This document shows, piece after piece, positions 1 through 64,000 of a stretch of 64,000 nucleotides of DNA. Source of the stretch: Mangrovibacterium lignilyticum (lineage in GTDB: Bacteria; Bacteroidota; Bacteroidia; Bacteroidales; Prolixibacteraceae); contig NZ_WKLH01000002.1 of the NCBI RefSeq assembly GCF_010882175.1, positions 744,001 through 808,000 on the forward strand, given 5' to 3'. How positions within the stretch are numbered: the stretch's first letter is position 1; each line of letters opens with the position of its first letter. The notes under the pieces are model-generated. The model searched no databases. It had not been told where the DNA came from and worked only from the letters and a program-made list of their open reading frames with translations. Position numbers and translations under genes: made by a program.

Positions 1-104
1 AGAAAAGCCATCAGTAAAAACAGGCCAGTTAGTTTCATAATACGCAAAATTTGTTTCGGAAAATACCATAGGGGTATCCGAAATTTCATACCATTTTTTT
101 TCAT
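1..104 (-). CDS. SusC/RagA TonB-dependent receptor, N-terminal fragment (module A)
   Basis: Only the first 34 codons lie in the window; the gene runs off the left edge. The ATG is at 104-102. It encodes a long polar start followed by RIMKLTGLFLL, the same arrangement as the two complete SusC proteins of this window (RIMKLILIL and RIMKLTTILL before the signal peptide). The start context (cataagtttg on the plus strand) is also identical in all three. It follows a sigma and a FecR gene on the same strand, as expected for an STN-type SusC that signals to FecR. The identity rests on this N-terminal pattern and on context only. Confidence 0.7.
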   Translation of the reverse strand, partial: MKKNGMKFRIPLWYFPKQILRIMKLTGLFLLMAF

Positions 105-160
105 AAGTTTGTATTGTTTATTATTAACAAATTTGTTACGGCTGCAACCGTAATAAATGG

Positions 161-188
161 AAAGGGAAGTGCTGCAACACTTTCCTTT
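161..188 (-). promoter_or_regulatory. Hairpin between fecR and susC, module A
   Basis: Arms 161-171 and 178-188 pair over 11 bp with one G-U, around a 6-nt loop. The hairpin starts one base after the fecR stop codon. A nearly identical hairpin sits at the same place in module C. It probably attenuates or processes the transcript between the regulator and susC; the role is inferred. Confidence 0.5.
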
Positions 189-189
189 T

Positions 190-1182
190 TTAGTTTGGTT
201 TCAATTGTACATGACTACCGTTTATCTCATATTTAAAATTTGAAGTTAATTGCATCATTTTGAATAACTCGCGAATACTTTCTGTTTTAATGGTCATCGT
301 AAAATAATCCCGATTTGCCAGCGCTGGGTCCAATTCTACTTTCACACCGTACCAGCGTTCAATTCGAGGCACCAGTTCTGCAAAAGTGATATCCTCAAAT
401 TTTAGTTCATTGTTTCGCCAAACACTATACATTGCCGGATCAACCTCCCGAATCTTTAGCGTCCCATTTTCCAGTATGGCTTGCTCCCCTGGCTTAATCG
501 CCTGATCTTGCGAGAGTCTTTTCCCAAAAAGCTCAATCTTTCCTTCGTCCAAGGTGGCCTCAAATGGCTCGTTTTCATAGTTTCGAACATTAAATTGAGT
601 TCCCAGCACCCTGATATTCATTCCCGATAGTGTCTCTACAACAAAAGGATGTTTCGGATCTTTGGTAATATCGAAGTAGCCTTCCCCTGACAAGTTCACT
701 TTTCGAGGATTGTCGACGTTATAGCTGAGAATTGATTCGGAATTTAACCAAACAACACTACCGTCAGGTAAAACCAGATTTGATTTTTCGCCCGATGGCA
801 CTCTCACTGTTAACAACTGGTGCCCGGACTTTTCAATATGGGACAACCGATAAGTTTGAAGACCTGCAAAACCAATACTGATCAGAATTAATACTGACGC
901 CGCAATATTGATCCACTTTTTTGAGGCCTGAAAAAAGATTGATTTCGGCGCCTTCGATTGGGTTAAACGCCGAGAATAAAATTCATCCCACTCTTGATCG
1001 ACATTGATTTTTGTCGACAACTGATCATGAGTACTTAATTTGTAGGTTTCGTAAAATAGCCTAAGCTCTTCCCTATTGGTTTCAGCTTGCGATGCCCAAC
1101 CAATAATATCTTTGTCTTCATCCTCCGTTGTTTCCCGAAGAATAAAGCGAACTAATCGTTTTTCGTCAATAATTGAAGCCAT
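190..1182 (-). CDS. FecR-family anti-sigma factor (module A)
   Basis: An inner-membrane anti-sigma factor that would hold the adjacent ECF sigma factor and release it when the cognate SusC receptor signals through the periplasm. The 330 residues show an N-terminal cytoplasmic sigma-binding region, one membrane segment at about 90-111 (INIAASVLILISIGFAG), a FecR core from about 123 with VPSGEKSNLVLPDGSVVWLN, and a C-terminal DUF4974-type domain (ERWYGVKVEL). The length is typical. It starts at ATG 1182, downstream of its sigma gene and upstream of the partial susC, all on the minus strand. The sigma-FecR-SusC role is established for the family; the sugar sensed is unknown because SusD and the enzymes of this module lie outside the window. 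Confidence 0.93.
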   Translation of the reverse strand: MASIIDEKRLVRFILRETTEDEDKDIIGWASQAETNREELRLFYETYKLSTHDQLSTKINVDQEWDEFYSRRLTQSKAPKSIFFQASKKWINIAASVLILISIGFAGLQTYRLSHIEKSGHQLLTVRVPSGEKSNLVLPDGSVVWLNSESILSYNVDNPRKVNLSGEGYFDITKDPKHPFVVETLSGMNIRVLGTQFNVRNYENEPFEATLDEGKIELFGKRLSQDQAIKPGEQAILENGTLKIREVDPAMYSVWRNNELKFEDITFAELVPRIERWYGVKVELDPALANRDYFTMTIKTESIRELFKMMQLTSNFKYEINGSHVQLKPN

Positions 1183-1286
1183 GTGAACTATGTTTCTATA
1201 TAAGCAATACAGTTCACGATTAATTTACCCTGACAAAAATCTTCGATTTATTTTTCTTTTCTTTTGAAAAGCACCAAAATGGTCGT

Positions 1287-1835
1287 TTACAGATACTCTT
1301 TTAGTAGCCGACGAAGGCGTGACAACGCCCTGCTCATTTGTGTTTCAACCGTTTTTACCGAAACGCTGAGTTCTTGCGCAATTTCAGCATACTTTAATCC
1401 CATATCCCGGCTCAGTAGAAAAATGCGTCGACATTCTGTGGGAAGACTTGCTACAGCAGCATCAATTTTTTCCTTCAGCTCAATAACCTCCAGCGATTGA
1501 AAAACCTGATTTTCACTTCCATCTGCCGTATATAACAAGTAAAGTACGGATTGAAAGTCATCGACAACCCGTTTGTGTTGTAATAAATTCAGGCTGGCAT
1601 TCTTTACCGATCGAAACAAGTAAAACTTTAAATCATCGTCCATCGGCAATACATCGCGTTTATCCCAAACTTTTAGAAAAACCTCCTGGACAATTTCTTT
1701 CGACTCTTCAATATTGTTGGTATATCGATCAGCAAAACAACACAAACGAACAAAATACTCCCGAAAAATTGATTCAAACTGCTTTTCGGTTGGCAAAGCA
1801 GTGCTCGAGATTTTTTTCGTCGGTTTAAAGTTCAT
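1287..1835 (-). CDS. ECF RNA polymerase sigma factor (module A)
   Basis: A 182-residue sigma-70 family protein of the Bacteroidota FecI-like group. Region 2 is visible at about 23-90 (YFVRLCCFADRYTNN, EIVQEVFLKVWDKRD) and region 4 at about 125-180 (LPTECRRIFLLSRDMGLKYA, ELSVSVKTVETQM as the helix-turn-helix). It should direct transcription of the neighbouring fecR/susC genes. It begins at ATG 1835. A well-formed promoter with a LacI-type operator inside its spacer lies about 55 bases upstream, so the sigma gene itself seems to be under separate control. The identity is secure; the target genes are inferred from position. Confidence 0.93.
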   Translation of the reverse strand: MNFKPTKKISSTALPTEKQFESIFREYFVRLCCFADRYTNNIEESKEIVQEVFLKVWDKRDVLPMDDDLKFYLFRSVKNASLNLLQHKRVVDDFQSVLYLLYTADGSENQVFQSLEVIELKEKIDAAVASLPTECRRIFLLSRDMGLKYAEIAQELSVSVKTVETQMSRALSRLRRLLKEYL

Positions 1836-1889
1836 TTTGGTTGATATCTGGTAAAACAGTAGATCCTACTGCATGAAATAATCAATTAA

Positions 1890-1920
1890 CAAACATATAT
1901 GAAAACGTTTACAACACAAA
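1890..1920 (-). promoter_or_regulatory. Bacteroidota promoter of the module A sigma gene with an operator in its spacer
   Basis: On the minus strand TTTG (1920-1917), 19 bases and TATGTTTG (1897-1890) match the Bacteroidota -33/-7 consensus TTTG-N19-TAnnTTTG exactly. The palindrome-like TGTAAACGTTTTCA (1913-1900) lies wholly inside the spacer, where a bound repressor would block RNA polymerase. The 5' leader to the sigma ATG would be about 50 bases. Confidence 0.6.
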
Positions 1921-2033
1921 AAAAAAGTGAAACTAGAATATTCTCTGAAAACCATCAAGCCATCGCTAAAAACTATTAACGATGGGACCTTCTCTGTCCA
2001 ATCCAAATAACCCTTGTATCATTTCCATTATTG

Positions 2034-2041
2034 AAACGTTT
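2034..2041. promoter_or_regulatory. AAACGTTT operator-like palindrome
   Basis: Second copy of AAACGTTT in this intergenic region. The first is 1903-1910 inside the sigma promoter and a third is 2121-2128. The core resembles LacI-family operators. No regulator gene is linked in the window. Confidence 0.35.
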
Positions 2042-2120
2042 TATGCAGAGTTAGCTTTTTTTTTATCAAGATTGCTACTCCCACTCGCTTCCGGGTAAAA
2101 ATTCATTTTCTCAGCACTCT

Positions 2121-2128
2121 AAACGTTT
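2121..2128. promoter_or_regulatory. AAACGTTT operator-like palindrome
   Basis: Third copy of the same 8-bp palindrome, followed by TAT as is the copy at 2034. It lies between the pgi terminator and the module A sigma promoter. Apart from these motifs and the terminator, the 1836-2243 gap holds no visible gene. Confidence 0.35.
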
Positions 2129-2172
2129 TATCCTCTAAAAGGAAATGTCATAAATGAACAATCGGGACAGCT

Positions 2173-2213
2173 ATAAACAGAAAAAACTGCATGATGCAGT
2201 TTTTTCTGTTTAT
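2173..2213 (-). terminator. Intrinsic terminator of pgi
   Basis: A perfect 19-bp inverted repeat (2173-2191 and 2195-2213) with a 3-base loop lies 30 bases after the pgi stop. The arms contain A6/T6 runs, so it can end transcription in both directions. Confidence 0.85.
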
Positions 2214-2243
2214 ATTATTGAATAAATGTAAAATCCAATCTTA

Positions 2244-3893
2244 TTAACGCATCGCTTTGTAAGCGTTAATTAAGCCATTTGTAGAACCATCGTGGCCCGT
2301 TACTTTTCCGTCACCACCTAACTCCGGCAAAATTTGGTTGGCTAATTGTTTGCCCAACTCAACGCCCCATTGGTCGAAGCTGAAGATATTCCAAATGATT
2401 CCCTGAACAAAAATCTTGTGCTCGTACATTGCGATTAACGCACCCAATGTAAATGGAGTCAATTTTTTGAACAAAAATGAATTGGTTGGAATATTTCCTT
2501 CAAACACTTTAAACGGAAGCAAAGCTGCAATCTCATCGGCCGACTTACCTGCTGCCTTCAATTCGGCTTCAACCTGCTCTGGCGTTTTACCGACCATCAA
2601 GGCTTCGGTTTGTGCAAAGAAGTTAGCCAACAATTTGGGATGGTGATCGCTCAGCGGATTGTGGCTAATGGCGGGTGCCATAAAATCGCAGGGAATAAGC
2701 TTGGTACCCTGGTGAATCAATTGGTAAAAAGCGTGCTGACCATTTGTTCCCGGTTCTCCCCAAATAATCGGGCCGGTTTGGTAAGTAACTTTTTCGCCGT
2801 TTCTGTCGACATATTTACCATTACTTTCCATATTTCCTTGTTGGAAATAGGCCGAAAAACGATGCATGTATTGGTCGTAAGGTAAAATGGCTTCAGTTTC
2901 GGCTCCGTAGAAATTGTTATACCAAATACCGATTAAAGCTAAAACTACCGGAAAGTTTTCGTCGAAGTTCGCCGATTTAAAATGATTATCCATGGCATGT
3001 GCTCCTTCAAGCAGTGCTACGTAGTTATCGAAACCAATGGCGCAGGCAATTGACAAACCTATGGCCGACCACAATGAATAACGACCGCCAACCCAATCCC
3101 AGAAACGGAACATGTTTTTGGTGTCGATACCAAAAGCAGAAACGGCACCTGCATTGGTCGATAATGCCACGAAATGCTTCGCAACGGCGCTCTCGTCTTT
3201 GGCAGCCTCCAGGAACCACGATTTAGCCGAATTGGCGTTGGTCATTGTTTCCTGTGTCGTAAAGGTTTTCGAAGCAACGATAAACAAGGTTGTTTCCGGA
3301 TTTACAGCTTTCAATGTTTCGGCAATATGAGTACCATCAACATTTGAAACAAAATGCAGGTTTATATTTTCTTTTTTGTAGGATTTTAACGCTTCAGTGA
3401 CCATTAACGGGCCAAGATCCGAACCACCGATACCGATGTTTACAATATCTGTAATCGCTTTGCCATTATAACCTTTCCATTCTCCTGAAATTATACTTTC
3501 GGAAAAAGCTTTCATTTGGTCAAGCACTTCATTTACTTCAGGCATGACATCTTTACCGTCCACTAAAATCGGCGTATTGCTTCGGTTACGTAAAGCAACA
3601 TGAAGCACTGAACGGTTTTCAGTTTGATTGATTTTTTCACCTGAAAATTCGCTTTCAATAGCTGATTTTAACCCGCATTCTTCAGCGAGCTGCACTAAAA
3701 GTGATCGAACTTTATCGTCGACAATATTTTTTGAGAAATCGAGTAATATCTCTTCGAATTGCAGTGAATACTTTTCAAACCGCTTTTCGTCTTTGGCAAA
3801 AAGATCTTTGATTTGTGTCCCGTTAAATTCGGCAAAATAGGCCTCCAATGCTTTCCAGGCTTTTGTTGTGGTAGGATTAACAGTTGGCAACAT
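2244..3893 (-). CDS. pgi: Glucose-6-phosphate isomerase
   Basis: A cytosolic enzyme that interconverts glucose 6-phosphate and fructose 6-phosphate in glycolysis and gluconeogenesis. The 549 residues match the usual length of the long bacterial form. Clear family signatures are [14 protein letters not shown] in the sugar-phosphate site, [46 protein letters not shown] and [15 protein letters not shown] near the C-terminus. It stands alone between two polysaccharide-utilisation modules and has its own promoter and a strong terminator. It is a housekeeping gene rather than part of either module. Confidence 0.98.
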
Positions 3894-3961
3894 AATATTT
3901 AATTTTATTTTTGATTTGGTTCATTTAATTCTTGACCAGTTGCTCAGGCAATAATGGGAAA

Positions 3962-3969
3962 CAAAGATA
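3962..3969 (-). promoter_or_regulatory. Probable -7 box of the pgi promoter
   Basis: Minus-strand TATCTTTG fits TAnnTTTG and would give a leader of about 65 bases before the pgi ATG. No clear -33 TTTG was found at 19-21 bases, so support is partial. The rest of the 3894-4312 gap shows no gene; a hairpin at 4227-4262 is listed separately. Confidence 0.4.
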
Positions 3970-4226
3970 TAATAGATTGTAAATCTAGAACCATTCAATT
4001 GCTCCAAAATCGATTTGTAAACGCCAGAATTAACCGTTCTTTTCTTTTTTCAGAAATCAACTTTTGGGCATAGACTCAATTTTGATTCTTTGCTTTTTAT
4101 AAATTAACACGAATACCAACTTCACGCCATGCAAACTTACTATCGCAACAAAGTCAGTCCTACTCGAAAACAAACAACACAAAGGGCGATCTGCAACATT
4201 CGTGAAAATCACTGCATCAATACAAC

Positions 4227-4262
4227 AAAAGGTCGCCCGAAAACAAATCGAGCAACCTTTTT
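4227..4262 (-). terminator. Hairpin downstream of the SusD remnant
   Basis: AAAAGGTCGC (4227-4236) pairs with GCAACCTTTT (4252-4261) with one mismatch. A T-run follows on the plus strand and a weaker one on the minus strand. It lies about 50 bases past the stop of the SusD remnant and may be its former terminator. Confidence 0.4.
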
Positions 4263-4312
4263 TTCCAAGATCAAAATTAACTAATTATTCTGCCATATAA
4301 TCCGGCAACTCT

Positions 4313-4633
4313 CTAATAACCATTTGTGCCATATTCATCTGCATTATCAAATTGGCTGAGGAAATCGTACGAAATTGGACGCAAATAATTTTTACCGCTA
4401 AAGGACAAAGCTGCACGCGGGATCGCTGACGGCAGTCGCTCTTCAAAAGCCTGGTGCCGTTTTAACAGCGGCCAGCGACCAAATTCACCGCAAAGCTCAC
4501 GGGCATATTCATCGTATACATCTTCCATAGAAGCTGTCGACAACTTCATGTTAGCATCAAAGTCGGCCGCATCGCGACATGCACGCTCACGCAAAACATT
4601 CAGATACACAGCAGCCTTTGCTTCGTCGCCCAA
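4313..4633 (-). pseudogene. C-terminal remnant of a SusD/RagB gene
   Basis: The frame encodes about 106 residues that match only the C-terminal end of SusD proteins: YLNVLRERACRDA, then EYARELCGEFGRWPLLKRH, then YLRPISYDFL, ending in NGY. Complete SusD proteins here end the same way (RTRELCGEWLRWEDLSR, LRPIPQTFL, QNPGY). The only usable start is a TTG at 4633. A stop codon lies five codons further upstream and the roughly 110 bases up to the GH28 gene do not continue the SusD frame. The N-terminal four fifths, with the lipobox and TPR helices, is missing, so this is best read as a decayed gene left by a rearrangement at the end of module B. Confidence 0.75.
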
Positions 4634-4753
4634 TAGACTGCCAAATCAAAAAATAGAACCAATTATCTTATTCGAAACAATTATTAATCATGGACCGACA
4701 ATTTTACGCTACTTAAACTCAAAACAAACAGAGTGCCGCTCCTAATTCCTTTT

Positions 4754-6313
4754 TTACTTTTCTCCTTCGAGCTTCTGGCAATTTTCCGGTAACACCGAAC
4801 CAAAAATGGTGATGTTTGAAGTCTCCGCAGCTGCACACCTGACCAATGTTTTTAACGGCTCCGATACCTGCGCATTAAGTATCGCTACATCGTCTGTTTC
4901 TTTCATGTAGATTCCAATCTCGCCTCCTTGCATATTCCTGAATTTAGGGCTTTCCATGACTATATTTTCTGCCTGTTCGAAAAAATAAGTTGGCCTTGCC
5001 TCTTCACGCATGCTCTGAAAACTGATATTTCTAAATTGAATGTTCTCCGCGTATCGCACATAAAATCCGTAAGCCGGCAAGAAACCAAACATGGTGGACT
5101 CCGGGTAGTCTTTTGGCAGATGTTCAACCGGGCGTTCAAAATCGTCCAACGATCCTCCTCCTGCTGTCTGAACTTGTATATCTGACAAGCTAATATTCCG
5201 AACAGGAAAACTAGGTTGTCCGGTTATCGAGCAGGCTGTTTTACCGCCATTGCGAACAGTTATCTGACTGATCGAAACATCGCTAATTTCGCCAATATGA
5301 TCAATTATCAAACCTTTTTGATAGGTTCGGGCACGGTTTCCAAGCCGAATAAAAATAGGACCTTCGGTTCCATCCACGACAATATTGTCAATACTGATTC
5401 CTTCCATTTTTCCGCCATCAACGATCTCCAGGGTAATGGCTGAACTCCCTGTTGGCTTACCATAAAAGGTCGGTTCTTTTATCGTCGATGGTTTCACGAC
5501 ACAATTCGAAATGGTGATATTCCGAAAACCACCGTTCGATTCCGTTCCCATTTTAATCGCATTGCAGCGGCTGCTGATGACACAATTTGTAATCGCAATG
5601 TTTTCGCAGGGGCGTGGCGAAGTACTTTTTAAGGTCACCCCATCATCGTCCGAATCGCAAATTAGGTCGGAGACCGTCACATTCCGGCAGCCATCCAGAT
5701 CCAACGCATCGTTGTTGTAATTATTCCGGTTGAAAATTTTTAGTCCCCTAATCTGCAAATCTTCACAAGCCAGGTAATGCTGCATCCAGCAACCGGAATT
5801 CTGCAACCGGACATTTTCAATAAGCACATTCCGGCAAGTAATAAACCGCAGCAAATGTGGCCGGGTGATTCCTTCATCATTCCAACTCAGCTTTTTAAAA
5901 ACAGCCCCTTGCCCATCGATGGTTCCAAACCCACTGATGCTCACATTCGTGAGGTTTTCTGCATAAATAAGCTGAATCGTTGCCTCTTGGGTTCTAAGCG
6001 AAATGTATTGGGGCTTTATTTTCTGATAGTCATTCAGATCTTTACTTCCATACAGAACAGCCCCCGTTTCAAGATGAAGATTAACATGACTTTTCAAGAA
6101 CAGCGATCCTGTTTTAAACAGGCCTGAGGGAACCAGCACGCTACCGCCTCCATTCGTTCCGCAATCATCAATGGCTTGTTGAATGGCCTTTGTGCTAACA
6201 ACACTCGTATCAGCGACAGCGCCATAGTCGAGTATATTGTATTCTTTGGCAGACAGTTTTCCTACACATAATAACAAGGTAAAAATGCAGCCAATAAGTG
6301 CAGTTGATTTCAT
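4754..6313 (-). CDS. GH28 polygalacturonase / rhamnogalacturonan hydrolase, secreted (module B)
   Basis: A right-handed beta-helix pectinase acting outside the cytoplasm. I chose ATG 6313 because the next residues form a signal peptide (STALIGCIFTLLLCVGKLSA); the longer frame to 6385 only adds a tail overlapping the upstream gene. The 519 residues begin with YNILDYGAVADTSVVSTKAI, the usual pectate-lyase-superfamily start. Putative catalytic aspartates are in NNDALDLDGC and CDSDDDGVTLKS, followed by IKMGTESNGG. The classic GHG motif of endo-polygalacturonases is absent, as in the rhamnogalacturonan-type GH28 group. It lies 35 bases after the MGH1-like glycosidase and should be co-transcribed with it. 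The exact substrate is not certain. Confidence 0.9.
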   Translation of the reverse strand: MKSTALIGCIFTLLLCVGKLSAKEYNILDYGAVADTSVVSTKAIQQAIDDCGTNGGGSVLVPSGLFKTGSLFLKSHVNLHLETGAVLYGSKDLNDYQKIKPQYISLRTQEATIQLIYAENLTNVSISGFGTIDGQGAVFKKLSWNDEGITRPHLLRFITCRNVLIENVRLQNSGCWMQHYLACEDLQIRGLKIFNRNNYNNDALDLDGCRNVTVSDLICDSDDDGVTLKSTSPRPCENIAITNCVISSRCNAIKMGTESNGGFRNITISNCVVKPSTIKEPTFYGKPTGSSAITLEIVDGGKMEGISIDNIVVDGTEGPIFIRLGNRARTYQKGLIIDHIGEISDVSISQITVRNGGKTACSITGQPSFPVRNISLSDIQVQTAGGGSLDDFERPVEHLPKDYPESTMFGFLPAYGFYVRYAENIQFRNISFQSMREEARPTYFFEQAENIVMESPKFRNMQGGEIGIYMKETDDVAILNAQVSEPLKTLVRCAAAETSNITIFGSVLPENCQKLEGEK

Positions 6314-6348
6314 CTTTTTTGTATTGGTTTTATTTGAATTGATTTTAT

Positions 6349-7728
6349 CTAAAACTCGCCAACCACCGGTCTGTTTTCGAGCCATGCCAGCATATTAATG
6401 ACCAAGTAATTCCAGTTTTGAAATCCTCTATTCAACAAGGGCTCTCCTGTTTCCGGCTCATAGTATTCGTGGAGCGCCCCGTTCGTTTCAAAGTCGCGGC
6501 CAAACAAATTTACCGTTTTGGTCGCCAATTCAGTCGCTTCCTGACCGTATCCATAGCGAACAAGACCACGAAAAACCATATAGTTTGAAATTCCCCAAAT
6601 CGGACCTCTCCAGTTCGATGGGTTTGCACTGGCTCTGAGGCTGTACATTTTTTCCATCCTGGAAAGCGTACGAACACCCGAGGGAGAGTTAAATGTTTTT
6701 GGGTTAGCATAGTGTTCCTGAACGATTCGTTCGGCCTGTTCCGGTGTCGCAATGCCTGCCCATAAAGGCAAAAATCCCGACCATACCTCTATTCGCTGAA
6801 TCAAACAATCGTAATCCCGGGGATAACCGGCATGAATCATGAATTCCTTTCCCAACGATTTGTCGGGCTGAATCCTGACTGGTCGCAAATTTAAATCGAC
6901 ACTGTAGAAGAAACCATCACGCTCGTCCCAGCAATGCTCCTGAATCGCAGCTTTCAGTTTGACCGCATCGTTTTTAAACTCCTCGCCAAGCTGTGGTATC
7001 TTTAAACAATCAGCAAGGTAGACCATCGCCAACAGTTCACGATACATGAGGCAATTCAGGTAAATTGAAGCAGAACTTCCGTTGGGTCTAAAAAAGGTAC
7101 ACGGGTCATTATCGACTCCAATAGCCACATCGGTTTGCCAGTAAAATAAGCCCGTATTTTTATCCCGATGATAGGCGTTATAGGCGTTAACAAAAGCTTG
7201 CAGGTAATAAAATTTTTCGCGCAGCCAATCAGCGTCATTATCCTGAACCTGACACAAAAAAGCAGCATGCTGGGCCAAAACCGGCTTGTGCATATTCATT
7301 TTATATATTTCGTCGGCTTCGAAATCCCGGGGATTCGAATCTTCCCAGATAACAATCGGGATATAGCCGTCCCAATCACCATAACTCAGAAAATTCAAGA
7401 CACAGCCTTTTTCATATTCCAAAGCTTCTTTCGAATCAGCAGGAGAACCCACATCCGCTAATATTTGGCGAAGTGCAACATTGCTCAACCAGGAATCCCA
7501 GTCCCACAATACATTAGCATACTGGTTACTTCCGGGTGTTAAAAAAGGAAACTTCAAGGCCCCGCTTGGTGGGCGGTACATCTTCTTAAAATCCTGATAG
7601 ACGTTTGATTTAATGATGTGGGAATACCTGTTTATTTCGCCTTTTGTGTTTTGTGCAGCGGTGCTTCCGGTCAACGCCAGAAATGCCGCAACAATGCCGG
7701 AAAGTAATCGGATGGATTTTTTTTTCAC
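6349..7728 (-). CDS. Secreted (alpha/alpha)6-barrel glycosidase, MGH1/GH63/trehalase-like (module B)
   Basis: The start codon is GTG at 7728, followed by a signal peptide (SIRLLSGIVAAFLALTG...AQ). The 459 residues carry the marks of the GH37/GH63/MGH1-like clan: VLWDWDSWLSNVALRQI near residue 75, NPSNWRGPIWGISNYMVFRG near 370, and GALHEYYEPETGEPL followed by FQNWNYLVINMLAW at the end. These enzymes invert alpha- or beta-glucosidic and related bonds. The gene lies after susD and before a GH28, so it probably acts on a pectin-derived or side-chain oligosaccharide, but no substrate can be read from the sequence. The family level is firm, the specificity is not. Confidence 0.8.
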   Translation of the reverse strand: MKKKSIRLLSGIVAAFLALTGSTAAQNTKGEINRYSHIIKSNVYQDFKKMYRPPSGALKFPFLTPGSNQYANVLWDWDSWLSNVALRQILADVGSPADSKEALEYEKGCVLNFLSYGDWDGYIPIVIWEDSNPRDFEADEIYKMNMHKPVLAQHAAFLCQVQDNDADWLREKFYYLQAFVNAYNAYHRDKNTGLFYWQTDVAIGVDNDPCTFFRPNGSSASIYLNCLMYRELLAMVYLADCLKIPQLGEEFKNDAVKLKAAIQEHCWDERDGFFYSVDLNLRPVRIQPDKSLGKEFMIHAGYPRDYDCLIQRIEVWSGFLPLWAGIATPEQAERIVQEHYANPKTFNSPSGVRTLSRMEKMYSLRASANPSNWRGPIWGISNYMVFRGLVRYGYGQEATELATKTVNLFGRDFETNGALHEYYEPETGEPLLNRGFQNWNYLVINMLAWLENRPVVGEF

Positions 7729-7806
7729 AGGTCGTTCGTATTAATTTGGTTTAAAAATGCAGGCAGTCTAAAATTACTAAAATGAGCGAACTTTCTATAA
7801 ATTGAA

Positions 7807-7838
7807 ACTGCCGATCGGCAGGAATACAGATCGGCAGT
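7807..7838 (-). promoter_or_regulatory. Intergenic hairpin after susD (module B)
   Basis: ACTGCCGAT (7807-7815) and ATCGGCAGT (7830-7838) are perfect complements with a 14-base loop. It sits between susD and the glycosidase gene without a clear T-run, so mRNA processing or partial attenuation is likelier than full termination. Confidence 0.5.
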
Positions 7839-7882
7839 GTTCAGCTAGCTATTCAATTTCATAGCGTTTCTATTAACTCCCT

Positions 7883-9292
7883 TTATTTATAGGCTTCATT
7901 TTGCGTTATAACACCCGGATTTTGAGTAATCACCTCCAACGGAATTGGCAACAAAAGTTTTTCCTCCGTGGTCGTGATGTTCTTACTTGAGTTTTTTAGG
8001 ACTTCAATAGCCCGTCCGGTGCGAATTAAGTCGAACCAACGATGGAACTCCAAGGCAAACTCGACCTGACGCTCATGTTCCAGTGCTAGAGCAACTGTAT
8101 TGTATGCTGAAGGATAGCCGGCAGCACCATAATGGGGTAAGCCCACGCGATCGCGAACTTCATTCAGATACTGTTCGTCACCGGTTGCTTCGGTCAACAT
8201 CAACAACACATCCGCGTAACGCAGAATAATAAAGTTGTTGTCGGCCGCTTCGCGCAACCCCGACACTTCCGCATTTTCATCTTTCCACTTTATCGGGAAC
8301 TTAACTTCGACCGTACTTCCGTCGGTTGACGTGTAACCATCCTGAATGGAGAGATCGCGTCTTGGGTCGTTGGTTTCATAAGCGTCCCACAAATCCGGTG
8401 TCACCTGGTTAAAACCGGCTCCCCAAGCTGTAACAATCCGGTTATCCAGCGGCGAAAACATGGCCCAGTATAAGCTGTATGGATTTGAGATACCTCCTTT
8501 ATATTGAATTTCAAAAATCGACGAAGCGTTGTTTTTCTTGTTCAAATCCCACAAATCGGCATAAGGTACCAATTCGAATTTGCCGTACACTTTTTGAAGT
8601 GCCTGAGCGGCCTCTGTTTTCATTCCCAAAGTGAGATACACTTTACCCAGCAAGGTATTTGCCGCATCGCTGTTTGCTGCTCCAACAAAACGTTCGCCAG
8701 CTTTAGCCGGTAAATTAGAAGCAGCAAAGTTTAAATCTTCCACGATTAAAGTATAAACATCAGCTTTTGGTGTGCGTCCCTGCGCATAAGCTTCATCAAT
8801 ACTAATTGGATTTGAGACTAACGGAATATCTCCCCAGGCTCTAACCATATCGAAATAATACATCGCTCTCAAAAACCGGGCTTCACCAATCAAGGCATTT
8901 TTCGAATCGAAATCGGCTTTTTCTGCATTTACGATAATATTATTCAGAATATAAATGTACTGGTAATAGTTATTCCAGTAACCCAAAACCAACTCATTAT
9001 CATCGCTCATTGTATGGTTTTCAAACCCTTCATAGTCCTGTATACGACCGGCAGCATTATCGCTATAAGCATTGTCAGACATCAGCTCGCCAAAAAACGA
9101 AGGCATACTTTCGGGTGCGTAAGTGGTATAAAGCGTATTGTAAGCCGACCAGAGTGCGGTTTCAATATCAGCTTCAGTTTTGTAAAAGTCCGCTTCATTG
9201 GGATTTGAAATTGGAGTCCGATCCAAAAATTCTTCACCACATCCGAAGTAGATCATACTAAATAGAATCAGGATATATCTTAATTTTTTCAT
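7883..9292 (-). CDS. SusD/RagB outer-membrane glycan-binding lipoprotein (module B)
   Basis: A surface lipoprotein that forms the lid of the SusC transporter and binds oligosaccharides. Its 469 residues start with a lipoprotein signal (LILFSMIYFGCGEE, Cys near residue 18). Then come the SusD hallmarks FLDRTPISNPNEADFYKTEA, the helical YYFDMVRAWGDIPLVSNPIS segment near 145-165, and the C-terminal HERQVEFALEFHRWFDLIRT followed by LLPIPLEVITQNPGVITQN. It lies 33 bases after susC. It is shorter than the module C SusD, so the two probably bind different ligands. Confidence 0.96.
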   Translation of the reverse strand: MKKLRYILILFSMIYFGCGEEFLDRTPISNPNEADFYKTEADIETALWSAYNTLYTTYAPESMPSFFGELMSDNAYSDNAAGRIQDYEGFENHTMSDDNELVLGYWNNYYQYIYILNNIIVNAEKADFDSKNALIGEARFLRAMYYFDMVRAWGDIPLVSNPISIDEAYAQGRTPKADVYTLIVEDLNFAASNLPAKAGERFVGAANSDAANTLLGKVYLTLGMKTEAAQALQKVYGKFELVPYADLWDLNKKNNASSIFEIQYKGGISNPYSLYWAMFSPLDNRIVTAWGAGFNQVTPDLWDAYETNDPRRDLSIQDGYTSTDGSTVEVKFPIKWKDENAEVSGLREAADNNFIILRYADVLLMLTEATGDEQYLNEVRDRVGLPHYGAAGYPSAYNTVALALEHERQVEFALEFHRWFDLIRTGRAIEVLKNSSKNITTTEEKLLLPIPLEVITQNPGVITQNEAYK

Positions 9293-9325
9293 TTTTCTAA
9301 GTTTTAAATGGTTACATCTGAATGT

Positions 9326-12300
9326 TTAGAACGTAATGTTTAAACCGGCTGTTGCTACAAACGGATTTGGATAGGCACCATAATCGAAACCTACTAAAAC
9401 ACCAGTCTGATAAGTACTTCCTTCAGGATCATATCCCAAGTAATCAGAGAATACATATACATTTTCCATATTCAGATAAAGCTTCACGCCATCCACTTTC
9501 AATCTGTCAACTAAATTTTCAGGAAGATTGTAGCCAATGCGAATGTTTTGGATTCGTACAAATGATCCGTCTTCAACCCAATAACTGGATCCAAAGTCAC
9601 GAACTGTAGTTGGCAGCATACGGGGTTTCGGAATCATTCCATTACCGGGATCGGATTCAGATCTCCAGAAGTTGGACACTTCTTCGTACATGTTTCGGTT
9701 ACCACCACCGACGCCTGACTTCAGATAGCGCGCGTTGTGGTTCATCACTTCACCGCCGTGGGCTCCTCTCAACATGACTGACAACTCAACACCCTTATAA
9801 GAGAAGGTATTTGTCATACCCCATGAGAAATCCGGCTCATAATTTCCAATAAAAGTACGGTCATCTGAAGTAATCTGATTGTCTCCATTCACATCCCTTA
9901 CTTTTGGATCTCCGGGTTCGCTACCCGCCCACACTGGATATGCTCCGCTATTTAGTTCTGCTTGCGACATAATAACACCGTCAATAACATATCCGTAATA
10001 CATCCCGATTGGCCTTCCAACTACCGTACGCGATGTCATACTACTCACATTGATATCAATTGGAGCATCGTTTTCGCCAAGCTTTAACACTTTGTTGCGG
10101 TTTGCATAAATATTGAAGTCGGTATTCCATTTAAAATCACGATCAATATTTCGGGTGCTTAGGTTAATTTCAATCCCTTTATTTTCTAATTCTCCAATGT
10201 TGGTTAAGGTTGAAGAAAAACCTGTCAAAATTGGTATTGGTACGTCAAGTAACAAATCACGGGTTTTTGAATAATAGACATCTGCAGTCAGGTTGATACG
10301 CTGATCAAACATGCTTGCATCGATACCGAAGTTAGTCTGACCTGTTTTTTCCCATTTCAAATTTTTGTCGGCAAAAGTTTCGGTATAAATACCTTGTTCA
10401 ACTGTTCCATCGCTAACGTATGAAGAATAACCCAGGATACCGATTGACCCGTAGTTTGGAATCTGGTTGTTACCGGTGACCCCATAACTCAATCGAACTT
10501 TCAAATTATCGAGCCAGGAAACATCTTTCAAAAATTCTTCCTGAGACATGCGCCAGGCAAGTGAACCTGAAGGGAAGTACCCCCACAAATTATTTGCTCC
10601 GAAGCGCGATGAACCATCGGTACGAATAGCTGCTGTCAGCAAGTATTTATCGTTATATGAATAATTTACACGTGCAAGATAAGAGATCAATGACCAGTCT
10701 TGTGCTGAAGTACTGCCACTGTTCACAACACCGGCATTTAAGGTATGTACCAAGTCGTTCGGGAAGCTACCGGCGCGCATGTTGCTATAGTCAGTGCGTT
10801 GTTCCTGAACACTGTAACCGGCTAATACGCTGATATCATGAACATCATTAATTGTCTTGGCGTAATTAACCGTATTCTCCCAAATCCAGTTAAACGATTG
10901 TAAGGTGATGAAATCAGCTGTTGCCGGAACCCATCCGGAGTATCCCCAATTTTGACCTTCGTTCCAGTAAAAGTTGTAGAAGGAATCTTCGATGTTTGTA
11001 CTCAATGATGATTTAAATTTCAAATCCTTCATCACATCCCACTCGAAGTATGAATTGGCAGTAATGACATTCGTGGTTTTCTTTTTCTGCGCTTCGCGAG
11101 TCAGCGAATAAGGATGCCACAGTTGCATACCATACTTGACAAAGGTATTCCAGATCGATTCGGGGTCTTTGAACCCAAGACTTCCGGTCTCAACGTATAA
11201 GGGGAAAATCGGATCACTTTGCAGAGCCAAACTCACAACATCCGACTTTCCGGCCGTACCATAAGGAGCTTCTTTTGTTCGGCTAATTCCAACATTTACT
11301 CCCAGTCGCAACCTGTCAGAGACCTGATGTTTCAGGTTGGAACGCAGATTGATGCGATCATAGGTATTTTGATCCACAACACCTTCTGAATCCAGATAAC
11401 CGGCTGAGACCATAAATTGTGTTTTATCACTTCCTCCCGAAGCCGATATTTGCAAGTTATGCGACAGTGCCGTGCGGAATAAAACATCCTGCCAGTCGGT
11501 TCCGTTTCCAATGCGTGCAATCCATTCCGGATCGGAAAATTCAGTCGGGACTGTCACGTTTAATCCTCTTGTTGCCGAAGGATTAGCTGCTACAATAGTA
11601 GCCCATGAATTATCTCTGGCAGCCGTTTGGAATTCCATCCACTGCTTGGCATCCATCATGTCTGTTTTACGCTTTACTTGCGATACCCCAAATTCGTAAT
11701 TAGCCTCAACTTTCGTTTTACCGGCCCGCCCCTGCTTGGTGGTAATCAGCACAACACCGTTGGCACCACGAGAACCGTAAATTGCTGCCGAAGAAGCATC
11801 TTTCAGCACCTCAATTGACTCAATATCATTCGGATTTATAAAATTCAACGGGTTACGGTTGAAGTCCATATTGCTGCCTGAACTGGCACCGGTACTTGTT
11901 GAATTGGTTGTGTTGTCTTCCAAAGGAATACCATCGATTACATACAGAGGAGTTGTACCGGCGTTAATAGACGACGCTCCCCTCACTTTTACGGTTGGTG
12001 CCAAACCCGGAGCACCTTGTGTTTGCATGATCTGAACCCCTGACACCTGTCCAGCCAGTGATTGCATGGCATTCGTATAAGGCCGGTCTTCCAATTTATC
12101 AGCTCCAATCGAAACCACGGATCCTGTTAAATCTCTCTTTTTAACTGATCCATATCCAATGGCCACAACTTCTTCCAAACCAATCGCATCTTCGACCAAA
12201 GTAACATCGATTACTTGTTGACCGTTGACCGGTATTTCCATCGTTTTCATTCCAACAAATGAAATCGTCAAAATTGAACTACCAGGAACATTTGGCAACG

Positions 12301-12814
12301 AATAATGACCATCAGTGTCCGTGATTGTTCCCGTACTTGTTCCTTTTAATACAACCGTTGCACCGGGAATTGGCTCCCCTTTGGCTGTTGCGACTTTACC
12401 ACTAACAGTAAGAGACTGTTGACTGAAATCGATCAGACTTTCAGTTCCCTTTTTGTCGGATATAACAATATAACGCCCAACAAATTCATATTGAACTGAG
12501 CTACCATTGAGAATCTGATCGAGTACTTCCGAAATAGGTCGGTTTTCAACTTTTAAATCGATCCTGTCATTCAGATTTAGATTGTTGCTATTGTAAGCTA
12601 TTTGATAGTCAGTCTGATTCTCAAGCATATCAAAAATCTCAACAACCGAGGCCTTTTTTAAATCAAGTGTTACCGTTGATAATTGGGAATAGGATTTTGA
12701 AGCAAATGCCATTACGCCCGAAAAGGTTAGAATCAAAATCAGTTTCATAATTCTGAAGATTTTTTTGCATAGCAGATTACTCCACCAATGCGGATAGATT
12801 TTACTTTTTTTCAT
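9326..12814 (-). CDS. SusC/RagA TonB-dependent oligosaccharide transporter with STN domain (module B)
   Basis: A 1162-residue outer-membrane barrel that imports oligosaccharides with TonB energy. In order: a long n-region and signal peptide (ending ASKSYSQ near 44), an STN signalling domain (about 50-125, VVEIFDMLENQTDYQIAYNS), a carboxypeptidase-regulatory-like domain (about 133-210, GKVATAKGEPIPGATVVLKG), the plug (VVAIGYGSVKKRDLTGSV, DASSAAIYGSRGANGVVLIT) and a barrel ending in an aromatic residue (AGLNITF). The STN domain fits with the adjacent FecR/ECF pair, so this receptor should both transport and signal. It is followed closely by susD. Confidence 0.97.
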   Translation of the reverse strand: MKKSKIYPHWWSNLLCKKIFRIMKLILILTFSGVMAFASKSYSQLSTVTLDLKKASVVEIFDMLENQTDYQIAYNSNNLNLNDRIDLKVENRPISEVLDQILNGSSVQYEFVGRYIVISDKKGTESLIDFSQQSLTVSGKVATAKGEPIPGATVVLKGTSTGTITDTDGHYSLPNVPGSSILTISFVGMKTMEIPVNGQQVIDVTLVEDAIGLEEVVAIGYGSVKKRDLTGSVVSIGADKLEDRPYTNAMQSLAGQVSGVQIMQTQGAPGLAPTVKVRGASSINAGTTPLYVIDGIPLEDNTTNSTSTGASSGSNMDFNRNPLNFINPNDIESIEVLKDASSAAIYGSRGANGVVLITTKQGRAGKTKVEANYEFGVSQVKRKTDMMDAKQWMEFQTAARDNSWATIVAANPSATRGLNVTVPTEFSDPEWIARIGNGTDWQDVLFRTALSHNLQISASGGSDKTQFMVSAGYLDSEGVVDQNTYDRINLRSNLKHQVSDRLRLGVNVGISRTKEAPYGTAGKSDVVSLALQSDPIFPLYVETGSLGFKDPESIWNTFVKYGMQLWHPYSLTREAQKKKTTNVITANSYFEWDVMKDLKFKSSLSTNIEDSFYNFYWNEGQNWGYSGWVPATADFITLQSFNWIWENTVNYAKTINDVHDISVLAGYSVQEQRTDYSNMRAGSFPNDLVHTLNAGVVNSGSTSAQDWSLISYLARVNYSYNDKYLLTAAIRTDGSSRFGANNLWGYFPSGSLAWRMSQEEFLKDVSWLDNLKVRLSYGVTGNNQIPNYGSIGILGYSSYVSDGTVEQGIYTETFADKNLKWEKTGQTNFGIDASMFDQRINLTADVYYSKTRDLLLDVPIPILTGFSSTLTNIGELENKGIEINLSTRNIDRDFKWNTDFNIYANRNKVLKLGENDAPIDINVSSMTSRTVVGRPIGMYYGYVIDGVIMSQAELNSGAYPVWAGSEPGDPKVRDVNGDNQITSDDRTFIGNYEPDFSWGMTNTFSYKGVELSVMLRGAHGGEVMNHNARYLKSGVGGGNRNMYEEVSNFWRSESDPGNGMIPKPRMLPTTVRDFGSSYWVEDGSFVRIQNIRIGYNLPENLVDRLKVDGVKLYLNMENVYVFSDYLGYDPEGSTYQTGVLVGFDYGAYPNPFVATAGLNITF

Positions 12815-12859
12815 AAGTTTGTTTAGTTTTTCGTTAAACTTCTTGTTTACGTAAGATTT

Positions 12860-12890
12860 CGGGTAGTTTATGTTGGCGCAGGACTACCCG
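12860..12890 (-). promoter_or_regulatory. Hairpin between fecR and susC, module B
   Basis: CGGGTAGT (12860-12867) and ACTACCCG (12883-12890) are perfect complements, 20 bases after the fecR stop. The position matches the hairpins of modules A and C but the arms differ in sequence. Confidence 0.5.
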
Positions 12891-12909
12891 TTTATCATTT
12901 ATCTGGGTT

Positions 12910-13923
12910 TCAACTATTCTCCATCGGCCTTATTTTGATTAGTTTATTATTGATTTCGTAGTCAACGTGCATCACCTTGGAAATAATTTCCATCAAACGA
13001 TCAATACTTTCCTCCTCCTGTAATTCCAGCGTCAACCGTTGATCGTTCAATCGTTCATGCTGGTATTGAATTTTAACATCGTACCACCGTTCTATTTTCC
13101 GAACTAACTTTTCGAACGTGTCATCCCGAAAGATCAACCGGTTATTTTTCCAGCCAACAATCTCATCGGGAACAAACGCCATTTCCTGGTAGCTATTGGT
13201 TTGCAGGTTAAAATCCATTTTTTGTCCCGGGATCATTTCCAAAACGGTCTTGCTTTCCAGCCCGTCGTTCAAAATGAAATTGACTTTTCCGCTGAGCAGC
13301 GAGGTTTCTACCGTTTCTTCATCAGCATAAGCCTTCACATTGAACTTTGTTCCCAAAACCTTTACAGCTGCATGATTCATGCGAACGACAAAAGGCTTTC
13401 CGTTTTGCTTAACGACTTCAAAGTAGGCTTCACCTTCCAAAAAAACATCCCGGGATGACCCGTTTAAAAAGCCTGTTGTATATTTCAACCGAGACCCCGA
13501 GTTAATCCAAACATGGCTGCTGTCGGGAAGTATGATTTCCGATTTCTGCCCCTGCGGAACGATTATCTCCGCATATTCACCGGTGCTGTCTGAACGATTG
13601 AACAAATAATAGCCCAACAGCAAAAGAATCGGAAAAAAAAGGATGGCTGCAATTTTCTGAAATTGGACGAGGAAACGATGAATCGTTCTATTCGGTTGTT
13701 GAAGCGAAGTTTGATACTGCCGATTCAGTTGATTGATCAAAGCTTCAAACTCTACTTCCGATTCAACTTCGTCAGCTCCAATCCATTCTTTTTGCATCCA
13801 GCCATGAATTGCCGCATTATTTCCAGGTCGATCAAACCAAAATTTGAGTTCTCGTAATTCACCTTCATTCAAGTGTTCATTCCGAAGAAATTTACCCAAA
13901 AGTGATTGAATGTGATCGTTCAT
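12910..13923 (-). CDS. FecR-family anti-sigma factor (module B)
   Basis: A 337-residue single-span membrane protein that should hold the sigma factor encoded just upstream. The membrane segment is at about 89-108 (KIAAILFFPILLLLGYYLF). The FecR core begins with VPQGQKSEIILPDSSHVWIN near 122, includes LEGEAYFEVVKQNGKPFVV and VLGTKFNVKAY, and the C-terminal domain has IERWYDVKIQY. It begins at ATG 13923, about 60 bases after the sigma gene, and susC follows after a 95-base gap with a hairpin. Confidence 0.93.
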   Translation of the reverse strand: MNDHIQSLLGKFLRNEHLNEGELRELKFWFDRPGNNAAIHGWMQKEWIGADEVESEVEFEALINQLNRQYQTSLQQPNRTIHRFLVQFQKIAAILFFPILLLLGYYLFNRSDSTGEYAEIIVPQGQKSEIILPDSSHVWINSGSRLKYTTGFLNGSSRDVFLEGEAYFEVVKQNGKPFVVRMNHAAVKVLGTKFNVKAYADEETVETSLLSGKVNFILNDGLESKTVLEMIPGQKMDFNLQTNSYQEMAFVPDEIVGWKNNRLIFRDDTFEKLVRKIERWYDVKIQYQHERLNDQRLTLELQEEESIDRLMEIISKVMHVDYEINNKLIKIRPMENS

Positions 13924-13984
13924 AGGTGTGTGTTTTACCTTTGATACGAATACACCAATAGCTTTCCGTGAAGGAAAAATGAAA

Positions 13985-14566
13985 TTATTTCGAGAAAATT
14001 GCCAATAGTATCACTTTCACCTTCGTGACCTCTTTGCGAATGAAGTTCAGTGCCAGCCGAATTTGAGTGTCGACTGTGTTTTCGGAAATCCCCAGTTCTT
14101 CTGCAATTTGCCTGTAGGTTAAACCGTTGTAACGGCTCATTTCAAATATCTGCCGTCTTCTGTCGGGGAGCTTCTCAATCAGTCCGGTAACTTTTTCTTC
14201 CAACTCTATTTTTGCAGTTTCGGCCGTGCTGTCCGAAATCAACAGATCAGAAATTGCCTCGTCACCGACAAAATAAAGTTTCCGATTGATCGCATTCCGC
14301 AGTTGATCGACTAACTCATGCTTTGCGATGGTAAATAGAAATGAGGAAAATGATTTTTCGGGCTTGACTTTATCCCGCTGTATCCAAACTTTGATAAACA
14401 CTTTCTGGACAACCTCATCGGGATCAATTTGAGAAGGCGCCAGTTTCATCACAAAACCGTTAAGCTTGTTTTTATAGCGATGAAATAACAGCTCAAAAGC
14501 CAACTGGTCGCCTGAAATAAATCGGGTGACAAGTTCCTTCTCCGTGTTTAGCTCCAGTTTGTGCAA
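13985..14566 (-). CDS. ECF RNA polymerase sigma factor (module B)
   Basis: A 193-residue sigma-70 family protein with region 2 (AFELLFHRYKNKLNGFVMKL, DPDEVVQKVFIKVW, SSFLFTIAKHELVDQLRN) and region 4 (LPDRRRQIFEMSRYNGLTYR, ELGISENTVDTQI). It should activate the susCD operon below it when FecR B releases it. No ATG is available between the upstream in-frame TAG and region 2; the start that fits the family is TTG at 14566, which is unusual and suggests weak translation. It is divergent from a crotonase gene across 262 bases. Confidence 0.9.
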   Translation of the reverse strand: MHKLELNTEKELVTRFISGDQLAFELLFHRYKNKLNGFVMKLAPSQIDPDEVVQKVFIKVWIQRDKVKPEKSFSSFLFTIAKHELVDQLRNAINRKLYFVGDEAISDLLISDSTAETAKIELEEKVTGLIEKLPDRRRQIFEMSRYNGLTYRQIAEELGISENTVDTQIRLALNFIRKEVTKVKVILLAIFSK

Positions 14567-14743
14567 ATCAGTTTGGTTCTTCAGTGTTAGGAACGGCTAA
14601 GATATTTCTGATTTTTGATTTTTCATAGCTCGAAGGCTAATATCTTGTCGTTGACAGGAAGCACCCGAATCCGGTTAAGCTATCAAAGCATTAAAAACAA
14701 AACTGATTTTATTGATATTTTAAAGATGAATTAGAATGTTCTT

Positions 14744-14751
14744 TAAATTTG
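14744..14751 (+). promoter_or_regulatory. Possible -7 box of the crotonase promoter
   Basis: TAAATTTG fits TAnnTTTG about 78 bases before the crotonase ATG. No convincing -33 TTTG at 19-21 bases was found, so this is tentative. Confidence 0.35.
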
Positions 14752-14828
14752 ACTCCTCATGCCGGACAAATCAAATTTTGTCCCTGTTTCAACATTAACC
14801 GCCAATCGGAATAAAAAACACGCACAAT

Positions 14829-15578
14829 ATGAATTTCATATCGGTTTCAAAAAATGAAGGAATTGCAACAATTACATTGCAAAGAGGAAAGGTAAATGCC
14901 ATCAATGAAGTTGTCGTGGCAGAACTGGATGAATGCCTATCGGACTTAGAGATTGATCCGGAAATCAATTCGATCATCCTGACCGGTCAGGGGAAATTCT
15001 TCTCCTTCGGTTTCGACATTCCCGAATTCCTGTCGTTTTCAAAAGATGATTTCGCCCAATTCCTAACCCAGTTCACCAACCTGTATACCCGTGTATTTCT
15101 TTTTCCAAAACCAATTATTGCAGCGCTAAACGGACATACGATGGCCGGTGGATGCATGTTAGCCTCGGCTTGCGACTGGAAAATAATGGTCTCCGGAAAA
15201 TCAAAAATAGCGCTCAACGAGATTGGCTTTGGATCGTCGGTATTAGCCGGATCTGTTGAAATGCTGGGCTATTGCGCAGGATGGAAAAATGCGGAAAAGG
15301 TTCTCTTCAGCGGATCGATGTATATGGCCGAAGAAGCATTGACACTTGGAATGATTGACCAGGTTTCGACCGAGGAAGAACTAACCAGCGAGGCAGAAGC
15401 TAAAGCCCGCGAATTAGGTAAAAAAGACGCGACTGCATTTAACAGCATTAAAAAGCTCTTGCGCGAACCGGTTGCCGAAAGAATGGTAAACCGCGAGAAA
15501 GCATCAATTCAGGAAGTATGTGCCATTTGGTATTCGCCAAAAACACGGGAAAATCTTCAGCAAATTAAGATTAAATAG
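14829..15578 (+). CDS. Enoyl-CoA hydratase/isomerase family protein, probably isomerase-like
   Basis: A 249-residue crotonase-fold protein of fatty-acid or acyl-CoA metabolism in the cytosol. The oxyanion-hole region reads FSFGFDIPEF and NGHTMAGGCMLASACDWKIM. The position of the first hydratase glutamate is taken by another residue (GGCMLA instead of GGCELA), while the second region keeps a glutamate (IALNEIGFGSS), as in delta3-delta2 enoyl-CoA isomerases. Isomerase activity is therefore more likely than hydratase activity. A second crotonase follows 85 bases later in the same direction. No thiolase or acyl-CoA dehydrogenase is nearby, so the pathway is unknown. Confidence 0.85.
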   Translation: MNFISVSKNEGIATITLQRGKVNAINEVVVAELDECLSDLEIDPEINSIILTGQGKFFSFGFDIPEFLSFSKDDFAQFLTQFTNLYTRVFLFPKPIIAALNGHTMAGGCMLASACDWKIMVSGKSKIALNEIGFGSSVLAGSVEMLGYCAGWKNAEKVLFSGSMYMAEEALTLGMIDQVSTEEELTSEAEAKARELGKKDATAFNSIKKLLREPVAERMVNREKASIQEVCAIWYSPKTRENLQQIKIK

Positions 15579-15663
15579 GTGCGACTGTATCTTGGCTCGA
15601 TCGCTTCAAAGCAGCGGTCTCTGTTGACAGAAAAAGTCGGGACAAAACATTAATTTAGAAATT

Positions 15664-16440
15664 ATGTTCCAAAAATCACTGCTTAATACACGTCTGAACA
15701 ACGGAATTCTTAAAGTAGAAATCAACCGCCCGGAACAATTGAATGCGTTAAACAGCCAGGTTCTTCGGGAGCTCGATGAAATTGTTGACCAAATTATCTC
15801 CGGCCAGGATATAAAAGCTGCCTTCATTATTGGCAGCGGAGAAAAAGCCTTTGTTGCCGGAGCTGATATCAAAGAGCTGAGCGGTCTGTCGGGTGATGGC
15901 GCGAGAAAGCTGTCTCAGACAGGACACCACTTGTTTTCCAAGATTGAGAATTGCCCGAAACCCATCATCGCAGCGGTAAACGGATTGGCTTTGGGCGGCG
16001 GACTGGAACTTGCCATGGCTTGTCATTTTAGAATCGCGTCGGAACAGGCCCGGTTCGGCCAGCCGGAAATCAATCTGGGCATCATTCCCGGATACGGAGG
16101 AACGCAGCGCCTCATCCGGTACATCGGGAAAGGTAAAGCAACAGAGCTGATGATGACCGGTGATTTCATCAATGCACAGGAGGCACTGCAGCTCGGATTG
16201 GTCAACCACCTGACACCCAAAGACCAATTAACAACGAAGGTTTTGGAGCTTCTGTACAAAATAATCGCTAAATCGTCGGGAGCAATTTCAAAGGTTATTG
16301 AGTGCGCAAATGCCTATTATCAACAGAATGGCTTTGAAGTTGAAATTGACTCGTTTGCGGCGTGCTTTGATACGCAGGACTCGCAGGAAGGTATACAGGC
16401 ATTTATTGACAAACGGAAACCTGAATTTAAGGGGAAATAA
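15664..16440 (+). CDS. Enoyl-CoA hydratase (crotonase family)
   Basis: A 258-residue cytosolic crotonase that probably hydrates 2-enoyl-CoA thioesters. It carries all expected parts: AFVAGADIKEL for CoA binding, NGLALGGGLELAMACHFRIA with the first catalytic Glu, and ARFGQPEINLGIIPGYGGTQ with the second. It resembles short-chain (crotonyl or 3-hydroxybutyryl) hydratases. It follows the isomerase-like gene and probably shares its promoter. It ends at a bidirectional terminator facing the GH42 gene. Confidence 0.93.
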   Translation: MFQKSLLNTRLNNGILKVEINRPEQLNALNSQVLRELDEIVDQIISGQDIKAAFIIGSGEKAFVAGADIKELSGLSGDGARKLSQTGHHLFSKIENCPKPIIAAVNGLALGGGLELAMACHFRIASEQARFGQPEINLGIIPGYGGTQRLIRYIGKGKATELMMTGDFINAQEALQLGLVNHLTPKDQLTTKVLELLYKIIAKSSGAISKVIECANAYYQQNGFEVEIDSFAACFDTQDSQEGIQAFIDKRKPEFKGK

Positions 16441-16458
16441 CCTACCTCGATAACAACA

Positions 16459-16493
16459 AAAAACAGCTCATCCGCTTTGGATGAGCTGTTTTT
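16459..16493. terminator. Bidirectional intrinsic terminator between crotonase and GH42
   Basis: A perfect 15-bp stem (16459-16473 and 16479-16493) with a 5-base loop GCTTT and A5/T5 ends lies between two converging genes, so it serves both the crotonase pair and the module C enzyme operon. Confidence 0.88.
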
Positions 16494-16514
16494 GTTGCGT
16501 TGGATAACTAACAC

Positions 16515-18590
16515 TTACTTCAACTTCCAAACCAGCACACCGGCTGTTGGGAGCGTTGTTGTTCCAACTAAGATTTCAGTGCCTTCAGGCAGGTTCATCT
16601 CAACGTTTTTATCCGAATAGTTGAGCGCGATGCCAAAGCCGTCGCGATACTCAACGATGATGCCCTCCGGATAGTTTTCAACCGGAATATTCAGCTTATT
16701 GTACAGTTTCGTCAACACGGCCTGTTCCAAATCACCCGAATTGCTGTCGGGGCCGACGTAGGTAACCGTACCTTTTCCCAGCTGGTGGAATGTCACCGCT
16801 GACTCACCGGCATAGAAATCATCCGAATAGCTGGCCCAGCTTTCGGTGCCGGTGTTTGGTTTCAGAATGTCGCCCCAGCTGGTCCAGGCAAATTTCCGGT
16901 CGTCCATCTTCACGGTATCCGGTGCATAAGGGCGCAACAAGTCGTAAAATTCGATCTCCGCGCCAATCATTGCCCAGATGGGGGCAGCATGCGGGGCTTC
17001 CCACAAATGCCCAAACCCATCCTGGTGACCACTGCGGCACGACAGCACCAGGTTGCCGCCGTCGTTGGCATAATTCCACAGTTTCGAGATCAATTCCAAA
17101 CTCATTTGCTGGTAAGCCGGAACCACAATCACCGGGTATTTTGCAAAATCCATTGTGTCGCGGATAAAGTCGACCGGCGCGCCAAAACCTTTCAGCGCCT
17201 TGTAATATTTCAGCACATGCGCTTCGGTATCCCATACCGAAGTTTGCTTATTCTGGTTAATGGCAACCGTGTTATCCGGGTCGTACAGCAGGCCGGTTTT
17301 GCGTTTCCGGTAGTCGGCCGGTACACTGTTATCGCTGTAGTTTTTCCGCAGCAGTTGCATCTCTTTCATGAACTGTTCAAACTCTAAACCGCCGGATGTT
17401 GGTGTCACCCCATCGGTGCCGATAATTCCGGCATGGTACTGTTCGAAACCATAAATCGGCGCACGAAAACGGTAGGTACAGGTAAATTGGCTGCCTCCGG
17501 CAAACACATGCCACAGCCACAAATGTACCGCACCGGGCAGCGGCTGCGAGTTAATGCTTCCCCAGTTAACCTGTCCGGGTTGCAATTCCATTACTCCATA
17601 GAGCGGCGTCAATGGCCTGAAGTAATCGTTTGCCATAGCAATGCGCGAATATTCTCCCACCCGGTAACCTTTGGGCCCAATGCCGGGATGCTCGCCATAA
17701 ACCATGTAGCGGGTGTAGCTGATAAAGTCGAGCTCCTTGCTGGCGCCGATGTAACGGGCATCGTAATTCGGAATATAGTTGGTGGTAATCCATTGTTTCG
17801 GCCCGGCATACTGGCGAATCACCTTAGCCTGCTCATCCAGGAAGTTTGCGGTTTCGAAATCGCAAAAGCGACTGTGATCCAAACGCTGATACAGGTTCAT
17901 GCCCCACTGGCTGTGCTGCGGAATGTCAATCTGGTTGAAGTCGGTATAAGTGCCGCTCCAGAAATTGGTTCCCCAGGCCTTGTTCAGGGCGTCAATGGTT
18001 TGGTATTTGGCTTTCAGCCAGGCACGGAAACGCGTTTGCGCATCTTCACCAAAATCGACATTCGAAGCCGGTTCGTTATCGAGCTGCCAACCCATAATGC
18101 GGCTGTCTTTGCCGTAATGTTTGCCCAGCTCGGTAATCATTTTCATCGAATACTGCCGGTACAGTTCGCTCGAGAACGAGGCATGCTGCCGCGAACCGTG
18201 GTCCATTTGAGTTCCGTCTTCGCGGGTTTTCAGCACTTCGGGATATTTGCGTACCAGCCACACCGGCGGCGTAGCTGTCGAGGTACACATAATGACTTTC
18301 AACTTATTGTTGGCAGCCAGTTCAACAGCCCGGTCCAACCAGGCAAAGTCATACTTCCCTTCTTCCGGTTCCAGCTGTGCCCAGGCGAACTCGGCAAAGT
18401 GGGTGTACTCGAAGCCCATGTCGGCCATCTTTTTCAGATCGCGTTCCCATTGGTTCTCATTCCAATGTTCAGGATAATAGTAGGCTCCAACGGTGGTCAG
18501 CTCATTATCGGGGAACCAGGCTTGCGGGTTTTGAGCCAGCGCACTGAACGCCCAGCTCAGCAGGATTCCAATCGTGAATAGTTTTCTCAT
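16515..18590 (-). CDS. GH42 beta-galactosidase, secreted (module C)
   Basis: A 691-residue enzyme that releases beta-galactose, here probably from galactan or arabinogalactan side chains of rhamnogalacturonan I. A signal peptide (LFTIGILLSWAFSALAQ) directs export. The GH42 barrel starts with VGAYYYPEHWNENQWERDL. The acid/base Glu is in GWQLDNEPAS and the nucleophile Glu in YGVMELQPGQVNWG. A trimerisation/amidotransferase-like domain follows (PVIVVPAYQQMS), then a C-terminal beta domain. It is the last gene of the module C enzyme run, ending at a strong terminator. GH42 is usually intracellular, so the signal peptide is notable; periplasmic action fits a Sus-type pathway. Confidence 0.93.
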   Translation of the reverse strand: MRKLFTIGILLSWAFSALAQNPQAWFPDNELTTVGAYYYPEHWNENQWERDLKKMADMGFEYTHFAEFAWAQLEPEEGKYDFAWLDRAVELAANNKLKVIMCTSTATPPVWLVRKYPEVLKTREDGTQMDHGSRQHASFSSELYRQYSMKMITELGKHYGKDSRIMGWQLDNEPASNVDFGEDAQTRFRAWLKAKYQTIDALNKAWGTNFWSGTYTDFNQIDIPQHSQWGMNLYQRLDHSRFCDFETANFLDEQAKVIRQYAGPKQWITTNYIPNYDARYIGASKELDFISYTRYMVYGEHPGIGPKGYRVGEYSRIAMANDYFRPLTPLYGVMELQPGQVNWGSINSQPLPGAVHLWLWHVFAGGSQFTCTYRFRAPIYGFEQYHAGIIGTDGVTPTSGGLEFEQFMKEMQLLRKNYSDNSVPADYRKRKTGLLYDPDNTVAINQNKQTSVWDTEAHVLKYYKALKGFGAPVDFIRDTMDFAKYPVIVVPAYQQMSLELISKLWNYANDGGNLVLSCRSGHQDGFGHLWEAPHAAPIWAMIGAEIEFYDLLRPYAPDTVKMDDRKFAWTSWGDILKPNTGTESWASYSDDFYAGESAVTFHQLGKGTVTYVGPDSNSGDLEQAVLTKLYNKLNIPVENYPEGIIVEYRDGFGIALNYSDKNVEMNLPEGTEILVGTTTLPTAGVLVWKLK

Positions 18591-18632
18591 CAGGTTTATT
18601 TTATTCGTGTTTAGTTTGAAGCTTTAGGGGTG

Positions 18633-18651
18633 CAGCGGTTTCCAACCGCTG
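18633..18651 (-). promoter_or_regulatory. Small intergenic hairpin before GH42
   Basis: CAGCGG and CCGCTG pair around a 7-base loop between the GH28 stop and the GH42 start. There is no T-run, so it is probably a processing or stabilising hairpin inside the operon mRNA. Confidence 0.35.
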
Positions 18652-18704
18652 ACTCTATTTTCGCGACACGCTTGGAAAACACATCACCCATGACTCCGTT
18701 TGAA

Positions 18705-20243
18705 TTACAAGTTTAAGCTTTTTACTTCTTTTTCGTTCCTGTCGTCCAGGTCGCTTACCCGCTGCAGGTCGAGGTTTTCAACGTCTTTCAGCTTGAAAAG
18801 CGGACCTTCAGACTGGTTCACCACCCGGATATCCGAGAACGAAACTCCTTTCACATCGTCGAGGATGAATGCCGGGCGGGCATCGGGAATTTCGGTTTCG
18901 AGGGTGATGTGATGCATACTGATATTGCGGGCATGGCGCATGTAAAATCCCCAGGCGGGAATATCGCCGAACTCCTGCGGATCGGGATAGCTGTTTTCCA
19001 GCTCCGGAACCTCAACCAGCGCCTGAGATGCCGGAGCTCCTCCTTTCACCCGAATCCAAATGTTTGAAAAGACAATATCTTCGACATCATGCCCGGGAAT
19101 GCCCATGAGCATGGAGCCATACTGCGGGTTCGAAGCCGTTACGATAACATTGTCGACCAGCACGCGTTTGAAGCTCCCCACCGGCAGCTCTTCGGGGCCG
19201 CGCATCCGACTACCCAATCGGAAAAAGAAAGGTGCATTCAGAATATCTTTCATCACGATGTTGGAGACGGTAATATCTTCCAGTACCGAGCCGTCAACCG
19301 TTTCGAGTGCCAATCCGCGGCAATGCTCGAAGGTGCAGTTTGAAATGGTGATATTCCGGAAATTGCCATTCGACTCAGTTCCCAGTTTAATACGCCCGGT
19401 AACAACGCCTTTGTCGGGCGCGACTTGCTGTGTTGTTTGATACGTGCCGTCGAGGAAAGTCCCTTCGTCGAAGCCAAAAACCGCACAGTTGGTAATGGTT
19501 ACGTTTTCGCAGGGAGCCGCATAGCCCAGCGCGTACGAGGCTTTCAGCACCAAAGCATCGTCGTTCGGCGAATTCAGCGAACAGTTTGAGACCCGCACAT
19601 GGCGGCAACAATCAATATCGATGGCATCGCGGTTCGTGTCAATCTTTAAATTATCGATGGTCAGGTTATCCACACCGGTCGCGATAATGGCGAAATGCCC
19701 GCCATGTAAAATTGAAAAATCGCGCAGCACAACATTGCGGCATTTCTTCATAGCAATGGATTTATTCCCTAAACCGGGCCGTGGATTGCCCCACTTCTGC
19801 AAGCCCTTTCCATGAATTAAACCGGGTCCGGTGATTGAGATATTCACCAGATTTTCACCCCAAATTAAACTGTTCTGAAAATGGCTGTGACCAAAATCCT
19901 GGTAGTGCAACGAGTCGCCCCACATATTCGGTTCCGGATCGTCGTATTTCCCGTTGTGCTCGTCCATATTGGCGGCTACCAGGGTCGCTCCGGCTCCAAG
20001 GTGCAAATTAATATTGCTTTTCATTCGGATTGAAAAGCTGAGGTACTCACCGGCCGGAAACAGCACCGTTCCCCCGCCGGCCTGCGATGCCGCATCAATC
20101 GCGGCATGAATGGCTTCGCTGTCGAGCTGCACGCCATCGCCCGACGCGCCAAAGTCTTTCACATTGTACACGCCGGCCTGCTGCGCCCGAAGCGTAACAC
20201 CGGCCAGTAGTAAGAAAATTAAGACGAGTGATTTTTGAAACAT
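18705..20243 (-). CDS. GH28 pectinase / rhamnogalacturonan hydrolase-like, secreted (module C)
   Basis: A beta-helix pectinase. I chose ATG 20243 because it is followed by a signal peptide (SLVLIFLLLAGVTLRAQ); the frame to 20357 adds a non-family tail. Of 512 residues, the start YNVKDFGASGDGVQLDSEAI is typical. Putative catalytic aspartates are in NRDAIDIDCC and SPNDDALVLKA, and GRIKLGTESNGNFRN carries the substrate-binding RIK. The GHG motif is not seen, and there is an insertion with FDEGTFLDGTYQT. It resembles the module B GH28 (LGTESNG, RNITISNC shared) more than the other GH28 of its own cluster. It lies between GH105 and GH42, after a 42-bp repeat array. Confidence 0.9.
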   Translation of the reverse strand: MFQKSLVLIFLLLAGVTLRAQQAGVYNVKDFGASGDGVQLDSEAIHAAIDAASQAGGGTVLFPAGEYLSFSIRMKSNINLHLGAGATLVAANMDEHNGKYDDPEPNMWGDSLHYQDFGHSHFQNSLIWGENLVNISITGPGLIHGKGLQKWGNPRPGLGNKSIAMKKCRNVVLRDFSILHGGHFAIIATGVDNLTIDNLKIDTNRDAIDIDCCRHVRVSNCSLNSPNDDALVLKASYALGYAAPCENVTITNCAVFGFDEGTFLDGTYQTTQQVAPDKGVVTGRIKLGTESNGNFRNITISNCTFEHCRGLALETVDGSVLEDITVSNIVMKDILNAPFFFRLGSRMRGPEELPVGSFKRVLVDNVIVTASNPQYGSMLMGIPGHDVEDIVFSNIWIRVKGGAPASQALVEVPELENSYPDPQEFGDIPAWGFYMRHARNISMHHITLETEIPDARPAFILDDVKGVSFSDIRVVNQSEGPLFKLKDVENLDLQRVSDLDDRNEKEVKSLNL

Positions 20244-20369
20244 GGGTCGTTTAGTTTGATTTGAATCGTAGTTGCATGCAAATTTAATGATTATCACCAT
20301 AAACGCTGGCCATTTGCCGGTTGAAAAGACGAACAACTCGCCGCTCGTTACAAACAAAGTGCAGCCGGC

Positions 20370-20514
20370 GCTTTAACTATTTAGTCACGGGCTCCCGCTT
20401 CGCCGGGGAAGCTTTAACTATTTAGTTACGCCGCCACCGATGCTTCGGGCGGGCTTTAACTATTTAGTCATGCCTCCACCGGAGCGTCGGGCAGGCTTTA
20501 ACTATTTAGTCACG
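20370..20514. repeat. Four-copy tandem repeat with 41-42 bp period
   Basis: The core GCTTTAACTATTTAGTCACG recurs at 20370, 20411, 20453 and 20495 with one or two changes, so the period is 41, 42 and 42 bases. Between the cores lie GC-rich, less conserved segments. The array sits in the gap between GH105 and GH28 (20244-20609), which holds no gene. The cores contain the imperfect palindrome TAACTATTTAGTTA. The function is unknown. Confidence 0.85.
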
Positions 20515-20609
20515 CTCCAACCGGGGAGTTCAGCGTGCCAACAGCTAAAAAAAACAGCCGGGCAGCGCTTTTACCCCTACCCGGCCGTCTCCATCCACGT
20601 ATCCCCGGT

Positions 20610-21956
20610 TTATTCGTCGTAAAACTGAACAGAGCTGTCGTTTATGCTGGTGTTATGCTTTTTCACCAGTTCAATCATTTCTGCACCGGCCAGCAACACC
20701 GGGCCATAGCCGTGTGCGGCGTACACATTAATTGGGCGGTAATAGTAGAATGCCGGGTCGAAACCCATGCCGGTACCCACGCAGGTTCCTTCCACTTCAC
20801 CTTTTTCGTTCACCTTGCTGGCTACAGCATTCCAGGCCAGGCAAGCCATTGGGCCATATACTTTGGCATCGACATAACCGCGATTAATCGCGCGGGCAAT
20901 GGCATAGGTATAGATGGCCGTTGCCGAAGTTTCCAGGTAGGTATCGTTGCGGTCCAGCAGCTGGTGCCAGAAACCCGTTCCGTCCTGGTAGTTGGCCAAA
21001 CCGCGAATATGTTTGCGCAGGAGATCCAGCACCTGGTCGCGACCGGCGTAGTCCTGAGGCAACACTTCCAGCAACTCGACCATGGTCATTACAGCCCAAC
21101 CGTTGGCGCGTCCCCAGTGAAACTGCGGATGCTCGTCCATTCCCTGAATCCAACCGTGCATAAACAGGCCTTTGTCGTAGTTAAACATGCGCTGACCAAA
21201 TTGCACCACTTGTTTCACGGCGTCGTCGTAGTATTTGGTATCGCCGCTGTAGCTACCCATTTGCGCCAAAGCCGGAACGCCCATAAACAGGTCGTCGAGC
21301 CAAAGCGAGTTGGGTTGCGGGCGGTTGCGGGCGAGCGTGCCGTCTTCCAAACGGAACTCTTTATCGCTGATGTAGTCGATGTATTTGTTGATGATACCAT
21401 CCTGTCCCTCCGCCTTACCGGCTTTGGCTGCTTTGATCATGGCCGCGCAAATAGCGCCGCAATCGTCGAGCGCATGCGGATGCACCGAGTGATATACCTG
21501 GTAATCTTTGTTCTTACTTTTTTGTTCGAAGGCTTCGAAAGCCTCAAGCGCTTTGACTAAAAAGTTCAGGCGTTCGGTTGTGTAAGCTGCATATTTCGGG
21601 TCGCCAGTTTGTTCCGAGACCAGTAACATGCCGGCATAAGTAACCCCCCATTCGTAGCTGGTCAGGCGGAAGTCGCCCGGTTTCAAAATGGTATTTTCGT
21701 CCACTTTCGAAAGGTCGGTTACTTCGGCGCCCGTGTTTTTATCCACCAAACTGGCCGGTGTTGTTGCATCCAGATAGTCATAAATCCGGGTAAGGGTTTG
21801 CTCAATGGCAGCCACTCCCGGCTTTCCGTAAGGCGTGGGGTAATCAGGTTGAAGCAGATGCAGCGGAGTCGTTACATCGTTCACCTTTTGTGCACTCGCG
21901 CTGTTCCAGCCCAATGCCAGAACCAAAGCGCTCAGTAAAATAGCTTTCATTTTCAT
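20610..21956 (-). CDS. GH105 unsaturated rhamnogalacturonyl/glucuronyl hydrolase, secreted (module C)
   Basis: An (alpha/alpha)6-barrel enzyme that removes the unsaturated galacturonyl residue left at the non-reducing end by pectate or rhamnogalacturonan lyases. It has 448 residues with a signal peptide (AILLSALVLALGWNSASAQ). YteR/GH105 features visible are SYEWGVTYAGMLLV, HALDDCGAICAAMIKA, RPQPNSLWLDDLFMGVPAL with the likely catalytic Asp, and FHWGRANGWAVMTMVELLEV. Its presence implies that a lyase acts upstream, although none is encoded in the window. It lies between two GH28 genes. Confidence 0.92.
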   Translation of the reverse strand: MKMKAILLSALVLALGWNSASAQKVNDVTTPLHLLQPDYPTPYGKPGVAAIEQTLTRIYDYLDATTPASLVDKNTGAEVTDLSKVDENTILKPGDFRLTSYEWGVTYAGMLLVSEQTGDPKYAAYTTERLNFLVKALEAFEAFEQKSKNKDYQVYHSVHPHALDDCGAICAAMIKAAKAGKAEGQDGIINKYIDYISDKEFRLEDGTLARNRPQPNSLWLDDLFMGVPALAQMGSYSGDTKYYDDAVKQVVQFGQRMFNYDKGLFMHGWIQGMDEHPQFHWGRANGWAVMTMVELLEVLPQDYAGRDQVLDLLRKHIRGLANYQDGTGFWHQLLDRNDTYLETSATAIYTYAIARAINRGYVDAKVYGPMACLAWNAVASKVNEKGEVEGTCVGTGMGFDPAFYYYRPINVYAAHGYGPVLLAGAEMIELVKKHNTSINDSSVQFYDE

Positions 21957-22012
21957 CGTTTATGGTTTTTAGTTTATCAATTTACAACAAGTAATTTTTC
22001 AATCGTCACGCT

Positions 22013-22052
22013 ATTGCCCGAACTACCCGATTGCAGTAATCCCGGGGGCAAT
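22013..22052 (-). promoter_or_regulatory. Intergenic hairpin between GH28 and GH105
   Basis: ATTGCCC (22013-22019) pairs with GGGCAAT (22046-22052) across a 26-base loop. It is weak as a terminator and probably marks the boundary of co-transcribed genes. Confidence 0.25.
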
Positions 22053-22074
22053 TTTCAGTATCTGGCATCTCCTG

Positions 22075-23439
22075 TTACTGATCCCAGGTGAAGCCTTCCA
22101 GGTTTTCAGCAATGTTCCGCTCTTCCCGAATCGTGTCGGCATCCACATTCGTCAGGCCGACCCGTTTAACCGGCATCTCCCGCTGCCCTAATATCCGGTA
22201 GGTAAATTTCACATTATTGGCTTTTATATTTTCGAGATAGACGTCGGAAATCGGTGTCAACCGAACCTCGTACGTGGGCACCAAATCGCGCCATTGGTAA
22301 AGCACATCGGTTTCAATGCCCAGGATGCCCTCACGCATTTTGTCGGCTTTAACATTCGACACGTAAATATTTTTCACAAAGCCACCCCGGCGTTCATTGG
22401 TTTTAATGAAAACCAGGTGAAACATACTTGCGCCATCGGCAACAGCGCAGTTGTCCATCAACACGTTCTCAACGCCACCCGACAATTCGCTCCCGACCGC
22501 CAGCAACTGGTGTCCGTTTCTCACAAAACAGTTCCGAATCACCAGGTTCCTGGTTGGTGTGTCCAACCGCCAGGCATCCTGGTTCCGTCCCGATTTAACT
22601 GCGATGGCATCATCGCCCTGGTCGAACACACAGTCTTCAATCAACATATTTTGAGTCATTTCCGGATCGACGCCATCATTGTTGTGGCCGTGTGCATAAA
22701 CCTGCAAATTACGAATGACCACATCTTTACACAGGTAGGGATGAATGGTCCAAAACGGGCTGTTAGTGATTTTAACACCATCGAGCAACACATTTTCACT
22801 CCGGTTAAACTGAATAAACTGGGGGCGCATGTTGGCTGTGTCATTCACCATTTGACGATCTTCAACAGGAACTCCCTTTCCTGCCAGTTCATACAAGCGC
22901 TTTAAGCTGTTCATGTGACCAGCAGGACGCGAGAACCAGTTTTTCCAAAAGTCCATCCGGGCTTTCAACTCTCCCTCACCGGTAATGGCCACATTTTGAC
23001 ATTCGAAGGCGTAAATCAACGGTGAATAGTTGTAGCATTCCAACCCTTCCCAAGTGGTGTGCACGGCTGGCAAATAGTCTTTCGGATTATCGGAAAACAA
23101 CAACACCGCGCCTTTTTGCAGGTGTAAGTTGACGTTGCTTTTAAAATGAATCGTACCGGTCAACCATTCGCCTTCAGGAATGACCACCGAAGCACCGCCG
23201 ATCTGGTTAGCCGCATCGATAGCTTTGGCAATGGCCTTGGATGTTTTTTGCTGATCGCCTTGGGCTGCTCCAAAATCAGTAATCAGAAACGCCGGACAAT
23301 CGCTGAAATCCGGGTAAGAAATGGCCGGCATGTCGAAAGGCGCTTTAACGGTAACTTTTTTAATCTTTAGTTTGTTTTTCGTCGGTGTACATGACGAGAA
23401 AATGGCAACAACAATCGCGAGTAGTAATAAATTTTTCAT
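22075..23439 (-). CDS. GH28 exo-polygalacturonase-like lipoprotein (module C)
   Basis: A 454-residue beta-helix pectinase with a lipoprotein signal (LLLAIVVAIFSSCTP, Cys near 17), so it is membrane anchored. The active-site parts are nearer the classic GH28 pattern than in the other two copies: HNNDGVDPEMTQN, FDQGDDAIAVKSGRN and NGHQLLAVGSELSGG. The N-terminal part has HFKSNVNLHLQKGAVLLFSD. Proteins of this layout cleave galacturonic acid from chain ends or from rhamnogalacturonan oligomers. It lies 36 bases after the GH78 gene and 118 bases before GH105. Confidence 0.92.
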   Translation of the reverse strand: MKNLLLLAIVVAIFSSCTPTKNKLKIKKVTVKAPFDMPAISYPDFSDCPAFLITDFGAAQGDQQKTSKAIAKAIDAANQIGGASVVIPEGEWLTGTIHFKSNVNLHLQKGAVLLFSDNPKDYLPAVHTTWEGLECYNYSPLIYAFECQNVAITGEGELKARMDFWKNWFSRPAGHMNSLKRLYELAGKGVPVEDRQMVNDTANMRPQFIQFNRSENVLLDGVKITNSPFWTIHPYLCKDVVIRNLQVYAHGHNNDGVDPEMTQNMLIEDCVFDQGDDAIAVKSGRNQDAWRLDTPTRNLVIRNCFVRNGHQLLAVGSELSGGVENVLMDNCAVADGASMFHLVFIKTNERRGGFVKNIYVSNVKADKMREGILGIETDVLYQWRDLVPTYEVRLTPISDVYLENIKANNVKFTYRILGQREMPVKRVGLTNVDADTIREERNIAENLEGFTWDQ

Positions 23440-23475
23440 GAAGTCTATTAATTGGTTTTAGTAGTCTCGTTTCAT

Positions 23476-25293
23476 TTAGTCAACAATTTCTATTCCATCA
23501 GGTACCCTTACCGTTGACGTCATGTCCCCGTTTTCATCCTTCTCATATCTCAGGAAAACAACGCCCATTGGTGTCGGGAAAGTACCTTCGGCCCACTCCA
23601 GATCACCCAGATGCGGTTCAATCTTCAGCTTTTTGCAGCCCGGCTCCAGTACTTGTACCCCGAGCACATGCTCGCTTAACCAGGCTGTTGGTCCCGATGC
23701 CCAGCCGTGGCAAAGGCTCCGGCGCAAACCGATATAACAGTAGTCGCCCGTGTCGTGGTGGTAATCCAGTTTCCCCTCCGGAACAACACTGTCAATCGGA
23801 GCAGCATTGGTTGCTTCCTCCAAATCGAAATCTTCCCAGAAGGTTGTCGCTCCCAAATCGAGCATGCCTCCCCAATACTGACGGATATTATCCAGTGCCA
23901 CCCTATATTCGCCGGCCATTGCTTGTGCCTGAAGCATGTAATATCCGAAGAAAGTTGAGAAGTTTTGGGGTCCGCCAACTTCAATAACCGCCTGATTTGC
24001 TTTTGCCGCATCCATTAAACGGGAAAGCGCCAGCAACGAAGCAGCCTGCTTCGACTTATTGGGATCAGGAACATTTTCGCTCATCTTTGCTGCAAGTTTC
24101 GAATAATCTGCTGCTTTTAGATCTTCACCCAGAAATCGACAAAGCCGGGCTCCTTTTTCAAAAGTCATGACCATCAAAGCCTGTAAACCCGCGTGTACAG
24201 CCTCCTTATTATCGAATGAGGGCCAATCCATGAATCGCATCCCAACATTCTCGAGCTTTTCATGGCCGTCGTCATCAACATAGTGCGTAAACTGATCGAG
24301 TAAAGCGAGCAAATACCCTTTTTGTTCCGTCAAATAATCCAGCCGTCCCTGGTACATATACCAGTCGTGCTGCATAATCACCCACCACATCGAATACGAA
24401 GGAATGCCATTCATAAAGTTCGGCAGCGGCGTGTGCTCCCGCAGAAAATCCAGTGTTTTCGGAACGACTTCATTATAGCCGAATACGGCATTAATGGTCA
24501 TTATTTCAGGATGCATATCTCCTGCCCAAACCATGCGGTCACGCTTGATCCCGTCCCACAGGTAATCCTGCATACAAAGATGAACCGTGTAGGCGCCGGT
24601 TTCCCAGATCTTATTCAGTCGTTCGTCACTGCACTTAAACGATCCCAGGTAAGGAATGTCTCTCAGGGTAGCCACTGCACGAACTTCTTTAATCGCAACA
24701 AAAGCATCTGGTTCCAGCAAGTCAATCCGCACAAAACGGAAGCCTGTATTACCGACTGTAGCCGATCCATAACCCGGTAAAGTCAATTCAAAATCGCGCA
24801 TGGCGTGGTGGTTGGTTGCGCCGCCCGCCTCGCCGGTTGTTCCGTCGCCAATAACATCGCTGCTGGTTTCGCTCACCGACTCTCCTAAGCGTACGCGCAC
24901 TTTCCGCGTCACACGATTACTTTGCGATGTGGTAATCTGAATCCCTCCTTGAATCTCTTTGCCAAAATCAAGAATAATTCCCGATGGGGAATCGCCTTTA
25001 TTGATGATTTTACAAATCGGTTGAGAGCCAAAGAACGCTTGGCTATTGCCTTTATTCAGTAAAACATCGGGATTCGTAATTAGTGAATCGGGCGAAGTCC
25101 ACACAATTCGCTGGGGTGCAAGATAGATTCTCGTCAGCGGATCAACTTCAGCTTTCGCAACCATTTCGGTGGAATAACACGGTGGGAATTGAGCAAACAC
25201 CCCTTGAGCTTGCAGAAACAGAAATAGAATCAGTATTTTGAAATGAGCGGACGCAAATTTCCGGGATGGGTGGACACTGCGGTTAGTTTTCAT
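23476..25293 (-). CDS. GH78 alpha-L-rhamnosidase-like enzyme, secreted (module C)
   Basis: A 605-residue enzyme likely to release alpha-L-rhamnose from rhamnogalacturonan oligosaccharides. It has a signal peptide (ILILFLFLQAQGVFAQ). An N-terminal beta-sandwich (IILDFGKEIQGGIQITTS, GFRFVRIDLLEPDAFVAIKE) precedes the (alpha/alpha)6 catalytic domain. The general acid region reads LWDGIKRDRMVWAGDMHPE and the general base region TTFWEDFDLEE. A C-terminal beta domain follows (LGVQVLEPGCKKLKIEPH). It is shorter than many GH78 enzymes because it lacks extra N-terminal domains. It is the first gene after the susCD terminator, so it must have its own promoter or depend on read-through. Confidence 0.9.
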   Translation of the reverse strand: MKTNRSVHPSRKFASAHFKILILFLFLQAQGVFAQFPPCYSTEMVAKAEVDPLTRIYLAPQRIVWTSPDSLITNPDVLLNKGNSQAFFGSQPICKIINKGDSPSGIILDFGKEIQGGIQITTSQSNRVTRKVRVRLGESVSETSSDVIGDGTTGEAGGATNHHAMRDFELTLPGYGSATVGNTGFRFVRIDLLEPDAFVAIKEVRAVATLRDIPYLGSFKCSDERLNKIWETGAYTVHLCMQDYLWDGIKRDRMVWAGDMHPEIMTINAVFGYNEVVPKTLDFLREHTPLPNFMNGIPSYSMWWVIMQHDWYMYQGRLDYLTEQKGYLLALLDQFTHYVDDDGHEKLENVGMRFMDWPSFDNKEAVHAGLQALMVMTFEKGARLCRFLGEDLKAADYSKLAAKMSENVPDPNKSKQAASLLALSRLMDAAKANQAVIEVGGPQNFSTFFGYYMLQAQAMAGEYRVALDNIRQYWGGMLDLGATTFWEDFDLEEATNAAPIDSVVPEGKLDYHHDTGDYCYIGLRRSLCHGWASGPTAWLSEHVLGVQVLEPGCKKLKIEPHLGDLEWAEGTFPTPMGVVFLRYEKDENGDMTSTVRVPDGIEIVD

Positions 25294-25415
25294 TGGTTTA
25301 AGTAGTTTTCTATAGTAGCGAAAAGTCTCTGCAAGATAACATTTAAACAGCTTTCATCTATCGTAAAGCGCTAACATATGCAACGGCTAACCTAAATCAA
25401 TCAATAGGTAAAAAA

Positions 25416-25447
25416 GAAAATACAGGGGAAAATTCCCCTGTATTTTC
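25416..25447 (-). terminator. Intrinsic terminator of the module C susCD operon
   Basis: A perfect 15-bp stem (25416-25430 and 25433-25447) with a 2-base loop is followed on the minus strand by T5. It lies 18 bases after the susD stop and should separate susCD transcription from the enzyme genes. Confidence 0.88.
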
Positions 25448-25465
25448 ATATCATCAAACGAGCAA

Positions 25466-27433
25466 TTAATAACCCGGGTTTTGCATAGCAGACTTCTCAT
25501 CTGAAGTCAGTGGACGTCCCTCGGTGTAAACTCCATCCAGGAATGTCTGCGGGATCGGCCGGAGGTTATGATAAGTCTGAATATTCGGAGAAGCTTCAGG
25601 ATTATAGGCGCGTACTCTGTCTACCAATGTCATGGTACGGCTTAAATCTTCCCAACGCAACCATTCACCGCAAAGCTCTCGCGTGCGTTCGTTCAGAACC
25701 AAACACATCATGCGATCATAGTCACTTGAATACCCTAATGTCGTCATTATCGCTTCATCTTCTGCCGGTAAGTTCGAAGTACTGCTAATTGTCAAACTGG
25801 TAGCAGCTGTGGTCTCCGGAATGTTGTTGGACTCGTAATATGAATTTTCATTCATATAAGAGTTATCACTAAACGGCTGAGTATAATCGGATGTCGGATA
25901 GGATTCGGCACCATCCATATAGTATGAACGGTCTTCTCCGGCTTGATAAGCGCCACGGTTACGAACTTCATTAATATAAGGCAGTGCATCGGCATAGGAA
26001 CCGGTGCCCAAAGAAGCCAAACGTATTTTTGCTTCAGCAAGCATCAAATAAGTCTCCGCAGAACGGGCCAGAATTTCATCGCGCATACCTCTGTTATCAT
26101 TGATGGCTGTCCGGTCTGATTCAAAGTGCTTTGATAATGAAGGCCACCTTGGGTTTGTCAAGAGCCCTACACCATCGGCAGCATGTGCCACATATACGTG
26201 AGGGATCGTCTTTCCTGTTTCACTGTACAAGATATTTGGATCGTTGTTATTTACCGTGTTTGAAAAACGGGTATCATCAGCAGAGTTGATCACATACATG
26301 ATTCCTAAATCAACACCCGGAGTGTAAGTGATACCACCAAATTCGCCTCCTTTGTTTACCCGATGTTTCGTGCGGAATACTTTCCAAAAACGGGAATCAT
26401 TGATATGGTCAAACACATCATAAGTGAAATAGGTACAAGCCATACGGCTATAAGGGCGCATTCCCGTCAAGTCACGTTTCATCATTGCCATGTCATCGTA
26501 ACGGGCTGTAAAAAATACGTGACTTTGGTTATAAGTGTCAAGCGCGGGATCACGACTAAATGATGCCGACAAAATTAATTCCGGCAGTGATTCATTATCG
26601 CCATCAGGTTCAGTATAATACCAAAGATCCTGATAATTGTCGGCGAGCGGGTGATTGGCAATCACTTCCTCCGACAAGCTCACCACTTGTTGTAGGTCTG
26701 CTGCCTTTGTATCTGAGTTCCAGTAGTCATTAATTTCACTGGCACGTGTTAAATAAGCTTTTGCCAGGAAATGGGCGGCCGCATCTTTCGTGATTTTATT
26801 CGGCGTTGAAGCTGAGTTATCTAACAATTCATAGGCTTTGGTAAAATCCTCAATTACTTGCGCTAATACCTCTTTTACGCTTGCACGTGTGAATTCTAAT
26901 TCAACGCTCGTACTTGGTGCCAATTTTAAAGGAACACCACCATATTGACGAGCTAATTTTAAATAGTCAAAGGCGCGTAAGAAATAGCCTTCGCCCAAAG
27001 CCGTTTCTTTGATCGCATTGTTTGTCGATTCAATATTGGTTGCCGATTCGATTAACTGGTTAGCATAGCCAATACCGAGATAAGCATTATCCCAGGGTTC
27101 CTCAGCGGTAGTCCTGATCGTAGTGATACTGGAATTAAAACGGCTGTCATAATTATTCCATGCACTATTGGTATCGTCACCTCCTACATGAAACTCATCG
27201 GTTCCGTAATTGGTAGTACCAAATTGATATTCCGTGCGAAACGGATAAGCAAAAATATGGTAATAAGCACCTACTGCTAGTTCCTGAATCCCTTCCTCTG
27301 TATCAAAATATGAAAGGTCCCTTTCTGTTTCCAAGGTTTCTTTCAAAAAGGAATCCTGGTTGCAGGAAGTTACACCTACTATTAATGCAAAAAGCGTTAA
27401 TAGGTGTGTATATATTTTTATATTCTTTTTCAT
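25466..27433 (-). CDS. SusD/RagB outer-membrane glycan-binding lipoprotein (module C)
   Basis: A surface lipoprotein paired with the SusC below. I chose ATG 27433 (MKKNIKIYTHLL) rather than 27460 because it starts directly before a lipoprotein signal with GVTSCNQ. At 655 residues it is larger than the module B SusD, with an extended C-terminal half. Family signs are FLKETLETERDLSYFDTEEG, GEGYFLRAFDYLKLARQYGG and ERTRELCGEWLRWEDLSRT, then LRPIPQTFL and a QNPGY end. The terminator after it and the tight spacing to susC (30 bases) define the operon end. Confidence 0.96.
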   Translation of the reverse strand: MKKNIKIYTHLLTLFALIVGVTSCNQDSFLKETLETERDLSYFDTEEGIQELAVGAYYHIFAYPFRTEYQFGTTNYGTDEFHVGGDDTNSAWNNYDSRFNSSITTIRTTAEEPWDNAYLGIGYANQLIESATNIESTNNAIKETALGEGYFLRAFDYLKLARQYGGVPLKLAPSTSVELEFTRASVKEVLAQVIEDFTKAYELLDNSASTPNKITKDAAAHFLAKAYLTRASEINDYWNSDTKAADLQQVVSLSEEVIANHPLADNYQDLWYYTEPDGDNESLPELILSASFSRDPALDTYNQSHVFFTARYDDMAMMKRDLTGMRPYSRMACTYFTYDVFDHINDSRFWKVFRTKHRVNKGGEFGGITYTPGVDLGIMYVINSADDTRFSNTVNNNDPNILYSETGKTIPHVYVAHAADGVGLLTNPRWPSLSKHFESDRTAINDNRGMRDEILARSAETYLMLAEAKIRLASLGTGSYADALPYINEVRNRGAYQAGEDRSYYMDGAESYPTSDYTQPFSDNSYMNENSYYESNNIPETTAATSLTISSTSNLPAEDEAIMTTLGYSSDYDRMMCLVLNERTRELCGEWLRWEDLSRTMTLVDRVRAYNPEASPNIQTYHNLRPIPQTFLDGVYTEGRPLTSDEKSAMQNPGY

Positions 27434-27463
27434 AAGTCTCATTCTTTTTGAATTTAACATGTC

Positions 27464-30400
27464 TTAAAATTGTAGATTAACACCCATTACAAAACCTCTG
27501 TTCGCATAGTGTTCTTTCGTATCCATATCCCTGAAAGACACTTTTTTGAAAACATAACCAGGATTTAATGCCTGAACATAGACCCGTAGCTTGGAAACGC
27601 CCAGTTTACCGGTAATCATATTAGGTAAATTATAACCTAAAGAAATATTTCGGATCTTTAAGAAAGAACCATTTTCAAAGCCCAACGATCCATAATACTG
27701 GTCACCAAAGCCGGCAGAATAGATTGGTTTTTGATAATCGGAGTTGGTGTTATTCGGAGTCCAGTAGTTAATCTTTCTTTGTTGATAGCGTCCAACCTCT
27801 CCTTCACCTTCGGCGTCATAAGTATATCCGAAACGTCCGTACATGAAGACTGATAACTCTAAGCCCTTATAGGTAAACGTATTGGTTAAACCCAAAATAT
27901 ATTTCGGAATCTCACTACCGATGATGACACGGTCGTTATTCGCATCTATCTTATAGTCACCGTTCTGGTCTACCGGACGGACATTACCTGCTGTAAATGT
28001 ATGCCCGTTGTCATTGAATTTTGCCATTTCAGCAGCATCCGATTCCTGCCAGATTCCGGCAGCCGCATAGTCATAAATGATGTCTTGAGATTCACCGATA
28101 AACCACTCATTGTTGATGTCGTCTTCTTTACCGTTTGCCAGCGAAACAATTTCGTTGTTTTGGTAAGAAGCGTTAAACGTGGTTGTCCATTCAAAATCAT
28201 TGACGGAAACATTGACGGTGGTTAATGTTAAATCGAGACCGCTGGATTTGGTTTCCCCAATGTTAGCATAGGTATCAGAATAACCTGTAACAGTAGGGAT
28301 TGATTTTTGCAATAACAGATCGGTCGTGTGAGAAGTGTAAAAATCTAAACTACCGGAGATTCTTGACTTCACTACTGAAAAATCAAGTCCGACGTTGTAT
28401 TGCGTGGTTTTTTCCCATCCCAAATCTTTATTGGCGAAGGTTGGATCAGTATATTGCCCGGCTGTAGAAACGTTTGAAAATGGATAGAATATGGCAGTCA
28501 GCCTACCCTTTGTAGAATACGGGTCAATAGCTGCATTACCGGTAGCCCCAACACCCAAACGTAATTTTAACTGGTTTACCCAATCAACATCAGCCATAAA
28601 GTCTTCCTGGTCCATACGCCATCCCAAAGCAGCACTGGGGAAGAATGACCATTTGTTGCCTTCTGCCAATTGTGAGGCTCCATCGTAACGCCCTGATGCC
28701 GTTAACAGGTATTTACCCTTATAACTATAGGTTAAACGTGCCATGTAAGAAAGCAATGATGATTTGGTGATGCCGGAATCCCAACTTTTAAGGGAACTAA
28801 CAGCATCAAACGCATTCCATTTTTGGCTTTCAAGCGGAATATTATCTGCAGCCATCAAATTGCTTTCTGATTTAAATTTTGTTTGACTCTGCAGTAAAGT
28901 CACCCCAAAATCGTGTTCCCCAATCGTTTTATTATATAACAATAAGTTGTCGAGCGTATAAGACAACCGCTGTCTTTTTTGTAAAAGAGCATAGGCAGAA
29001 CCGCTTCGGATGACCGAATTTCCGTCAATATAGACACCGTTGCGCCAGTTTTCCATATCCGGACCAAAATTGACGCGGTATTTCAAGCCTTCCAATACCG
29101 GCAGAATATTACCGATATCCACCATACCATAAAAACTACCAAAAGTACGCACGGTAGTCCGTTGGTCTTGTGAATATTTATCTTCGTCGATGATTGTCTT
29201 TACAGCAATATCACCACCGGGATAATCAATTTTGTTGCCCTCAGAATCATAAGGCAATGTATAAGTGAAGACACTATAGGCCTGGTCGTACAACCCGTCC
29301 CGAACAGATACCGCAACGTTACCTGCAGTAGACTGACCGAATTCCTGGATACTGTAAGACGAATTCAGCTTAACACCCATTGAGAACCAATCGGTGGGGG
29401 TAACGTCAATACTAACGCTTCCGTTATAACGCTGGTAACCTTGTCCTTTTACAACACCTGTATTATCGGTATATCCAAAGGATCCATAGGCTGTCATCTT
29501 TTCAGTACCACCACTGGCGCTGATTGTATTTGTGGTGGTCATACCGGTACGGGTAACAAAATCAGTCCAATTTGTTGTTGTTAACTTTGATGGATCCCAA
29601 GTGCCACCGGCCCAGCCTTTTTCGATATTACTGAAAGCGGTTTCATCCCCGGTAAAAATTAAGGCATCATTTTCCAGTGTAGGCTGATCACCTCTCGGAT
29701 AAACGCCCGGAGACGCCAGTTCGTAATGTTTTGCCCAACGACGATATTCAACATACTCGCCAGCACTGAACAAAGGCGCGTATTCGTGTACCTTTTCCAT
29801 CGTAACCGAAGAATCGAAAGTCAAGGTAAACTTGCCGGCTTTCCCTTTTTTGGTGGTAATCAAAACAACACCGTTTGCACCACGTGATCCATAAATGGCT
29901 GTAGCCGATGCATCTTTTAAAATGTCAATCGATTCAATGTCGTTTGGATTCAGGTTGTCAATTCCTCCAAATGTAAATTGGTTATTATCGTCCCCCTGTA
30001 TATCTGAAGTTGAGGAAACCAAAGGAATACCATCGACGACATAAAGTGGCGTGTTAGACGCAGTTAAAGAACGCACACCGCGAATGGAAATGCTTCCAAC
30101 TGTACCGGGACGTTCGTTCGAAGAAATATCGATCCCTGCAGCTTTACCCTGCATCGCCTCAACAGCATTTTTCACCGGCCGGGAGGTTAACTCTTCAGCG
30201 CTAACACTTACCGTAGCACCGGTTACATCCGACTTCTTTTGCACACCATAACCGATGGCAACAACTTCTTCCAAACCAATTGTTTCTTCTTCCAAAACAA
30301 CGTTGATTTGAGTTTTCCCGGCAACCGGTATTTCCTGCGTTTTCATACCTACAAAAGAAACTTGCAGGATCGCCTCTGCCGGAACATTACTGATGGTATA

Positions 30401-30901
30401 TTTACCGTCGAAATCGGTTATTGTACCATTGCTGGTTCCTTTTACGACAATGGTCGCGCCGGGAATCAGTTCTCCGCCAGCTGATTTCACAACTCCGGTT
30501 ACAGTTCCTTGCTGTTGCTCGCTGGCAAACGGATTTTCTCCGTTTCTCATTAAAATAATCTGGCGGTCAGCAATTCGATACGAAACGGCTGTTCCTTCGA
30601 AAACTTCACTCAGGATTTCTTCAATATTGGCATTCTCCAGACTTACAGAGACATTCCGGTTTACATCAACATCTTCATTCGTATACAGAAAGAAGAAATC
30701 AGTCCGATCTTCAATTGATTTCAAAACTTCCCGGACTTTTGTGTCTCTGAAGGTTAGGTTCAGCTTTGTTTGCTGAGAATAAACGCTTGCACTTAAGTGC
30801 ATGCATGTAACTAAGAGCAGGATAGTGGTCAGTTTCATAATACGCAACCATTTTTGAAGAAGACATAATTCTTCCTCCGTACTAAACAATTTTTTTTTCA
30901 T
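27464..30901 (-). CDS. SusC/RagA TonB-dependent oligosaccharide transporter with STN domain (module C)
   Basis: A 1145-residue outer-membrane transporter. Order: signal peptide (ending SASVYSQQ), STN domain (about 48-115, VREVLKSIEDRTDFFFLYTN), carboxypeptidase-regulatory-like domain (GVVKSAGGELIPGATIVVKG, FDGKYTISNVPAEAILQVSF), plug (VVAIGYGVQKKSDVTGATVS, DASATAIYGSRGANGVVLIT) and barrel ending VMGVNLQF. The STN domain fits signalling through FecR C to the ECF factor upstream. With its SusD it probably imports rhamnogalacturonan fragments, judging from the enzyme genes that follow. Confidence 0.97.
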   Translation of the reverse strand: MKKKLFSTEEELCLLQKWLRIMKLTTILLLVTCMHLSASVYSQQTKLNLTFRDTKVREVLKSIEDRTDFFFLYTNEDVDVNRNVSVSLENANIEEILSEVFEGTAVSYRIADRQIILMRNGENPFASEQQQGTVTGVVKSAGGELIPGATIVVKGTSNGTITDFDGKYTISNVPAEAILQVSFVGMKTQEIPVAGKTQINVVLEEETIGLEEVVAIGYGVQKKSDVTGATVSVSAEELTSRPVKNAVEAMQGKAAGIDISSNERPGTVGSISIRGVRSLTASNTPLYVVDGIPLVSSTSDIQGDDNNQFTFGGIDNLNPNDIESIDILKDASATAIYGSRGANGVVLITTKKGKAGKFTLTFDSSVTMEKVHEYAPLFSAGEYVEYRRWAKHYELASPGVYPRGDQPTLENDALIFTGDETAFSNIEKGWAGGTWDPSKLTTTNWTDFVTRTGMTTTNTISASGGTEKMTAYGSFGYTDNTGVVKGQGYQRYNGSVSIDVTPTDWFSMGVKLNSSYSIQEFGQSTAGNVAVSVRDGLYDQAYSVFTYTLPYDSEGNKIDYPGGDIAVKTIIDEDKYSQDQRTTVRTFGSFYGMVDIGNILPVLEGLKYRVNFGPDMENWRNGVYIDGNSVIRSGSAYALLQKRQRLSYTLDNLLLYNKTIGEHDFGVTLLQSQTKFKSESNLMAADNIPLESQKWNAFDAVSSLKSWDSGITKSSLLSYMARLTYSYKGKYLLTASGRYDGASQLAEGNKWSFFPSAALGWRMDQEDFMADVDWVNQLKLRLGVGATGNAAIDPYSTKGRLTAIFYPFSNVSTAGQYTDPTFANKDLGWEKTTQYNVGLDFSVVKSRISGSLDFYTSHTTDLLLQKSIPTVTGYSDTYANIGETKSSGLDLTLTTVNVSVNDFEWTTTFNASYQNNEIVSLANGKEDDINNEWFIGESQDIIYDYAAAGIWQESDAAEMAKFNDNGHTFTAGNVRPVDQNGDYKIDANNDRVIIGSEIPKYILGLTNTFTYKGLELSVFMYGRFGYTYDAEGEGEVGRYQQRKINYWTPNNTNSDYQKPIYSAGFGDQYYGSLGFENGSFLKIRNISLGYNLPNMITGKLGVSKLRVYVQALNPGYVFKKVSFRDMDTKEHYANRGFVMGVNLQF

Positions 30902-30980
30902 AAGTTTGTAGTTCTAGTGTTACAATTTTCCCTGTTAAGGGGGTTTGTTACGCAAATTCATGCACCGCGTGAAAAATTAG

Positions 30981-31005
30981 AGGGAAGTGGTTCCAGCACT
31001 TTCCT
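30981..31005 (-). promoter_or_regulatory. Hairpin between fecR and susC, module C
   Basis: AGGGAAGTG (30981-30989) pairs with CACTTTCCT (30997-31005), one G-U, 7-base loop. It lies 8 bases after the fecR stop. The arms are almost the same as in module A. Confidence 0.5.
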
Positions 31006-31013
31006 TTTTTTTT

Positions 31014-32030
31014 TCAACGATGACTGATAAATACTTGGTCTTCGTCTATTTCATAGTTCATTGGTGTTGTATAAGACAATAAATTCAACATTTCACGTAA
31101 ACTTTCCGTTTTAATGGTCATAGTATATAGTTTGGTGACGTTTAGGTTCTTTTCTATTGTAATGTCAACATCGTACCAGCGTTCCATTTTCTTGACAACT
31201 TGTTCGAAACTGGCATCCTGAAAACGTAACAGATTTTCTTTCCAGGAAGTGTATAATTCGGTAACAACTTTCCGCTGAGTTGTTTCACCACTTGAAATAT
31301 CCAATGAAAGTTGATTGCCTGGGAGTAGATCAGCATCCTCATGGGTTGCATTGTTAATCGCAAGGATTTTTCCTTCTTCCAACGTTGTAGTGACTTTGTG
31401 GTCTTCACTATAAGCATTAACATTAAACCGAGTGCCCAATACTTTGATGTCCATCGCCGGTGTACTGACAACAAACGGTTGTTCGTTGTCTTTACGAACA
31501 ACGTCAAAAAAAGCTTCACCATCCAGTAGAATTCTTCGTTCGTGCGTTGAAAACGAGGTAGGAAATGTGAATCGGGTTCCCGAGTTCAGCCAAACCCTGG
31601 TACCGTCGTAAAGAACGATCTCAGACCGTTCTCCATAAGGAACAATAATCTCATTAGTCGCAACGACTTCCTCCGACATAACTGAAAAAACTGTTTTATA
31701 GCCCCATGCGCCAATCATTAGGGCGATAATAAAGACTGCGGCATAACGCAGAAAACCAGAATAGGCTAAAATCCGTCGGGGTGCCGTTTGCTTTTTAAAG
31801 TTGCCCCACATTCGATTGATTTGCTCTTCCGAAGCGGAAGATTCTGCCAAGTGCTCAAAGCCTTCCAATATAAAGATCGCCTGGTCAATATCGGCTTTCT
31901 TTCTAGGATAGCGATCCAAAAACAACGCCCATTCGCCAGCAGACTCTTTGGACAATTTACCCAAAGCCCAAGCTCTGAACTCGTCGTCCATTACAAAATC
32001 GTCAGCTGTATATTGAGCGTATTTTTTCAT
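31014..32030 (-). CDS. FecR-family anti-sigma factor (module C)
   Basis: A 338-residue membrane anti-sigma factor. It has a cytoplasmic N-terminus, one membrane segment at about 95-115 (RYAAVFIIALMIGAWGYKTV), a FecR core with VPYGERSEIVLYDGTRVWLN, LDGEAFFDVVRKDNEQPFVV and VLGTRFNVNAY, and a C-terminal DUF4974 domain (MERWYDVDITI, YTMTIKTESLREML). It starts at ATG 32030, about 70 bases after the sigma gene. Its C-terminal YTMTIKTESLRE is very close to FTMTIKTESIRE of the module A FecR, so A and C look like a more recent duplication than B. Confidence 0.93.
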   Translation of the reverse strand: MKKYAQYTADDFVMDDEFRAWALGKLSKESAGEWALFLDRYPRKKADIDQAIFILEGFEHLAESSASEEQINRMWGNFKKQTAPRRILAYSGFLRYAAVFIIALMIGAWGYKTVFSVMSEEVVATNEIIVPYGERSEIVLYDGTRVWLNSGTRFTFPTSFSTHERRILLDGEAFFDVVRKDNEQPFVVSTPAMDIKVLGTRFNVNAYSEDHKVTTTLEEGKILAINNATHEDADLLPGNQLSLDISSGETTQRKVVTELYTSWKENLLRFQDASFEQVVKKMERWYDVDITIEKNLNVTKLYTMTIKTESLREMLNLLSYTTPMNYEIDEDQVFISHR

Positions 32031-32099
32031 TTTATTTCGGGGTCACTTACACAAATAAGGCAACCGGAAAGAAAACATCATCACGAAAAATGAAAAAAA

Positions 32100-32687
32100 T
32101 TAATGTTTTTTTAAAATACCGTAGATAAAGAGCATACTTGCCGATAAAATTTCTTCTTGCAGCATTTGCCGAATTGACTTAACAGCCCTGTAAATCAAAT
32201 TCCTGCAAGCCTCAACACTTATTCCCAGAATTTCGGCAACGGCATCGTAATCCAATTCTTTTTTAAAACGGAGATAAATCGCTTCACGCTGTCGGGGACT
32301 CAACTGTTCCAGGGCTTTATTAAACCGAATCCATTTAACCTGCTCGGTTTCATTCATAATTAAATTATCCTCGGGAGAAAGATAAATACCAAAAGTGATT
32401 TCGGAACCGGATTCCGCAGTATATCGACTTTCTTTTTTTAAGTGCCGGAGTAATTTTCGGCGAAAGGATTTTAGCAAAAACAACTTAATGTTATCGGTAG
32501 CACCAATGGTTAAGCGATTCCGAAACAAATCAACAAAAAGATCCTGAACGGTATCTTCGATCAGCTCTTGATTTTGAGTGAAGCGGAAACCATATTGATA
32601 GAGTATTTGGAAAAACTGATGGTATATGCCAGAGAATGCTTGTTCATTCCCACGCTTAAACCGCTCCCATATAATGGTGTCTTCCAT
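32100..32687 (-). CDS. ECF RNA polymerase sigma factor (module C)
   Basis: A 195-residue sigma-70 family protein. Region 2 reads AFSGIYHQFFQILYQYGFRF and LIEDTVQDLFVDLFRN; region 4 reads LSPRQREAIYLRFKKELDYD and ILGISVEACRNLIYRA. I chose ATG 32687 (MEDTIIWERF); two codons upstream a TTG is also open but unneeded. A near-perfect promoter is placed about 70 bases upstream. The factor should drive the module C susCD genes once FecR C releases it. Confidence 0.92.
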   Translation of the reverse strand: MEDTIIWERFKRGNEQAFSGIYHQFFQILYQYGFRFTQNQELIEDTVQDLFVDLFRNRLTIGATDNIKLFLLKSFRRKLLRHLKKESRYTAESGSEITFGIYLSPEDNLIMNETEQVKWIRFNKALEQLSPRQREAIYLRFKKELDYDAVAEILGISVEACRNLIYRAVKSIRQMLQEEILSASMLFIYGILKKH

Positions 32688-32756
32688 AACCAAGTTTAGT
32701 TCAGTTTAGCGAGTATCTATGTGTCATCACAACCCAATGGATCATTGAGACATACA

Positions 32757-32787
32757 CAAACTTAAACTAATTTTCAGAAAATACAAA
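32757..32787 (-). promoter_or_regulatory. Promoter of the module C sigma gene
   Basis: Minus-strand TTTG (32787-32784), 19 bases, TAAGTTTG (32764-32757) matches the Bacteroidota consensus exactly. The leader to ATG 32687 would be about 65 bases. Unlike the module A promoter, its spacer holds no AAACGTTT palindrome. Confidence 0.6.
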
Positions 32788-32821
32788 GGCTTCAGAAAAT
32801 ACCCAGAATGCAATCAATAGT

Positions 32822-33817
32822 TCAAAACGCCCCGTGGTATTCGTTCCCCAAACGGAAAAAATTGCGGGCCTGCTGCATTTTCCGATCAATCTCGAACAGC
32901 TCGTCGTAATAGGCTTTTTCGTGTTCGTTGGTTTGAATAATCTTGTGCATGCCTCCATTTTTAATGACGACACGGCGGTCGGCCTGTAAGATGAGTAAAG
33001 GATCGTGTGTGGCCATCAGAACGATCTTTTCCTGGCTTACCAACACTTCCAATGCTTTACGTTTATCGACCCCGGCATTTTCAATTTCGTCAATCAATAC
33101 AATGGGCGCTTGACCAATACAGGCCACATCGGCAATCATTAAAGCACGCGATTGGCCACCACTTAAAAAGGTCACCGGTGTAGTCGGGTCGAAGGTTTCT
33201 CCGGAAAGCTGGTTGGCTAAGTCAATAACTTCGGCCACTTTTTCATCGGCATTGGCCAGGAAACGGCTTTGAGCATGCAACAACAAAAAACTTTGCACAT
33301 CCATGTCGAGCACAAAGTTCATATTCTGCGTAATCTGCGCGATGAGCTTTCCTCCGAAACTACTCTTCAGGTTTTCGTCGGGCAGTTCGCCATTCAGCAA
33401 CACCCGCCGTTTGGTTGGAGTGTCAAAATCGGCTAACCATTCAATGTCGGCTAACAAACGGCTTTTCCCCGATCCGGTTGGACCGACAATACAGGTAATC
33501 TCTCCGGGTTTAATCAGGAGGTTACAAGCTTCAGGTTCGCCCAGTTTATTTTGTCCACCGATCACTTCCAGTGAATGAATTTGCTGAACAGAGGCCGCAT
33601 CCTGCATCCCCTCAACAAAGTCGACAAACTGACCGGCTAGTTCATCGGCATTGGTTTCAAACTCGTTCCAAAATTCAGCCGACAAGCTGGCAGCCAGTGC
33701 TGCAAAACTTTCATTGGCGACCTCTAAACGATAGGCCGACAGAAAATCAAGCACTGGCGGGCAATCCTTCACCAATTCGCTTAAGGGTTGTTGTATGATG
33801 TTTTCAGTAGCGATCAT
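32822..33817 (-). CDS. Stand-alone ABC ATPase with DUF1858-like N-terminal domain
   Basis: A 331-residue soluble ABC-type ATPase. The first 75 residues form a helical region resembling DUF1858/ScdA_N domains (LSELVKDCPPVLDFLSAYRL). Then comes one nucleotide-binding domain with Walker A GPTGSGKSR at about 112-120, signature LSGGQSRALMIADVA, Walker B PIVLIDEIENA and H-loop MATHD. A charged helical tail follows (YYDELFEIDRKMQQARNFF). No membrane segments exist here or in neighbouring genes, so it is unlikely to be a conventional importer. Its start overlaps the GTPase stop by 4 bases (ATGA). It is the last gene of a four-gene operon. The function is unknown; a role in loading or disassembling a metallo-cofactor is an inference. 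Confidence 0.85.
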   Translation of the reverse strand: MIATENIIQQPLSELVKDCPPVLDFLSAYRLEVANESFAALAASLSAEFWNEFETNADELAGQFVDFVEGMQDAASVQQIHSLEVIGGQNKLGEPEACNLLIKPGEITCIVGPTGSGKSRLLADIEWLADFDTPTKRRVLLNGELPDENLKSSFGGKLIAQITQNMNFVLDMDVQSFLLLHAQSRFLANADEKVAEVIDLANQLSGETFDPTTPVTFLSGGQSRALMIADVACIGQAPIVLIDEIENAGVDKRKALEVLVSQEKIVLMATHDPLLILQADRRVVIKNGGMHKIIQTNEHEKAYYDELFEIDRKMQQARNFFRLGNEYHGAF

Positions 33818-34509
33818 GACAGTTTAATTTTGCGGTTCAGGCCCACCTGAAAATCTTCTCCGACACGGGTTTCACCCAAACAATACGAACACAAGGCAGC
33901 AGGCATTGAAAAACGAAGTTTAAGTGTTTCAGCATTGGCAACCGATTGGGCTAAACCAATCATCCGAGCCAGTTTATCAGCGCCCTGCCCTGTAATTCCA
34001 TTGATAAACAAGACCGTCGCTTTGGGATTCACCTGTTGGATTTTAAAGCGGAACACTTCCCGCTCGGCTTGCGAAACCAGATCGCTTTTAGTGACAATCA
34101 CGACATCGGCTAATTTGAGCATTGGCCCTGTCTTTTGCGGTGTATTGATTCCACTCAGGTTGTCGAGCACACAAATGGCCATCATTTCTTTTAAATGCGG
34201 AGCACAGCGGTTACACAAACCGGCACTCTCGGCAATTAAGGTAGTTAGTTGGTTCGACCGGGCCCAATCCAGGCAAGCTTCAATATTCGACACAAAATAA
34301 TGATCGGGACAAAGGTTTCCGGCAATACCGGTTTGAGCTGTAATACCGACCGAAGCATAACGTTCTTCATCGAGCGAACTGATGCAGTCGAACTTAATAA
34401 CCCCGCAGTGCTCTTTTAGCCCCGGTACACTTTCAATCATTTTTAAAATGACCGATGTTTTTCCCGACGAGGGCGGTCCGGCAAAGGTTATCAGGCGAAT
34501 TCCATCCAT
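33814..34509 (-). CDS. CobW/HypB/UreG-like GTPase with two CxxC motifs
   Basis: A 231-residue SIMIBI-class GTPase of the metallochaperone type. Walker A is GPPSSGKT at 11-18 and the base-specificity motif is TKSD at 140-143. Two cysteine pairs, LCNRCAPH at 99-102 and LCSYCLGE at 207-210, could bind a metal or an Fe-S cluster; another Cys lies in GVIKFDC. HypB and UreG insert nickel with GTP energy and use similar cysteines. The gene begins 9 bases after the TsaA-like gene and overlaps the ABC ATPase start by 4 bases, so translation is probably coupled. It is not HypB or UreG proper, and no hydrogenase or urease genes are nearby; the client is unknown. Confidence 0.85.
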   Translation of the reverse strand: MDGIRLITFAGPPSSGKTSVILKMIESVPGLKEHCGVIKFDCISSLDEERYASVGITAQTGIAGNLCPDHYFVSNIEACLDWARSNQLTTLIAESAGLCNRCAPHLKEMMAICVLDNLSGINTPQKTGPMLKLADVVIVTKSDLVSQAEREVFRFKIQQVNPKATVLFINGITGQGADKLARMIGLAQSVANAETLKLRFSMPAALCSYCLGETRVGEDFQVGLNRKIKLS

Positions 34510-34518
34510 AGCTTCTCT

Positions 34519-35022
34519 TTATTTCGTAAAACGATCGTCCGAACGTTGACTGTGAGCCATCTTATCATCCTTTTCATCCAACCAACCCGAAACAGCATGG
34601 AGGCGGTTATCGGTTTGCCTGAAAAAAGGTTTCAGGTCCAACAAAGGAGTCCCGTCCAACATGTCAGCTCCTTCAAAATAGATCCGGTTTCCTTCGATGC
34701 GGCTTAACTTAACCGTCGAGATACCGATTGCATTTGGACGTTTGGGCGAACGGGTAGCAAATATACCGTGCTTCTTATCGTCCATAAACGGTTTTACCAT
34801 CAGCTCATGTCCCTTTATTTCGTGCAGGTGGTAGATGAGGGTAATATGCGAGAACGCTTCCAGATCGGTCAGCCCTTCCTGCAGCTCGGGATTCAACTTA
34901 ATCATTCCTTCCATGCCTTTTGCACCAACAGGTTGAATAGGCATATTCACCAGGTCATGATGTGGCGTGTGAATCAATCCGATGGGCTGAAAACAAATCG
35001 ACTGTAAATCGGCTATACTCAT
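34519..35022 (-). CDS. TsaA/TrmO-like SAM-dependent methyltransferase
   Basis: A 167-residue protein of the TsaA (UPF0066) beta-barrel family. Family marks are FQPIGLIHTPH at the start, VGAKGMEGMIKL, LEAFSHITLIYHLH and the signature GIFATRSPKRPNAIGISTVK, then DMLDGTPLLDLKPF. In Escherichia coli, TrmO methylates t6A37 in some tRNAs. Here the gene overlaps the upstream SBP-like gene by 4 bases (ATGA) and sits with a GTPase and an ABC ATPase. A substrate other than tRNA, such as a cofactor or metal-binding small molecule, is therefore possible; that is an inference. The C-terminal tail is short. Confidence 0.88.
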   Translation of the reverse strand: MSIADLQSICFQPIGLIHTPHHDLVNMPIQPVGAKGMEGMIKLNPELQEGLTDLEAFSHITLIYHLHEIKGHELMVKPFMDDKKHGIFATRSPKRPNAIGISTVKLSRIEGNRIYFEGADMLDGTPLLDLKPFFRQTDNRLHAVSGWLDEKDDKMAHSQRSDDRFTK

Positions 35023-36221
35023 ACAACTGCTTTTTGTTTCCAGACTTCCATAAATACATCGCGGATTTCATCCTTGAGTTTTCCAATATCGTTATTATTC
35101 AGAAAGTCCCACCCCAGCCATTTCACCGGTTCGGGAAGGGTGTTTTTGACATCGGGATGGATGGCCGGGAAAAAACGACTCACCAGCAGTTCACCGGTTT
35201 CCTTCGACAACAGGAAGTTCAGCAACGAGCAGTGTTTCTCCATGGCCGATTTCCGCACCATCATAAACACAGGGCTGGCAATCGCACCGTCAGTGGGCCA
35301 AAGCAATTTCACGTTCGGGTTCTTTATTTTCTTTGCAAAGAAATAAGGCATAATATAAATCGTCGCAGCATCGTCCCCACCCTTATCTGCGAGCTTCACC
35401 ATCTCTGCAGGGTGTTTACCGGTCCTGATATTTTGAGCCATTTGCCGGATGGCATAAAAACCATGCTCCTTGTAGAAAGGCAGCATGATCGCATTACAGA
35501 AGAAATCGTCCTCCCCCCGCATGATAATCTCATCGGTAAAGGCTTCAGACAACAAATCGGACCACACTTCAGGGATTGGCGTGTTACCCAAACGTTCAGT
35601 ATCAACGGCCATCACCAACATATTTGCCGTCAGCATGGTGTAGTTGCCCGACGGATCGGCAAAACCCGACTTCTCCAAATACGGGTTGGGCGTGTAGGGT
35701 GTAAAGGTTTCGAAAATGCCTTTCCCCACAAAGCGCTCCTGAAACGGACGGTGAAAGAAGTTATTGACATCGGAAGCCAGCATAATCTCCGGCAACTCAT
35801 CGGCCGACGAAACATGATCCAACATCGGGTAATACGACAGCTCGTGATTCACATTCCCTTCCGTCAGGTAATCCAAACCGGCATACGCTTCGGGATGATC
35901 CAAAATATGGCTTTCCAAAAAATCTTTAAACGGATTGCGCAGTCCGCAAGGCAACATGGCCATAAAGTGTAACTCATGAATGGCCTTCTCTTCAGTCGAA
36001 ACCGCTGCGCCCTGGCTTAACTGTTCGTTCAGCATGCCCAGGAAAGCCTCAACATCGATGTTTGCAGAACGCAACAATGTCCCCAGTCGGGTAAACCGGC
36101 CTATCTTCTTCAGGCTTTCGGGCTTGAAGTAACTGGCAAACCCACTTTTTTCAAATTGAGGAATTAAATCGGGATACTGATCTGCAATTGTTTGAATGGT
36201 ATCGTTTTGGGTGATCGGCAT
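35019..36221 (-). CDS. Cytosolic solute-binding-protein-like protein with DUF1858-like N-terminus
   Basis: The chosen start is ATG 36221 (MPITQNDTIQ), giving 400 residues; the frame to 36311 adds a non-conserved stretch across the promoter. Residues 1-65 resemble DUF1858 (TIQTIADQYPDLIPQFEKSG, later IDVEAFLGMLNEQL). The remainder looks like an iron-type periplasmic binding protein of ABC importers (LPEIMLASDVNNFF, GVGK-like FVGKGIFETF, WSDLLSEAFTDEIIMRGEDD, LLWPTDGAIASPVFMMVRKS). There is no signal peptide or lipobox, so it should be cytosolic, which is odd for this fold. It is the first gene of the four-gene operon. It probably binds a small anion, metal complex or cofactor. Confidence 0.75.
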   Translation of the reverse strand: MPITQNDTIQTIADQYPDLIPQFEKSGFASYFKPESLKKIGRFTRLGTLLRSANIDVEAFLGMLNEQLSQGAAVSTEEKAIHELHFMAMLPCGLRNPFKDFLESHILDHPEAYAGLDYLTEGNVNHELSYYPMLDHVSSADELPEIMLASDVNNFFHRPFQERFVGKGIFETFTPYTPNPYLEKSGFADPSGNYTMLTANMLVMAVDTERLGNTPIPEVWSDLLSEAFTDEIIMRGEDDFFCNAIMLPFYKEHGFYAIRQMAQNIRTGKHPAEMVKLADKGGDDAATIYIMPYFFAKKIKNPNVKLLWPTDGAIASPVFMMVRKSAMEKHCSLLNFLLSKETGELLVSRFFPAIHPDVKNTLPEPVKWLGWDFLNNNDIGKLKDEIRDVFMEVWKQKAVV

Positions 36222-36241
36222 ATCTATTGGTATTTTATATT

Positions 36242-36249
36242 CAAATATA
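36242..36249 (-). promoter_or_regulatory. Probable -7 box of the four-gene operon
   Basis: Minus-strand TATATTTG fits TAnnTTTG about 21 bases before the ATG at 36221. A short hairpin (AAGGAAA/TTTCCTT, 36259-36277) covers the region where the -33 box should be, and no TTTG is seen there. The rest of the gap up to the transposase at 36648 shows no supported gene. Confidence 0.4.
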
Positions 36250-36647
36250 AGGACGAATAAGGAAACTAAATTTCCTTCCTGATTTTGTTTTTCAGTCGGT
36301 GTCAATGTCAAATCTTGTTATTCACCCAACAGATAACGCACCAAAAACGCATCCTTGCAAAAGGCTATCTGATGATCAATCGATTACAATTCCTCAGTTT
36401 TCAAAATCATACATTTTGGTAGGATTTCGAAAGATCGAATCAACTGAAATGTCGGTTTCTGAATTCGATAGCCATGCTATTCATTTCGACGATGACGGAA
36501 GGACTTCTTACAATTGTTCAAGCCCGTTCACAATCGCTTAAACACGACTCTTCATTCTGAATAAAACCACCTTTTTTACATGGAAAAACGGCTAAAAATC
36601 CGTAACTTATTAATCGATTAACTCCTTAGCCCATAAACCAACTGACG

Positions 36648-37121
36648 ATGAAACCTGCATCTTATTCGCAATTGTATATTCACATCATTTTTGCTGTGGG
36701 TAATCAAAATGCATCCATAACCCCCGCCATCCGCAAACATATATTCATGTACCTGGATGCAACGATTACACAAATGGGACACAAGTCGATTATTGTTAAC
36801 GGGACGTCCAATCACGTTCACCTGTTCTTTGGTTTGAATCCCAATAAATCCATTTCGGAGACTGTTCTTGATCTCAAACAAAATTCGGCCCTTTTTATCA
36901 ATGAGGCCAAGCTTTGCCCGGATCAGTTTTACTGGCAAGCGGGTTATGGAGCCTTTTCATACAGCCATTCGAACGTTGTTCCGATTTATTACTACATTTT
37001 AAACCAACATATTCATCACCGCACGAAAAGCTTTCGGGAAGAATACATCTGCATTCTCGAAAAGTTTGAAATCAATTATGATGAGCGTTACCTGTTTGAT
37101 TTTTGGGATCAGGCTGAATAG
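36648..37121 (+). CDS. IS200/REP-type Y1 (HUH) transposase
   Basis: A 157-residue single-strand DNA transposase of the Y1 family. The metal-binding HUH motif is NHVHLFF (His 56 and 58). The nucleophilic Tyr is probably Y116 in VPIYYYILNQHIHH, and the C-terminal part FREEYICILEKFEI...DFWDQ is typical of Bacteroidota members. No TnpB partner is present, so it is an IS200-like element or a domesticated REP-associated transposase. REP-like palindromes are scattered 2-7 kb away. Possible short hairpins flank it (ACGG/CCGT near 36588-36603) but element ends are not certain. Confidence 0.9.
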   Translation: MKPASYSQLYIHIIFAVGNQNASITPAIRKHIFMYLDATITQMGHKSIIVNGTSNHVHLFFGLNPNKSISETVLDLKQNSALFINEAKLCPDQFYWQAGYGAFSYSHSNVVPIYYYILNQHIHHRTKSFREEYICILEKFEINYDERYLFDFWDQAE

Positions 37122-37428
37122 CAATCTTACTTTTTTTGTTTAGCCAACAAGGACTGCTTCCCACTAAACCAGGATTTGCACGCACCGCTGTCTTCCGTAC
37201 CAAGGGCGCATAACATCAACACAGGACAACTGTGAGCAATCTTTCCCGCTCCTCCACCGACCAAACAAAACACCGGAGGTAACTTATCGTTCTATTTTAC
37301 GTTAAAAAAAATTATTAGCAATTCGATAAATACAATTGGTAGTTGGAAGGACCTGCGGTTGGATTGAGGGGAGAGCTGTGACTCCGCTATCAGCTGAAGT
37401 AACTGTTGAACTTCACTGGTGATAAAAA
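37122..37428. other. Intergenic gap without visible feature
   Basis: Between the transposase and the Crp-like gene I find no open frame with coding character and no clear promoter or strong hairpin. It may hold the right end of the IS200-like element. Confidence 0.4.
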
Positions 37429-38085
37429 ATGAAAAAGCAACCTCGTTTGGACTTAACTGAGCTGCTTAACAGGTGTCATCGCGATCCAACGATCCCGAAA
37501 ACATTTATGAGCGAATACTTGCCGCTATTGCTTCCCCGCTTTAGCGAGCTGGAGATACTGGCTAAACACGAACTGCAACAACTCTTTAACTTTCACCGGT
37601 GTAAACGGCAGACATGCCTGCAAAAGATCGATAAGCCCTGGTCGCACCTTTGGTTAATCGAAAAAGGGATTGCCTGTTCCGAGATTCCAACCAGCCAGGG
37701 AAACGTTATCCGCGAGTTCTATTTTCCCGGACAGTTCGTGAGTAACCTGAATGCCTATAAAATAAACCGGCGGAGCAGGGTGCAGATTAAAGCGCTGACC
37801 AAACTGAGCTACTGGTCGATCCATTACAGCGACGTGCTGTACTGTTTGAATACATACCAACCGGCCCGCGAAATTATTGAGCAGTTTAGTTGCTGTTACA
37901 ACGAATGGCAAAACGAATTACTGCTGTGCATGAAATCGCTTACCCCCAAAGAACATTACCTGTACCTGAAAGATCATTTTCCGCAGTACTTCCTGCTAAT
38001 CAAGCTGAGATACCTGGCCTCTTATCTAAAGGTGTCTGATGCCACCTTGTACCGCCTGATGAGTGAGGACGAAGATGGGGAGTAA
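37429..38085 (+). CDS. Crp/Fnr-family-like transcription regulator
   Basis: A 218-residue protein whose middle part resembles the cyclic-nucleotide-binding barrel of Bacteroidota Crp-like regulators (LWLIEKGIACSEI, NVIREFYFPGQFVSN, SYWSIHYSDVLYCL). A dimerisation helix follows and a shortened C-terminal helix-turn-helix (IKLRYLASYLKVSDATLYRL). It is compact, ends soon after the recognition helix, and has no conserved phosphate-binding cassette, so a cNMP ligand is doubtful. No clear target gene adjoins it: the converging minus-strand frame and the repeat array follow. Confidence 0.75.
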   Translation: MKKQPRLDLTELLNRCHRDPTIPKTFMSEYLPLLLPRFSELEILAKHELQQLFNFHRCKRQTCLQKIDKPWSHLWLIEKGIACSEIPTSQGNVIREFYFPGQFVSNLNAYKINRRSRVQIKALTKLSYWSIHYSDVLYCLNTYQPAREIIEQFSCCYNEWQNELLLCMKSLTPKEHYLYLKDHFPQYFLLIKLRYLASYLKVSDATLYRLMSEDEDGE

Positions 38086-38103
38086 GGAGCTTCGCCCCCG
38101 TAT

Positions 38104-38325
38104 TTAACCATATACCATTAAACCAGCCTGTTTTTCAATCAAATGAACGATTTTTCGCATGCTTTCTTTTCGGAACTTGCTGTAACCAATTCGAAATGAA
38201 TGGCATTCGTTCTTTGACAGATTGATGATAAAAAATAACTGTTCATCACCGCCTCGGTCGATAAAAACACAAAAATCAGGCAAATTTTGGTGAGTATTGT
38301 CGCATAACTCGCGAGTTAACTCAAA
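38104..38325 (-). pseudogene. ATG-less reading frame that runs out of the 21-bp repeat array
   Basis: The minus strand is open for 73 codons from 38325 to a TAA at 38104-38106. The first codons are repeat units (ELTRELCDN); the rest reads LPDFCVFIDRGGDEQLFFII, then a part with KNECHSFRIGYSKFRKE and MRKIVHLIEKQAGLMVYG. Composition and order look like genuine protein. The only possible starts are a TTG near 38282 or an internal ATG; upstream the same frame continues through the array but is cut by TAA in several units. It may be a gene remnant whose 5' part was replaced by the array, or a gene with a non-standard start. I do not recognise the family. Confidence 0.45.
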
Positions 38326-38486
38326 TTACTCGCGAGTTAAGTCAAATTACCCGCGAGTAATGTCACAATACTCGCGAGTTAAATGAAATTACTCGCGAGT
38401 ATTGTCGCTTAACTTGCCAATCAAATCAAATTACTCGCGAGTAATCGCACATTACCCGCGAGTTAAGTCAACTAACTCGTGAGTAT
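38284..38486. repeat. 21-bp-period array of 14-bp palindromes
   Basis: Nine 14-bp units, best form TTACTCGCGAGTAA, begin at 38305, 38326, 38347, 38368, 38389, 38410, 38431, 38452 and 38473, exactly 21 bases apart with 7-base spacers. Unit six (38410) is decayed but keeps the register, and a half unit lies at 38284. CGCG cores are preserved in seven of nine. Spacers are similar to each other, so this is not CRISPR. On the minus strand the period equals seven codons (T-R-E-L/Y/stop). The spacing of two helical turns puts all sites on one DNA face. Confidence 0.92.
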
Positions 38487-38498
38487 TGAGACCAGATA

Positions 38499-38525
38499 GA
38501 GAGTGTCCAAAAAAGTGTGTAAATG
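38499..38525. mobile_element. Possible insertion-sequence terminal repeat remnant
   Basis: The segment GAGAGTGTCCAAAAAAGTG and what follows resembles the terminal inverted repeats of IS256-like elements of Bacteroidota. No transposase of that family and no partner repeat were found, so this is a tentative remnant. Confidence 0.3.
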
Positions 38526-38627
38526 AGTTAGCCCCTGATAGGTTACCGTTTTTATTCGCCCGCAGCTTAATCGAACAGCAGGAAAAGTGCCTGAAATTCG
38601 CCCTTAAAGATACAAAGCTTAAAAATA

Positions 38628-39254
38628 ATGACAGCTTATAGTGTATCCAGGAATTTCTCATCCAACAAACTCACCAATGCCGGTTTAAGCGTTTTTGCCG
38701 GTAGTGTGAAGGAAAAGATGACGGCCAACCCCAATTTTGTCACCCCCGTGCCAACGCTCGAAGAGCTGACAGCAGCGCTCGATGCTTATGATACAGCATT
38801 GGACCAGGCACGTGATCGCGGCACATTGGCTACATCCGTTAAAAATGATAAAAAAGACGCACTGATTGTTGTCCTCAAAGCCCTGGCCGACTATGTTGAT
38901 GAAACCAGCGGCGGCGACCGGACCATTATTCTTAGTAGTGGTTTCGAGTTGACTAAACCCCGCTCAACAATTGGCCCTCTACCGCGTGCTACCGGTTTGG
39001 TAGTCGAAGCCGGAGACGGACGCGGCTCTCTGAAACTCTCTTGTGATGTATTACACAATGCCCGTGCTTACCTGTTTCAATACACCGATGCTCCATTGAC
39101 TGCCGAAAGCATCTGGCGCGAAACAACAAACACCAGGCATATAATCCAAATTGATAACCTCACTCCGGGGAAGGAATACGTGTTCCGCGCTGCTTATGCC
39201 GGCTCCAACCCTTCCCGCAAATGGAGTGATCCGGTTAACAGCTACGTTCTCTAA
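38628..39254 (+). CDS. Fibronectin type III domain protein
   Basis: A 208-residue protein of a type frequent in Bacteroidota. The N-terminal half is a helical region (VKEKMTANPNFVTPVPTLEE, ALDAYDTALDQARDRG, LIVVLKALADYVDETSGGDR, LSSGFELTKPRS). The C-terminal half is a fibronectin-III-like beta sandwich (LVVEAGDGRGSLKLSCDVLH, LTPGKEYVFRAAYAGSNPSR). There is no signal peptide, so the location is uncertain. It lies beside the repeat array and a possible IS end. The function is unknown. Confidence 0.8.
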   Translation: MTAYSVSRNFSSNKLTNAGLSVFAGSVKEKMTANPNFVTPVPTLEELTAALDAYDTALDQARDRGTLATSVKNDKKDALIVVLKALADYVDETSGGDRTIILSSGFELTKPRSTIGPLPRATGLVVEAGDGRGSLKLSCDVLHNARAYLFQYTDAPLTAESIWRETTNTRHIIQIDNLTPGKEYVFRAAYAGSNPSRKWSDPVNSYVL

Positions 39255-39370
39255 GCCGTTCCCGAACGAACAGCTACTACGCAGGCACTTTTTCTTTTTT
39301 TATCCATCTGTTACTGTAAACGCGAGTTCCGTGTTTTTAACTCAGCCCCCTAAAACCAACAACATGCTCG

Positions 39371-39412
39371 TCCCGGTCTGCTGCCAGGCAGGTCTCTCGC
39401 TTTAGAGCGGGA
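39371..39412. repeat. REP-like hairpin
   Basis: TCCCG (39371) and CGGGA (39408-39412) close a segment that contains CTGCCAGGCAG and CGCTTTAGAGCG palindromes. It lies in the 39255-39614 gap, which holds no visible gene and becomes strongly AT-rich after about 39430. Confidence 0.5.
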
Positions 39413-39614
39413 TAAAAGGGTGAGTCCTGCTTAACAAGAATCATTCTAATTTAATGCTGATTATTATCAAATTATCAACTCGGGTTATCAATATCAAATA
39501 TTATTGGTAATTTGGGAAATGCCTTTAATGAAAGGGACAAAAGGTGTACAATAAACTCAAAATAAGAAAATATTGTGTGGTTTTTTACACATATAAATTA
39601 GTAACTAATTTGAA

Positions 39615-40154
39615 ATGAGACTAACTTTTACAATATTAATCTTGCTTTTGTCCTTCCAGAATTTGTTCAGTCAAGCTGATAGTGCATTTATTGTTTTGGA
39701 TTTTGGAGACCATGTAGATACAATTGGAAAATACAAAATACCATACTCAAAAACGTATTACTACAAAGCTGATTTAACTCCTTGGGCAACGCTCAAAGAC
39801 AGTGGTTCATACAATGGACAAAACGAAAAAATTGGTTTTTGGAGAGAATACCCGATTGACACAACGGTATTAAATTCAAATACTAATATCAGAACACGAA
39901 CATCTTTATCAGAGATTTATAAACCAAAGATTGTCAAACTAGAAGGGAAATATCTTAACGGAGAGAAAGAGGGTATTTGGAAAAAATATAGTGCAAATAT
40001 TCGTACACGACCGTTCTTTTGGAGTCTTGAAACGACGACTGAATATAAAGACAATATGAAAAATGGAGAAAAAATAGATTTTGACCCTTTCTCAAAAGAC
40101 ACAACAATGATCATTATTTATAAAAATGACGAGCCGATAAAGCAAATAAAATAA
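39615..40154 (+). CDS. Secreted MORN-like repeat protein
   Basis: A 179-residue protein with a signal peptide (LTFTILILLLSFQNLFSQ). Repeats of the toxin-antitoxin-antidote/MORN-like kind are visible: LKDSGSYNGQNEKIGFWREY and LEGKYLNGEKEGIWKKYSAN, later YKDNMKNGEK. Such proteins are common in Bacteroidota and act at the cell surface or periplasm; no enzyme function is known. Base use is clearly more AT-rich than in the flanking genes, as for the next gene, suggesting recent transfer of both together. Confidence 0.7.
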   Translation: MRLTFTILILLLSFQNLFSQADSAFIVLDFGDHVDTIGKYKIPYSKTYYYKADLTPWATLKDSGSYNGQNEKIGFWREYPIDTTVLNSNTNIRTRTSLSEIYKPKIVKLEGKYLNGEKEGIWKKYSANIRTRPFFWSLETTTEYKDNMKNGEKIDFDPFSKDTTMIIIYKNDEPIKQIK

Positions 40155-40210
40155 AAACGGGTTACAACTTACAAGTGACCGTTACAAACCAATTTGAAAA
40201 GAAAAGATAA

Positions 40211-40729
40211 ATGAATCATTTATTATCTGAGAAATTAATTAAGCTTGAGACGATATCTTCCAATATAAGATCGTCAATAATTGACAGGACAATAACAATA
40301 GAGGCGATAATATCAGAGTTACTAATCAATCTTCTATCAACTGAAAAGACTAGACAGTCAATAGACAAATATCTATTTTCAGACACACTAACATTTGACC
40401 AAAAAATTAAACTTTTTAACTCTTTAAGAAAAGCAAATATCTTTGATTTTCATGGAAATGGTAAAGACATCGGAAAAAACTTAGATTTTATTAAAAATCT
40501 AAGGAATACGATGGCTCATTCAATGCTTAATTCATCAGATGAGTTTTTAGAAAAAACAGATTTGAAAACAATTGAATATGTCTCATTCACGGATAAGGGA
40601 ACAATAACCGTTAGAATAATAATAGAAAGCGATGTTGAGAATCAAAACGATAAAGAATATGGAGAAAATCTAATCGCTATCAGAATCAATTACCTTATCG
40701 ACATCCTCAATACGTTCAAGAAGGCTTGA
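40211..40729 (+). CDS. HEPN/MltR-like protein
   Basis: A 172-residue helical protein. After an N-terminal helical pair (IISELLINLLSTEKTRQSID) the middle has FDQKIKLFNSLRKANIFDF and then LDFIKNLRNTMAHS. R-N-T-M-A-H is the Rx4H motif of HEPN domains, and the surroundings resemble the MltR/DUF4145 group. HEPN proteins act as RNases or toxins in defence and toxin-antitoxin systems, or as non-catalytic adaptors. No nucleotidyltransferase antitoxin is adjacent; the partner could be the upstream secreted protein only by chance. It shares the AT-rich composition of that gene. Confidence 0.6.
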   Translation: MNHLLSEKLIKLETISSNIRSSIIDRTITIEAIISELLINLLSTEKTRQSIDKYLFSDTLTFDQKIKLFNSLRKANIFDFHGNGKDIGKNLDFIKNLRNTMAHSMLNSSDEFLEKTDLKTIEYVSFTDKGTITVRIIIESDVENQNDKEYGENLIAIRINYLIDILNTFKKA

Positions 40730-40780
40730 TCTACTTAATGTAAGACAAATAATACCTCACCTAGAGAAAGAACTGATGCT

Positions 40781-40882
40781 GCGGATTTAGAATAGCCGCT
40801 CTTCAGGACATGTCAATACTGACCGGCTGTTTAAACAGGATGACAAATCCGGAGTTACAAAGGATCGGATTATAAATCCTGT
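40781..40882. repeat. REP-like palindromic repeat, copy 1
   Basis: CTGATGCTGCGGATTTAGAA begins here and is followed by a nested hairpin: ACAGGAT (40835) with ATCCTGT (40876) outside, AATCCG (40846) with CGGATT (40866) inside, and equal 4-base internal loops. Similar segments occur near 41595 and 43340. The rest of the 40730-41070 gap holds no gene. Confidence 0.6.
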
Positions 40883-41070
40883 CCGGCAAGCGTGCGGTGC
40901 ATTGTCTCCGCTCCTCTCCCGGCGGTCCCGTTTTATCTCACACTGAGGCTCTTCGAAATCCGTGCCGCAACTTGGACCATCCATTGTGCGTAATGCTGAA
41001 CAACGAAATGGCATTAAAAATGGGGTGGCCGAAAACCAACCAGAGTAGGCAAGTCACTAAATCTGATAAA

Positions 41071-41577
41071 ATGGAAACAACATCAAAAATCGTAACACTT
41101 TTGGCTACAGCACTTGTTTTATCTACGCTATTGAGTTGCAGTCAGCAAAGTAAAGATTCTAAAGTCGCAGAACTGCCCCAATCAGCAACTGTTGAAGAGC
41201 TCGGACAAATGAACAGAGATTTTGCAAAGGCCTTAACGGCAAAAGATGCGTTGGCAGCGGCTAATCTTTATGACGAGAATGCTTCCCTACTACCTCCCAA
41301 CGAGCCTATCGTTACAGGGCGTACCAACATACAAGCCTATTGGCAAGGTGCCATCGATGCGGGTATTATTGATGCATCCGTAAAAACAATTGATGCAAAA
41401 AGCAATGGCGATTTAGCTTATGAGATTGGAACATTTACATTGCGTTTTTCCGGGGCAGCGAATGATACAATCGTGGAGGTCGGGAAATACACCGAAATAT
41501 TAAAACGAAACGAGGAAGGCAAGTGGATTTCAACCTATGGCATGTGGAGTAGTAATGACCCCGTACCAACTGAATAA
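41071..41577 (+). CDS. SnoaL/DUF4440-like (NTF2-fold) lipoprotein
   Basis: The start is ATG 41071, directly before a lipoprotein signal (IVTLLATALVLSTLLSCSQ, Cys near 25); the frame to 40897 covers REP-like DNA. The 168 residues carry an NTF2-like fold of the DUF4440/SgcJ kind: MNRDFAKALTAKDALAAANL, YDENASLLPPNEPIVTGRTN, IQAYWQGAIDAG and GKYTEILKRNEEGKWISTYG. Members are small-molecule enzymes or binding proteins of unknown role. It stands alone between two REP-like copies. Confidence 0.85.
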   Translation: METTSKIVTLLATALVLSTLLSCSQQSKDSKVAELPQSATVEELGQMNRDFAKALTAKDALAAANLYDENASLLPPNEPIVTGRTNIQAYWQGAIDAGIIDASVKTIDAKSNGDLAYEIGTFTLRFSGAANDTIVEVGKYTEILKRNEEGKWISTYGMWSSNDPVPTE

Positions 41578-41594
41578 AGGCACATGTCCACCGA

Positions 41595-41705
41595 TGCTAA
41601 TTCTATTATCTTATAACAGTAAGACCGCCTCCGCTCGTCAGGATTTGAAATCCGCCCCGTGTTAACATTGGATTAGTAATCTTAGCTGGCGCAGCTTTGT
41701 AATCC
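41595..41705. repeat. REP-like palindromic repeat, copy 2
   Basis: It contains GATGCTAATTCTATTATCTT and AACAGTAAGACCGC, matching copy 3 (AATTCTGCTATCTTTAAACA, CAGTAAAACCGC), then the perfect palindrome GGATTTGAAATCC (41641-41653) and a hairpin GGATTA...TAATCC (41670-41705). Confidence 0.6.
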
Positions 41706-41825
41706 TGCTTAAGCAGAACGGTTCTATATTTCGCTTAATCCTTGATTCACAGATTGAATACAGATTGGGCAAACCAAAACAATTTGTAATTTAGACAGCT
41801 GACTCGACGAACTAAATTACAGCTT

Positions 41826-42701
41826 ATGAAACAACTAACGCTACTCTGCTGCCTGCTGTTTTCAATCGAACTGCTGGCCCAACTTCCCCCCGAACACCCC
41901 TTGTATCCCAATGGTATTGCCGACAATCCGGTCAGCTATCCGGAGCCGGAACTATTTGTCGACTCGGGTGTCCCCAGCCAATCGCTCTCCGGTTTAAACC
42001 GCGTTTACCGGTACGTTACCGAACCAGGCTATATGCTCTTTCCGGCGAATCAGGAACTAAACCGGCACCTTGCCGTCGTTATTTTTCCAGGTGGCGGCTT
42101 GCGCAATGTGTGGTTGGATAAAGAAGGGACCGACATTGCCTTGTGGCTCAGCCAACAAGGAATCACCTGTATGGTTGTGAAATACCGAACCAACTGGCGG
42201 GACGAAGATGACGACTGGATCATCGACTTTGACGACTACAAAGGGGCGGTGTACCAGGATGCTCGCACGAGTATGTTAATGATGAAGTCGCTGGCCGACA
42301 GTTTAGACTTCGATGTCAATAAGGTTGGTATGATGGGCTTTTCGGCCGGTGGCTGGTTAGCCGAGCGTGTTACGTATAAATATTACGAAGGCGACTATGA
42401 ATGGAACCCGGCCTTTGTGGCACTGATTTATCATGGGAACAACATCAAACTGATCAGGAATGCCGACAACCCGGAAAAGCTTCCTCCGTTCTTTATGGCC
42501 ATCGCTCAAAACGACGAGAAACTACCAATGAATAAAGTCATCCCCTATTTAAAGATGGTCGCAAAGGAAGTGCCTCATTCCGAATTATGGATTTATCCGG
42601 ATGGTCACCACGGTTTTGGACTGGCGTACGATGAACAACAGGAAGTCTCGAACTGGAAAAAAGCCTTTGTCCATTGGGTGGATCAATTTAGACAGGAATA
42701 A
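41826..42701 (+). CDS. Secreted alpha/beta-hydrolase, carbohydrate-esterase-like
   Basis: A 291-residue esterase-type protein with a signal peptide (LTLLCCLLFSIELLAQ). The oxyanion region is VVIFPGGGLRN, the nucleophile Ser is in MGFSAGGWLA, the Asp is probably in AQNDEKLP and the His in DGHHGFGLAYDE. Bacteroidota proteins of this kind remove acetyl or feruloyl groups from plant polysaccharides; a deacetylase of pectin or xylan would fit the window. It is not in a Sus operon here, so the substrate is uncertain. Confidence 0.85.
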   Translation: MKQLTLLCCLLFSIELLAQLPPEHPLYPNGIADNPVSYPEPELFVDSGVPSQSLSGLNRVYRYVTEPGYMLFPANQELNRHLAVVIFPGGGLRNVWLDKEGTDIALWLSQQGITCMVVKYRTNWRDEDDDWIIDFDDYKGAVYQDARTSMLMMKSLADSLDFDVNKVGMMGFSAGGWLAERVTYKYYEGDYEWNPAFVALIYHGNNIKLIRNADNPEKLPPFFMAIAQNDEKLPMNKVIPYLKMVAKEVPHSELWIYPDGHHGFGLAYDEQQEVSNWKKAFVHWVDQFRQE

Positions 42702-42773
42702 CCGGATTCCTCTCCTGCCCCTAAGGATTTGGAATGCCAACGATGTTGTACCAGAAGCAACAGGAGCTACCTG

Positions 42774-43217
42774 TCAAAAGTGAATTCGCAATGTGACCGA
42801 CGGTATTGGCTGATTTCGGCGAGCAACCAACCAATTCTCCGGAGGGTAGAGATTTTGGTAATCAAGTGTGAATGTCGCGGCTCTCCTTTTGTTCTTCCCT
42901 GCTGATATGAAGACCGGGATACTCGCAATATCCATCGCAAAACCGGCCACCATTAAAAGCGCATAAAAGTCAGCTGCACTTCCCTCATCCCCGAAGTTTT
43001 TATTCATCGCGGCCATTCCCCCTGCAGCGAGCGGTGTACCAACGCCCAGCAGAATCCACCCCGTCTTATTCAAACGTTTACTTTTCTCCAGAAAGTAATC
43101 CCGGTTTATGTCCTGTTCATTGCTGGTCTGGCTATAAAGATTTAGCAAGATGAAGAAGCATGTAAGCAAACAGAAACTTCTCTTCACGATCGTTAATTTT
43201 TGGTTTGTTTTTGCCAC
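42774..43217 (-). CDS. Small exported protein of unknown function
   Basis: A 147-residue frame starting at GTG 43217, or more likely at the GTG at 43184, directly before a signal peptide (KRSFCLLTCFFILLNLYSQ). Two hydrophobic stretches follow (TGWILLGVGTPLAAGGMAAM and LLMVAGFAMDIASIPVFI) and the end is VTLRIHF, like the last strand of an outer-membrane protein. I do not recognise a named family. It stands alone, converging with the esterase gene. Confidence 0.55.
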   Translation of the reverse strand: MAKTNQKLTIVKRSFCLLTCFFILLNLYSQTSNEQDINRDYFLEKSKRLNKTGWILLGVGTPLAAGGMAAMNKNFGDEGSAADFYALLMVAGFAMDIASIPVFISAGKNKRRAATFTLDYQNLYPPENWLVARRNQPIPSVTLRIHF

Positions 43218-43339
43218 TAAAAAAAGCTTTAGTGATAATCAATAACCCCGATACGTTTGCAGAGAGGAATTTGTTTCCTCATCGAAGGTTAACTAAACTT
43301 GTGTCAAAGACTTATATTCCGCACCACTTTAAAGCTCCC

Positions 43340-43410
43340 CGACTGATGCTGCGAATCTGTAATTCTGCTATCTTTAAACAGTAAAACCGCTCTGCAACAA
43401 GAACTAACCA
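43340..43410. repeat. REP-like palindromic repeat, copy 3
   Basis: CTGATGCTGCGAATCTGTAA is followed by AATTCTGCTATCTTTAAACA and CAGTAAAACCGC, shared with copy 2, while its first part matches copy 1. GAAT/ATTC and GCAGA-type pairing gives a small hairpin at 43351-43368. It lies upstream of the GH43 gene. Confidence 0.6.
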
Positions 43411-43435
43411 TTGCTCACCATAAGACAACGACACC

Positions 43436-44374
43436 ATGAAACATTTGAAATTAATCGTTCTACTGCTAATCGTTGGAAACGTCTGTCAGGCTCAGAATCC
43501 ATTTATAACGCATATGTACACGGCAGACCCTTCGGCAAGAGTGTTTAACGACATGCTGTATGTCTATCCGTCGCACGATGAAGACACAGCCACGAAGTTT
43601 TATATGCAGGACTGGCATGTTTTCTCGACAACCAATATGAAGGACTGGACCGATCATGGCGTCGTATTTTCACTCAATGATATTAGCTGGGCAAAGGAAT
43701 TCGCATGGGCTCCTGATTGTATCGAACGAAATGGGAAATACTATTTCTATTACCCGGTCGAGAAAAGTAAAATCGGGGTTGCCGTTAGTGACCGGCCTGA
43801 TGGTTATTTCAAAGACCCCTTAGGCGCGCCCTTAATCGATATTAATTCGCCCGGGGTGGTTTGCAACCGCGACTTTATTGATCCGGCAGTCTTTATCGAC
43901 GATGACGGGCAAGCTTATCTTTATATGGGGCAACTGGTTGTTAATGCCATAAAACTCAATGACGATCTGATTTCGTACGACGGGAAAGTATACCTGCTGG
44001 AAGGGACTGATGATTTTTTTGAAGCAATCTGGATGCATAAATACAAAGGCTTGTATTATCTCTCCTATGCTGCGGAGAGTGGTGAAATTAAATATTGCAC
44101 CAGCGACAATCCACTGGGGCCCTTTAAATACCGGGGAGTTATTCTGCGAAAGATGAATAGCGGCACCAACCACCATTCCATTGTCGAATACAAAGGACAA
44201 TGGTACCTGTTCTATCATAACTCCGACCTCTATTACAGGAATCACCCCGAGCTTGAAGAAAAATTTGGGTGGGGACATGAAGGAAGCCCTCATCCTTACC
44301 GCCGCTCGATTTGCTTCGACAAATTATACTATAATGAAGATGGCACCATTCAGGAGGTCATTCCAACGAAATAG
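43436..44374 (+). CDS. GH43 glycosidase (arabinofuranosidase/xylosidase/galactosidase type), secreted
   Basis: A 312-residue five-bladed propeller enzyme with a signal peptide (LIVLLLIVGNVCQAQ). The catalytic base Asp is in YTADPSARVF, the pKa-modulating Asp in RDFIDPAVFIDDDG, and the acid Glu in DDFFEAIWMHKYKG. FAWAPDCIERNGKYYFYYP is a further family mark. In a pectin context an arabinan- or galactan-side-chain activity is plausible, but GH43 subfamilies cannot be told apart here. It is a single-domain protein and stands alone. Confidence 0.93.
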   Translation: MKHLKLIVLLLIVGNVCQAQNPFITHMYTADPSARVFNDMLYVYPSHDEDTATKFYMQDWHVFSTTNMKDWTDHGVVFSLNDISWAKEFAWAPDCIERNGKYYFYYPVEKSKIGVAVSDRPDGYFKDPLGAPLIDINSPGVVCNRDFIDPAVFIDDDGQAYLYMGQLVVNAIKLNDDLISYDGKVYLLEGTDDFFEAIWMHKYKGLYYLSYAAESGEIKYCTSDNPLGPFKYRGVILRKMNSGTNHHSIVEYKGQWYLFYHNSDLYYRNHPELEEKFGWGHEGSPHPYRRSICFDKLYYNEDGTIQEVIPTK

Positions 44375-44500
44375 CGAATAACTGAACGAAAGGAGCTTGT
44401 CCAATTACTGAAAAGGAAGAAATCCGGCAATGAACCGGTTTGCTGGCCCATGACACGTCAGCCACTCCTCCTGCAGGGTATTACCCCTCACAGCAGACTA

Positions 44501-45304
44501 TTAAATCTGCCTGGTTCTCTTTCGGAATTCGGCTGGTGATGAACGGACAACCTTTTGAAAAGCAAAACTAAAGGACGACAGGCTGTTGTAGCCACTGCGA
44601 TAGCTAATCTCACTGATCGACAAATCGGTCTGCAACAACAGCTCCATGGCTTTAATAATCCGCAATAGTTTCACGTATTGCAGAAAAGAAGTGTTGATGT
44701 TTTGCTGAAACAAGCGCGACAACGATCGGGTGCTGTAGCCATATTCTTCCGCAAGTTGCTCCAGCTTCAATGGCTGTTCAATATGGTGGTGAATATGCCG
44801 CAAGATGACTCTCAGGTTTTCATTTTGTGTGGTCGGCAGTTCAATGGGGATCGGTACTTTCGCGGCTTCGACAATCACATTCGCCAACGTAATCAGGAAC
44901 TGGTATTTTTCGGTTTGGTCGCTTGTAATGTCGCCGTTCCAATCGTTGATATAATTGATCATTTCAACCAACAAATTCGTCACCGGATAAACGCCGGCTC
45001 TTTCTTCGAGCTTTTTATTTGACCCGATTAAGGCACTTGGGATATAAACGTTATGCACCATTTTGACCAATGTCCGGGGGCTTATGTTATGCTCTAATCC
45101 GGCAGGAATCCAAAGGAAATGGTGAGCCGGCAGGAAAAAGGAGTTCTCCGGCGTATTGAAAAACGCGATGCCATTTTCCAGATAGTACATCTGGTGTTTG
45201 TTATGCGTGTGCATCGGGAACTGGCGTTCGATCTCCGAGTTAATCACAAAAAAGGACTCGTCATACCGGTTAATCTGCTCGATGATACTTGTCGGTTGCT
45301 TCAT
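44501..45304 (-). CDS. AraC-family regulator, divergent from the EmrAB-type efflux operon
   Basis: I chose ATG 45304 (MKQPTSIIEQ) over a TTG eleven codons upstream. The 267 residues have an N-terminal cupin (FPMHTHNKHQMYYLENGIAF, FLWIPAGLEHNI) and a C-terminal double helix-turn-helix (LEQLAEEYGYSTRSLSRLFQ, LSISEISYRSGYNSLSSFSF). It lies 105 bases from the divergent TolC gene and so is the probable regulator of that operon. The ligand is unknown. Confidence 0.92.
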   Translation of the reverse strand: MKQPTSIIEQINRYDESFFVINSEIERQFPMHTHNKHQMYYLENGIAFFNTPENSFFLPAHHFLWIPAGLEHNISPRTLVKMVHNVYIPSALIGSNKKLEERAGVYPVTNLLVEMINYINDWNGDITSDQTEKYQFLITLANVIVEAAKVPIPIELPTTQNENLRVILRHIHHHIEQPLKLEQLAEEYGYSTRSLSRLFQQNINTSFLQYVKLLRIIKAMELLLQTDLSISEISYRSGYNSLSSFSFAFQKVVRSSPAEFRKRTRQI

Positions 45305-45409
45305 AGTCTTCAAAGTTTGGCATAAATTCGAAAACAATTGGCTAATTATAAGAAATACGCCTCGAAAATTAATAAGAAATTTGCACCCGAATTATCTGAG
45401 GGAAAGAAT

Positions 45410-46738
45410 ATGAGGAAAGTTTTAGGGCTTTTGACGGTCAGTTTAAGCTTGCTAACACCATGCCTGGCACAAGAAATGAAAGCTGACAGTTTGCCTTTGA
45501 GCTTAGAGGATGCCTGGCAAAGAGCCGACGACTATAGCCTGGAGTTGCGCTCGAAACGACTGGATCAACAAATCAACAACGAGCATATACAGGACGCCCA
45601 ACAACAAAGGCTTCCCCGCGTGGAGGCGAGTGCCAGTTATGGGAAATTAGCCAACATCCCTGTTTTTGTGGATGGTATTTTGAATGAACCGGAGTACATT
45701 CCAATCGAGGACCATTCGACCTACGATGTAGGAATGGAAGCTTACTTCAACCTGTACAACGGGCACAAAACAAAACTGGCTATTGAAAAGGCCCGGTCGC
45801 AAGCCGACCTGTCGGAACATATTGCACAGGCCACGCAATCGGAGATTCATTACGAAGTGGCTCAGTATTACCTGGACATCTTGCGTTCAAAAGAATTCGG
45901 TGAAATTATTGAGCACAACATTGCCCGCAACGAGCAACGCCTGTCACAAATTACGCAGCTTTATCAAAACGGCGTGGTGCTGAAAAGCGACCTGCTTCGG
46001 GCACAGTTGCAGCTGTCGCAACAAAAGATAAACCGGCAAAAGATGCTGAACAATGTCGGTATTGCGAGTCAAAAGCTGAATCAGATTTTAGGCTTTGAGG
46101 ATAATCATCCGCTTAGGCTTGCCGATAGCATATCCTTTACAACGCTTGATTCGGAACGTCAATATGCCGATTATGTGGCCTTGGCTATGGAACAGTCGCC
46201 TTTTGAGAAAATGGCTGAAACGCAAATTAGCTTAAGCGAGCTTAATGAGCAGGAAGTGAAGGCGGAAAAGCGACCAAGAATTGGTTTGTTTGGTGAGTAC
46301 AGCTATTCCTATCCGCAGATTATGCTGTACCCCTATTCGAATTCGCCCTACCTGCTTGGAGTTGCCGGAATTAAGATTTCGTATGATCTCTCGTCGCTTT
46401 ATACTCACAAACACAAACACGCTGCTGCCAGTCTGCAGGTGCAACAACAACAGGTGGCCAAAGCAAATACCGAAGAAAGCCTGCGAAGCAAAATTAAAAC
46501 GGCTTACCTGCACTTCCGGGAGGACCAGGATAATATTGACGTGAGTAAGATTAATATTCAGCAGGCCGAAGAAAACTACCGGATCGTCCATCAAACCTAT
46601 TTCAACAAGCTGTCTTTGTTAACCGATTTACTGGAAGCAGATACTGAACTGTTGCGAGCGCAGTTCGATTTGGTTAACAACTACATTTCAGCACGCCTAC
46701 ACTTCTATCAGTTACAAAAAATTACAGGTCAATTATAA
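45410..46738 (+). CDS. TolC-family outer-membrane efflux protein
   Basis: The start is ATG 45410, directly before a signal peptide (VLGLLTVSLSLLTPCLAQ). The 442 residues form the two-fold repeat of coiled coils and strands of the TolC family (LSLEDAWQRADDYSLELRSK, EARIAVA-like helices, LRSKIKTAYLHFREDQDNID, LLTDLLEADTELLRAQFDLV). It should be the exit duct for the pump encoded downstream. Its stop overlaps the next start by one base. Confidence 0.92.
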   Translation: MRKVLGLLTVSLSLLTPCLAQEMKADSLPLSLEDAWQRADDYSLELRSKRLDQQINNEHIQDAQQQRLPRVEASASYGKLANIPVFVDGILNEPEYIPIEDHSTYDVGMEAYFNLYNGHKTKLAIEKARSQADLSEHIAQATQSEIHYEVAQYYLDILRSKEFGEIIEHNIARNEQRLSQITQLYQNGVVLKSDLLRAQLQLSQQKINRQKMLNNVGIASQKLNQILGFEDNHPLRLADSISFTTLDSERQYADYVALAMEQSPFEKMAETQISLSELNEQEVKAEKRPRIGLFGEYSYSYPQIMLYPYSNSPYLLGVAGIKISYDLSSLYTHKHKHAAASLQVQQQQVAKANTEESLRSKIKTAYLHFREDQDNIDVSKINIQQAEENYRIVHQTYFNKLSLLTDLLEADTELLRAQFDLVNNYISARLHFYQLQKITGQL

Positions 46739-47799
46739 TGAGCGATAAGTTAGAAAAATACCGAAAAGTAGATCATGTGGTTTTAAAAATATCCTATGCG
46801 GTGGCCTTGGTCATTCTTGCCGCCTTGCTGGTCTGGGGAGCGTTAAAGCTGTTTCGTTTTTCCCAATACGAAGAAACCAATGATGCCCAGGTTATGGAAT
46901 ACATTAACCCGATATTGAGCCGTACCAAAGGCTTTGTGCAGGAAATCAGGTTTCAGGACCATCAACAAATTTCGAAGGGTGATACCTTGGTTGTTCTCGA
47001 TAAAAATGAAGCCCTGGTGCGCTTGCAGGAAGTGAAAGCGGAGATTGCCTCGGCCGAAGCTCAGCTACAGGTTTTGCAGTCTAATATTCATGTGGCTTCG
47101 AGTGGTGCCAACATCCACCAGGCACAAATTAGTGCTGCTGAAGCGCAATTATGGAAACAGCAAAAAGATTTTGAGCGTTACCAGGAATTGCTGAAAGGCG
47201 AAGCAGTTACCCTGCAACAGTTCGAAGCGGTAAAAACCCAACTGGAGATCGCCAAATCGAACTATCAAACGGTGAAGAACACCTATCTTAATTCGCAGGA
47301 TCAGATAACTGATGCCGAAGCAAGAATAGCAGTGGCCAAAGCGAACCTGGAACAAAAGAAAGCCCAGCTGGAACGCGTGAAGCTCGATCTTCAATACACC
47401 GTTATTTCCGCTCCGTCAGATGGTTTTATGGGAACAAAGAAACTGCAGGTGGGGCAATACATTCAGACCGGGCAAACGATCGGCTACATGGTCGACAAAC
47501 AACAAGGGTTATGGGTGGTTGCCAATTTTCAGGAAACACAGATTGCGGCGATTCATGAAGGACAACAAGCTCTGATAACCATAGATGCTTATCCGGGTGA
47601 GTCTTTTCAGGGAACTATTGAATCGTTCTCGCCGGCTACCGGATCGCAGTTTAGCCTGTTACCGTCAGACAATGCCACCGGCAATTTTGTGAAGGTTACC
47701 CAGCGCTTCCCGGTGAAGATTCAATTTACAGGGAGTAACCCGGTGCTGAGCAAACTAAAGGCCGGGATGAATGCGGAAGTTTCCGTTATAAAGGAATAA
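46738..47799 (+). CDS. HlyD/EmrA-family membrane fusion protein
   Basis: A 353-residue periplasmic adaptor. It has one N-terminal membrane segment at about 18-38 (ISYAVALVILAALLVWGALK), a biotinyl-lipoyl half (AQVMEYINPILSRTKGFVQE, DTLVVLDKNEA), a long coiled-coil hairpin (AEAQLWKQQKDFERYQELLK, EARIAVAKANLEQKKAQLER), the second lipoyl half (APSDGFMGTKKLQVGQYIQT) and a beta-barrel domain. It links the MFS pump to the TolC protein. The next gene follows after 3 bases. Confidence 0.94.
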   Translation: MSDKLEKYRKVDHVVLKISYAVALVILAALLVWGALKLFRFSQYEETNDAQVMEYINPILSRTKGFVQEIRFQDHQQISKGDTLVVLDKNEALVRLQEVKAEIASAEAQLQVLQSNIHVASSGANIHQAQISAAEAQLWKQQKDFERYQELLKGEAVTLQQFEAVKTQLEIAKSNYQTVKNTYLNSQDQITDAEARIAVAKANLEQKKAQLERVKLDLQYTVISAPSDGFMGTKKLQVGQYIQTGQTIGYMVDKQQGLWVVANFQETQIAAIHEGQQALITIDAYPGESFQGTIESFSPATGSQFSLLPSDNATGNFVKVTQRFPVKIQFTGSNPVLSKLKAGMNAEVSVIKE

Positions 47800-47802
47800 G
47801 CG

Positions 47803-49404
47803 ATGCCAAATGACAATAACAACAAGATTTTTAAGGATTGGGTGCCTACCTGGTTAGTCTTCTTTTCCTTATTTCTCTTTTTAGTGCCCATTGCTGCTGC
47901 TTTGGGCATTTATATGGGAGGGATGAGCACCGCCTCCAGTTATTATGGAGTCGATACAATCGATATCCGCTATTCGGTTGTCATTTACTACCTGGCCATT
48001 GTTGTCAGTTTTCCGCTAGAGGCCCGGTTCTCGGGGAACTTCACCTCCAAGCCCTATTTGATTGGCTGTGTCGCTGTTTCCATCTTCATTAACGGCATCC
48101 TTTATGTCAGCCACAGTTTCGCCCTGCTTCTGGTCATGCGCTTTGTGGCAGGAACAATCTCGTTGGGCTCAATAGGCATCGTCTTCACCTTGGTTTTTAG
48201 TCAGTTTCACGAACAGCGAAGCCGTGTTCTGGGATACGCCACCATGTATGCGACCTTGTTCGGATCGGCTCCCCTATCCTATTTACTGGATGCCTGGCTC
48301 TTTTCCAATTTCAATTTCAACAGTGTGTTTCTATTCGGTGTTTTTGGCGCCCTCCCCGGATTGATCTTGCTGTGCGTCATTCTTCGGAATGATATTGACC
48401 TGAGACGAAATGGAAAGACGTCACTAAAATCATTGGATTGGGCTAGTTATGTGCTGTACGCATCAGCAATGCTCACACTGGCTTACTTTATTTTGTATGG
48501 TCAGTATTACCAATGGTTGCAAAGCCGGAGAATGGTTTTTTGTTTGGGTGCCGCCCTGGTTCTGCTGGTCTTGTTCCTGATCAGGCAACTCATTTTGAAG
48601 ACTCCGTTCATTGATTTGCGGGTTTTCAAGTCTCGCAATTTTAGAATTGGCATGGGCCTGTTGGTTTTATTCTACCTGGGCAAAGGCGATATGAGTTTGC
48701 TGTCGGGTTTTATAAGCAACAGCGTTAACCTGGATGTGTATCACTACGGCTATGTCATGTTAATCAATTTCGTTGGTATTGTCGTCGGTGTGTTTCTGGC
48801 TGCCCGTTATCTGCTGGAAGGCATGCGAATACGAATCATCTGGATGATGGGATTTGGGGCACTTTTAGGCTACCACCTTTTCAGCTTGTCGATTATAAAC
48901 ACCCAGGCTGAAATAAGCGATCTTCTGTTACCTTTGTTTTTACAAGGATTGGGTAACGGCATGCTGATAATTTCCATTGTTCTGTTTTATGTGACGGCAG
49001 TGCCGCCCGAGATTGGCTTTTCCGCATCGGTAACCGGTGTTGCTTTCCGGGCATGTACGTTTACAAGTGCGATGGCCCTCACCAATGCTTCAGGATTGTA
49101 CTTCAGAAAGATTCATCAACAAAGCTTTAGCAGCTCTATTACCCAGGCAGATCCCTTACTGGCAGATCGTTTAACGCAGTACAAACAAGCCCTGCTGGAA
49201 GGTGGTGCATCCATCCCGGAGAGTCGTTCCGGAGCGATGAGACTGTTGGGAAAAACGGTGGCCAATCAAAACAATTTGCTGTTCATCAAAGACTATTTCT
49301 TCTACATGAGTTGTTTGCTTATACTTGTATTGATAGCTATTGCGACCATTCCTCATTTCAGCTACCACATCAAAAAAATCAAGACAAAGTTGATTCCGGT
49401 ATAA
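47803..49404 (+). CDS. MFS (DHA2/EmrB-like) drug-efflux permease
   Basis: A 533-residue inner-membrane protein with about 14 hydrophobic segments, starting with WVPTWLVFFSLFLFLVPIAA and ending with YFFYMSCLLILVLIAIATIP. The DHA2-type layout and the preceding HlyD and TolC genes point to an EmrAB-TolC-type tripartite exporter for hydrophobic compounds. The substrate is unknown; the divergent AraC gene probably controls expression. Confidence 0.92.
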   Translation: MPNDNNNKIFKDWVPTWLVFFSLFLFLVPIAAALGIYMGGMSTASSYYGVDTIDIRYSVVIYYLAIVVSFPLEARFSGNFTSKPYLIGCVAVSIFINGILYVSHSFALLLVMRFVAGTISLGSIGIVFTLVFSQFHEQRSRVLGYATMYATLFGSAPLSYLLDAWLFSNFNFNSVFLFGVFGALPGLILLCVILRNDIDLRRNGKTSLKSLDWASYVLYASAMLTLAYFILYGQYYQWLQSRRMVFCLGAALVLLVLFLIRQLILKTPFIDLRVFKSRNFRIGMGLLVLFYLGKGDMSLLSGFISNSVNLDVYHYGYVMLINFVGIVVGVFLAARYLLEGMRIRIIWMMGFGALLGYHLFSLSIINTQAEISDLLLPLFLQGLGNGMLIISIVLFYVTAVPPEIGFSASVTGVAFRACTFTSAMALTNASGLYFRKIHQQSFSSSITQADPLLADRLTQYKQALLEGGASIPESRSGAMRLLGKTVANQNNLLFIKDYFFYMSCLLILVLIAIATIPHFSYHIKKIKTKLIPV

Positions 49405-49411
49405 AGACCCA

Positions 49412-49446
49412 CTTGCGATTGCACCACGAATTCAGACGATCGCAAG
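49412..49446 (+). terminator. Possible terminator of the efflux operon
   Basis: CTTGCGAT (49412-49419) and ATCGCAAG (49439-49446) are perfect complements just after the MFS stop, but only a weak T-rich stretch follows. Beyond it, the gap to 49886 shows no gene and no clear promoter, apart from an AACTG/CAGTT hairpin near 49673. Confidence 0.4.
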
Positions 49447-49886
49447 AGCTTTCAACTTTCACATTGGCATGGGCGATCTGCTTTCCAAGCCGGATGGAAG
49501 GGACTGGATTGCCTTTCTACGGACCCGAACAACACCCATTCTGAAAACAAGCCGGCCAGCCTGTTGAACGACTACCATATTTTTAGTCCGCCCCTCCTTT
49601 CCCGACTCCAACCGGCAAAGCAACGCTTCCGATCTCTAATAAACTGTCCAACAAGAATAAGCGACAAGCCTCAACTGAAAAAACCAGTTCAAATCGTCTG
49701 AATAATTAAACTATTTGCGTATCTTCTGTACTCAAAATAAATCAGCAGAAATTTCAAAAAAGAAGTTGACGACAAAATAAAGCCTCACTAGGCAGTTTCG
49801 GTTGATTAAACGGGCTGCTGACGACCAAATACGACAGAAAATGAGGCCAACAGAAAGAACAGTTAATCACAAAAACACGCAAACAC

Positions 49887-50342
49887 ATGGCAATTTTTAA
49901 TCTTAAAATCAACGGTAAGCAACATGAAGTGGATGTCGACCCGTCCACTCCCATGCTTTGGGTACTCAGGGATCATCTCAACCTGGTTGGAACTAAGTTT
50001 GGTTGTGGAATGGCTCAATGCGGAGCCTGTACCATTCTTGTAAATGGCTTCGCTGTGCGTTCGTGTATTACTTTTGTGGATTCAGTTGGCGATCAGGAAA
50101 TAACGACCATTGAAGGGCTTTCTGAAAACGGAGACCATCCGCTTCAAAAAGCATGGATCGAACACGATGTTCCGCAATGTGGTTATTGCCAGTCGGGACA
50201 GATCATGAACGCTGCCGGTTTGTTAATGAGTAATCCCCATCCCAGCGATGCCGATATTGAAGCGGCCATGAATGGCAATATTTGCCGTTGTGGTACTTAC
50301 AACCGAATTAAAGCAGCAATTAAAACGGCCGCGAACTCTTAG
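49887..50342 (+). CDS. iorA: 2Fe-2S subunit of an isoquinoline 1-oxidoreductase-like Mo hydroxylase
   Basis: A 151-residue electron-transfer subunit of the xanthine oxidase family. The N-terminal plant-type 2Fe-2S cluster has Cys in FGCGMAQCGACTILVNG and RSCIT; the second cluster uses CGYCQSGQIMNA and NICRCGTYNRIK. It passes electrons from the molybdenum centre in the next subunit. It has no signal peptide of its own and would be carried across the membrane with the Tat-exported partner. It starts an operon with the large subunit, XdhC and a MocA-like protein. Confidence 0.93.
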   Translation: MAIFNLKINGKQHEVDVDPSTPMLWVLRDHLNLVGTKFGCGMAQCGACTILVNGFAVRSCITFVDSVGDQEITTIEGLSENGDHPLQKAWIEHDVPQCGYCQSGQIMNAAGLLMSNPHPSDADIEAAMNGNICRCGTYNRIKAAIKTAANS

Positions 50343-50414
50343 GGGACTTTCCGGTCCAATCGCATCACAAATTACCTTGTTGACAGATGAATAGTTAATC
50401 TAAAATCAAGTGAC

Positions 50415-52670
50415 ATGACAATTGTAAAGACAAAATTCAATAGACGTTCCTTTCTGAAAAGTTCTGTATTAGCGGGTGGAGGCATGCTGATTGGCTTTAA
50501 CTGGCTGGCGGCTTCCTGTAGCACAAATGCGCCCAAAGGCCTGACGATTCCCGACGAGTGGTTCGAAATCAATGGTTATTTGAAGATTGGTGAAAACGGA
50601 GTGGTCACAATCATGTCTCCCAATCCCGAAATTGGACAAAATGTCAAAACGTCCATGCCGATGATTGTGGCGGAAGAACTGGATGTAGACTGGAAAAATG
50701 TAATTGTTGAACAGGCGCCGCTTAACACCGACATTTTTGACCGGCAGCTCGCCGGAGGAAGTGATTCTATCAGACAAAGCTGGAATGCGCTCCGCGTGGC
50801 CGGTGCATCAGCCTGCAAAATGCTGAAAGAAGCTGCAGCCCAAAAGTGGGATGTTCCGGTCGAAGAAATCACAACCGAATTGGGGGTCTTGTTTCATCAA
50901 AACAGTGGTAAAAAGATAGGCTATGGCGAAGTCGCTTCAGCGGCAGCAGTACTGCCCGTTCCGGAAGAAGTGGAACTGAAAGATTTGACAGATTTTAAAA
51001 TTATCGGGACATCCAAGAAAAATGTGGATGGATTTAAGATCGCAACCGGTCAGCCCTTATTTGGTCTTGATTACAAAAAAGAAGGGATGCTAATCGCCAT
51101 GATTGCCCATCCTCCGGCATTTGGCATGAAACTGAAATCATTCGACGCAACCGAAGCGAAGGCCATGCCGGGTATTTTAGACGTTTTTAGTTTCAAAACC
51201 TACACCGAGGACTATGCATTACAGTGGTCCGATACAAGCTCATTCCCCGAGCTGGTGGCCATTGTTGGTCAATCGACCTGGGAAGTCATGAATGCCAAGT
51301 TGATGTTAACGGTAGAATGGGAGCCCTTTGCTGATTATGAAATGAATGCCGCAGGCTGGGGAGCAGGAGTTCAAAAGGTGACAGTACCTGCCGGGCTTGA
51401 AAGTACAAGCGGTCACAATGCAAAGATGGCAGCCGCCGCAGCTAAACCCGGTCGAACAGAACGCAAGGACGGCAAGCCGGAAGAAGCCTTCAAAAAGGCT
51501 GCGAAAGTGATTGAACGTGCCTATACGGCTCCTTTTCTGGCTCACAGTCCAATGGAACCGATGAATTTCTTTGCCGATGTCACAGACGATGAAGCGGTAT
51601 TAGTTGGACCAATCCAATCTCCCGAATATATGGAAAAGACCTTGTCAGCGCGACTGGGCTTGCCACTCGAAAAAATCGACATCCAGATGACCCGAATGGG
51701 CGGTGGATTTGGACGTCGTTTGTACGGACACTTTATGGTTGAAGCTGCTTTGATTTCGAGAACGATGAAAGCACCAGTGAAACTGATATACTCGCGGGAA
51801 GATGAAATGACCTTTGGAATCTATCGCCCGGCTTATCATGCTTTATACCGGGCAGCACTTGATGCAGATAATAATCTCATTGGCTTCCACGTCAAAATGG
51901 GTGGTATCCCCGAACATGCCCTTCACGCAAACAGATTCCCGGCAGGAGCTGTCGATAACTATTTGGCCGAAAGCTGGACCATTGAGTCCAACATTAGCGT
52001 TGGAGCGATGAGGGCACCAGGCTCCAACTTCAATGCTGTGGCGGAACAGTCATTCCTCGATGAAGTGGCTGAAGCGGCAGGCAAAGATCCGATCCAATTT
52101 CGTCTCGACCTGTTGAATCGGGCCATGGAGAAGCCCGTCGGTGAGAATAACGATTACGATGCTGCAAGATATGCCGGCGTACTTGAACTTGTACGCGAAA
52201 AATCAGGATGGGACACCGGATCAGGCAACAAGAACCGCGGCGTGTCCGCTTATTTTTGCCATCATTCGTATGTGGCAAATGTGCTGGATATTGAGCTTGA
52301 GAATGGCGAACCTGTCATTCAAAAAGTTTACGCGGCCATTGATTGCGGCATTGTTGTCAATAAAGATGCAGCGGTTAACATGACCGAAGGAGGCATTATT
52401 GATGGAATTGGGCAGTCCATGTATGGCCAACTCACCTTTACCGATGGTCAACCGGATCAAAATAATTTCGATGCTTATCGGCTTATTCGTCATACCGAGG
52501 CACCAAAATCAATTGAAGTCCATTTTGTTGACAATGATATTCATCCGACCGGACTCGGCGAACCGCCTTACCCTCCGGTGATGGCGGCACTGGCAAATGC
52601 CTTGTACAAAGCAACCGGCGAACGGTACTACCATCAACCATTTATCAAAAACACGTTCGAGCTATCGTAG
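50415..52670 (+). CDS. iorB: Molybdopterin-binding subunit of isoquinoline 1-oxidoreductase-like hydroxylase, Tat-exported
   Basis: A 751-residue catalytic subunit. The N-terminus NRRSFLKSSVLAGGGMLIGF is a twin-arginine signal, followed by a Cys (AASCSTN) that could be lipidated. Cofactor-binding segments are MGGGFGRRLYGHFMVEAALI, VGAMRAPGSNFNAVAEQSFL and the active-site Glu in TGLGEPPYPPVMAAL. Such enzymes hydroxylate N-heterocycles or oxidise aldehydes in the periplasm. The order of domains is the usual IorB one. The natural substrate cannot be read. Confidence 0.93.
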   Translation: MTIVKTKFNRRSFLKSSVLAGGGMLIGFNWLAASCSTNAPKGLTIPDEWFEINGYLKIGENGVVTIMSPNPEIGQNVKTSMPMIVAEELDVDWKNVIVEQAPLNTDIFDRQLAGGSDSIRQSWNALRVAGASACKMLKEAAAQKWDVPVEEITTELGVLFHQNSGKKIGYGEVASAAAVLPVPEEVELKDLTDFKIIGTSKKNVDGFKIATGQPLFGLDYKKEGMLIAMIAHPPAFGMKLKSFDATEAKAMPGILDVFSFKTYTEDYALQWSDTSSFPELVAIVGQSTWEVMNAKLMLTVEWEPFADYEMNAAGWGAGVQKVTVPAGLESTSGHNAKMAAAAAKPGRTERKDGKPEEAFKKAAKVIERAYTAPFLAHSPMEPMNFFADVTDDEAVLVGPIQSPEYMEKTLSARLGLPLEKIDIQMTRMGGGFGRRLYGHFMVEAALISRTMKAPVKLIYSREDEMTFGIYRPAYHALYRAALDADNNLIGFHVKMGGIPEHALHANRFPAGAVDNYLAESWTIESNISVGAMRAPGSNFNAVAEQSFLDEVAEAAGKDPIQFRLDLLNRAMEKPVGENNDYDAARYAGVLELVREKSGWDTGSGNKNRGVSAYFCHHSYVANVLDIELENGEPVIQKVYAAIDCGIVVNKDAAVNMTEGGIIDGIGQSMYGQLTFTDGQPDQNNFDAYRLIRHTEAPKSIEVHFVDNDIHPTGLGEPPYPPVMAALANALYKATGERYYHQPFIKNTFELS

Positions 52671-52693
52671 TCAAAAAAGAAATCTTTGGGAGC

Positions 52694-53710
52694 ATGACAC
52701 ACGAAATCAAGCAATTGTTTCATACGCTGAAAAACTGGCAACAACAGGGTGAAAAAGCTGTTTTTGTTTCAGTTGTAGCCCTCGATGGCTCATCATACCG
52801 GCGTCCGGGGGTTCGTATGATTATCAATGACTCGGGCGAAATGGCAGGCGCCGTTAGCGGAGGCTGTGTTGAAAAAGAAATAGAGCGGCAAGCGCAAAGT
52901 GTTTTCCGAACGGGGATCGCTAAACTAATCAGTTACGATGGCCGCTTGCGAATCGGATGCGAGGGCATTATTTACATGCTCATTGAACCGGCTTATCTAA
53001 GCGAAGAACTTTTGAATGCGTTCGATTCGCTGCTGAAAAAACGGCAACCTTTCAAAATGGAAACTTACTACCAGCTGACGATTGGAGAAACAGCAACAGC
53101 TGGTACACTGATTCATTTTCCCGGCAGGGTATTCCCGTTAAATCCAGCATTCAACAGCAATCAAGCTGAAAAGCAAGCGTGTTTCGCCCAACATTTCGAA
53201 CCGCTGTTTCAACTTTATATTTTTGGCGCAGAGCATGATGCAGTGCACTTGTCACAAGCTGCCAACCTACTCGGATGGGAAGTAACCATTGTCGCATCTG
53301 CCGACGAACCAAAGTCCTGTGATTACTTTCCCGGCGCTGACTCGTTAATCACACCTGCCTTCGACGCCATTGGCAAGCTGGTGTTAGATGAACAAACCGC
53401 CGTTGTATTGATGACGCACAGTTTCAATAAAGATGTTCAGTATTTGCTCGCGTTGAAAAATATCCACCCGGCCTACCTTGGAATGATTGGTTCGATAAAA
53501 CGACGCGAACGGGTACTTTCCATGCTGATGGATTACGATCCGGAGATATCGCCGGAATTCCTTGACCTGATTCACGGTCCGGCTGGAATCAATATCGGCG
53601 CCGAAAGTGCATCGGAAATTGCTGTTTCCATTTTAGCTGAAATTCTGAGTGTAATCCGACATCAAAAACCAATCGCTTTGCGGGAAAAGGTAGGCTCAAT
53701 TCATGGCTAA
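52694..53710 (+). CDS. XdhC-family molybdenum-cofactor maturation protein
   Basis: A 338-residue cytosolic chaperone that protects and modifies the molybdenum cofactor before insertion into xanthine-oxidase-type enzymes. The N-terminal XdhC/CoxI part has FVSVVALDGSSYRRPGVRMI and GAVSGGCVEKEIE. The C-terminal Rossmann part starts LYIFGAEHDAVHLSQAANLL, where most homologues have GAGHDA, and includes PAYLGMIGSIKRR. It begins 23 bases after iorB and overlaps the next gene by 8 bases. Confidence 0.93.
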   Translation: MTHEIKQLFHTLKNWQQQGEKAVFVSVVALDGSSYRRPGVRMIINDSGEMAGAVSGGCVEKEIERQAQSVFRTGIAKLISYDGRLRIGCEGIIYMLIEPAYLSEELLNAFDSLLKKRQPFKMETYYQLTIGETATAGTLIHFPGRVFPLNPAFNSNQAEKQACFAQHFEPLFQLYIFGAEHDAVHLSQAANLLGWEVTIVASADEPKSCDYFPGADSLITPAFDAIGKLVLDEQTAVVLMTHSFNKDVQYLLALKNIHPAYLGMIGSIKRRERVLSMLMDYDPEISPEFLDLIHGPAGINIGAESASEIAVSILAEILSVIRHQKPIALREKVGSIHG

Positions 53711-54326
53711 AATCTGCATATTACTGTTAGCCGCGGGAGAATCGTCCCGGATGGGACAAGCCAAACAACTCCTCCCCTGGGGTAATTCCACGCTGATTGA
53801 GCATCAACTTGAAAAGCTGCTCGCCACGGGACATCCGGTATTCGTTGTTTTAGGTTCGCGGGCCGATCAAATCAGTTCCCTGATCGAAAAATACCCGGTT
53901 ACAATGCTGATCAATGAGCAGTGGCAAACCGGGATGGGCAGCTCCATTTCCGCCGGAGTCAGTCACCTCATGAAAACGCTTCCTGAAACTGAAGGCATAC
54001 TAATTACATTAATTGACCAACCGATGGTAACAACGGAGTATCTCAACAAGCTAACAGCGGAATTCACGCCTCGACTGAATCAAATAATCGCATCGCAATC
54101 AGCCGATGGCTGGCGCGGCGTTCCCGCGTTATTTGATCAAAAATACGTCAATGATTTAATGAATCTGAAAGGGCAAAAAGGTGCGAAACGACTAATCCGC
54201 GAATTTAGCGACCAGGTGATTTGTCTTGAATCAAACCAGAAGTTGGATGATATGGATACAACCGAACGCTATGAACAATTGCTGGCTGAATACCTAAAAA
54301 ACAGCCCTTCAATTAAAGGTCGCTAA
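53703..54326 (+). CDS. MocA/MobA-like molybdenum-cofactor nucleotidyltransferase
   Basis: A 207-residue NTP transferase of the MobA/MocA group, which joins CMP or GMP to molybdopterin. The nucleotide-binding start is LLLAAGESSRMGQAKQLLPW and the metal site is ITLIDQPMV. The companion hydroxylase belongs to the class that usually uses the cytosine dinucleotide cofactor, so MocA-like CTP use is likely. The gene overlaps xdhC, which suggests translational coupling. Confidence 0.92.
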   Translation: MAKICILLLAAGESSRMGQAKQLLPWGNSTLIEHQLEKLLATGHPVFVVLGSRADQISSLIEKYPVTMLINEQWQTGMGSSISAGVSHLMKTLPETEGILITLIDQPMVTTEYLNKLTAEFTPRLNQIIASQSADGWRGVPALFDQKYVNDLMNLKGQKGAKRLIREFSDQVICLESNQKLDDMDTTERYEQLLAEYLKNSPSIKGR

Positions 54327-54521
54327 AAGCCCTACTGCTTGTTCTTCCCGATCAATCCGTTCTCCGCCTGTGTGGATTGAGTTCCTCGTATCGTTGATTC
54401 AGCAAAACCGAAACGACAAGTAAATTTCAGTTTGTCACTTTCCTTCTTAGTTGCCATTAATTCGCAAAACGATATTTCGTTATCTTTGAAACCAAACAAC
54501 AACCCAACAGCTCTAAACTCC

Positions 54522-55640
54522 ATGATCGAAAATTTGGCTTTCAAAATATTCAAATCAAAATATTTCGTCGGTCCCATTGCAACAGTATCACTGTTTTTCG
54601 CTGCTATTGCTGTTTACTTTTCCCTAATTCCTGATCAAACCATCTTTCCCAACTCCGATTTATATAATTACGATTCTTACACCGACGAATCAGATGGTGG
54701 AAAATCACAAATAGAGCGTTTTTCGGTAACAGATTCGCTACTTTGTTTGAAATTCAGATTAAATGAAGGCTTTTTCAGTCCATACGCCGGCTTAAGCATC
54801 ACACCAAAAACAAGCCACTGTATTGAAGCAAAACGATACAATCAAATCTCCGTTCAAATGCGGGGAATCCGAATTGATCGGGTTGGCATTGCCTTATACA
54901 ACCCACCACTGAGTGACCAGAAAAACAAGACGCAGGATGAAACGCTTTACCATTCTTATTTAAGCATATCCGATCAACCCGAAACTTACCATATTCCTTT
55001 TGGGCAGCTTAAGCATCCGGAATGGTGGGAAGATCTGCACCAAATGACGGAAACAAACAACGACCAAATCGATTTAACAGAGATTCTTCACCTGAATATT
55101 GGTTCCGCATTTTCTCCGGATATCGACGAACTAAAAACACTGGAGATCTATTCAGTCGCTTTCACTAGAAACAATCGTCGGCTTTATACCACATTGACCT
55201 TCGCTTATCTCGCCCTCGTTTCGTTGATCTATGGATCTCTTTATGCCGTCATGTCCGGGAAACATAAGACGACACGGATCCTGGTGTCCTATCAACCGGT
55301 AGAAACCACTGAGGAAAAAACAAGCGACGAAAAATGTATGGCGTATATCAACCGGAATTTTCACAATAGCGAACTGAACCTCGATCTTGTTGCAAAAGAA
55401 ACAGGTATCCCACAGCGTCGAATAACCAATGCCATTAATGCCGGTTTTAACTGCAACTTCAAAACCTACATCAACCGAATCAGAATAAACGAAGCCAAAC
55501 GATTGTTAGCCGAATCGGACCTGAATATTGGGGAAATTGCTTACAAAGTCGGCTTTAACAGTCAAAGCCATTTCAACCGGGTATTTAAAAGTGAACTGGA
55601 CACAAGTCCATCTGCCTATCGAACTAACAAGCAAGCATAG
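54522..55640 (+). CDS. Membrane-anchored AraC-family regulator with extracytoplasmic domain
   Basis: The start is ATG 54522 (MIENLAFKIFK); the frame to 54432 adds an unlikely tail. The 372 residues have a membrane segment at about 15-36 (FVGPIATVSLFFAAIAVYFS), a roughly 200-residue soluble domain, a second segment at about 243-263 (TLTFAYLALVSLIYGSLYAV) and a C-terminal AraC domain (NLDLVAKETGIPQRRITNAI, LNIGEIAYKVGFNSQSHFNR). The middle part looks like a beta-sandwich (YNQISVQMRGIRIDRVGIAL) and would face the periplasm. The layout is that of a one-component membrane sensor. It follows the molybdenum hydroxylase operon in the same direction and may regulate it. Confidence 0.85.
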   Translation: MIENLAFKIFKSKYFVGPIATVSLFFAAIAVYFSLIPDQTIFPNSDLYNYDSYTDESDGGKSQIERFSVTDSLLCLKFRLNEGFFSPYAGLSITPKTSHCIEAKRYNQISVQMRGIRIDRVGIALYNPPLSDQKNKTQDETLYHSYLSISDQPETYHIPFGQLKHPEWWEDLHQMTETNNDQIDLTEILHLNIGSAFSPDIDELKTLEIYSVAFTRNNRRLYTTLTFAYLALVSLIYGSLYAVMSGKHKTTRILVSYQPVETTEEKTSDEKCMAYINRNFHNSELNLDLVAKETGIPQRRITNAINAGFNCNFKTYINRIRINEAKRLLAESDLNIGEIAYKVGFNSQSHFNRVFKSELDTSPSAYRTNKQA

Positions 55641-55851
55641 GCCGACCGGTGCGATTGGTCTCTCGACAAACGAAAAGATCCGGCGCCAACAGGTTTACCA
55701 ATCCGGTTAAGTCCCTGACGATTGATACACCCTGGTCATTAATTAGCTGACTAAATTTTTAAGCTTGAGCCCCCACTTTTCGGGCCCAAACACGGTCCGG
55801 CACGTCGGAAAAACGGCCAGTCTGAAAATGCGTTGAGGTCAATGAAAGACA

Positions 55852-57273
55852 TCACTTCCCGGTTGATTCCCCGGAAAGGAGTTGGGAAGTAACCCGCAGG
55901 TATTCTGTTTCGCTGAGTTTATAGCTTGTTTGGGCTTCGATCAGCTCGCTCGAGGCTCTTTGCCATTGCGTTTGCGCAATCAAGAGGTCTGTCATCAGTT
56001 CGCGACCGACATCGTAATTGTCCTTGCTGACACGCAAATTTTCGGCGGCTTGTAGGAGCGCATCTTCCGAAATTTGAATGCGTAGAGCAGCATCTTTCAG
56101 GTTGAGTTTCGCTTTCCGGATCTCCAGCTGCATCAGTTGTTTATTCTTTTCCAATTCCTGTTCTTTGATGCTTTTGACAACCTGGGCTGCTGCAACTTTT
56201 TGTCGCCCTTCACCCCAATTAAACAGTGGAATTTTCACATTCGCCATCACATTAACCATCCCCTCGTTAATCTTGTTGTCGCTCAATTCAACATGGCCCA
56301 AATAATCGTAGCCCGCGCTAAGACCTATTGTTGGCAGGTAATCGGACCGAACGTTACTTATGCGTTTTTCTTCCAACTCAATATTCTTGTTGAGCAGACG
56401 ATATTCGGGTCTTAAAGTAACATCTTCGTCACCGGTTTGCTGCCGGAATTCATCCGAAACAACACGAATAGAATCTGTTTTGATGGCGGTTGCAAAGTCT
56501 AAACCGGTAACCCGACAAAGCGACATACGGGTTAACTCCAGACCGCTTTGGGCTTTTTGTAAATCAAGCCGCGCCTTATCGAATTCAACCTGGACTTTCA
56601 ACACTTCGTTTCGCTTCGCCAAGCCAACATCGTAGCTATCCTGAGCACCTTTCAGCAAAGCTCCCAACATGTAGAGATTGGTTTCCGCCAACTTCACTTT
56701 CGACTGTACCGACACGTAAAGCCAGTACGACTTATCGGCCTCCACAATTGTTCGCATACGTTGAATATCCAGATTTTCTTTGGCCATTTCAACGCCGATG
56801 TCAGCCATTCGGTTACCCGAGCTTATTTTGCCACCGGTAAAAATAGCCTGTTCTACCTTAATACCCGCCAGGTAAGCCCCTTTCAAACTTAACTCGAGTG
56901 GCAGAAAGGCATATAAACTAAACAACTGACTTCCATCACTTCCGACAAGCGGTTGCCCGTTCTGATCGAGGATTAAATTGGGCTGCAGTTCACCGGTTAC
57001 ACCATCGGCTGTGTAAGTTGGCAAATACATTTCGCTTCCAAAATCATCGGCCAAATAGATTCCGGTGGCCGAAGCCGATATAACAGGCAGGTAACTGGTG
57101 CGGGCTGCTTTTTGATCGTATACAGACTTGTCCAGCGTGGATTCCGCAATCTTCAAATCCTCGCTTTTCTTCAGGGCCATTTGCCTGGCTTTATGCAATG
57201 TCATGTATTCCTGAGCCTGCATCGTTGTTGCGGCCAGAAGCAAGAACAAACTGTATATCATTTTCTTCCTCAT
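55852..57273 (-). CDS. TolC-family outer-membrane protein of an RND efflux system
   Basis: I prefer ATG 57273, directly before the signal peptide (MIYSLFLLLAATTMQAQ); an ATG at 57294, touching the stop codon of the pump gene, is also possible. The 473 residues show the TolC repeat (LHKARQMALKKSEDLKIAES, VGLAKRNEVLKVQVEFDKAR, LEIRKAKLNLKDAALRIQIS, VGRELMTDLLIAQTQWQRAS). It is the outer duct of the tripartite RND pump encoded immediately upstream and is the last gene of that operon. Confidence 0.94.
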   Translation of the reverse strand: MRKKMIYSLFLLLAATTMQAQEYMTLHKARQMALKKSEDLKIAESTLDKSVYDQKAARTSYLPVISASATGIYLADDFGSEMYLPTYTADGVTGELQPNLILDQNGQPLVGSDGSQLFSLYAFLPLELSLKGAYLAGIKVEQAIFTGGKISSGNRMADIGVEMAKENLDIQRMRTIVEADKSYWLYVSVQSKVKLAETNLYMLGALLKGAQDSYDVGLAKRNEVLKVQVEFDKARLDLQKAQSGLELTRMSLCRVTGLDFATAIKTDSIRVVSDEFRQQTGDEDVTLRPEYRLLNKNIELEEKRISNVRSDYLPTIGLSAGYDYLGHVELSDNKINEGMVNVMANVKIPLFNWGEGRQKVAAAQVVKSIKEQELEKNKQLMQLEIRKAKLNLKDAALRIQISEDALLQAAENLRVSKDNYDVGRELMTDLLIAQTQWQRASSELIEAQTSYKLSETEYLRVTSQLLSGESTGK

Positions 57274-57294
57274 AAAGCTTCGTCTATTCAACAT

Positions 57295-60200
57295 TTATAT
57301 GCCCCATAAATCCGGTTTATTATACGAGTACGATTTCTCGTCCGACAGATACTCCTTGTCTTTCCGTCTTATTATTTTCAGATAAAGGACAGGAATGGTT
57401 ATTAAAGCCATGATCATACTCCAAACCACACCAAAAGCAATTACACTGGCCAGCGGAGCCCAAAGTGACGATCCGGATAAGATCATGGGAACAACTCCGA
57501 AGGCAGCCGACATCGCCGTTAAAAAAATCGGTCGCAAACGCCTCTCGGCAGCATCCATGGCCGCGGTTCTGATATCCATCCCCAGGTTGATGAGTTCATT
57601 GGTATGTTCAATCAGGATGATCGCATTACGAACCACAATGCCCGACAAACTGATAATTCCGAGAAAAGCAGTGAAGCCAAAGTTACTTTCGGTGATTGCC
57701 AGGCCCGAAACAGCACCAAAAAGGCTCAAGGGTATGGTGAGCATGACAAAACTGACTTCTTTAATATTTCGAAACTGGAATAACAGGATCAGAAAAATAG
57801 CCACCAAACTGATCCCCAGGGCAACAATCATTTTCCCCATGACTTCCTGTTTGTTGTCCTGCTCACCACCATAGGCGATGCGGTAGCCAACCGGAAGTTT
57901 TATTTCAGCAATTTTAGGTTGAATTTCATTCAGCAAAGCAGATGGTAATACTTGTCGGGTTGTTTCGCTGCCAACTGTCAGACAGCGCATGCCATTGCGG
58001 TGCATAATTCTTCCGGCTTGCCATTGCGGTACAACCTGGGCAATCTGCCGCAAAGGAACGTTCTCACCTGTAACCGGCGATTCAATGTACATGTTTTCGA
58101 GGGCCTCAATACTCCTTCGCTTACTTTCGTCCATTCGCAGAACGATCGCTATGACATTATCACCTTCGTACATTCTTGAGACGGAAGCACCGCTGGTACT
58201 AATATACATGAGCTTGGCAACACTACCTGTTGTAAACCCGAGGCGCGAGGCCTGGTTATTCAATTGAATGCTGGCACCAAAATAGTCTTCCCGAAAATCA
58301 TCGTGCACAAAGTGGCTCCCTATACTTTCCCGAAGAACATTTTTCACCGATGCTCCGATTTTTTTTAAGGTATGAATGTCGTCGCCAAAAATGCGTACCT
58401 CAACCGGAGACTGAAGCGGTAGCCCTTGTTGCATCAGCTTTACCTGAACCGTTCCCTCAGGCACCAGTGCCTCCACTTCCTGCGAAAGTTCTGCCGCCAG
58501 TTCATCGGTCGTTTTTTCACTGGTTGTATTAATCAGCATCTGAGCGTAATTGCTAACCGGAAATTCAGGCGAAAAATTGTAATAAACGCGGGGAGCGCTC
58601 ATCCCCGTAAAGGTCGCATAGGAGACAACACGATCATCATCTTTAATCCAGCTTTCAACTTTCAAAATAGAGGCTAACGTTTGCTCGACTTTGGTACCGG
58701 TTGGCATCCATAATTCAACGACAAATTGATTTCGCTCGGCAGCGGGAAAGAATTTCTGCCCGACATACAATTGAAACAGCAGACCAGCCAAAGCAATTGT
58801 GAGCAAGCTACCGGCAACAGTCAGAAAGGCATGTTTAACGCACCATTGAATAATTTTGCCGTAACCGGTTTGCATGTGATCGAGCAAGGACTTTTTCTTT
58901 TCCTTCTGATCCCACCGCACAGTGCGATCATGTAACCCTTTTTTGATAAATGCAAAGCAAAGCATGGGCGTGAAGAACATCGCCACAACAAATGAAGATG
59001 CCAGCGCTACGGTAACAGTAATCGGCAGATCGTGAATAAACTCGCCAATAGCACCTTTTAAAATAGTCATCGGCAGAAAAGCTGCTATGATGGTGATGGT
59101 GGCCGTAAAAACCGGGATGACCAAATCATTGGCACTGCGCCAGGCGGCAGTCCAGCGATGCTCGCCACTATCCAGCAATTCAACGTAATTATCTGCCACC
59201 ACGATTGCATCGTCAACAACCATCCCCAGCACCACGATCAAGGCAGCCAGCGAGACCTGGTGCAATTCAACCCCAATGGCGTGCAAAACAGTAAATGTTA
59301 CGGCAATTGTGATCGGTATGGCAGTCGCAGCAACCGCTGCAATCCGGAAAGGAAGCAGCAACAAGATGACGACGATTACAGCTAGAATCGCGATTAGAAA
59401 CTCACGCAAGAACCGACTGACATTTTCATCGACCAAAAGCGGCTGATTGGCCACAAGGCTTATCTCAACATTCGATGGGATCAGTTCCTTCACCACCGAA
59501 ATAGCCGAATCAACCTGTTCGCCATATTTGACAATGTTGTTGCCTTCATTCATTTGCACTGAAACAATCACGGCTTTTTTGCCATTCACCCGAAGATCGT
59601 TTTCCGGTTCCTGGTATTCGCGCTTGATGGTCGCAATATCGCTCAGGCGGATCACTGATCCGATTTCGGAAGTGCCGATAACCTGATTCGCCAGCTCCGT
59701 TTCAGTATTGTAGTAACCTTCGGTATGCAGCGCGACATTATTCCGATCTGTTTTAATAACACCGGATGAACTAATGGTATTTTGCGATTGCAGGACCTTA
59801 ACAACCCATTCCAGATTAACATGATATTGAGCTAATTTGTCCGGATTGAAGTAAACTGAAATTTGTTCCTTCTGCTCTCCAATGCGTTTAATTTTTGATG
59901 TTGCCGGAATTGTCCGGATGTGGTCTTCCAGTAACTTGGCATATTCCTTCAGCTGCGTATAGGAAGATTGATCAGACTCCACACTGATCAGCAAAGCCTC
60001 GGTGTCGCCAAAATCAGAATTAACAATTGGGCCAATAACTCCATCCGGCAATTCCAGCACTTTGGCTACAATCAGCTGGTGGCGAAGCTTACTCCAGAAA
60101 ATTTCCGGATGGGTAATTCCGTCGTTCAACCAAACGTTAACAACCAACTCACCATCACAGGTCGTTGAATATGTTTTCTCTTTCCGGACCTCGGGGAATT

Positions 60201-60417
60201 GAAATAAGTACTCTTCAATCCGGGAGGTCAGTTGCTCTTCAACCTGAATAGCGGTTGCTCCCGGATAATAAGCAATTACCAATCCCATGGGTGATGATAT
60301 TTGCGGATCTTCACGCCTTGGCATCGTCCATAACGAATAGATTCCGGCGACAAAAACCATCACCAGAACAGTTACGGAAACCTGCCTGTATTTTAAGGAC
60401 GCTTTGACAAAATTCAT
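57295..60417 (-). CDS. RND-family (AcrB-like) efflux permease
   Basis: A 1040-residue inner-membrane proton antiporter that expels small molecules from the periplasm. The layout is typical: one membrane helix, a large periplasmic loop, a block of helices, then a repeat. Visible marks are GIYSLWTMPRREDPQISSPM near the start, LIVVLGMVVDDAIVVADNYV with the proton-relay Asp pair, and SLSGIVVRNAIILIEHTNEL with GDAERRLRPIFLTAM-type sequence in the second half (DAAERRLRPIFLTAMSAAFG). It overlaps the adaptor gene by 4 bases. The substrate cannot be read. Confidence 0.96.
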   Translation of the reverse strand: MNFVKASLKYRQVSVTVLVMVFVAGIYSLWTMPRREDPQISSPMGLVIAYYPGATAIQVEEQLTSRIEEYLFQFPEVRKEKTYSTTCDGELVVNVWLNDGITHPEIFWSKLRHQLIVAKVLELPDGVIGPIVNSDFGDTEALLISVESDQSSYTQLKEYAKLLEDHIRTIPATSKIKRIGEQKEQISVYFNPDKLAQYHVNLEWVVKVLQSQNTISSSGVIKTDRNNVALHTEGYYNTETELANQVIGTSEIGSVIRLSDIATIKREYQEPENDLRVNGKKAVIVSVQMNEGNNIVKYGEQVDSAISVVKELIPSNVEISLVANQPLLVDENVSRFLREFLIAILAVIVVILLLLPFRIAAVAATAIPITIAVTFTVLHAIGVELHQVSLAALIVVLGMVVDDAIVVADNYVELLDSGEHRWTAAWRSANDLVIPVFTATITIIAAFLPMTILKGAIGEFIHDLPITVTVALASSFVVAMFFTPMLCFAFIKKGLHDRTVRWDQKEKKKSLLDHMQTGYGKIIQWCVKHAFLTVAGSLLTIALAGLLFQLYVGQKFFPAAERNQFVVELWMPTGTKVEQTLASILKVESWIKDDDRVVSYATFTGMSAPRVYYNFSPEFPVSNYAQMLINTTSEKTTDELAAELSQEVEALVPEGTVQVKLMQQGLPLQSPVEVRIFGDDIHTLKKIGASVKNVLRESIGSHFVHDDFREDYFGASIQLNNQASRLGFTTGSVAKLMYISTSGASVSRMYEGDNVIAIVLRMDESKRRSIEALENMYIESPVTGENVPLRQIAQVVPQWQAGRIMHRNGMRCLTVGSETTRQVLPSALLNEIQPKIAEIKLPVGYRIAYGGEQDNKQEVMGKMIVALGISLVAIFLILLFQFRNIKEVSFVMLTIPLSLFGAVSGLAITESNFGFTAFLGIISLSGIVVRNAIILIEHTNELINLGMDIRTAAMDAAERRLRPIFLTAMSAAFGVVPMILSGSSLWAPLASVIAFGVVWSMIMALITIPVLYLKIIRRKDKEYLSDEKSYSYNKPDLWGI

Positions 60418-61475
60418 CCCGGATTATTTAAAGTCACTGAAGAACCATTATTTAACTTCGACATTCCGGTGGTAATAACCAGGTCATTGGGCAACAATCC
60501 ACTGGTAATTTCAATTTGATTTCCAATAATCCTCCCAACTGAGACCAAGCGTTTAAACGCCTTGTTTTTAACCGTGTCAACAACAAATACAAAGGATGAA
60601 TTATCGGAATCCCGCAATATACAAGCGGCCGGAATAGCAATGTGAAAGGTCTCTTTATCGGTCTCCATTTGAATTTCGGCAGTCATTCCCGGCCGAAGCA
60701 GTAAACCCGAATTATCCAGTTCTATTTTTACGGAGAAGGTTCGCGTGGCAGGATCGGCCAATGCTCCGATTTCGACAATTTGACCTGTAAAGGTTGAATC
60801 GACCGAAGCGACATATACAAAAGCATCGCTACCGACCGACATATAACGGAGCTCCATCTCGGGTATTGCTCCCAAAACCTTTACTTTACTGATATCGGAA
60901 ACCGCAAAAAGTTGCAGCCCTTTGTCGATAATCTCGCCCTCTTCAACGCCTTTCCGGATCAGGATTCCGTCAATTGGAGAATATAATTTTGAATCTCTTA
61001 AGTTTTTAGCCTGTAAACGCTGCTGAGCTTTAGCTGCTCTCAAAGACATGGTTATTTTAACCAGATCACTTTCTGACAGACTGTTTCGATTGTACAGTTC
61101 TTTCAAGCGATCATAATCATCCTGTAACTGATCAACCTGAGCATCAGCCATAACTTTGGCAATCTGGTAACTTTCCGGATCGATACTAGCCAGCAATTCA
61201 CCGGCTCGCAGACTATCTCCTTCCTCAGCAGCTATGAAATTGATTTTTCCGGCAACCATAAAACCCAGGCGGACAGTCGTATTTCCTTCGATATTACCAC
61301 TAAACGAGAGGCTTTTCCGGACTTCCATCGACGAGACTTTGAGCACTTCAACCATCGGCGGTTTTTCAGCATTAGCTGACTCATTCCCTCTAATCTTACA
61401 TCCGGTTATTCCCAACAAAGCAATTAGCACGAACCCACATATTCTATTAAACCACATATCGAATGTTGATTTCAA
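60414..61475 (-). CDS. RND efflux periplasmic adaptor lipoprotein (HlyD/AcrA-like)
   Basis: A 353-residue adaptor with a lipoprotein signal (FVLIALLGITGCKI). Next come the lipoyl domain (TTVRLGFMVAGKINFIAAEE, GELLASIDPESYQ), an alpha-hairpin (ADAQVDQLQDDYDRLKELYN, DLVKITMSLRAAKAQQRLQA), the second lipoyl half (SPIDGILIRKGVEEGEII), a beta-barrel and a membrane-proximal domain. It is the first gene of the operon, and its stop overlaps the start of the RND pump. The promoter must lie in 61476-61662, but no convincing consensus was seen. Confidence 0.93.
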   Translation of the reverse strand: MKSTFDMWFNRICGFVLIALLGITGCKIRGNESANAEKPPMVEVLKVSSMEVRKSLSFSGNIEGNTTVRLGFMVAGKINFIAAEEGDSLRAGELLASIDPESYQIAKVMADAQVDQLQDDYDRLKELYNRNSLSESDLVKITMSLRAAKAQQRLQAKNLRDSKLYSPIDGILIRKGVEEGEIIDKGLQLFAVSDISKVKVLGAIPEMELRYMSVGSDAFVYVASVDSTFTGQIVEIGALADPATRTFSVKIELDNSGLLLRPGMTAEIQMETDKETFHIAIPAACILRDSDNSSFVFVVDTVKNKAFKRLVSVGRIIGNQIEITSGLLPNDLVITTGMSKLNNGSSVTLNNPG

Positions 61476-61662
61476 TTAGCAGGTAACTATATTGTTTGGG
61501 AGTGCGAGGTTGATTACCAATCAATTTACCACTTAATCTTCAAATTAAGGATATAAAATTGCGGCTAATCAATAAGTCACGTCATAATAAATATAAAGAC
61601 AGCCTGTCGTCGCAGTTTATTATTCCGTTTTAATCCGGTAAAATGAGGTGGATAACGGAAGT

Positions 61663-62745
61663 CTATTTTACGGCCACATCCCACAATTTGGCCATGCGCG
61701 ATTTTCCTGCGGGTCCTTCAACCCAAAGTACAACAAGGTATTTTCCAGCCTCGGCATATTCGTGAACCGGATTTTGTTCGGTTGACGTTTGTCCATCTCC
61801 AAAATCCCAACGCCACCTGGTCACTTCGCCATATGAATGATCAGTAAAAGCAACCCTCCGCTGATTTGGATCGATCAGCTTAAAAGCCCATTCTGCTTCA
61901 ATTGGCTTTCGATAGCTGGAGTCAAGCGGCATGAGTTTGAAGGGCAATGCATAAGAGGCGTTGCCGTACATGGTGTGCTCTTTCGATAAATTCCAAAATC
62001 CATTGTTTGCTTCCTTATCTACATCATCGTAATCGATTACCGCCCAACAAAGACCGATCAACTTGTTTTCAGTCAGAACGGACTCCACGGCGCGCGAAGG
62101 ATCATTGCCGGCATAGTCAAACGGAGTAACCCAGAATTCAAGCGTTAACTTACCGGACTCGCCGGGTTCGAAATCGTAGCCGTAAGCCGCATTGGCATAG
62201 GGCAGTTCCTTTATCCAGGGTTGGCTTCCCCACACCAACGTCCAGTCCTTTCCTTCTGCGGGCGTGAAAATATGGTAGTTCTGCGCATGCACGCCATGAA
62301 ATGAGAAATATCGATCCATTTCGGAAAGTGACTGATTTGGGTGAAAACGATCAACAAACGGCCCTCCCGACTGATCACTGTCAACAATCAGCTCGAAGGT
62401 ATCGTTATGCAAGCCGGGTTTCGAAAAATCCCAGTAATCATCGTAAGCTTCATACAAAAAGTACAACCGGTTCATTCCTTTCACCCAGCCAACCGTTACG
62501 CTGAAGTCCAGGTTATCCGGATTTGTTTCCGAATGCTTTTTGCTGTCATCCCACACTTCATTCATTCCAACCGTAAAGCCTTCAGGCACCAGGTCCCAAT
62601 CGGAGCGATCGCCATTAATCACGGGAATTTGATTGGCCGGAAATTGAAAGACTTGAAATACACGATTATCCTGAGCTGTTGCGATCGACGCGTGAAAAGC
62701 AGCACAAGTAAAAAGAAAAACAAAAAGCAGCAATGATCTTCTCAT
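61663..62745 (-). CDS. Secreted CBM9-like plus PKD-domain protein
   Basis: A 360-residue protein with a signal peptide (LLLFVFLFTCAAFHASIATA). Residues about 40-265 resemble CBM9/DOMON-type sugar-binding folds (GDRSDWDLVPEGFTV, LYFLYEAYDDYWDF, DTFELIVDSDQSGGPF, LEFWVTPFDYAGND). The C-terminus from about 275 is a PKD domain (WRWDFGDGQTSTEQNPVHEY). No catalytic domain is seen, so it probably binds carbohydrate. It lies 141 bases after the GH30 gene on the same strand and may be co-expressed with it. Confidence 0.8.
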   Translation of the reverse strand: MRRSLLLFVFLFTCAAFHASIATAQDNRVFQVFQFPANQIPVINGDRSDWDLVPEGFTVGMNEVWDDSKKHSETNPDNLDFSVTVGWVKGMNRLYFLYEAYDDYWDFSKPGLHNDTFELIVDSDQSGGPFVDRFHPNQSLSEMDRYFSFHGVHAQNYHIFTPAEGKDWTLVWGSQPWIKELPYANAAYGYDFEPGESGKLTLEFWVTPFDYAGNDPSRAVESVLTENKLIGLCWAVIDYDDVDKEANNGFWNLSKEHTMYGNASYALPFKLMPLDSSYRKPIEAEWAFKLIDPNQRRVAFTDHSYGEVTRWRWDFGDGQTSTEQNPVHEYAEAGKYLVVLWVEGPAGKSRMAKLWDVAVK

Positions 62746-62886
62746 GTCGGAGTTAATTTTAGGAGCAATTAGTCAGCCATGAAGATAAACATTCTGCAAA
62801 TGAAAACCCTTTTATGCGATCGGCCTTTTAAAATCCGAAAACATAAACGGGTTGGTTTAGGTTCGTTCCACGGGCTACCAGTCCAA

Positions 62887-64000
62887 CTACAAAACCAGCG
62901 TTTGTATTGAATGTGCCTGACTTTCTATTTGGACCGCTTTTCCTGCAATCCACAAATGATAGGGCGTGTCCTTCTCACTTGCATTCATCACGACAATCAC
63001 CAAGCTGCCATCCGGATTTTCAAAGGCTGTACTTTCCAGAAAATCACGGCTGGTAGAACAACTGATGCGTTTGGCTCCGGGTTGAATAAATTTAGAGAAA
63101 TGGCCAATGTAATAGTAACTATTGGTATAAATCAACTCTCCTGTTTGCGTATCGGCATGCACTGGTGCGAAACAAAAATTACCCACATGGTTTGGACCAC
63201 CACGCTCGTCAAGCAATATATTCCAGTCAGTCCAGGCAACTGTTCCGGCATTAAAATCATGAATCATAGAATGACCATAACGCTCACCCAGCGCCCAATT
63301 ACCGATGCGATCCATCCCGAAACGTTCCACACAGCCTTCTGTAAAAATCAGGTTCACATCCGGAAACGACTCTTTCACCCGTTTGAGGTTTTCGAACTGC
63401 ATACCACCACCTGCCCAGGGTTCGTACCAGTGAAAGCCGACTCCCCAAACATATTTGGCTGCTTCCGGGTCATTCAACATGGTCGATGCCCGTTGGTAAA
63501 CCAAATCGCGATTGTGATCCCATACAATCAATTTCTTATCGCCCATCCCTGCTTTTTCCAAGGCAGGCCCCAAGTAGTTTTTCACAAAATCACGCTCCTC
63601 TGTATCCGAGTAAACGCATGATTCCCAAATTTGAACAGCCATCGGCTCGTTTTGAACCGACAAGCCCCAAACAGGAATTCCTTCGGCCACATAAGCGTCT
63701 ATGAACTTCACGTAGTGATTAGCCCAAGCCTGTTTATACTCGTCGAGTAAATGACCGCCATGCAAACGGTCGTTGTTATCTTTCATCCATGCCGGAGGAC
63801 TCCAGGGGCTTGCAAACATTTTCAACTCACCTCCTGCAGCATCAATAGCTCTTTTTATAAACGGAATCCGGAATTGTCGGTCATGCTCAATACTAAATGT
63901 TTCGAGACTTCCATCATCCTCAGCCACGTAATCATAACTGGCAACCGAGAAATCACAACTGGCAATGTTGGTCCGGGCAAAATTGTAGCCAATTCCCTTT
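62887..64000 (-). CDS. GH30 glycosidase, C-terminal part (cut by window edge)
   Basis: The frame is open to the window end; the 24 residues before the nominal start read GIGYNFARTNIASCDFSVAS, a conserved GH30 segment, so the gene begins outside. The barrel shows KMFASPWSPPAWMKDN, the acid/base Glu in LSVQNEPMA and the nucleophile Glu in IFTEGCVE. A C-terminal beta-sandwich follows (SKFIQPGAKRISCSTSRDFL, SLVIVVMNASEKD). GH30 members of this subgroup (glucosylceramidase-like) act on beta-glucosides, beta-1,6-glucan or galactan. Which one applies here cannot be decided. Confidence 0.92.
   Translation of the reverse strand, partial: KGIGYNFARTNIASCDFSVASYDYVAEDDGSLETFSIEHDRQFRIPFIKRAIDAAGGELKMFASPWSPPAWMKDNNDRLHGGHLLDEYKQAWANHYVKFIDAYVAEGIPVWGLSVQNEPMAVQIWESCVYSDTEERDFVKNYLGPALEKAGMGDKKLIVWDHNRDLVYQRASTMLNDPEAAKYVWGVGFHWYEPWAGGGMQFENLKRVKESFPDVNLIFTEGCVERFGMDRIGNWALGERYGHSMIHDFNAGTVAWTDWNILLDERGGPNHVGNFCFAPVHADTQTGELIYTNSYYYIGHFSKFIQPGAKRISCSTSRDFLESTAFENPDGSLVIVVMNASEKDTPYHLWIAGKAVQIESQAHSIQTLVL

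Follow-up and report, generated by a model that had tools for sequence, protein, structure and literature searches.

The operon and its four products

The window analysed here, a stretch of 64,000 nucleotides from Mangrovibacterium lignilyticum, carries four adjoining genes on the minus strand, encoding a solute-binding-like protein (SBP), a TsaA-like protein, a GTPase, and an ABC ATPase. Successive genes overlap by 4 bases, lie 9 bases apart, and overlap by 4 again, as judged from the open reading frames (ORFs) and the sequence, which bears out the spacing described in a sequence-only reading of this DNA. The ORF list places no permease in the operon, as that reading had noted for the ABC ATPase, and inspection by eye of its surroundings, the window ORFs between 28 and 42 kb, revealed no Mo or nif gene. 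The genes and their features are:

35019..36221, minus strand: SBP, a cytosolic solute-binding-like protein of 400 aa (SBP_bac_6, type II two-lobed fold)
36006..36221, minus strand: N-terminal DUF1858-like helical domain of SBP, residues 1-72 (Pfam, AlphaFold2 helices)
35946..35948, minus strand: Cys92 of SBP, in an LPC motif that follows strand 1 of the binding fold, kept in 51/53
34519..35022, minus strand: TsaA/TrmO-like SAM methyltransferase domain, 167 aa, an optional member (PF01980, TIGR00104)
33814..34509, minus strand: HypB-like GTPase, 231 aa, with CPDH, LCxRC, and C-terminal CxxC motifs (PF02492, conservation)
34300..34311, minus strand: GTPase motif C67-P-D-H70, 56/56 alignment rows
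34204..34215, minus strand: GTPase motif C99-N-R-C102, directly after the ExxG motif, 56/56 rows
33880..33891, minus strand: C-terminal GTPase motif C207xxC210, 55/56 rows
32822..33817, minus strand: soluble ABC ATPase, 331 aa (PF00005 at 51.5 bits, conservation, AlphaFold2)
33578..33817, minus strand: N-terminal helical domain of the ABC ATPase, residues 1-80, like that of SBP (hhalign, AlphaFold2 helices)

The SBP start was taken as the ATG at 36221; the ORF program had begun the gene at an upstream TTG (36311). SBP matches Pfam SBP_bac_6 with 230.6 bits, and its AlphaFold2 model (pLDDT 91.4) has 4edp, FutA, STM0429, and FbpA as its best fold matches among those listed (best 50 of 592). Within the same best 50 of 592, the nearest folds are ferric, phosphonate, and sugar-phosphate binders, and ModA does not appear. 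The signal peptide reported as missing is indeed not in evidence: 0/53 SBPs have a hydrophobic segment within their first 60 residues, versus 18/25 FecB controls, by a crude test applied to uncurated ORF starts.

SBP and the ABC ATPase had both been said to start with a DUF1858-like domain. This largely stands for SBP, where the window protein scores 30.9 bits, just below the Pfam cut-off of 32.2, and two relatives exceed it (L072, 45.2 bits; L005, 54.0 bits). At the ABC ATPase start, however, none of 19 members has a DUF1858 match, and the window stretch has no Pfam match of any kind. The kinship with SBP is nonetheless seen when the N-terminal profiles of the two proteins are aligned (hhalign 82%, E 1e-5, 68 columns), and AlphaFold2 places six N-terminal helices in each. 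Beyond this domain, the ABC ATPase (model pLDDT 88.9) has intact Walker A and Walker B motifs, LSGGQ, QNMNF after the Q-loop, and H271, as judged by conservation.

The GTPase matches PF02492 (cobW) with 41.1 bits, and its best NCBIfam match is hypB TIGR00073, at 62.6 bits against a HypB cut-off of 121.2. Both CxxC motifs that had been noticed in this protein prove to be conserved, C99/C102 throughout and C207/C210 in all rows except one. C67 and H70 align with the Cys-His pair of HypB and form a putative metal site in the G domain; C99xxC102 lies near the next HypB Cys, out of register in the alignment. No hyp genes were found by eye beside the GTPase in the gene lists read. The CxCC motif, given as the defining mark of COG0523 in PMC9164220, is absent by eye from the window GTPase.

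The TsaA protein scores 135.7 bits against TrmO_N (PF01980) and 114.6 bits against TIGR00104, over the cut-off of 93.25, which places it in the TrmO/TsaA family with solved relatives 7btu, 1xqb, 2nv4, and 3okx. The operon context suggests that its substrate is other than t6A in tRNA.

A three-gene core across genomes

One pattern scan, which recovers close relatives only (at least 53% identity), gave 52 GTPase loci from six phyla by record titles. Locus genes were taken as the longest ORFs that do not overlap, and their names come from clustering, BLAST, or inspection by eye unless a family search is cited. On the same strand and within 2.5 kb of the GTPase, SBP is present at 50/52 loci and the ABC ATPase at 51/52, a recurrence that is more than chance. 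TsaA, in contrast, adjoins this core at 3/52 loci and, in addition to these, in the window and in two genomes of the same genus; we reject a four-gene unit and regard TsaA as a local addition. A class I methyltransferase, of another fold than TsaA, occurs at 18/52 loci. Thus, of the single soluble four-protein machine proposed from the window, what holds is a soluble, co-inherited set lacking its own permease and metal-related by family (HypB-like, Cys-rich), but the conserved unit comprises three genes: leaderless SBP, HypB-like GTPase, and soluble ABC ATPase.

The three proteins diverge in step, their pairwise distances being correlated (r 0.78-0.91) across 49 loci; L002, L003, and L004 were set aside here, as were loci in which one of the three is missing. 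Mean divergence per site is 0.37 for the GTPase, 0.45 for the ABC ATPase, and 0.69 for SBP. The structure alignment omitted L005 and five others. Among 61 relatives of the window genome, SBP is present in three, all of the same genus, and one same-genus genome lacks it.

The sequence-only reading had named a permease and a signal peptide in relatives as evidence against its proposal, and half of this is found. On the same strand and no more than 12 kb away, FecCD, the type to which MolBCA belongs, occurs at 18/52 loci, FecB at 22/52, and an importer-type ATPase at 23/52; FecB at these loci, however, is a second, separate binding protein, and the SBP of the core stays leaderless. The listings and abstract openings returned by literature searches held no description of an SBP-GTPase-ABC unit, in keeping with the earlier statement that no described system of this composition is known. 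The unit is widely conserved and, apparently, undescribed in the literature.

The GTPase and ABC ATPase also recur as a pair in sister operons, where a NifS-like desulfurase, an Fe-S protein, or both accompany them, together with Crp- and Rrf2-type genes. Within one GTPase group, the SBP-bearing type (A), type B, and type C form branches that differ in their partners. Type B was rejected as the same system, with no SBP recognised beside it and nifH in 2/23 (p 0.68).

Nitrogenase and molybdenum genes in carriers of the core

The main new result, absent from the sequence-only reading, is the link of the core to nitrogenase and molybdenum genes. A nifH gene scores over the cut-off in 44/49 carrier genomes searched (L005, L046, L055, and L051 being left out), of which 16 are Chlorobi by title, a group whose members are usually diazotrophs anyway. 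Within a sample of 100 Paenibacillus genomes, all 11 carriers (E < 1e-130) have nifH versus 43/89 others, and an alternative nitrogenase is present in 9/11 carriers versus 6/89 others, the vnfD-like calls being based on AnfD-model scores of 686-729 bits. In three Paenibacillus regions read by eye, the additional nifH-like genes lie among NifDK-like and sulfur-metabolism genes. The carrier GTPases in this sample are 84-100% identical to the query; as many loci are thus kin, like the Chlorobi, Fisher tests overstate their independence.

The nitrogenase link is weaker in Bacteroidales, where half of the carriers lack nifH: in a sample of 393, it is present in 4/8 carriers versus 25/385 others, or 3/7 when the window's own genome is left out. 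That genome has one nifH over the cut-off, in an operon that reads by eye nifH-glnB-glnB-nifD-nifK-nifE-nifN-nifB-fdx-nifV, and no AnfD over the cut-off. A strict nitrogenase factor is rejected, as carriers without nifH over the cut-off exist, one of them (G310) with narG over the cut-off within 3 kb of the unit. NifQ is found in 2/50 carriers, with no match in 48/50.

Molybdenum genes adjoin the core in part of the loci. Directly downstream of the ABC gene, L009 and L011 each carry a ModE-like HTH protein lacking a TOBE domain (71.2 bits in L009, under the cut-off of 98.5). ModE with Mop domains occurs at L035 (over the cut-off) and L048 (by BLAST), Mop at L039 and L099 (over the cut-off) and L029, L031, and L038 (by BLAST), ModA at seven loci (L017 and L044 checked, over the cut-off), and ModB at L055. 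L035 also has an AnfD gene, truncated where the contig ends, and a nifH-type gene, both facing the cluster, and nif-type genes occur at L037, L043, and L045. These neighbour counts are raw; 39/52 loci have no Mo gene within 10 kb, although 14/52 loci are under 14 kb long.

Nine carriers lack nifH over the cut-off. MoaC, searched for in 21 chosen carriers, is present in five of the nine (G310, G262, G365, G453, and G107) and absent in the other four, namely, Alkalispirochaeta alkalica (G108) and three MAGs, G062, G076 (1.2 Mb), and G077; in G077, a NifH-like match reaches 340 bits but stays below the cut-off. It is likewise absent from a 2.1-Mb Fusobacterium vincentii record that lay outside the nifH search, so Mo use is not evident in these five. 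The NifD search of the plasmid collection gave 21 genera, with the ten commonest named, and does not settle the status of Fusobacterium. By eye, the Fusobacterium set adjoins genes like those of a ZnuABC-type divalent-metal importer.

A candidate metal relay and its relation to known systems

Taken together, these data indicate that the core is probably a soluble relay for a metal or metallocofactor. As most of its carriers have nitrogenase genes and several have Mo genes close to it, it probably supplies a scarce metal, perhaps Mo, to such enzymes. That the relay is cytosolic, runs on two NTPases, and passes imported metal, most likely Mo (or W), to nitrogenase or molybdoenzymes has, in our estimate, an even chance of being right; for a Mo cargo in the window organism, the estimate falls just short of even. 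Chelated metal would enter Gram-negatives through a TonB receptor and a FecB-FecCD-ATPase importer, and the leaderless SBP would bind it inside the cell, perhaps via the conserved Cys92. The ABC ATPase could dock on SBP through the similar helical N-terminal domains and spend ATP on binding and release, as importer ATPases do with exported binding proteins. The metal may then pass to the GTPase, whose Cys/His sites would take it up and release it onward in a GTP-gated step, as HypB and UreG do with nickel, while a SAM methyltransferase might modify the ligand or chelate, this enzyme being TsaA in the window and a class I protein at other loci. Mo (or W) would thereby reach nitrogenase or molybdoenzymes when Mo is scarce. 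We infer these steps from the gene set and its conservation, the signal-less starts, the intact NTPase motifs, the Cys/His residues, and the nif, anf, mod, or nar neighbours in part of the loci. A broader proposal is tentative and, as a whole, doubtful: within a hitherto undescribed family of cytosolic metallocofactor relays built on the GTPase and ABC motors, the SBP type would capture Mo inside the cell, perhaps in the form of thiomolybdate or of a chelate, and feed nitrogenase and molybdoenzymes in the place of NifQ in NifQ-less anaerobic diazotrophs, and the sister types would build or load metal-sulfur centres.

Iron could be carried instead, with the relay taking Fe from an imported ferric chelate and feeding the assembly of Fe-S or nitrogenase clusters, which such cells need in quantity. 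The SBP fold and sequence profile lie near FutA, FbpA, and AfuA, FecB/FecCD importer genes occur at part of the loci, two SMS Fe-S assembly ATPases (9h78 and 9h7x) are among the best 50 fold matches of the ABC ATPase, and an iron cargo would suit the Fusobacterium and Alkalispirochaeta carriers. The desulfurase, Fe-S protein, and Crp- and Rrf2-type genes of the sister operons point the same way, but the first two, used as BLAST queries, found nothing in type A loci, and the repeated ModE, Mop, and ModABC neighbours would be left unexplained; we consider iron supply unlikely. Less likely again is one chassis whose cargo varies by lineage, Mo for type A in diazotrophs and Zn, Mn, Ni, Co, or Fe in other branches, as across the G3E GTPase family. 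The branching of types A, B, and C with different partners fits this, as do the four nif-less carriers and the Fusobacterium record that lack MoaC; however, the Fusobacterium and Alkalispirochaeta GTPases (54% and 60% identity to that of the window) resemble the window protein no less than the GTPases of many diazotroph carriers do, an argument for a single chemistry.

It is improbable that the core only signals, SBP sensing a metabolite or metal and the NTPases reporting, for example, Mo limitation, with no delivery: the HTH proteins after the ABC gene in L009 and L011 and the lack of an enzyme target in the core would agree with this, but two intact NTPases and conserved Cys/His residues exceed the needs of a sensor, and most loci read show no DNA-binding partner adjoining the core. 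That these are ordinary importer parts minus the permease, or chance neighbours, has next to no likelihood and is refuted as far as sequence allows, for although SBP and the ABC ATPase belong to importer families, the three genes stay linked despite their divergence, no SBP start is signal-like, and the motifs are invariant.

To our knowledge, the route of Mo to FeMo-co in diazotrophs lacking NifQ is open. The core, as a Mo relay, is a testable candidate for it, since it goes with nitrogenase genes in most carriers and adjoins mod, nif, or anf genes in some. If so, an ABC ATPase would act on a binding protein without a membrane, and the GTPase would represent a new branch with its own partners.

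Each component has known counterparts. The SBP fold is like that of the type II solute-binding proteins FutA, FbpA, and AfuA, but SBP lacks a signal-like start and has an additional DUF1858-like domain and the conserved Cys92. With the nickel metallochaperone GTPases HypB and UreG (G3E family), the GTPase shares the P-loop, the ExxG motif, and Cys/His residues near the HypB metal site; it differs in lacking the N-terminal extension, in its extra C-terminal CxxC, and in its partners, SBP and an ABC ATPase, and a long branch separates it from the two HypB sequences used. Like the SufC and SMS ATPases of Fe-S assembly, the ABC ATPase is cytosolic and has no permease, but no SufB/SufD-type scaffold was seen by eye beside it in the loci read, and it has its own helical N-terminal domain and pairs with the GTPase and SBP. 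Mod, ModE, and Mop genes lie near the core in several loci. MolBCA, a lower-affinity Mo importer according to PMC7759655, ModABC, ModE, and Mop serve membrane uptake or sensing, whereas the core is cytosolic and would act after uptake. The role proposed for it, Mo supply to FeMo-co, is that of the molybdenum donor NifQ, to which the core proteins are unrelated.

The window operon and the conserved unit

ORF calls and sequence place four genes on the minus strand, at the positions and with the overlaps that the sequence-only reading had given them; as it also had it, the operon genes read include no permease.

36221-35019, minus strand: solute-binding-like protein (SBP)
35022-34519, minus strand: TsaA
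34509-33814, minus strand: HypB-like GTPase
33817-32822, minus strand: soluble ABC ATPase

Family searches identify the SBP as SBP_bac_6 with a borderline DUF1858 match, and the others as TrmO_N (TsaA), cobW/HypB/UreG (GTPase) and ABC_tran (ABC ATPase); in NCBIfam, TsaA alone exceeds the cut-off among the matches listed (for the ABC ATPase, the best 25 of 138). Oriented opposite to the operon, a transposase-like gene (36648-37121, plus strand), presumably of the IS200/REP type by its look, has its start ~430 bases upstream of the SBP gene.

The unit of SBP, GTPase and ABC ATPase is real and conserved. A GTPase scan with one genome per species yielded 52 loci, 53 to 91% identical, in Bacteroidota, Chlorobi, Firmicutes, Proteobacteria, Deferribacteres and Spirochaetes by record titles, and a search of a plasmid collection added one in Fusobacterium. 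The SBP (50/52 loci) and ABC ATPase (51/52) lie within 2.5 kb of the GTPase on the same strand, loci missing a partner being short contigs (L014, L054) or truncated (L055), and the three proteins diverge in parallel. Of the four genes proposed to encode one soluble machine, these three are kept together, while TsaA occurs in only 3 of the 52 loci. In 18 of the 52 there is a class I methyltransferase, all from a single cluster, with L025 holding both it and TsaA. Distribution near home is patchy, as the SBP occurs in 3 of 61 relatives, all of the window's genus, and is absent from one of four same-genus genomes.

In genus g104, a different class I methyltransferase adjoins the unit (L096). There, an 80- to 81-residue Cys-rich protein, zinc-ribbon-like by eye and without a good match in the family search, stands between the ABC ATPase and a class I methyltransferase:

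L096, 7980-8225: Cys-rich protein
L097, 8120-8365: Cys-rich protein
L098, 7958-8200: Cys-rich protein

Protein anatomy and sister operons

The GTPase motifs CPDH, LCxRC, SQAERE and a C-terminal CxxC are invariant or nearly so. The ABC ATPase has its catalytic motifs and an invariant QNMNF, from which it should be active. Cys92 of the SBP is kept in 51 of 53 sequences, and a signal-like start is absent from the SBP set, in agreement with the sequence-only reading. For the SBP model (pLDDT 91.4), the nearest folds are those of 4edp (a binding protein from Clostridium), FutA, STM0429 and FbpA. The N-termini of the SBP and the ABC ATPase (model pLDDT 88.9) give a profile alignment at 82% and have six helices each, which backs the proposed shared domain and suggests that the two proteins dock through it.

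A more distant GTPase (206 to 216 bits) occurs in 23 Bacteroidales genomes lacking the close form (393-genome sample), two of which have nifH. Each of the 21 loci read (L075-L095) pairs it with a soluble ABC ATPase; a NifS/IscS-like desulfurase lies beside it in 20, by eye (L082 checked), a PF04060 Fe-S protein comes next in most loci reaching far enough (L077 checked), and no SBP was seen. Crp-type genes lie near the sister operons, as do Rrf2-type genes in wider regions. A third form (L074/L105, L098) comprises ABC ATPase, GTPase and an Fe-S protein; its L098 copy has the SBP type no more than 3 kb away. The Cys motifs are common to all GTPase forms, and the GTPase-ABC pair is thus the constant core. 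The desulfurase-type operon, also present in Bacteroidales loci L102-L104, L106 and L107, can be read as a metal-sulfur assembly system not described so far.

Nitrogenase, molybdenum and the candidate cargo

The nifH search drew on 50 of the 53 loci and covered 49 carrier genomes, 16 of them Chlorobi; nifH exceeds the cut-off in 44 of the 49. AnfD does so in 16 of 50 carriers, and a vnfD-like score in another two brings those with an alternative nitrogenase to 18; NifQ is found in 2 of 50. In Paenibacillus (GTPase in 11 of 100 genomes), carriers exceed other genomes in nifH (11/11 versus 43/89) and alternative nitrogenase (9/11 versus 6/89), and in Bacteroidales (close form in 8 of 393) in nifH (4/8 versus 25/385), in tests that ignore kinship. 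In L035, an AnfD gene and one of nifH type face the cluster; nif-type genes are present in L037, L043 and L045, and L016 has a NifB-like match (36%).

Paenibacillus loci L061, L062 and L063 also contain NifH-like genes, which we take to be possible methylthio-alkane reductase kin, with NifDK-like partners amid cysteine/methionine metabolism and transporter genes. Counted by eye, a NifH-like form at 416 to 428 bits (nifH model) occurs in 11/11 Paenibacillus carriers versus 5/89 others.

The unit likely handles a metal or metallocofactor. Molybdenum, which would be passed to nitrogenase or molybdoenzymes, is the best single cargo candidate, with iron the main rival. Molybdenum genes (ModE-type, Mop, ModA) occur in 12 of the 52 loci, each of these 12 belonging to the 38 that span 14 kb or more, and ModB in L055 makes a thirteenth; in G310, which lacks nifH, narG neighbours the unit. 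FecB and FecCD lie within 12 kb on the same strand in 22 and 18 of the 52 loci, and in six Chlorobi loci a TonB-type protein comes after the ABC gene (L043 checked). Mop ends a TonB-SBP-FecB group in L099 and in L004, from a same-genus genome, where it was called by BLAST to ModE TOBE domains and the SBP is a paralogue (25 to 26%):

L004, 3-3775: TonB receptor, leaderless SBP paralogue, FecB and double TOBE protein (Mop-like by BLAST)

A MoaC search in 21 chosen carriers served as a test able to overturn the molybdenum assignment, and MoaC was found in 12. Of the nine carriers without nifH over the cut-off, G262, G365, G453, G310 and G107 have MoaC, whereas it was not found in G062, G076, G077 and G108, nor in four carriers with nifH (G398, G361, G258, G069) or the Fusobacterium record, which was outside the nifH search. 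Since MoaC is missing from part of this set, molybdenum fits most carriers, not all. In that Fusobacterium record (L005; NZ_CP084075.1, 2.1 Mb, labelled plasmid), the three-gene unit adjoins genes reading like ZnuABC metal importers.

Comparison with known systems

We found no description of the unit in the literature, and we know of no NTPase metallochaperone with this composition. NTPase metallochaperones are themselves an already known kind, and a long branch sets the GTPase forms apart from the two HypB sequences that served as root.
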